Source of the DNA: Promethearchaeota archaeon
GTDB taxonomy: Archaea > Asgardarchaeota > Lokiarchaeia > Sigynarchaeales > SOKP01
Length of the DNA: 27,958 nt
Direction of reading: 5' to 3'
NCBI GenBank assembly: GCA_004524515.1
Contig: SDNV01000020.1
Span: 1 to 27,958, forward strand
Below the pieces are notes generated by a model. It did no database searches. It saw nothing but the letters and a program-made list of their open reading frames with translations, and was not told the origin of the DNA. This document shows positions 1-27,958 of the stretch, in pieces. A program made the position numbers and the translations under genes. Within the stretch, counting starts at the first letter, position 1. Each line of letters opens with the position of its first letter.

Positions 1-96
1 CCTAACTTTTTTATCACATTTATAGAGAAGCCCATCTTTTATAGTTACAGAGAAAAAAAAATAAGAGGTTGTGATAACTTATAAACTCAAGAATTT

Positions 97-124
97 AAAA
101 AAAATATCATAAATTTAAAAAAAA
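97..124 (-). terminator. Double oligo-T terminator after hdrA-vhuD
   Basis: Two runs of eight A on the plus strand (97-104 and 117-124) read as two T8 tracts on the reverse strand, about 80-120 nt beyond the vhuD stop. Each sits in the same short context (TTTAAAAAAAAT on the plus strand). Oligo-T tracts without a hairpin are the usual archaeal termination signal. If they are used here, the vhuD mRNA has a 3' UTR long enough to contain the SECIS hairpin. Position 1-96 shows no convincing gene. Confidence 0.45.
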
Positions 125-185
125 TCTTAAAATAAAGAATTAAGAGAATTATATAAAATTTTTAAAATGATAATATAATTTAATT

Positions 186-250
186 CCGATACCCTTGCTA
201 GGTCAGTCTTCTTGGAACTAATTTTTTCTCCCAAGATTCATTCTAATCGG
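186..250 (-). promoter_or_regulatory. Candidate SECIS element (eukaryote-like)
   Basis: Read on the reverse strand, an 8-bp helix (TCTTGGGA, 229-236, with TTCCAAGA, 210-217; one G-U pair) closes an 11-nt A-rich loop, GAAAAAATTAG. Directly below it the 5' side has ATGA plus A (237-241) and the 3' side has A-GA-C (206-209). This gives the tandem G-A/A-G non-Watson-Crick core of a eukaryotic SECIS, with unpaired AA about 10 nt above the ATGA. A lower stem may form as TTAG/CTGA (243-246 with 203-206) or as CCGAT/ATCGG (246-250 with 186-190). The first lower stem includes the vhuD stop codon. Archaeal SECIS elements lie in 3' UTRs, and Lokiarchaeota are reported to have eukaryote-like ones. The fold was drawn by hand. 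Confidence 0.6.
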
Positions 251-716
251 TCTTTAACTTTTCGTTTTTATTAGTTTTTTTACTTTCTTTTTTCGGAATT
301 GTGATTCCTTTAAAAGGATTTTTGCCAAGTTTTTCAATAATATTTGAAATCCTAGTAACTTCTTCTTGAAATCTTTGTCCTTCTGCTGCACTACAGTGAA
401 ACATATGAACTCTTTCAGGTGATATCCCTGAGGTTTTTAAAATTTCTTTTACATAGTTTACATTTCTCTCCGCAACCAGATTACCTGTTTCATAATCACA
501 TTCTCCCGGATATCATCCCGACACTATAACACCATCGGCACCTTTTCCTATAGCTCGCATCATTAGACTTGGAGTGACTCTACCCGTACAATTGATTCTT
601 ATGGGCCTAATAGTCGCAGGGTATTGTGCTCGAATGGTTCCCGCCATATCACCTGCCCCATATCCTCATTTCCAGCATAGAAATGCAATTATTTTTATAT
701 TATGCTGTTCTGCCAT
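243..716 (-). CDS. vhuD: VhuD/MvhD-like selenoprotein with two Sec (TGA) codons
   Basis: This is the delta (iron-sulfur) subunit of F420-non-reducing hydrogenase, which carries electrons through a [2Fe-2S] cluster between hydrogenase or another donor and HdrA. The gene is invisible to ordinary ORF calling because two in-frame TGA codons (666-668 and 513-515) break it. Reading them as Sec gives 157 aa that match the family: C14-W-K-U17-G-Y-G-A-G-D, then R-I-N-C43-T-G-R-V, then G-U68-Y-P-G-E-C73-D-Y. The family has cysteine at 17 and 68. The start ATG (714-716) has a good ribosome site (GAGAGGTGA), and the gene begins 13 nt after the hdrA stop, so the two are co-transcribed. The C-terminal tail is Lys-rich. 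It ends in TAG, which overlaps the lower SECIS stem. Confidence 0.9.
513..515 (-). other. In-frame TGA, Sec68 of VhuD
   Basis: TGA lies in G-(TGA)-Y-P-G-E-C-D-Y. MvhD/VhuD proteins have G-C-x-P-G-x-C here, so the codon replaces a conserved cluster-ligand Cys. The downstream reading continues unbroken for 89 codons. Confidence 0.88.
666..668 (-). other. In-frame TGA, Sec17 of VhuD
   Basis: TGA lies in F-L-C-W-K-(TGA)-G-Y-G-A-G-D. The family motif is C-x-x-C-x-Y-A-G-A-D, so the codon stands for the second Cys of the pair. Confidence 0.88.
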
Positions 717-729
717 ATATTTCACCTCT

Positions 730-2706
730 CTATGTTTCCTCCAAAATCGCATCTATTTGTTTTTCATATTGAGGTTCCCGGTAATATCGTAATGTTATCG
801 CTTCTGAAGGACAATTAGCCAGACAAGTCCCACATCCCCTACATAAAATCTCATCCACTTCAGCACCATCATGCTTCAAGTTAATAGCGTTATAAGGACA
901 ATTTAATTCACATAGTCCGCATTTTGCACATTTTTCCTTGTTGACTTCAGCACGAATTAATAAAATACGGTATTTATCTTTGCTCATCATCCTTGATAGT
1001 GAAGATGCTGCGGCTCTTCCTTGTGAGATCGATTCTGCAATAGATTTAGGCCCTTGAGACACTCCCGCAAGAACGATACCAGGAATTTTGGTATCGATGG
1101 GGTTTAATCTTGAATGAAATTCTTTGAAAAATCCATCTTGACTCGTTTCAAGTTTTAAAATGTTTTGTATTTTTTCAATTCCTTTGGCAGGCACCATTGC
1201 AGCGGATAAGACTACTAAATCAAATTCAAGTTCTCTTAATTTCCCAGTACCAAGCGTATTTTGCATAATAATCTTAAGATTATGAGTCTCAGGGTCTTCT
1301 TTTATCTTAGAAACATTCGTTCTTATATATCTTATTCCTTCTTTCCTAGAAGCGGTATAATATTCTTCATAATCTTTACCAGCGGCCCTTATATCCATAT
1401 AAGCAACTGAAATTTCAGCATCGGGATAATGTTGTTTAATTAATTTTGAGTTTTTAATCGTTATCATACAACACACCCCTGAACTACAATACATATTTTT
1501 ATTGAGATCTCTGGAACCAACGCACTGAATAAATAAAATATTTTTGGGTCGCTTTCCATCAGAAGGTCTAACGAGGTGTCCTATTGTTGGACCATTAGGT
1601 GCTAATATCCTTTCGAGTTTCATTTGAGTTATGACATTTGGATAAACTCCATAACCTAGATAGCCGATTTCTGGCTCGTATTCATCCCAGCCCGTAGCGA
1701 CGATGATTGATCCTACTTTTAGTTCTAAGATTTCATCCTTTTGATCAAAATCCACGGCATGTAATTCACAAACATCCTTACATAAACCACATTTGATGCA
1801 TTTACTCATATCTATTTGAGCCGTGGATGGAACTGCTTGAGCAAAAGCTATATATATTGCTTTTCTTGAATTGAGCCCCTCATTGAACTCATCATATCCA
1901 TAAGCAGGACATACTTCCGTACAAGCCCCGCATCCATTACAATCTTTTGTAATATATCTTGCTTTCTTTCTTATTCTTACATTGAAATTCCCCACAAATC
2001 CAGATACATCTTCAAGCTCACTATACGTATACATATATATTCCCTGAGTTCTTGCGGATTGCAGCATCACAGGCCCTAAAATTCATATTGAACAGTCATC
2101 AGTAGGAAAGGTTCTGTCTAACATAGCCATTTTACCTCCGATAGTAGGATTTTTTTCTACTAAATGTACTTCGAATCCCTGTTCTGCCAGATCAATAGCA
2201 GCAGTAAGCCCTGCCACTCCACCTCCTATGATTAAAGTCTTTTTAGTGATATCTACTTCTTTTATTAGAATTTTTTCTAACACCGCAGCTCTCGCAACCG
2301 CAGACCGAATTGCATCTTCCGCTACCTTTTGAGCTCCAGGTTTATCTTGTCTATGTACGAAGCTCGCATGTTCTCGAATATTTACAAATTCTAAATAAGA
2401 AGGATCTATATTCATGGATTCTAAAACGCTTCTAAAGACAGGCTCATGGGTTTTGGGGGTACAAGAAGCTACAATTAATCTATTTGCATTACTCTCTAAC
2501 ATTTTTTCTTTTATAAATTCAGCACCGGGTTCAGTACACAGACTTATATAATCGGAAGCATCTACTACATTCGGTAAAGTTTTTGTAAATTCTGCTAGGG
2601 CTTTACAATCTATAATTTCGGCTATGTTAATACCTCATTGGCAAATAGCAGCAAAAATTCGGATTTCTTCGTTTTGTGTTCTTATATCGTTTTTCGTTTC
2701 TACCAT
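730..2706 (-). CDS. hdrA: Heterodisulfide reductase subunit A, selenoprotein with two TGA codons
   Basis: HdrA is the FAD-containing, electron-bifurcating subunit of heterodisulfide reductase complexes. With TGA read as Sec, one 658-aa protein results, a normal length for the family. The N-terminal domain has I-C22-Q-U24-G-I-N-I-A, matching the family C-x-C-G-x-N-I. A dinucleotide-binding G-G-G-V-A-G follows at about 161-166, then F-P-T-D-D-C-S-I-U208-I-L-G-P. Two [4Fe-4S] motifs start at C256 and C303, and two more lie in the last 100 residues. The start ATG (2704-2706) fits the start of homology and follows AAGGATG. Without recoding the gene would look like three broken pieces, with breaks at 2635 and 2083. 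vhuD follows 13 nt downstream. No hdrB or hdrC lies in the window, so the partner reductase or acceptor must be elsewhere. Confidence 0.95.
2083..2085 (-). other. In-frame TGA, Sec208 of HdrA
   Basis: TGA lies in D-D-C-S-I-(TGA)-I-L-G-P. HdrA proteins usually have D-C-x-I-C-I-L-x-P, so the codon replaces a conserved Cys. HdrA is an established selenoprotein in Methanococcales. Confidence 0.92.
2635..2637 (-). other. In-frame TGA, Sec24 of HdrA
   Basis: TGA lies in A-A-I-C-Q-(TGA)-G-I-N-I-A, which corresponds to the family motif C-x-C-G-x-N-I-A. Homology to HdrA is continuous on both sides, and no nearer start codon would keep the whole N-terminal domain. Confidence 0.85.
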
Positions 2707-2908
2707 TGCATATCATCCTTATTCTATTTTTTTATATTCCTCCAGGTTTGATTTTATATTTTAATTAAAAATAAACATGTTTTTTGTGATTTACAGATCT
2801 AATTAGGAAAAAATAAATTTAAATCAAAAATCTTGTTTATATGTTTTATAAGTTGAGATATAAAATTTAAAATTAATAATAAGACTTATTAGAATGGAGT
2901 GTTAAATT

Positions 2909-3334
2909 TTGATATTTTTGATTTTTCAAAATGATAACGGTGGAAATGACCCGTTCTCTAATGAATCAATTTTTATTACCCTAGGATTTATGTTTGGTTT
3001 AGCATTGCTGTTGTTAAAAATAGGATTAATCTTGACTAAGGCAGAAGTAAGAACTGGTTTTAAATGGGTCTTAGCGAGCTTCGGTTTCCAAGTAGGAACA
3101 TTCTTTTTTGTAGGAGGTCCTTTAATGCTAATGGGATTTGCAGGAGAGATGGAAGGGGGGCCTCCCGTTGTCTTAATTATTATTTTTATCTTCTTAGCAT
3201 TATTTATAGGGGTTAATGTTTTAAATGTTACCCATCAACTGGGAATGAAACGTGCTCTTATCGTTTTCTTAATTATATTAATTCCTTTTTTGGTTGTAGA
3301 TGCAATTCTTATAATGTTATTAGTCTCAGGATAA
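2909..3334 (+). CDS. Small four-helix membrane protein, unknown function
   Basis: I do not recognise this 141-aa protein. It has about four hydrophobic helices (roughly 20-40, 50-75, 82-106 and 116-139) joined by short polar turns. The second loop has F-F-V-G-G-P and a run of acidic residues and Gly (G-E-M-E-G-G-P-P). The chosen TTG start has GGAGT eight bases upstream. It is divergent from hdrA, with about 200 bp between them that could hold both promoters. A role at the membrane is inference from hydrophobicity only. Confidence 0.7.
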   Translation: MIFLIFQNDNGGNDPFSNESIFITLGFMFGLALLLLKIGLILTKAEVRTGFKWVLASFGFQVGTFFFVGGPLMLMGFAGEMEGGPPVVLIIIFIFLALFIGVNVLNVTHQLGMKRALIVFLIILIPFLVVDAILIMLLVSG

Positions 3335-3514
3335 TAATTCTGGATTTTTTTTAGCTTATCTTCCTTTTTTTCCCTCCTATCAAATCTAATAGATATCAAT
3401 AAGGAAAAACTCAATTGTATCAAATGATTTTTACGATTGTATTTTCCATAATTTTATAAATAATTTATTTCTTCTGAATAAATATATCTTATTTTAATAA
3501 AAAGGGGAAAAATT

Positions 3515-4240
3515 ATGGAATTAACAGAAATTGATATAATTAGCGGGATTTTTAGCATAATAAGTATAATTATCTTCACAATTATGGGTTTAATCATTGT
3601 TTCGAAGTATTTTAAACATAAAACAAGAGATCATCTCTTATTTGGAATTACTGTAGTGGGATTGGCTGAACCTCTTTATGGACCAGCCTTTTCATTTTTA
3701 AGTGTTTTATTTACTGGTAAAAGTCTTTCAGTTGAAATTTATTTTTTAATATCACTTGTTGGAAATCCAATCATCTTAGTGTGTTTTATTACAGTGGTGA
3801 CTGATCTTTTTTATAAAGATAAACAAAAGATAATTCAATTAATCTTTATTATCTATTCCGTTATCATCGAAATATGTTTGATTTATTTTCTCATCTATTA
3901 CCCAAGTTTAGTGGGAAAATTAATGGGAATAACTGACTCTGAATATGGTCTATTTTCAAGAATATATGTAATTTCAGCATTATTAGTCCTTATAATCGGA
4001 GGTACATTGATTGCCCGAGAATCTTTAAGATCGAATAACCGGGAGATAAAATTAAAAGGAAAAATACTTCTCCCAGCGTTTTATCTTTTTGCAATTTCAG
4101 CCATTATTGATGCTGCTGTTCCATTAAACGCTGTAACATTACTCTTAAATAGAATTCTGTTTATCTTAAGCGGGATTTTATTTTATGTGGGATTCATTTT
4201 ACCCGATTGGATGAAGAATCTCATTTTAAAAGAAAAATAA
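3515..4240 (+). CDS. Seven-helix membrane protein, unknown function
   Basis: A 241-aa protein with about seven predicted membrane helices and a short Lys-rich C-terminal end. The layout, with the first helix almost at the N-terminus, polar loops after helices 1, 3 and 5 and no soluble domain, resembles the free-standing 7TM sensor-like proteins common in Lokiarchaeal genomes. No catalytic or ligand motif is visible. The ATG follows AAAGGGGAAAAATT, a good ribosome site. A T7 run (4282-4288) after the stop could end the transcript just before the convergent pyrF. The protein at 26241-26930 has a similar shape. Confidence 0.7.
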   Translation: MELTEIDIISGIFSIISIIIFTIMGLIIVSKYFKHKTRDHLLFGITVVGLAEPLYGPAFSFLSVLFTGKSLSVEIYFLISLVGNPIILVCFITVVTDLFYKDKQKIIQLIFIIYSVIIEICLIYFLIYYPSLVGKLMGITDSEYGLFSRIYVISALLVLIIGGTLIARESLRSNNREIKLKGKILLPAFYLFAISAIIDAAVPLNAVTLLLNRILFILSGILFYVGFILPDWMKNLILKEK

Positions 4241-4287
4241 TTAAATAGTCCTATTTTAAACCAGAATAAATTAAAATAAGCTTTTTT

Positions 4288-5208
4288 TTAAATTCTTATT
4301 TCTTTATTTATTTCCGTATTCATTTTAATAATCTCTTCTCTGGCCGCTTCAACAAATTTTTCTGGAGGTTTTTTCTGATTTATATAGGCAAACATGATAC
4401 CACGAGAAGAATTAACTATAGCCCCTAACCCTTTTTCTTTAAATCCATGTTTAATATCTATTGCTTTAGCACCTTGGGCACCATAACCCGGTATCAAGAA
4501 AAAAGAGTTATCTAATACTTTGCGGATTATTTTTAATTCTTCGGGATAAGTTGCGCCGATTACAGCACCAAGGTTATGAAAATTAGAGATTTTTTTTAAG
4601 TCTTTAGACCAGTTTTGAATTAACCGAGCCATGTGAAGGTAGTTTCTTTCTAAATTCATTGGTTCATTGAGTTCAATTTCAACCTGATTGACGGGAATAT
4701 CATCTAATCGTACACTAAAAAGATTTTGAAAATCACTACTACTCGGATTAGAGGTCTTAACAAGAATGAATATCCCTTTATTTTCATAGTCTAAAAATGG
4801 TTGTACGCCATCAATTCCAAGATAAGCGTTTAAGGTACACGCATCAGCATTAAACACTTTAAAATTTGAATACGCATATGCTTCCGAGGTAGATCCTATA
4901 TCGTTTCTTTTAGAATCTAAAATCACTAATAAGTCATTCTTATGAGCATATCTAATCGTCTCTTTTAAAGCATCCAACGCTTCATATTTTTCATAAAAGG
5001 CAATTTGAGGTTTAATGACAGGAATTAATTCATGAACGTTTTCGATTAATGATTTATTAAATTCTAATATAATTTTATTGGGATCTTTAAGTTCCTGGAC
5101 TAAATACTCTGGAATTTGACCCGGACCATCCATCCGAGGATCAAGCCCCATACAAACCACACTTTTTTTGTCGGTTATAGATTGGATTAATTTTTCTATA
5201 AAATACAT
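4288..5208 (-). CDS. pyrF: Orotidine 5'-phosphate decarboxylase, subfamily 2
   Basis: This enzyme decarboxylates OMP to UMP, the last step of de novo pyrimidine synthesis, in the cytoplasm. The protein begins with V-C-M-G-L-D-P-R-M-D and has the catalytic L-D98-S-K100-R-N-D103-I-G signature. It also has N-A-Y-L-G-I-D-G, V-K-T-S-N-P-S, and near the end P-G-Y-G-A-Q-G and N-S-S-R-G-I-M-F-A-Y. At 306 aa it matches the longer subfamily-2 enzymes, more often seen in bacteria, and not the roughly 210-230 aa form typical of archaea. The ATG at 5208 begins the homologous region, although no clear ribosome site precedes it. No other pyrimidine gene is nearby. Confidence 0.93.
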   Translation of the reverse strand: MYFIEKLIQSITDKKSVVCMGLDPRMDGPGQIPEYLVQELKDPNKIILEFNKSLIENVHELIPVIKPQIAFYEKYEALDALKETIRYAHKNDLLVILDSKRNDIGSTSEAYAYSNFKVFNADACTLNAYLGIDGVQPFLDYENKGIFILVKTSNPSSSDFQNLFSVRLDDIPVNQVEIELNEPMNLERNYLHMARLIQNWSKDLKKISNFHNLGAVIGATYPEELKIIRKVLDNSFFLIPGYGAQGAKAIDIKHGFKEKGLGAIVNSSRGIMFAYINQKKPPEKFVEAAREEIIKMNTEINKEIRI

Positions 5209-5472
5209 TTTTTTTATTTTTTAATTATCTTGATCATTTTATATAATTACTGATACCACTAAGAGCAGTTATTGACTATACCTAATCCAAATTTTGGTAA
5301 TTTTTAGCTTTGGATTCTTCATTCATCATATTTTTTAAACTTAATAAAAGTATAACTTTTCAAAAATTTGAATTTGATGAATTTATTGTAATATTAAAGA
5401 GGATCAGATGTTTAACCAAATATTAAATTCCGATTCAGTTTGAAATGAATTAAATGCTTCCATTTTATTAGA

Positions 5473-6102
5473 TTATTTAGTTGCTTTAATTACAACAAAA
5501 GAACCCTCCCCATGACCTTCTTTGATAGGTTCAATCTGATCAATTTCTTTTAAACTATGAAAAATTGTTTGAAAAATTTCAAATGACCTAAAACTAACTT
5601 TTTTAAGATAATAAATTACTTCCTTTACAGAATAGAATGTTGCTGGTTTGTAGAATACATTTTTATTTTTTATTTTTTGATATAATTTGCCCATAGGGCT
5701 ATTTTTATCAATAAAACCAATGATCAATGAACCATCTGGCTCTAATATCTTAAATGCTTCATTAAATGCTAAAAATATATTTTTTACAAAACAAATTGTG
5801 GTGACCATTAAAGCAAAGTTGAAAGTAGATTCCCGAAATGGTAAATTTTCTGCAACCGCATCAATTATTAAAATTCCTCTTTTTTGAGCTATTTTTTGCA
5901 TAGTTTTGGAGGGATCTATCCCAATTCTAACTCCTAACGGAGAAGCAAATCTTGCACTTCCTACTCCAATTTCTATGGTTTTTTGATCATGAGGTATTAC
6001 TTTTTTAATTGCTAAAAGTTCAGATTTATATGCATTTTTATTTACTTCAAACCAATTTTCATATCGCGAATAAAATTTGTCAAATGGTTCGATTTTTTCC
6101 AT
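5473..6102 (-). CDS. Class I SAM-dependent methyltransferase
   Basis: A 209-aa protein with the Rossmann-fold methyltransferase pattern. Motif I is T-I-E44-I-G-V-G-S-A, the acidic end of strand 2 is R-I-G-I-D-P-S-K, and motif II/III regions are D-A-V-A-E-N-L-P-F and L-E-P-D-G-S-L-I-I-G-F. The family (Methyltransf_11-like) covers many small-molecule substrates and nothing here fixes the substrate. The start ATG has GGTAGGGATT directly before it. It is divergent from the gene at 6309 and shares an intergenic region that contains the palindromic operator-like sites. Between it and pyrF (5209-5472) I see only AT-rich sequence and a 19-codon ATG ORF (MEAFN..., start 5463), probably spurious. Confidence 0.85.
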   Translation of the reverse strand: MEKIEPFDKFYSRYENWFEVNKNAYKSELLAIKKVIPHDQKTIEIGVGSARFASPLGVRIGIDPSKTMQKIAQKRGILIIDAVAENLPFRESTFNFALMVTTICFVKNIFLAFNEAFKILEPDGSLIIGFIDKNSPMGKLYQKIKNKNVFYKPATFYSVKEVIYYLKKVSFRSFEIFQTIFHSLKEIDQIEPIKEGHGEGSFVVIKATK

Positions 6103-6207
6103 AATCCCTACCTTTTGATTAATCTGTCTTGAGAATTATCTTATCTTATTCAAAAAAGGTTCTATTGAATATCAAATATAATATATAAATGATTATGGAT
6201 ATTTATT

Positions 6208-6279
6208 CGGATAATCATTCATAAGACTTAAATAGTTAATAAATTTTTAGTTACATGGTTTTTTATGAATAATTATTCA
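6208..6279 (+). promoter_or_regulatory. Promoter with TATA-like box and two palindromic operator-like sites
   Basis: A site CGGATAATCATTCA (6208-6221) is followed by TTAAATAG (6228-6235), a plausible archaeal TATA box. A perfect 14-bp palindrome, TGAATAATTATTCA, follows at 6266-6279. With a start of transcription about 25 bp beyond the TATA box, the palindrome would sit at the start of the mRNA, fitting a repressor site. The first site and box align, with identical spacing, to 11163-11190 upstream of another gene. The binding protein is not known. Confidence 0.5.
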
Positions 6280-6308
6280 GTATAATTAAAAAATTAAAGT
6301 GATCAAAA

Positions 6309-6500
6309 TTGTTGAGTTATAAAGAGTATATAAAAGATGATAATTTTCATCTGGATGATGAATATTTTGTTGATACAAACATAAATAAGATGTGTTGGGG
6401 CTGCGAAACAAAACATAAATCGGGCCATATGGTCTGGGATGCCACAAAATTGCGAAGATTTTTTTTATGCGAAGATTGCTTTAAGAAATTAAACGAATAG
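6309..6500 (+). CDS. Small zinc-ribbon-like protein
   Basis: A 62-63 aa protein with C-W-G-C at about 29-32 and C-E-D-C at about 54-57, separated by a basic, His-containing stretch (K-H-K-S-G-H). This layout suggests one tetracysteine metal site, probably Zn. I do not recognise the family. It starts at one of two adjacent TTG codons (6309 or 6312), and no strong ribosome site is visible. It ends 12 nt before the iron-sulfur flavoprotein gene on the same strand, so the two are probably one operon, and it may act with that protein. The promoter contains the palindromic sites. Confidence 0.65.
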   Translation: MLSYKEYIKDDNFHLDDEYFVDTNINKMCWGCETKHKSGHMVWDATKLRRFFLCEDCFKKLNE

Positions 6501-6512
6501 GAATAAAGTGCA

Positions 6513-7088
6513 ATGGAAAAGAAAAAAGCAATCGGAATTATTGGTTCACCTCGAAAAAATGGGAATACAGAGTTTTTAACTGATGAACTTTTAAATTTGT
6601 TAAAAGATAGTTTTGAAACTGAAAAGATATTTTTAAAAGATTATGATATAAGTTCATGCGAAGAATGTTATTATTGTATGGATCACGATGAATGCTCTAT
6701 TAAGGACGATATGCAAATTCTATATTCTAAACTTAAGGAATCCCAAGTAATTATTTTATCGAGTCCTATCTTTATGGGCGGAATTACTTCACGTATGAGA
6801 GCTTTTATGGAAAGGACTTGGCATTTAAGAAAAGGACAATTAAAGGATAAAACGGGAAGTTACATTATCGTGGGTCGAAGAAATATTGGAGCTGGAATAA
6901 ACGATATGGAAGAATACTTATCAAGACTTAAAGTGAATAAGATTGCAGGAGTTTTAGGTTTTGGCTTACGTGAAGGGGACGTTTCAAAAGACGAAGAAGC
7001 ATTGAAAGATCTTCAAAAACTAAGTGAGCAAATAATTAGTTTATATCAACAAAAAGAAAAATTAGGTCAAGATATGATAATTTTATGA
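6513..7088 (+). CDS. Iron-sulfur flavoprotein (Isf-type, flavodoxin-like)
   Basis: A 191-aa flavodoxin-fold protein of the NADPH-dependent FMN reductase/Isf group. The FMN phosphate loop is I-I-G-S-P-R-K-N-G-N-T-E (9-20). A compact cysteine cluster, C49-x2-C52-x2-C55-x5-C61, is the [4Fe-4S] motif typical of archaeal Isf. S-S-P-I-F-M-G-G-I-T-S-R-M-R-A-F-M-E-R is the second flavin-binding region. Methanogen Isf proteins are known to reduce O2 and H2O2; that role here is inference. The gene is the second of an operon with the small zinc-ribbon protein. It ends in TGA followed directly by a T7 run, which also shows that TGA serves as a stop in this genome. Confidence 0.88.
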   Translation: MEKKKAIGIIGSPRKNGNTEFLTDELLNLLKDSFETEKIFLKDYDISSCEECYYCMDHDECSIKDDMQILYSKLKESQVIILSSPIFMGGITSRMRAFMERTWHLRKGQLKDKTGSYIIVGRRNIGAGINDMEEYLSRLKVNKIAGVLGFGLREGDVSKDEEALKDLQKLSEQIISLYQQKEKLGQDMIIL

Positions 7089-7095
7089 TTTTTTT
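7089..7095 (+). terminator. Oligo-T terminator after Isf gene
   Basis: Seven T directly follow the TGA stop of the Isf gene. This is a plausible hairpin-free archaeal terminator, but the surrounding sequence is AT-rich, so chance runs are common. Confidence 0.3.
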
Positions 7096-7151
7096 AATAC
7101 ACATAGAAAAAATTCAATCGTAATCTAAACTAATTTCATTTATTTTTTTTA

Positions 7152-7167
7152 AGGAATAATTGTTCCT
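7152..7167 (+). promoter_or_regulatory. Operator-like palindrome upstream of cooC-like gene
   Basis: AGGAATAATTGTTCCT is a 16-bp inverted repeat with one mismatched pair. Its core GAATAATTGTTC differs at one position from the core of the perfect palindrome at 6266-6279. It lies 70 bp before the ATPase gene, in promoter range. Confidence 0.45.
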
Positions 7168-7236
7168 ATAAGGTTAATTCATAATTAAACTAATTTTAAA
7201 AGTAAAGAAAAACAAAAGAAGAAATAAAAATTCGAA

Positions 7237-8022
7237 ATGACTGAATCAATCGCATTTACTGGAAAAGGGGGTGTTGGTAAAACTACATGTTTAGTCCTTT
7301 TTCTTAAATTTTTGATTGAGAAAAAAAAGGATTCTAGAATTCTGGTTATAGATGCAGATCCAGATTCGAATATCGCAGATCTTGTGGGATATAACGTTGA
7401 TTTTAATGACACCATTGCGGGTAAAATGCATTCACTTATGTATAAAATTCAAAATGAGAATATCTCCCCTTATGAGACTAATAAGCAAGCCATCGAAGCC
7501 GAAATTTTTAATTGTATTCTCCATGAAAACAAATTTGATTTGGTTGAGATGGGTCGAACAGAGGGGAGCGGTTGTTACTGCTCTATTAATAATGTTTTAA
7601 AAAATACGCTCGATATTATTGCTGAAAATTATAATTATGTTTTGTTTGACAGTCCTGCTGGGTTAGAACATTTTGCCCGCAAAACGGGAAAAGATGTTTC
7701 AGATTTATTAATCATTGTAGATCCTAGCAAGATGGCGATCCATACCCTAAAAAGAATATTGACTATATCAGAAGAATTGAGCTTAGAGTTTAGAAATTAT
7801 TGGGTTTTAGGAAATAGAATTTCTAAAAACCAACAAAAATTATTAATAAAACAAATCAATGCTTTACCAGATAATAAAATAAATTTATTAGGATTTATCC
7901 CGGAAGACAGAGAATTAATGCAATATAATTTATTTAATGAAAATCTACTGAATGTGCCAGCTAACAATGCAGCTTATCGAGAAATGAAAAAACTATCTAA
8001 TAAAATAATTCAAACAAATTGA
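7237..8022 (+). CDS. CooC-like P-loop ATPase (Ni-metallocluster maturation)
   Basis: A 261-aa SIMIBI-class (MinD/NifH-like) ATPase. The deviant Walker A is G9-K-G-G-V-G-K-T-T17 and switch I/Walker B-type segments are V-I-D-A-D-P-D-S-N and L-F-D-S-P-A-G. The C113-Y-C115 pair inside E-G-S-G-C-Y-C-S-I-N is the CXC metal-binding signature of CooC, the ATPase that inserts nickel into carbon monoxide dehydrogenase. No CO dehydrogenase gene lies in the window, so its target is elsewhere or it serves another metalloenzyme. The ATG start begins the domain directly. It has its own promoter region with a palindromic site. Confidence 0.85.
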   Translation: MTESIAFTGKGGVGKTTCLVLFLKFLIEKKKDSRILVIDADPDSNIADLVGYNVDFNDTIAGKMHSLMYKIQNENISPYETNKQAIEAEIFNCILHENKFDLVEMGRTEGSGCYCSINNVLKNTLDIIAENYNYVLFDSPAGLEHFARKTGKDVSDLLIIVDPSKMAIHTLKRILTISEELSLEFRNYWVLGNRISKNQQKLLIKQINALPDNKINLLGFIPEDRELMQYNLFNENLLNVPANNAAYREMKKLSNKIIQTN

Positions 8023-8064
8023 ATTGAGAAAATTAGCTAGTAAATGATTAATTTGTCTTTAATT

Positions 8065-8394
8065 TTATATTTGCTTAAGTACTTGTTCCAAAATTAATTC
8101 ATTGAAAGAACCAATCATAACTCCATGGTTAACGACTATTTCCCCATTAATGGTAATGTTTTTGTCTAAAAGTTTACCATCTTTAAAAAAAATTAAAGCC
8201 GGAACCGCAAAGATATTCATTTTTCGGGCTAATTCAGTATTTTCACTAATATCGATTTCTTTTAAATTAAAATCCACTTCATTTTTGAATTTTTCTAAAA
8301 TTTTAGATAGTAAATTACAAGATTTACACCATTTAGAACATAAAACAATTATTAATTTAGATTTTTTAGGAATCTCAATTCCAAATTTTTTCAA
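8065..8394 (-). CDS. Thioredoxin-like protein
   Basis: A 109-aa thioredoxin-fold protein with the redox motif W22-C23-K-S-C26 after the hydrophobic strand L-I-I-V-L-C. The cis-proline segment is F-A-V-P65-A-L-I-F-F-K-D-G. It would reduce protein disulfides or deliver electrons to a peroxidase. No methionine start exists. The proposed TTG (8392-8394) has GGAG about 10 nt upstream, and in-frame stops 10 and 12 codons further up exclude a much longer protein. The codons before the TTG (S-L-W-S-I-E-D-L) look protein-like, so an earlier non-standard start is possible. It converges with the cooC-like gene. Confidence 0.8.
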   Translation of the reverse strand: MKKFGIEIPKKSKLIIVLCSKWCKSCNLLSKILEKFKNEVDFNLKEIDISENTELARKMNIFAVPALIFFKDGKLLDKNITINGEIVVNHGVMIGSFNELILEQVLKQI

Positions 8395-8564
8395 ATCTTC
8401 TATACTCCAAAGGGATTTATTTCATTCCTATGAATTAATTTTTAATTTCTTTAATTTCCTTTTAATTAACTTGCTTTCAATATTATAGTATTTTTTTAAG
8501 ATTGTATCTAATTAACAATCTAATTCTATAAGGAAAATTTTTTTAAGTAAATTGTAATGCTTAA

Positions 8565-8759
8565 TTATTCTCTTATCATGGTGGCTCCGCATTTAGAGCA
8601 TTTTTGGCTTGTACAAGGACTTCCAGGGCTATGCGGTGCTCGATTCCCGCAATTAGGACATACACAATACCCGCCTGGTCCGGCAGCATAGGGGCCGCCC
8701 ATTCTTCCTCGTCCCCCACCTCCTCCGGGTCCTCTTCCTCCACCTCTTCTTTGACTCAT
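8565..8759 (-). CDS. Gly/Arg-rich double-CxxC zinc-ribbon protein
   Basis: A 64-aa protein. Residues 1-30 are almost only Gly, Arg, Pro and Met. Residues 31-64 hold C32-V-C34-P-N-C37 and C49...C54-S-K-C57-G-A-T-M, probably one or two metal sites. Similar short proteins ending in a C-x-x-C-G-x-x-M tail occur near Mrp-type ATPases and Fe-S genes in anaerobes; the function is not known to me. The ribosome site (AGAGGTGAGAAT) is among the best in the window. It is the last gene of the reverse-strand block after the ZIP transporter, 48 nt downstream of it. Confidence 0.75.
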   Translation of the reverse strand: MSQRRGGGRGPGGGGGRGRMGGPYAAGPGGYCVCPNCGNRAPHSPGSPCTSQKCSKCGATMIRE

Positions 8760-8807
8760 ATTCTCACCTCTTTTTTAATTTAATTGTGGATTATTTTTAT
8801 TAATTAA

Positions 8808-9551
8808 TTAAATACGCAATGAAAGAATTAAAACAATAGTTCCTATACCTGCTAATATGAGAATTAATTGAAGAACACTAGCTCCTAAGGTACTCCTATT
8901 ATGTAATCCAGGTGTTAAATCCGTCAGTGCGATATAAATAAAACTTGCTGCTGAAATCGCTAAAATAAAAGGGATGATGGAACTGATCCCTTCTAATACA
9001 TAATAACCTATAATGGCAGCAGGTAAAGTAGTTAAACTGGAAAAAAGATTAAAAAGAAAGGCTTTCCTTTTTGAATACCCGCTATCGAGTAATATAGCAA
9101 AATCACCCACCTCTTGAGGAATTTCATGAGCTATTACAGATACACTCACAATTAACCCGATAGGAAATGAAATTATAAAACTAGCAGCAATGACCACGCC
9201 ATCTATAAAATTATGAAAGGAATCTCCTATAAGTAAGATTGGTCCCGCGGATCCATGGACCTCACATTGTTTATGATGACAATGACGCCAAATAACTAAT
9301 TTTTCTAGTAAGAAAAATAGAATTAATCCTCCTAACACAAATGACAGAACCAAGGTCGGATTGCTTCTACTAATAGCTTGTGCTATCATTCCTAACAATG
9401 CTGCGGTAAGGAGAGTACCTGTAGCATAAGAAATAAGACAGGGAATCAGTCTTTCTTGTTTTTCCTTTCTAATTCTTAAAAAAATACTAGCTGTAATAAT
9501 TGATCCCGCACTCCCTAAAAAACTGAAAATGATGATCCAAAATATAAGCAT
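8808..9551 (-). CDS. ZIP-family divalent metal transporter
   Basis: A 247-aa membrane protein with about eight helices that moves Zn2+, Fe2+ or a similar cation into the cytoplasm. Helix IV carries D-S-F-H-N-F-I-D-G-V-V-I-A, and helix V carries I-A-H-E-I-P-Q-E-V-G-D-F, the two metal-binding signatures of ZIP proteins. The loop between helices III and IV is His/Cys-rich (W-R-H-C-H-H-K-Q-C-E-V-H), as in many ZIPs. The ATG follows AAGGTGAT. The winged-helix gene 95 bp upstream on the same strand is a likely regulator. Metal specificity cannot be read from the sequence. Confidence 0.92.
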   Translation of the reverse strand: MLIFWIIIFSFLGSAGSIITASIFLRIRKEKQERLIPCLISYATGTLLTAALLGMIAQAISRSNPTLVLSFVLGGLILFFLLEKLVIWRHCHHKQCEVHGSAGPILLIGDSFHNFIDGVVIAASFIISFPIGLIVSVSVIAHEIPQEVGDFAILLDSGYSKRKAFLFNLFSSLTTLPAAIIGYYVLEGISSIIPFILAISAASFIYIALTDLTPGLHNRSTLGASVLQLILILAGIGTIVLILSLRI

Positions 9552-9646
9552 ACTTTTTTATCACCTTTATAGTGGTATGTTTAGAAGCTTTTTCTTTAAT
9601 GTGTTTTTCTTACATTTTTCAATATATATTTCTTTATATATATACA

Positions 9647-9970
9647 CTAATTTCTCGGCTCTACATTTTTTAAATATCCGATGCCTCGTGGAGTTAATCT
9701 CCAATCATTATTAATTTGTTCAATATATAAGGCTTGCTCGAGCATCGTTAAATGGAATCTTAACGATGATTCATCCAAATTAAAATGGCTTTTGATCTTT
9801 CCAAAAGGGATAGTATTCTCTCCAATAAATTTCAAAACTTCCCTCCGCATTGGATTTTGTAAAGCTCTTAACCCACGGCTGTGATCTTCTTTTGGATCTA
9901 GAAGTTTCCCTTCTTCTTCAATTTTTTTAAACCATTTTTGCTTTCTCGTTTGCATATCCTCCTTTTTCAT
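9647..9970 (-). CDS. Winged-helix (ArsR/HTH-type) transcriptional regulator
   Basis: A 107-aa protein. A charged N-terminal segment of about 35 residues is followed by a winged helix: R-A-L-Q-N-P-M-R-R-E-V-L-K-F-I, then I-K-S-H-F-N-L-D-E-S-S-L-R-F-H-L-T-M-L-E as recognition helix, then a wing (N-N-D-W-R-L-T-P-R-G) ending G-Y-L. No cysteine-based metal site is present, so a signal is not evident. The first ATG has AAGGGAT seven bases upstream; Met6 would sit too close to AAGGAGG. Placed directly before the ZIP gene, it may control metal uptake. Confidence 0.8.
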   Translation of the reverse strand: MKKEDMQTRKQKWFKKIEEEGKLLDPKEDHSRGLRALQNPMRREVLKFIGENTIPFGKIKSHFNLDESSLRFHLTMLEQALYIEQINNDWRLTPRGIGYLKNVEPRN

Positions 9971-10088
9971 TATTTATCCCTTTCTTTGATTTAATTTTTT
10001 TTGAAAGAAATTTTTAATTTGAGTATAATTATACAAGCTATAGAATATTAAACATATATATTATCAATATTTACATCGTAAATTAATT

Positions 10089-10109
10089 GAATGATTTTGC
10101 AGATTATTC
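10089..10109 (-). promoter_or_regulatory. Inverted repeat upstream of the winged-helix gene
   Basis: GAATGAT and ATTATTC (one mismatch as an inverted repeat) flank the 7-nt spacer TTTGCAG, about 120 bp upstream of the regulator start. The half-site resembles that of the compact palindromes at 6266 and 11068, but the spacing differs, so membership in the same regulon is uncertain. Confidence 0.25.
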
Positions 10110-10146
10110 TCTAAACCTTTTTAATATTATTAAAAAGAACCTAGCT

Positions 10147-11013
10147 CTAATCCTCAGGTTCCTTATTTTTCTCCAAAATTTCTCTTATGTTCTGAATTAT
10201 GGATTTAAAAGCTTTTGATGAGCTGCTTTCAGGGTTTTTTATTACAAACGGAATTCCATGATCCCCTTGCTCACTTACTTCTACCTCAAAAGGAATTTTA
10301 CCCAATAGAGTAATATTAAAGTCTTCTGCAGCTTTTAAAACTCCACCAGGAGGGTAGAGATCAATATATTTTCCACAATGAGGACATTGAAATCCGCTCA
10401 TATTTTCGATAATACCTAGCACATTTCTCTCCATTATTTGAGCCATTTTAATGGTTTTTCTCGCGTCCATCAACGCAACTTCTTGAGGAGTGGATACCAC
10501 AATTACATTCTCGTCTGGAATCAATTGTAATATATCTAACGTTTCGTCAGAAGTTCCTGGGGGTAAATCACATACTAAATAATCAAGATCACCCCATATT
10601 GCATCTCCTAAAAACTGCCTTACGGCTCCCATTTTCATGGGACCCCGCCAAATAACCGGTTGATCTTGATTTTGAATTAAAAATGCCATACTCATTGCTT
10701 TTATATTTAAAGGACCAATAACCGGATAAAATTGTTCGCTCCCAGGATTAACCACAGGTTTTACTTCTGTACTAACTCCAAGCATTTTTAATACATTAGG
10801 TCCCGTAATATCTACATCTAAGATTCCCACTCTAAGCCCAACGCTAGCTAAACTAATCGCAAGGTTCACAGCTACCGTTGTTTTTCCTACACCTCCCTTC
10901 CCAGATATAACGACAATTTTGTGCTTTATTTTTTCCAAATTTTTTTCTATATTTTTCAATCGAGCATCCATCTTCATTTTTTTTTTCTCAACGGCAGAAT
11001 TTTCTCCCTGCAT
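10147..11013 (-). CDS. mrp: Mrp/NBP35-family Fe-S cluster carrier ATPase
   Basis: A 288-aa cytoplasmic P-loop ATPase that binds and passes on [4Fe-4S] clusters. It shows the deviant Walker A G38-K-G-G-V-G-K-T-T46, then I-L-D-V-D-I-T-G-P, then C-D-L-P-P-G-T-S-D-E. The bridging-cluster motif C210-P-H-C213-G-K-Y lies near residue 210, as in ApbC/Mrp. The N-terminal 30 residues are a charged helix. The ATG has GAGGT six bases upstream. It heads the reverse-strand block with regulator, ZIP and zinc-ribbon genes, although 176 bp separate it from the next gene. The palindrome at 11068-11081 lies 55 bp before the start. Confidence 0.93.
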   Translation of the reverse strand: MQGENSAVEKKKMKMDARLKNIEKNLEKIKHKIVVISGKGGVGKTTVAVNLAISLASVGLRVGILDVDITGPNVLKMLGVSTEVKPVVNPGSEQFYPVIGPLNIKAMSMAFLIQNQDQPVIWRGPMKMGAVRQFLGDAIWGDLDYLVCDLPPGTSDETLDILQLIPDENVIVVSTPQEVALMDARKTIKMAQIMERNVLGIIENMSGFQCPHCGKYIDLYPPGGVLKAAEDFNITLLGKIPFEVEVSEQGDHGIPFVIKNPESSSSKAFKSIIQNIREILEKNKEPED

Positions 11014-11067
11014 GATGTAACCTCACATTTTTATGATTTTTTTAAATTTTATTATAATCCGATATTA

Positions 11068-11081
11068 TGAATAATCATTCA
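11068..11081 (-). promoter_or_regulatory. Operator-like palindrome upstream of mrp
   Basis: TGAATAATCATTCA (plus strand) differs at one base from the perfect palindrome TGAATAATTATTCA at 6266-6279. It sits 55 bp upstream of mrp, close to where its promoter should be. Confidence 0.5.
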
Positions 11082-11162
11082 TTATTTTTAATTATTATTC
11101 TTTCACACTATAACTGGTTATAAAATCGATTATAAAATATAATGAAATAAGGTATTTTATTT

Positions 11163-11190
11163 CGAATTATTATTCATAATCTTTAAATAG
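11163..11190 (+). promoter_or_regulatory. Operator-like site plus TATA-like box before 11278
   Basis: CGAATTATTATTCA (11163-11176) is followed after four bases by CTTTAAATAG (11181-11190). The same arrangement with identical spacing occurs at 6208-6235. A small inverted repeat AGGTA/TACCT (about 11189-11205) follows. It would drive the small gene at 11278. Confidence 0.45.
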
Positions 11191-11277
11191 GTAATTCTTA
11201 TACCTTTAAATGCTAGACATTTAGAGATACTCAATCAAGATATTCTTAAATAAAATGAGAAAAAATCGGTATATTCT

Positions 11278-11466
11278 ATGAATGTTAATAAATTTCTTGA
11301 TTTTGATAAAAATAACCGGGTTGTTTTTTATAATATTTATTTAAAAGACAATAAGTTTGTAGTTAAAATCCCCATCTCCGATTCCAAGAAAAATAAGCAT
11401 TTGGAAAATATAAAAATCGAGAAGTTTGATTTAATAAGATATAAATTTTTGCTCAACTGCGAGTAA
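11278..11466 (+). CDS. Small hypothetical protein
   Basis: A 62-aa, Lys/Asn-rich protein starting at ATG (M-N-V-N-K-F-L-D-F-D). It has alternating hydrophobic and charged residues (V-V-F-Y-N-I-Y-L-K, F-V-V-K-I-P-I-S) that suggest a small beta-rich fold. No known motif is present and no convincing ribosome site precedes it. A recognisable promoter-like element lies about 90 bp upstream, which supports expression. It could also be a remnant, since the following 350 bp hold another start-less ORF of similar style. Confidence 0.4.
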   Translation: MNVNKFLDFDKNNRVVFYNIYLKDNKFVVKIPISDSKKNKHLENIKIEKFDLIRYKFLLNCE

Positions 11467-11544
11467 AAGTAAAAATATAATAGATTTTTTTAAAACAGAA
11501 TTTAAATTTAATTTAGAAAAAAGAAATTCGCATGAAAGAGGTGA

Positions 11545-11709
11545 ATATATATAATTAAAAAAAATATAAATTATAAAAACTTAGAATATAAAAACATCGA
11601 TGAAATTCATTATTGTTGCACGCAAGGGGATTATTTATTTCATGATAACAAGGAATTTAAAGGTTTTTGCGATGAGAATGATTTTTTTTCGATAGATGAA
11701 GATTTTTAA
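11545..11709 (+). pseudogene. Small ORF without a standard start codon
   Basis: An open frame of about 54 codons ends at TAA (11707-11709). Its translation looks like protein: N-L-E-Y-K-N-I-D-E-I-H-Y-C-C, then D-Y-L-F-H-D-N-K-E-F-K-G-F-C-D-E. It has no ATG, GTG or TTG, but GAGGTG (11538-11543) sits shortly before ATA and ATT codons. It is either a decayed fragment or a rare non-standard start. The rest of the 11467-11809 gap is AT-rich with nothing else recognised. Confidence 0.25.
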
Positions 11710-11809
11710 AAACTTAATATAGAAAAATTAGAGTTATATTCTTAGAAAACAATTTAGAGTTTAAAATTTCAATCCTAATTGAAGTTATTTATAATTAGAA
11801 AAAGTATGC

Positions 11810-12406
11810 TTACTCCTGAACTGCTGAAGTAGTAGATTTTTTAAATTCCATTAAGTAATTAAATCCTAAATCTATGAAATCACTCTTTTCAAAACCACAC
11901 TGAAGTGCTAATTTCTCTAGCTTATCTGGTGATATACGCATTTCTATTGGAGGACCACGAGAAATATCCTTTATATTGCACTCAATTATTATCAATCTCC
12001 CATTTAGTTTTAAAACGCGATGGATTTCATGAAATAAATTCTTTCCTACATTTGTTAAATTTAAACTATGAAGAACTGTAGCAATAAAGCAAATATCAAC
12101 ACAATTATCTTTAATATCAAGGGGTTGAGAAATATCAGATACTTTTACTGAAATATTTTCAATTTCTAGGGATTTGATAATTTCTGCTAAATTATTAATA
12201 ACAGATTCCCATTTATCAATAGCATACACTTTTCCAGTTTTTCCGATGATTTTAGATGCATGAATTGAATAATCGCCCGTTCCACATCCAAGATCAAGAA
12301 AGATATCTCCCTCTTTTAAATTTAAAACTTTAAAAATGATATTTAGATCATGCATGTGATAACTAGTTGGATCACGACCACCATGATGATTCTTTTCTCC
12401 ACACAT
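11810..12406 (-). CDS. Class I SAM-dependent methyltransferase
   Basis: A 198-aa UbiE/Methyltransf_11-like protein with motif I L37-D-L-G-C-G-T-G44, acidic V-Y-A-I-D-K for the ribose hydroxyls, and later V-D-I-C-F-I-A-T-V-L-H-S and L-K-L-N-G-R-L-I-I-I-E. The N-terminus (C-G-E-K-N-H-H-G-G-R-D-P) is Cys- and His-rich, which is unusual and might bind a metal or substrate. The substrate is unknown. The ATG follows AAAGTGAATTAAG, a moderate ribosome site. The gene is not part of a visible operon. Confidence 0.85.
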   Translation of the reverse strand: MCGEKNHHGGRDPTSYHMHDLNIIFKVLNLKEGDIFLDLGCGTGDYSIHASKIIGKTGKVYAIDKWESVINNLAEIIKSLEIENISVKVSDISQPLDIKDNCVDICFIATVLHSLNLTNVGKNLFHEIHRVLKLNGRLIIIECNIKDISRGPPIEMRISPDKLEKLALQCGFEKSDFIDLGFNYLMEFKKSTTSAVQE

Positions 12407-12508
12407 CTTAATTCACTTTTTTTTTTCTTCATTGTTTATTAGTGTAATAATCTAAATTTTATTTATTCACTAAAAGAACTGTGATAATACTTTTACCACT
12501 TTCTTCTT

Positions 12509-12730
12509 TCACACAAATAATAATTTTCTATTATAAATCCTCTTAGTAACTGAGAAATCTTTATTATCCAACATATAATATAACTCATTAGCGCAAGATA
12601 AGCAAAAATAATTACAATTTTTAACTTTTGCTTTAGTTTCCATGACATTTTCTCCACATGAAGTGCATTTATTCAGTTTTCTTTTATATGGGTTTAGAAT
12701 AGTTGTTAAGAAATAAGACTTACCACTTCT
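12509..12730 (-). pseudogene. Zinc-ribbon-like ORF lacking a start codon, probable remnant
   Basis: A 73-codon open frame contains K-C-T-S-C-G-E-N-V and, about 16 residues later, F-C-L-S-C-A-N-E-L-Y, a two-CxxC metal-binding pattern. It has no ATG, GTG or TTG before the first Cys pair, and a stop codon lies just upstream (12731-12733). A short protein-like fragment on the same strand, in another frame (12840-12905, P-E-I-Y-K-I-Y-D-D-L-E-N-L), suggests decayed coding sequence throughout 12410-12960. The first CTG or ATT might serve as a start. The remainder of this 563-bp gap shows no other gene. Confidence 0.35.
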
Positions 12731-12969
12731 TTATTTCAAAATCACTCCATTAACTCCAGTGATAATGATTAAGTTTAATACATTTCATCTTTTAATCTGA
12801 AATGCGGGAATATTTAATAGATATTTCTTATGGTTTCTTTTATAATTTTTCAGCTAAGTTAACCAAATTTTCTAAATCATCATAGATTTTATAAATTTCT
12901 GGAAGTTAACTAAGTTATTAAAGAAAAAATATTATTTTATTCTATTATATACAATTTAAAGGTTTTAAA

Positions 12970-13617
12970 ATGAAAGTTTTAGCGTTTAATGGAAGTCCAA
13001 GGAAAAAATGGAACACGGCAACTCTATTAGAAAAAGCATTAGAAGGGGCAGTCTCACAAGGAGCTGAAACCGAATTAATTCATTTATATGATTTAAATTT
13101 TAAAGGATGTAGAAGCTGTTTTAGTTGTAAATTAAGAGGAGGCAAAAGTTATGGAAGGTGTGCTTTAAAGGATGACCTTACTCCTTTCCTAAAAAAGATT
13201 GAAGCTGTCGATGCGATTATTCTGGGATCCCCGATTTACTATACAACTGTTACTGGGGTAATGAAATCCTTTATGGAACGTCTATTATTCCCATATAATC
13301 AATACTCTGATCCTTATCGGTCGCTATTTCCCAGAAAAATAAAGACGGGTTTTGTTTATACAATGAATCAAACTAAGGAAGAAGCAAAAGTAACTGGCAT
13401 TGTCCAACACTGTCGTATTAATGAAATATTATTAAAGTTTACATTTGGGTTCTCAGAGTCGCTATTGAGCCATGATACCTATCAATTTGAAGATTATTCA
13501 AAAGTAGTTGCAGAACGTTTTGATGTGGATAAAAAGGCACAGATTCGTAAAGAAGTATTTCCTAAGGACTGTGAAAAAGCTTTTGAAATGGGAGTGAAAT
13601 TTGCTAAATTATCTTAA
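12970..13617 (+). CDS. Iron-sulfur flavoprotein / NAD(P)H-dependent FMN reductase
   Basis: A 215-aa flavodoxin-like protein. The flavin phosphate loop is F-N-G-S-P-R-K-K-W-N-T-A-T (6-18), followed by C47-x2-C50-x2-C53-x10-C64, an Isf-like cysteine cluster with a longer last gap than its relative at 6513-7088. G-S-P-I-Y-Y-T-T-V-T-G-V-M-K-S-F-M-E-R is the second flavin contact. It probably moves electrons between a ferredoxin or thiol donor and O2, peroxide or a quinone-like acceptor; the exact partner is unknown. The ATG is preceded by AAAGG. It converges with hisS, with only 2 bp between the two stop codons. Confidence 0.85.
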   Translation: MKVLAFNGSPRKKWNTATLLEKALEGAVSQGAETELIHLYDLNFKGCRSCFSCKLRGGKSYGRCALKDDLTPFLKKIEAVDAIILGSPIYYTTVTGVMKSFMERLLFPYNQYSDPYRSLFPRKIKTGFVYTMNQTKEEAKVTGIVQHCRINEILLKFTFGFSESLLSHDTYQFEDYSKVVAERFDVDKKAQIRKEVFPKDCEKAFEMGVKFAKLS

Positions 13618-13619
13618 AA

Positions 13620-14975
13620 TTAATCTAAATCCTCTAACTCATCAAAAGTAAGGTAAATTTCATCGATTAACATATTATAAGGAATTGTCTTTTGCTCATT
13701 TGTTACCATATTTCTAATTATGATTTTATTTTGACTAAGTTCCTTAGGACCAAGAATTATGGTAATTAATACTCCCAATTCATTAGCTTTACTTAATTGA
13801 CTTTTTAAGCTTAAAAATTTATAATCGACTATACAAGGAATAGCCTCTTCTCGAATAATATCTGCTATTTTAATCGCATAGTTGGCGACATTTTCGTTAA
13901 TAGAGGCAATGTAAATTACATCTGTATAATCTGGTTGATCAATGTGATCCGGGATTAAATTATAAGTTTTTAAAAATAAGGATAGCATTAAAACTCCCAT
14001 TCCAAAGCCTATGCCAGAGAGTTGTTCCTCAGAAAATATCGATAAAAGGTCGTCATATCTTCCTCCTCCAAAAATGGCTCGAATATTTTCTTTCCCTGTA
14101 TCAAAAACTTCATATACAACACCGGTATAGTAATCCAATCCCCGAACGATACTTGATGAGAACGAACAATATTCTGAGATTCCTGTTGCTTTAATGAGTT
14201 TTTCTAATTCTATTAATTCTTTATATCCTTTAGATTGGTAAAATTCTTCCGGGATATCTTCAAATTTTCCTAATAGTTCTTCTAAATCCTTTGAATCTTT
14301 TAAATTTAAAATCCCTTGAACCACAATCTCATCTTGAAATGAATCGATCACATATTTTTCAAATTCGCTCTCATCCATTTTATCTGATTTATCTAATACT
14401 TTATAGATGAGCGGCATTTTGTTTTCAGGGACATTAAGTATGTATTTACTAATTGCATCAATAAACCTCCGACTATTATAGTAGACTTGGAATTGATCTG
14501 AAGTCGCACCAAAACTAGTTAAAATCTCAATTGAAATTTTAAATATTTCTAATTCCGCGTAAAGACTATCCTCACCCAAAATATCAAAATTGACTTGTTT
14601 AAATTCTCTTTTTCTTCCCTTTTGAGGTCTTTCATATCTATAACACGTGGGTATAGAGAACCATCTAATTGGTTTTTTAAGCTCCTGGTTTTTTTTCGCA
14701 ACCATACGTGCTAACGTTGGAGTTATTTCAGGTCGTAAAATTAAACGTTCTCCAGGTTTTTTTTCTACGAAAAATGATTGTTCATTTACCAATTCTTCAG
14801 AGGATTTGGCAGCAAAGATTTCAATAGGTTCCAATAATGGGCCCTCAAATTCTTCGTAGCAATACAATTCTGCGATATCTCGAACATTTTCGATAATATA
14901 ATTCACTTTTCGCAAATTAATAGGATAAAAATCTTTGAACCCTCGAAGTGGTTCTTTTGAATACTTTTTCGACAT
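13620..14975 (-). CDS. hisS: Histidyl-tRNA synthetase
   Basis: A class II aminoacyl-tRNA synthetase that charges tRNA-His. Its 451 aa start with the usual G-F-K-D-F-Y-P, with R-P-E-I-T-P-T-L-A-R-M in place near residue 80. Motif 2 is R-Y-E-R-P-Q-K-G-R-K-R-E-F and the histidine-specific loop is R-G-L-D-Y-Y-T-G. Motif 3 is F-G-G-G-R-Y-D-D-L-L followed by G-I-G-F-G-M-G-V. The last 90 residues form the HisRS anticodon-binding domain. Length and motifs are complete. It stands alone, convergent with the flavoprotein gene. Confidence 0.96.
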   Translation of the reverse strand: MSKKYSKEPLRGFKDFYPINLRKVNYIIENVRDIAELYCYEEFEGPLLEPIEIFAAKSSEELVNEQSFFVEKKPGERLILRPEITPTLARMVAKKNQELKKPIRWFSIPTCYRYERPQKGRKREFKQVNFDILGEDSLYAELEIFKISIEILTSFGATSDQFQVYYNSRRFIDAISKYILNVPENKMPLIYKVLDKSDKMDESEFEKYVIDSFQDEIVVQGILNLKDSKDLEELLGKFEDIPEEFYQSKGYKELIELEKLIKATGISEYCSFSSSIVRGLDYYTGVVYEVFDTGKENIRAIFGGGRYDDLLSIFSEEQLSGIGFGMGVLMLSLFLKTYNLIPDHIDQPDYTDVIYIASINENVANYAIKIADIIREEAIPCIVDYKFLSLKSQLSKANELGVLITIILGPKELSQNKIIIRNMVTNEQKTIPYNMLIDEIYLTFDELEDLD

Positions 14976-15151
14976 TATATTTATTGAAATCTGAAATATT
15001 AGAATTATAATATAAAAAGAAGTATTAAAAATAATTCTTTCCCATTTTCTTTAAAAATTAAGTAAATAAGACAAAAAATAAATAGAAGTGAAAAAATATA
15101 TAAAATAATTTAATTTTCAAAAAATTATTATTGAAAAGAGGGCAGAGAATT

Positions 15152-16294
15152 ATGGATTTATCTGATGTGAAAATAGGAATTGATGCTAGTTTTGAGGGTG
15201 TTCCATTTAAGGCGGGATTAAGTATGGTTCAGAACTATGAGAAAACTGGTTTTGACTGTGTCATAATTGATGATCATTTGATGGGCCTTTTCCCGGAAGT
15301 CCTATGGGACCCTGAGTTTATAGATGCTGCAAAATCTGTAGAAAGTCCTAATAATCTTTATGATATGTATACTATAATATCGAATGTTGTGATGAATACA
15401 AAAAAAATTCAAATTGCTTCTGGAGTTACGGAATGCTTTAGAAGACACCCCGCAGATTTAGCTCAATTTTTTTTAGCTCAAAATAATCTTTCTAAAGGAA
15501 GAATGATTCTTGGAATAGGAGCTGGTGAATATATGAATACTGTTCCATATGGAATCCAATACAATAAGCCTGTAACTAGATTAAGGGAAGGCATAAAAAT
15601 AATCAAATTACTCTGGCAAGAAAAAAAAAATGTAAATTTTAATGGTGAGGTTTGGAAGTTAAAAGGTGCGTGCTTAGGATTGAAGCCCTATAGAAAAAAT
15701 AAATATCCCCCTATATGGGTCGCAGCACATGGACCTGAAATGCTAAATCTAACAGGAGAGTTAGCAGATGGGTGGTACCCGCTTAAATCTTATGTCTCTT
15801 CACCAAATATATATAAAGAAAAACTAAATATTATTCAAGAATCAGCTAAAAAAGCAGGACGAGAATTCGATAAATTTATTCCCAGCTTATTTGCACCAGT
15901 AATAATAGATGAGAGCAAAGAAGAAGTAAAAAGGATCCTTAAATTCGAAGGTTTAAAAATTAGTGGATTGTTTCTTGCTTCTCAAAATTTTGAAAACTAC
16001 GGTATTTCACATCCACTTGGAAAAAATTTTAAAGGTGTAATGCAATTTATACCTTCTTTATATGATAGAAAACAAATGATGGATATTTTAGAAAAAATCC
16101 CCCAAGATATTTATTACGAACTTGGATTTGCTGGGACTTCAGATGAAATTATAGGTGTAATAGAAGATTATGCGAGAGTAGGATTAAAATCCATAATATT
16201 ATATGACAACACAGTTATGGTTGATATGAACAAAGTTAATGATGTTCAAAAATCCCTTACAAAAATATTGGATTATTTTAAGGCTCAAAGATAG
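15152..16294 (+). CDS. Luciferase-like (LLM), probably F420-dependent oxidoreductase
   Basis: A 380-aa TIM-barrel flavin/F420 enzyme of the LLM superfamily, which includes methylene-H4MPT reductase (Mer) and F420-dependent dehydrogenases. Visible features are G-F-D-C-V-I-I-D-D-H near residue 35, the I-A-S-G-V-T-E strand, L-G-I-G-A-G-E-Y at about 130, R-L-R-E-G-I-K-I-I-K-L-L-W, and P-P-I-W-V-A-A-H-G-P with L-A-D-G-W-Y-P. In archaea the cofactor is usually F420; FMN cannot be excluded. I chose ATG 15152, 9 nt after GAGGG, over an in-frame TTG at 15131 that would place the ribosome site inside the gene. Substrate unknown. Confidence 0.82.
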   Translation: MDLSDVKIGIDASFEGVPFKAGLSMVQNYEKTGFDCVIIDDHLMGLFPEVLWDPEFIDAAKSVESPNNLYDMYTIISNVVMNTKKIQIASGVTECFRRHPADLAQFFLAQNNLSKGRMILGIGAGEYMNTVPYGIQYNKPVTRLREGIKIIKLLWQEKKNVNFNGEVWKLKGACLGLKPYRKNKYPPIWVAAHGPEMLNLTGELADGWYPLKSYVSSPNIYKEKLNIIQESAKKAGREFDKFIPSLFAPVIIDESKEEVKRILKFEGLKISGLFLASQNFENYGISHPLGKNFKGVMQFIPSLYDRKQMMDILEKIPQDIYYELGFAGTSDEIIGVIEDYARVGLKSIILYDNTVMVDMNKVNDVQKSLTKILDYFKAQR

Positions 16295-16411
16295 TTCTCT
16301 TGAAATCTTAAATAATAGATAAAGAGCTGCTAACGAGATTTTGACATATTATAAAAATGATTAAAATATCCCTACTCTTACAAAATATAAAAGAACAAAA
16401 GGTTGATATAA

Positions 16412-17098
16412 ATGAACATAAAAGATTTTTTTCTCGGAAAATATGATCATGAATTCTGGAAAAATAGGTTAACACCATTAATAATCATTGAGTTTCTCGG
16501 AACACTCATGATTGCTTGGGCATTACGTCCGATGTGGCTTGATGATAGCTGGTATTATATCCCTTTTGCAAATTATATTTCTGGATTGGGGAAAGGGCGC
16601 ATGGAAGGAAATATTGGGGCGTGGTTTTTCATGATAGGTTTTATGGTATATCCAATAATGGGTACGGCATGGAACTCCTATCTTAGTAGGAAATTCTTCG
16701 AAGTTTCAAAGGTTTATGGAGTATTAATATGGATTGTTTTTGAGTTTTCTCTTTGGAACGTAGCATTAGTCGGAATATTTGACGGATCATGGCCAGAACC
16801 CGGGCTTTCAGGTTATTTGCATTGGTTTGGTGCCACTTATTCGTTCATGGGACATACTATCTCCGCGACTTTGATTTTGGTTGGGGTATCAATTGTGTAT
16901 TGGATGGCAAATTCCGAAGACCGAAATATAAATCATCCGTTTAAATTCGCTTTGATACTGGTTGAATTAGTCGGAGTTTATCTCATTTTTCGTGCGTTTG
17001 GAGGAACTTTTTGGCAGTGGATGATAATGCTTTCTATAGTTATATTTGCCTTTTCTACCACTAGGCTTTTTCCCGAAACCCTTAAACTAGGAAAGTAG
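16412..17098 (+). CDS. Six-helix membrane protein, unknown function
   Basis: A 228-aa Trp-rich membrane protein with about six helices. A long extracytoplasmic-looking loop (W-L-D-D-S-W-Y-Y-I-P-F-A-N-Y) follows helix 1, and W-N-x-x-L and H-W-F-G motifs sit between later helices. The arrangement recalls the DUF998 group, but I cannot confirm membership. The ATG follows AAAAGGTTGATATAA. It lies 117 bp after the LLM gene on the same strand and could be co-transcribed. Confidence 0.65.
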   Translation: MNIKDFFLGKYDHEFWKNRLTPLIIIEFLGTLMIAWALRPMWLDDSWYYIPFANYISGLGKGRMEGNIGAWFFMIGFMVYPIMGTAWNSYLSRKFFEVSKVYGVLIWIVFEFSLWNVALVGIFDGSWPEPGLSGYLHWFGATYSFMGHTISATLILVGVSIVYWMANSEDRNINHPFKFALILVELVGVYLIFRAFGGTFWQWMIMLSIVIFAFSTTRLFPETLKLGK

Positions 17099-17129
17099 AA
17101 CTAAGAGATTCTTAAAGAGGTTTGTATCC

Positions 17130-17137
17130 TTTTTTTT
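17130..17137 (+). terminator. Oligo-T terminator after 16412-17098
   Basis: Eight T lie about 30 bp beyond the stop. The rest of 17099-17439 is AT-rich and shows only short open frames of at most about 40 codons without a usable start; I see no gene there. Confidence 0.35.
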
Positions 17138-17439
17138 CAATAATTTAAATATTTTAAAATCTATATTTTTGAAAATTTCAATGTTCAAGAATCTTTAACC
17201 CAAGATTTCTCTCCAAATGTTAAATATCCTAAGAAATTATTCTTTCTTATTTTTTCTATTTGAATTATAAAAAGAGGTCAAGGATTTTTTAGAAATATTA
17301 AAAAATATTATCCACAGTTCAAATTATACTTTTTTGATTAATTAAATATCCTAATACTCTCAAACTATAGAAATTCTTTAATAATGTGAATAAAATTGTT
17401 AACAGTTAAAAAAAATGGAAAATAAGAAAAAATAATCTA

Positions 17440-18552
17440 TTATAAAATAAGTCTTTCTTTTAACTCATCAGCTAAAGTTCCGAGTCTATTAGCTGTTGAT
17501 GTAATTTCTTCCATTGAAGCCGTTTGTTCCTCTGTGGATGCACTTATTCCTTCCATCGAAGCAGTGGCTTTCTGAATCTTATTTATAATTGTATCAATTT
17601 GTTTCCTATTAGTTGAAACTGCCTTTTTTGCCTCTTCTGCTAATTTTCTGACCTCTTCGGCTACAACTGCAAAACCTCTGCCATGTTCTCCAGCCCTCCC
17701 TGCTTCGATGCTTGCGTTTAAAGCTAATAAATTCGTTTGATCCGCAATATTTCTAATTAAGATCATAACATTTCTTAAATTATCTGTAGACGCCATAACT
17801 GTTTGAGTTTCTTGATTCATTTCTTGCACTGTAGAAGCAATCTCTTCGGAGGATGCATTCACTTCAGAAGCACTGGCGGCTAATTCAGTAGCAATATTTG
17901 CAACATTTATACTGGCTTCGGAGGCGGTTGTAATAACATTCACTAATGTGTTATTCGCCTCTGATAGTTTTTGTTCTATCACGGCTACAAAACCCGTTGC
18001 GAACATTAGGGTTGCGTAGAATGTAACAAGTACATTTCCAAAAATTAACGCTCCTTCGACAGCATAATTTTGAAGCGCAAGTGCTATAATCCCGATGACT
18101 GCTGAAATAGCACTCATTAACATAAAAAGTTGAGTAGCACTACGAGTGTTTAAATAAATTCGCAGAAGCATGATAACGCTTGCGGTTACAATTATTAACA
18201 TGAAAATCTGAATACCCAGTATCAATGGAGTTATCGTTGCGACAGCCATTAATTTATCTCGAATTTTTGGATTTTGACTACTTGTTTTTAAAAACATTTT
18301 GTAATAATCAATAAAAACAACAATAAATAGGGCAACCGTGGTTAATGCAAATAACAGATTTGCAATTATCTGTATAGTAATATCGCTGTATTGAAATATC
18401 GCAAAAAAATTTCCTAAAGTAAGAAGTATAAACACTGAAAGCCAAGGTCTTAATTCTTTCTGTGATTTACAAGCTAAACTAAATGGAATGCATGCTGCAG
18501 CTGTCAAAACAGTATTTAAAATTAATATAATAATAAGATCAATACTAACCAT
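17440..18552 (-). CDS. Methyl-accepting chemotaxis-type receptor with multi-pass membrane input domain
   Basis: A 370-aa protein. Residues 1-200 contain about six or seven membrane helices and no extracellular sensor domain. Residues 205-370 form an MCP signalling coiled coil whose hairpin tip is [21 protein letters not shown], then [16 protein letters not shown]. The tip would bind CheA/CheW. No che gene lies in the window. The signalling arms are short and the protein ends soon after the second arm ([11 protein letters not shown]), with no CheR-binding tail. The membrane part likely senses lipid or membrane state, or a small molecule; that is inference. Confidence 0.88.
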
Positions 18553-18656
18553 AATATTTATCCCCTAATTTCAATTCTAAAAGGAAATGTTTTTTTAGAC
18601 TTGGAATTAAATTTAACATAATAACAGATTTATTTATGCCTAAGTTATCAAGGAAT

Positions 18657-18677
18657 GTTCGTTCTAATAAAACGAAC
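18657..18677. promoter_or_regulatory. Inverted repeat in divergent promoter region
   Basis: GTTCGTT (18657-18663) and AACGAAC (18671-18677) are perfect 7-bp inverted repeats around the spacer CTAATAA. They lie between the divergent chemoreceptor and sulfatase genes and are GC-richer than their surroundings. The layout suits a dimeric repressor site; a weak hairpin is the alternative. Confidence 0.4.
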
Positions 18678-18806
18678 GTAAAATATCATAAAAATTTTGT
18701 ATAATCCTAAGGATTAGACTAATCTTTTGATTGAACTCAAATTATTTTAATAATCTATAACTTTTTCATATATATTAGGTAATTACGCTATTAAAAAGGA
18801 ATTATT

Positions 18807-20327
18807 TTGAAAGAAAGACCAAATATTATTTACATATTGAATGACCATCAAGCTTTTTATGGTCATGGTGAAATGGTGGGAGGCCCAAAAATTCTTAGAC
18901 CTAATATGGATAGACTTGCCGCTGACGGTATTTCTTTTTCACGAGCATATACTGCATGCCCCTTATGTGGTCCTGCGAGGCGAACTATGCTAACTGGCTT
19001 GTTTCCTCATAATCATGGAGAAATTAAAAATGAAACGAATCATAAATATGATAAAGAGCTCTATTTAACAACTCTCGCAAACGCAGGTTATAAGAATTAT
19101 TATTATGGAAAATGGCATGCTGGAAGGGGAACAGCCCTTGATTTTCAATGTGAAGGGTTTAGTTGTCCTGGGTATGGTAATCCTTATATCACATCGGAAT
19201 ACAAAAATTACATAAAAAAAAATAATCTTCCCCATTTTCAAGTAAAAATTCAGCATAGTTTTATGGACCCCGAAAGTGATTATACAAAAGTACATGGAAT
19301 AAAAATGGGACACCTACATAGTCCTAAGTTCACTACATTATCGACACACAATACAGGAATTATGACTACCCCTAAAGAATCGCATGAAGCTTTTTTTCTT
19401 GCAAATCTCGCCTGTGATAAATTAAGGGAAATAGCACAGGGAGGAAATTCAAATCCTTTTCATATGCGAGTTGATTTCTGGGGACCACATCAACCATATT
19501 TTGCAACTCAAGAATATTTAGATTTATATAATCCAAAAGACATTCCAGAGCTACCAAGTTTTAATGAAGATTTGAAAAATAAACCAGAAATCTATAAATC
19601 AAATTATGACTATCCCATTAGCGAGAATGGTCAACTAATTTATCCAAACCCATTACCTTGGGAAGATGTTTGGCAAAAAGTATTGGCGTTGAACTATGCC
19701 CAGCAGACTCTAGTTGATGCTGCAGGGGGGATGATTCTTGATACCTTAGATGAGGTTGGATTATGGGAAGATACTATGGTAATTTGGTCATTAGATCATG
19801 GTGATGCAGTTGGTTGCCACGGCGGACATTTCGATAAGGATTCCTATATGCCCGAAGAAATGGTGCGGATTCCTATGATAATTCGGTATCCAGAGGTTAT
19901 TCAAGCAGGGCTAGAAAATAATAAACTCATAAGTAATATTGATTTGGCTCCCACAATTTTAGATGCTGCTGGAATCTCATTTAATGAAAATATTGATGGG
20001 CAGAGCCTGTTACCCTTATGTAGACAAGAAGCCTTAGAATGGCGTGAAGATTTGATGAGTGAAACGCATGGACATTACATTAAGCATTTAGGTCGATTGC
20101 TTGTAACAGATAGATATAAATATATCTGGAATGACAGCGATATGGATGAGTTGTATGACTTGAAGGAAGATCCCTTTGAACTTAAGAATTTAATTAATAA
20201 TAATGAATATAGGGACATGCTCACAGATATGAGAACACGTTTGGAAAATTGGCGGCAAAAAACAGCCGATATTGTCACTAAAGACATGATAAAAGGAAAA
20301 TGGCTAAGACTTCCAAAAAATAAATAA
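18807..20327 (+). CDS. Sulfatase (type I, formylglycine-dependent family)
   Basis: A 506-aa alkaline-phosphatase-superfamily hydrolase that cleaves sulfate esters or a related phosphonate/phosphate ester. The N-terminus has P-N-I-I-Y-I-L-N-D13-H-Q with metal-binding Asp. The key motif is C54-G-P-A-R58-R-T-M-L-T-G, a C-x-P-x-R site where Cys is converted to formylglycine. The late metal site is W-S-L-D-H-G-D-A-V-G-C-H-G-G-H near residue 330. No signal peptide is visible, so the enzyme looks cytoplasmic. TTG start with AAGGA eight bases upstream. No maturase (anSME or FGE) gene is in the window. Three tandem transporters follow 33 bp downstream. Sulfatases are uncommon in archaea. Confidence 0.9.
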   Translation: MKERPNIIYILNDHQAFYGHGEMVGGPKILRPNMDRLAADGISFSRAYTACPLCGPARRTMLTGLFPHNHGEIKNETNHKYDKELYLTTLANAGYKNYYYGKWHAGRGTALDFQCEGFSCPGYGNPYITSEYKNYIKKNNLPHFQVKIQHSFMDPESDYTKVHGIKMGHLHSPKFTTLSTHNTGIMTTPKESHEAFFLANLACDKLREIAQGGNSNPFHMRVDFWGPHQPYFATQEYLDLYNPKDIPELPSFNEDLKNKPEIYKSNYDYPISENGQLIYPNPLPWEDVWQKVLALNYAQQTLVDAAGGMILDTLDEVGLWEDTMVIWSLDHGDAVGCHGGHFDKDSYMPEEMVRIPMIIRYPEVIQAGLENNKLISNIDLAPTILDAAGISFNENIDGQSLLPLCRQEALEWREDLMSETHGHYIKHLGRLLVTDRYKYIWNDSDMDELYDLKEDPFELKNLINNNEYRDMLTDMRTRLENWRQKTADIVTKDMIKGKWLRLPKNK

Positions 20328-20360
20328 AATTTTATTTTTCTCTACTTTTTATTTCATATC

Positions 20361-21314
20361 TTGGAAAATGAGAATATAAAGAAAGGAATCATTTTTGGGC
20401 TAATGGGAACTGTTATTGGTAGTTTTAACCCGATAATTGCTAATTCTCGTCCAATGGTTATTGATGCCTATTTATTCGCTGCAATGACGGTTATCGTTCA
20501 GGCTCTGATCTTCTTTCCTTTGATGGTAGTTGAAAGAAAAAAATTAAAATCAGATTTTAAGAATGAAATTATTAGTTTAGATAGGATGAATGAATTCCTG
20601 AATGGTTATAAGAAAAATATTCCGCTCTTGATTTTTGCAGGATTAAGCTTTGGCGTTTGTTTTATTCTTTTCTATATTGGTTATGAGCTCGCAGGAGCTA
20701 TAAATGGAAATTTAGTTTTAAAGACTACCATTTTTTTTTCTCTCCTCTTTGATTGGCTTATCTTGCGAGAGAAAATCTCGTTAAGACAAGTAATATTTTC
20801 AATTATTTTATTTTTCGGATTATTCTTAGCAGTTACAGAAGGTTCATTTACATTACTTGAATTAAACATCGGAATCATAGTATTATTGTCTGTATCCGGG
20901 ATATGGATGTTTACTCATGCAATTTCAAAACCGATGTTAGATAGAAAAGAAATTACGTCAATTCAATTGGTATGTATTAGAAATTTTATTTCGAGTATTT
21001 TTTTAATATCAACTTATTTTATTTTTTTTCCCTTAAAGAATATAGATTTATTGTTAAATCCATCCACAATGTTTTGGGGTATTTTAATGGGATTTATTTA
21101 CGGGATAGGACTGTATATGTGGTATAAAACGCTTGAGAATCTTAATGTGAGTAAAGCAACAATATTGGTTTCAGGGAATCTAATATTTACAGCAATCTTT
21201 GCCACGTTATTTCTAAGAGAAATTTTTACGATATTTCATTTAATTGGCACAATCTTTGTAATCATATCGATCTTTCTAATAGTCAATCCAATGAAAAAAG
21301 AAGAATTAAAATAG
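20361..21314 (+). CDS. EamA/DMT-family transporter, tandem copy 1
   Basis: A 317-aa membrane protein with ten predicted helices in two repeats of five, the drug/metabolite transporter layout. Signature stretches are A-G-A-I-N-G-N-L-V-L-K at about 110, F-L-I-L-R-E-K-I-S-type ends of helix 4, and a second half with W-Y-K-T-L-E-N-L-N-V-S-K-A. The start is TTG in the context ATATC-TTG-GAAAAT. No Shine-Dalgarno sequence is present, only a T-rich stretch, and this context recurs before copies 2 and 3. The N-terminus M-E-N-E-N-I-K-K-G-I-I-F-G matches copy 2, which supports the start. The substrate is unknown; proximity to the sulfatase hints at a shared substrate path. Confidence 0.87.
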   Translation: MENENIKKGIIFGLMGTVIGSFNPIIANSRPMVIDAYLFAAMTVIVQALIFFPLMVVERKKLKSDFKNEIISLDRMNEFLNGYKKNIPLLIFAGLSFGVCFILFYIGYELAGAINGNLVLKTTIFFSLLFDWLILREKISLRQVIFSIILFFGLFLAVTEGSFTLLELNIGIIVLLSVSGIWMFTHAISKPMLDRKEITSIQLVCIRNFISSIFLISTYFIFFPLKNIDLLLNPSTMFWGILMGFIYGIGLYMWYKTLENLNVSKATILVSGNLIFTAIFATLFLREIFTIFHLIGTIFVIISIFLIVNPMKKEELK

Positions 21315-21346
21315 TTTATATTTCTAATCACTTTTTCTTTAATATC

Positions 21347-22303
21347 GTGGAAAATGAAAATTTAAAGAGAGGTATTATTTTCGGTATATTAGGCACTTTC
21401 TTAATAGGACTTCAACCAATTGTAGCCAATTCGAGACCGATGGTTATTGATGCGTTCATTTTTGCTGCGATGACGATGATAGTAGAAGCTAGTATTTTTT
21501 TTCCACTTATGCTAATTGAAAGAAAGAATATCAGGACTGATTTTAAGAATAATTTATTTAATGAGGTAGAATTTAACTCGCTTCTTTATGGATTTAAAAG
21601 AAATAAACTCCTTTTAATTTTTGTGGGCACGGCCTTCGGAATCGGAATGGTATTATTCTTTATTGGCTATGGCCTTGCGGGAGCAATAAATGGATCGTTA
21701 GCTCAAAAGTCAGCTTTGTTTTTTTCTTTGATATTTGGTTTTCTAATATTGCATGAAAAAATATCCAAAAAACAGATTTTTTTTTCAGTTCTTTTATTTT
21801 TTGGTTTAATCTTAGCTGTGACTCAAGGGAGTTTTAATGTATTAGAATTTAATACGGGAGTATTGATTTTACTTTTATTAGCTTGTATTTGGATGTTTAC
21901 CCATACAATATCAAAACCGATGTTAGATAGAAAGGAAGCTACAGCAATCCAGATGGTATGCTTACGTAACGGTATTGGAGGATTAATGCTAATTACCACA
22001 TATCTTCTTTTTTTTCCTGTAGAAAATTTAGTTATCTTTTCTGATCCGATAAACTATTTCTGGTTTTTTATAATGGGATTAGTTTATGGAACCGGATTAT
22101 TTTGTTGGTATAAAACCCTTAGCTATTTAGATGTAAATAAAGCATCAATTTTAGTATCTCCTACTCCTATCATCACCGCTATATTTGCCACCTTACTTCT
22201 TGGAGAAGTATTTACCATATACCATTTAATAGGGACTAGTATTATTATTTTTTCCATTCTTATGATTGTGAGGGAAGCAAATAAAAAAATCAAAATAGTT
22301 TAA
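21347..22303 (+). CDS. EamA/DMT-family transporter, tandem copy 2
   Basis: A 318-aa ten-helix transporter, clearly paralogous to copy 1: shared R-P-M-V-I-D-A near residue 30, W-M-F-T-H-x-I-S-K-P-M-L-D-R-K-E in the middle, and F-T-I-Y-H-L-I-G-T at the end. The start is GTG in AATATC-GTG-GAAAAT, again without a ribosome site but after a T-rich leader like those of its neighbours. The gap from copy 1 is only 32 bp. It most resembles copy 1 by eye, so this pair is probably the younger duplication. Confidence 0.87.
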   Translation: MENENLKRGIIFGILGTFLIGLQPIVANSRPMVIDAFIFAAMTMIVEASIFFPLMLIERKNIRTDFKNNLFNEVEFNSLLYGFKRNKLLLIFVGTAFGIGMVLFFIGYGLAGAINGSLAQKSALFFSLIFGFLILHEKISKKQIFFSVLLFFGLILAVTQGSFNVLEFNTGVLILLLLACIWMFTHTISKPMLDRKEATAIQMVCLRNGIGGLMLITTYLLFFPVENLVIFSDPINYFWFFIMGLVYGTGLFCWYKTLSYLDVNKASILVSPTPIITAIFATLLLGEVFTIYHLIGTSIIIFSILMIVREANKKIKIV

Positions 22304-22330
22304 ATTTCAATTCGTTTTTTTTTTAATATC

Positions 22331-23281
22331 TTGGAAGATAAAAATTATGGTAAAGGAATTATTTTTGCTCTTATTTCACTTTTTCTGGTCTCTTTACAAC
22401 CTATTGTAGCGATTTCAAGACCACGGGTTTTAGACGCATATATATTTGCTGCTATGACTTGCATTGTTGAAAGCATAATCTTTTTACCCTTGATTTTAAT
22501 AGAAAGACAAAAACTTAAGTCTGAAATAGAAAAGGAGCCCTCTAAATCCGATGAACTTCATACATTACTAAATGGATGGAAAAAAAATAAAAAAATTTTA
22601 CTTTATATCGGAATAAATTTTGCAATTGCTCAGATTTTATTTTATGTAGCATATGAATTGGCGGGAGCAATAAATGGTTCCTTAGCTCAACAAACTATGG
22701 TAATTTTTGCCCTTTTATTTGGATTTTTAATTCATCACGAGAAGATCTCAAAAACTCAAATATTATTTTCATTTCTTTTGCTTTTTGGACTTACTCTTGC
22801 GGTCACTCAAGGTAATTTCAATGTTCTAGAAATTAATCTTGGAGTTTTAGTTATGTTTATAACCACTATGTTATGGATGTTGGCACACTCTATTACTAAA
22901 CCAATATTAGAAAAAGAAATCACTCCAATCCAATTTTCATTTATTAGATATACAATCTCTGGAATATTTCTGATATGTACATATTTCATATTCTATCCAA
23001 TAACAAATATTAGTCTTCTATTTGAACCGATTAATATACTATTTTTCCTCCTGATAGGATTTTTATATGGATTTGATGTATTATTCTGGTACAAAAGTTT
23101 GTCACATATAGAAATGAGTAAGGTAAGTGTTCTCGTTTCTCCTATGCCAATTTTAGTTGCATTTTTCGCATTTATTATTTTAGGAGAATCTTTTACCATC
23201 TTTCATTTACTAGGAACTATTGTTATTATATTTTCTATTATAATGATTGTGAAAAAAAGACCCGCAAAAATCATTCCTTAA
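22331..23281 (+). CDS. EamA/DMT-family transporter, tandem copy 3
   Basis: A 316-aa ten-helix transporter. It shares A-G-A-I-N-G-S-L-A-Q with copy 2 and the F-T-I-F-H-L-L-G-T end, but differs in the middle (W-M-L-A-H-S-I-T-K-P-I-L-E-K-E instead of the M-L-D-R-K-E form), so it is the most divergent of the three. Start TTG in AATATC-TTG-GAAGAT, 27 bp after copy 2. Its stop abuts the stop of the convergent DUF454 gene with no base between. Confidence 0.87.
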   Translation: MEDKNYGKGIIFALISLFLVSLQPIVAISRPRVLDAYIFAAMTCIVESIIFLPLILIERQKLKSEIEKEPSKSDELHTLLNGWKKNKKILLYIGINFAIAQILFYVAYELAGAINGSLAQQTMVIFALLFGFLIHHEKISKTQILFSFLLLFGLTLAVTQGNFNVLEINLGVLVMFITTMLWMLAHSITKPILEKEITPIQFSFIRYTISGIFLICTYFIFYPITNISLLFEPINILFFLLIGFLYGFDVLFWYKSLSHIEMSKVSVLVSPMPILVAFFAFIILGESFTIFHLLGTIVIIFSIIMIVKKRPAKIIP

Positions 23282-23710
23282 TTAAGCTGTTTTTAGAGAT
23301 TTTTTTGGTCGTATAAGAATAATATGAATAGTTACTGCTATTGCTATAATGATTAAAACAACCCTGATCCAGAAAATTTGAATAATCAAGAATGCGGAAA
23401 TGAGAATTGTGATCCATAACATCGATATTGTAAAAATTTTGACTTTAATAGGCATACCTCTACCCTCTATATAATTCCTAATATAGGATCCCAGAATTCT
23501 ATTATTTAGGAGCCAATTATAGAACTTATCAGAACTTCTCGCATAGCACGCTGCTGCGAGTAAAAGAAAAGGAGTTGTCGGTAAAATAGGTAAAACTATC
23601 CCAATTATTCCGAATATCAATGAAATAGTCCCCGCAGTAAAATATAAAGCTTTTACAATTTTTTTACGGGGTTTCTTATCATCTAGTTCTAATTCGGATT
23701 GTTCTTTCAT
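23282..23710 (-). CDS. DUF454/YbaN-like membrane protein
   Basis: A 142-aa protein with the DUF454 signature: a first hydrophobic helix pair containing G-I-V-L-P-I-L-P-T-T-P-F-L-L-L-A-A-A-C-Y-A-R-S-S, then F-Y-N-W-L-L-N-N-R-I-L-G-S-Y-I-R-N-Y, then two more helices. The N-terminus is charged and Lys-rich. The function of the family is not established. It is convergent with the transporter array and divergent from katG. Confidence 0.85.
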   Translation of the reverse strand: MKEQSELELDDKKPRKKIVKALYFTAGTISLIFGIIGIVLPILPTTPFLLLAAACYARSSDKFYNWLLNNRILGSYIRNYIEGRGMPIKVKIFTISMLWITILISAFLIIQIFWIRVVLIIIAIAVTIHIILIRPKKSLKTA

Positions 23711-23817
23711 AACTATAATAAAGTCCTTTAAATTAAAAAAAAGTTTAGAATTAAAAAGTAAAAAATTTTGTTCTTCCTAGATAAATTATTTTTTTTATTT
23801 ATAAGATAAAGACATAA

Positions 23818-26091
<2,274 letters not shown>

Positions 26092-26127
26092 TAGCTTAAT
26101 ACTCCCTAAAATAATTAAATTTTCCAC

Positions 26128-26136
26128 TTTTTTTTT
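26128..26136 (+). terminator. Oligo-T terminator after katG
   Basis: Nine T about 36 bp beyond the katG stop, in host-like AT-rich DNA, form a plausible archaeal terminator. Confidence 0.35.
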
Positions 26137-26240
26137 ACCATTTTATTCATTCTTACTTAAGGTTTTATTGAATCTAATTGAGTACTAATAAACATTCTCA
26201 GCGTATTGATATTTATTATGAATGTAAAGATTGTAAAGTA

Positions 26241-26930
26241 CTACTTGTTGCCTTTAAAAAATCGCTTATATGAAGTGTACTGCCAAACCATATAGATAAA
26301 TGTAGCCGGTATCATCAGTATCCCCAGACTTGGTTCTATTGACGCAAATAAAATTACAGGCGTATAGAAAAAGAAAGAAATAAAGATTAATATTCCAATT
26401 CGAGTCATAAGAGGATCATCTGTAATCCTTGCATCTCTTATAATTAAACCTGATAGGATTACTCCTTGAATTAACCACGGAATATTTCGAATGATCAACC
26501 ATTCATAAGAAATTGGTTCGATATTCCATTGGTTTTGAGGAAAAGCAAATATTATTAGTCCAAATATTCCAATTCCAATCAAAGCTTTAAAAGATAGGTT
26601 ATTTGGTTTATTAAAATGTAATCGCCAAGCATTAGTATAGAACATGAAAAGAAAAATTAAGCCAATCATCTCAAGAAGTACTCCGATTCCAAATATTCCA
26701 TAATATGAGGTAGGATTTTCTGCAAACAGAATGACTAATCTAGATCCCACATGTCCTAAATCTCCAATTAATAATGCTGTAAACGCAAAGCGTATGTTAT
26801 TTGCTACGTTCCTCTCGATATTACTTAATTCTTTTAACTTTATAGACATATAAATAATAATTAAACTTATATAAGTCAAATAAACAATACTAAATGTAAT
26901 CTGCATTATTGTCATAAAATCTAAGATCAT
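26241..26930 (-). CDS. Seven-helix membrane protein, unknown function
   Basis: A 229-aa protein with about seven hydrophobic helices and a basic C-terminal end (Y-K-R-F-F-K-G-N-K). Helix 3 holds G-D-L-G-H-V-G-S-R, a conserved-looking polar patch, and the fifth-helix region holds R-N-I-P-W-L-I-Q-G. The general shape resembles the protein at 3515-4240. No enzyme or ligand motif is recognised; a membrane sensor role is a guess. It converges with katG. Confidence 0.68.
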   Translation of the reverse strand: MILDFMTIMQITFSIVYLTYISLIIIYMSIKLKELSNIERNVANNIRFAFTALLIGDLGHVGSRLVILFAENPTSYYGIFGIGVLLEMIGLIFLFMFYTNAWRLHFNKPNNLSFKALIGIGIFGLIIFAFPQNQWNIEPISYEWLIIRNIPWLIQGVILSGLIIRDARITDDPLMTRIGILIFISFFFYTPVILFASIEPSLGILMIPATFIYMVWQYTSYKRFFKGNK

Positions 26931-27082
26931 AACATTATGAAATCATTAAAAAAAAGAATAAAGTTTTTTCATTTAATTTTAAAAAGAGAATAACAAAAAT
27001 TTTTAAAGAATAAAACTAAAACGCTAACTTACCATTATAAAATCTAACATAATCTAAAAATTACTATAAAAATTGAGATTTA

Positions 27083-27808
27083 ATGTCGATCTATAATATT
27101 AAACAATATGTCTGCAAAGTATGTGGGTTTAATATGATTGGAAATCCCCCAACTCATTGTCCTTTTTGCGGAGCATCTTGGGAGAATTTTATTACTGCCG
27201 AAGAATGCTCCCAGAGATATAAAGTGGAAAGTTATAAAGTCAACGATAAGGTTAACCGTCTGAATTCAGTCCCAAGTTTAGGATTAGAGCATGCGGCTTA
27301 TAGTATAGAAATAGATAATGCCCGAATTTGGATAGATTGTCCATCTACGTTTAATGCTGATTTAGATCGAATGGATAAAATTTTATTTACCCATCATCAC
27401 TTTTTAGGGGCTTCAAATCTTTATAGAGGATATTTTACGGCATTTACCTGGATTCATATAAAAGATTCGCAGCATTCAATCGCGAAAAACCATCCATTTG
27501 ACAAAAAATTTGAAGAAGACTTCATTATAAATGGAATAGAGGGATATCATATTGATGGTCATACCTCAGGATTTACATTTTATATTTTTGAAAATGTACT
27601 TTTTATTTGTGATTATTTAATCCCAAGAAACAATAGTTTTATATTTAATCCATATGGTCCCTCTGCTAATACAATAGATGGCGCCAAAAAATTAAAGAAA
27701 TTAATTGAAAATCGTGATTTAACTATTGTCTGTGGTTATAATTACGTAAAAGATTATACCCGATGGAAGAATCAATTCGAATCGCTCTTTAGTGGTCTAA
27801 AAAGTTAG
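27083..27808 (+). CDS. Rubredoxin-like domain fused to divergent metallo-beta-lactamase fold
   Basis: A 241-aa two-domain protein. Residues 8-36 are a rubredoxin-type metal site: V-C11-K-V-C14-G-F, then C26-P-F-C29-G-A-S-W-E-N-F. Residues 65-240 resemble a metallo-beta-lactamase: T-H104-H-H106-F-L-G-A-S in place of T-H-x-H-x-D-H, D-G-H160-T-S-G, and I-C-D177-Y-L. The Asp and His of the first motif are replaced by Leu and Gly, and the last metal His is replaced (C-G-Y-N). The dinuclear site therefore looks incomplete, and a redox or regulatory role replacing hydrolysis is possible. No ribosome site is evident; ATG 27083 begins the rubredoxin domain. The remaining 150 bp to the window end hold no gene. 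Confidence 0.78.
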   Translation: MSIYNIKQYVCKVCGFNMIGNPPTHCPFCGASWENFITAEECSQRYKVESYKVNDKVNRLNSVPSLGLEHAAYSIEIDNARIWIDCPSTFNADLDRMDKILFTHHHFLGASNLYRGYFTAFTWIHIKDSQHSIAKNHPFDKKFEEDFIINGIEGYHIDGHTSGFTFYIFENVLFICDYLIPRNNSFIFNPYGPSANTIDGAKKLKKLIENRDLTIVCGYNYVKDYTRWKNQFESLFSGLKS

Positions 27809-27958
27809 ACTATAAATCTTTTAAGATAAGGTTCCATAGGATTTTAAATATTAAAAATAAATTCAGTTTAACTTATAACATATCAGAAATTAATAAAAAA
27901 GAAGAGAAATCAAGAAAAAAATTAAAAAAAATTAAATATATTTACCCGAACGTTTTTA

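Follow-up and report, generated by a model that had tools for sequence, protein, structure and literature searches.

How are four in-frame UGA codons in two neighbouring genes read through, and which signal in the RNA directs this? The window analysed here, a stretch of 27,958 nucleotides, carries on its minus strand a two-gene operon of Lokiarchaeal type, hdrA (730..2706) and then vhuD (243..716), with 13 nt between the genes and a SECIS at the 3′ end. Both frames are open only with UGA readthrough, and each holds two such codons, at 2637-2635 and 2085-2083 in hdrA and at 668-666 and 515-513 in vhuD, all putatively selenocysteine. Pfam places iron-sulphur and FAD-type domains in hdrA and assigns vhuD to the FlpD family (PF02662, E 9.7e-44). 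A scan of genome contigs returned 34 relatives, all Lokiarchaeal, of which 33 reach the end of vhuD; L034 ends before it and was dropped. Both vhuD UGAs are retained in all 33. Those of hdrA are retained in 27/29 and 30/30 of the loci covering each, counting the window, with L017, L023 and L024 cut short and L020 showing no hdrA frame next to vhuD. Retention in both genes thus links a presumably functional SECIS to in-frame UGAs under selection.

The element occupies 186..250 on the minus strand, exactly the span from one strand of its lower helix, P1, to the other, and this is where the preliminary description had placed it. A search with R1, a model built on 34 such elements, matches at 184-252, and the boundaries agree with alignment A1 of the same 34 sequences and its pair counts. 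The 5′ strand of P1, CCGAU (246..250), is made up of the final nucleotides that code for VhuD and pairs with 190-186, where A1 places the 3′ strand AUCGG (186..190). The TAG stop codon of vhuD (243..245) follows directly, on the 5′ side of an internal loop, in keeping with the earlier observation that it lies in or next to the lower stem. Next comes the 5′ strand of the core, AUGA (238..241), opposite GA at 208-207; these two bases belong to the 3′ strand GAC (206..208), the tandem G-A partner, which is invariant in A1. The upper helix P2 has 8 bp, formed by UCUUGGGA (229..236) with 217-210 and, on the other side, UUCCAAGA (210..217) with 236-229. It is capped by an apical loop of 11 nt, GAAAAAAUUAG (218..228), whose A run begins 11 nt above the core. 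The core, the 8-bp helix and the A-rich loop are all as first described. A third helix, P3 (191..203), pairs ACCU (203-200) with GGGU (194-191) around a loop AGCAA with a conserved GC.

Folded alone, positions 160-280 of the window give a weak and ambiguous structure (z -1.49, with 15/200 shuffles equally good). Folding energy is therefore no proof, and the case rests on comparison. Rfam returned no SECIS family among its 4 matches to window positions 1-3000 at E up to 10. R1, and likewise R2, a model of the core and P2 only, hits a single place in the 28 kb of the window when matches with E as high as 10 are listed.

For the comparison we used A1, a MAFFT alignment of the 33 complete relatives and the window (32 distinct rows) that is not fitted to P2 or P3. 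The element is kept in 34/34 sequences. In total 97.7% of cells are paired, compared with 86.9% after shuffling and 35-46% when partners are slid, and the covariation score is 0.362 against 0.142 (sd 0.012) for shuffled alignments. Double changes occur in 9/17 pairs, seven of them in P2 and two in P3. P2 itself is paired in 99.2% of cells, and the compensatory changes that had been named as a check on the upper helix are present in seven of its eight pairs. The same check called for an invariant ATGA/GA core; here the UGA and the GA hold in every row, whilst the first base is A in 33/34 and G in L025, which reads GUGA. The AAA of the apical loop is likewise invariant, as it is in 97/97 analysed R2 matches. 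P1 is CCGA/UCGG in all 34 rows; the extraction pattern demanded CCGA and TCGG, which accounts for part of this invariance, and 0/33 loci were lost thereby. In other genes P1 varies with compensation, as seen in alignments A2 and A4, which are fitted to R1 and lean towards structure by construction. Among the vhuD loci, CCGA is read in two frames or is untranslated (ACC GAG in L001, AAA CCG in L002, untranslated in L005), so its conservation reflects constraint on the RNA. R1 finds one strong match per source in 34/35 sources, the exception being the truncated L034. By these comparisons of sequence the element is, with near certainty, a SECIS, and the pattern of substitutions shows that pairing in the RNA is strongly constrained, in the form of a three-way junction.

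The third arm of that junction is a short CC..GC..GG hairpin, P3, lying 3′ of the core and before the 3′ strand of P1. We scored a junction where a constrained fold, with P2 and the core fixed, gave at least four pairs in P1 and at least three in P3, and took expectations from dinucleotide-shuffled flanks. It formed in 30/34 vhuD orthologs (8.7 expected) and in 19/20 of a thinned set (5.2 expected). A further 40 divergent Asgard vhuD loci were chosen by hand among the protein-similarity matches listed, and our script found no core in 9. The 31 with a recognised core formed 26 junctions (8.0 expected), and 18/22 did so after thinning (5.7 expected). Amongst the other 9, P3 could be seen by eye in L133, L136, L142, L143, L144 and L149 and is absent in L150, L152 and L153. 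The last three and L157 show by eye a short C/G hairpin only and no P3, though by the script L157 passed for a junction (z +0.58). When the 32 nt behind the core were tested for any free hairpin, p<=0.05 was reached in 15/34 and 5/36; this test is weak because short hairpins are common.

Moreover, R2 is blind to P3, and its matches extend the comparison to other genes. At E up to 0.1 it gave 98 matches in 16 genomes, of which 97 were analysed (G006:C181 was left out); the genomes were hand-chosen among R1-positive ones and hold mutual orthologs, and the matches are therefore not independent. A junction forms in 79/97 (24.6 expected). The 54 matches not labelled vhuD account for 44 junctions (12.8 expected), and 49 of them carry CC..GC..GG. 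This motif, whose pattern was written after the sequences had been seen, starts at most 7 nt from the core in 82/97 matches, whereas 500 letter shuffles averaged 2.1 and never exceeded 7. GC is present in 75/89 P3 loops against 28.6 expected from within-loop shuffles; the loops of L008, L022, L026 and L032 lack it. In several of the 15 exceptions to CC..GC..GG the stem survives substitutions on both of its strands, as ACUC/GAGU in five vhuD-labelled matches, AAGGGA/UCCCUU in L075 and UAGGA/UCCUA in L083. The vhuD relatives L162-L166 have AUGG/CCAU in its place. The full junction is rarer in small membrane genes (5/11) and Prx-like genes (3/6), with P1 or P3 weak in some, and in A1 the outermost P3 pair is broken in 7/32 distinct rows. 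Taken together, these counts strongly support the existence of P3. A eukaryote-type SECIS, as the preliminary description had it, is thus borne out in core, P2 and A-rich loop, and P3, which had been missed, sets the element apart from the plain two-helix form. We considered whether P3 might be the GAA_A hairpin of methanogens; this was rejected on inspection, as no conserved GAA precedes P3.

Could the element nevertheless be simply a eukaryote-like SECIS with two helices (type I, Huang et al.), and P3 an incidental spacer? The key region of the Asgard element, in the published text, consists of core, upper stem and apical loop (PMC11227280), and P3 of the window is weak alone, having 4 pairs, one of them G-U, and a z of -0.85 in the constrained fold. 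We regard this as improbable: genes of unrelated families retain the position, stem and loop GC of P3 far more often than shuffling predicts, and in several of them both strands of the stem have changed. Less probable again is that the hairpin serves to terminate transcription or to stabilise the mRNA end, and not as a recoding signal. It does sit at a gene end with A+T-rich sequence after it, but a terminator would not need an invariant UGA/GAC core and an AAA loop. Moreover, most examined matches follow genes with an in-frame UGA, no gene at all having been identified for some, e.g. L247, L269 and L272. As for UGA being simply reassigned genome-wide with no signal needed, four in-frame UGAs in two neighbouring genes would be in line with it; however, window ORFs 6513-7088 and 7237-8022 terminate at TGA, so that recoding is local, and UGA is the vhuD stop in 11/34 loci. 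The likelihood that we give to reassignment is close to nil. Our preferred reading is that of a working SECIS, folded as a three-way junction, which very probably recodes the UGAs of vhuD and most likely those of hdrA as selenocysteine.

The position of the hdrA codons raises a further alternative. Distances from the core are 274 and 427 nt for the UGAs of vhuD and 1844 and 2396 nt for those of hdrA, and a single element probably serves all four, the farthest of them 2.4 kb upstream. According to a review, UGA and SECIS have been observed 70-1500 nt apart in Archaea (PMC9499178, as far as its text goes); both hdrA codons lie outside this range and over a cistron boundary, which would favour a separate, unseen SECIS for hdrA, or none, with hdrA truncated. 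We consider this unlikely. Across 35 sources R1 gave, beyond the main matches, just three weak ones with E from 0.26 to 7.3; R2, as searched in the window, has no second match there, and the two genes leave a gap of only 13 nt. The wide retention of the hdrA codons also counts against this alternative. Huang et al. 2024 likewise infer, in the text of PMC11227280, that hdrA and frhD(vhuD) share one element. In L015 we observed four in-frame UGAs inside hdrA and six across the operon, with one SECIS found.

Overlap with the vhuD stop codon is real, although the stop has no fixed position. In all 34 loci it is found close to the lower helix, between -6 and +10 nt, but it drifts. Measured from the first base of CCGA, the stop begins at -6 to -3 in 11/34, at +4/+5 in 13/34 (the window at +5) and at +9/+10 in 10/34. 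In the last group the stop is the core's own UGA. With the stop so placed, within or next to P1 and the core, any ribosome arriving there would have melted both, as follows from the geometry. Such melting would let a UGA inside the SECIS serve as a stop, and the final stop codon would terminate translation instead of being recoded.

In the structure supported by the comparison, P1 closes the junction, P2 bears the tandem G-A core and the A-rich loop, and P3 stands 3′ of the core as a short hairpin with a GC-containing loop. We suggest that the SECIS works as follows. Kink-turn and k-junction RNAs have tandem G-A pairs at the base of a helix; the same is seen here, inside a three-way junction, as a likeness of sequence motif. 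The core may fold as a kink-turn-like motif and be recognised by an L7Ae/L30e-type protein or, since published texts report no SBP2 homologue in Archaea, by another factor. The element would then help to deliver Sec-tRNA via aSelB to ribosomes paused at the upstream UGAs, with P3 and its GC loop acting as a second contact or as an arm that sets the fold. The stem and GC loop of P3 present a defined target for binding and mutational tests.

How does this element relate to known ones? That hdrA and vhuD of Asgard archaea have a eukaryote-like SECIS in common, and that it often overlaps a stop codon, has been published (text of PMC11227280). The Asgard eSECIS-like type I described there has a core 5′-GA_[G/A]A-3′, mostly AUGA_GA, an upper stem of 7-15 bp with at most 2 mismatches, and a loop of 8-20 nt without a ministem whose first nucleotides are mostly A. 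The core, upper stem and apical loop of the window element all agree with this. The two are further alike in the genes concerned, in sharing between hdrA and vhuD and in the stop overlap in Lokiarchaeia, and differ in the third helix, present here and absent from the published text (PMC11227280, figures and supplement apart). In that text neither a hairpin nor a third stem is mentioned, and "junction" stands only in a reference. The texts of PMC11227280, PMC13188914 and PMC9499178 describe one upper stem and one apical loop, and the portions consulted of PMC11881835, PMC9723677, PMC8211752, PMC9622424 and PMC9312934 hold nothing on a third helix. Our literature search, which covered texts and not figures or supplements, where a drawing may exist, found no Asgard or archaeal SECIS with a three-way junction.

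Eukaryotic type I elements resemble the present one in the AUGA/GA tandem G-A core, the upper helix, the unpaired loop A's and the position at the gene end. In contrast, the window element starts inside the coding sequence and has a third helix, whereas eukaryotic SECIS elements are described as two helices and an internal loop in the texts of PMC11227280 and PMC13188914. Methanogen elements share the usual 3′ location, and with them, too, a gene with two UGAs may depend on a single element (text of PMC9499178); the GAA_A internal loop and G-C clamps of the methanogen eaSECIS, sought by inspection against its description, are absent from 250..186 and from A1. A lokiarchaeal SECIS is reported not to function in Methanococcus maripaludis (text of PMC11881835). 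This negative result, the sole functional test in the texts consulted, counts against our reading, yet it would also fit if the element required factors specific to Asgard archaea. For Asgard genes SECISearch3 is reported to have yielded nothing significant (text of PMC11227280), which a conserved third arm may explain; the explanation is our own.

The idea of a transition state between the archaeal and the eukaryotic Sec system is already published and is not new, and the eukaryote-like SECIS itself was known. What appears to be new here, judged by the texts consulted, is the conserved third arm, P3, which eukaryotic signals are not described as having. Asgard elements are a basis for arguments about the origin of the eukaryotic selenocysteine signal; given the third arm, they are not simply eukaryotic SECIS elements. 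We tentatively put forward a broader proposal, which may hold although we lean slightly away from it as a whole: the Asgard SECIS would form a class of its own, in which a three-way RNA resembling a k-junction offers two arms for recognition, a eukaryote-like P2 (G-A core, A loop) and an archaeal P3 (GC loop), of which eukaryotes kept P2 and lost P3; it would serve whole polycistronic mRNAs over >2 kb and mark unrecognised small selenoproteins.

Lastly, we looked at the spread of the element. With strict filters and E up to 0.01, R1 matches 54/195 genomes of the phylum, and in ten genomes it gave 68 places at E up to 1, some of them weak. The genes beside those R1 and R2 places that were examined, named by motif and by eye, include vhuD paralogs, hdrA, vhuU, Prx-like and selD-like genes and small proteins, with some left unnamed. 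By loose motif patterns, 80/97 R2 matches carry a selenoprotein-type gene label and 17 carry none. Used as a search model, the element finds candidate selenoproteins that gene callers cut at UGA. The text of PMC11227280 lists seven Asgard selenoprotein families, and R1 also led to candidates that are not among these.

The clearest such candidate is a small membrane protein of about 50-90 aa, with one membrane helix and a C-terminal Sec preceded by two glycines (GG-Sec), seen at L176, L177, L178, L183, L185, L190, L192, L195, L200-L202, L204, L212 and others. From 28 hand-picked loci, the 25 non-redundant members have a Cys at +2 in 15 cases and within +1..+4 in 21. One member retrieved 18 database proteins, 14 of them 47 aa long; of the 8 that were opened, 6 have as their last residues the glycines that precede the UGA, and 2 continue with Trp in its place. 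In a count aimed at coding beyond the UGA, differences at codon positions 1/2/3, duplicate rows included, number 178/106/267 upstream of the UGA and 77/128/97 downstream.

Other ORFs ahead of such elements were also noted. L052, L077, L080, L084, L275 and L277 are short ORFs with two CxxC pairs, a UGA as the last codon before TAA and a SECIS behind; the terminal UGA is possibly a C-terminal Sec, or merely half of a double stop. L075 and L083 hold UGA clusters (ADUUADN and SAUGUUAK) ahead of a SECIS, and the L083 ORF, with Cys letters in place, had no Pfam match. Each of the two copies at L182 is a multi-pass membrane ORF that contains a single UGA and has a SECIS, one of them with weak similarity to DUF2269 (E 1.4e-4, under the Pfam cut-off). 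Elsewhere in the window, positions 20361-23281 hold three tandem, similar ORFs that look membrane transporter-like by eye, and 23827-26091 is a large ORF, catalase-peroxidase-like by eye, which is unexpected in what we presume to be an anaerobe.
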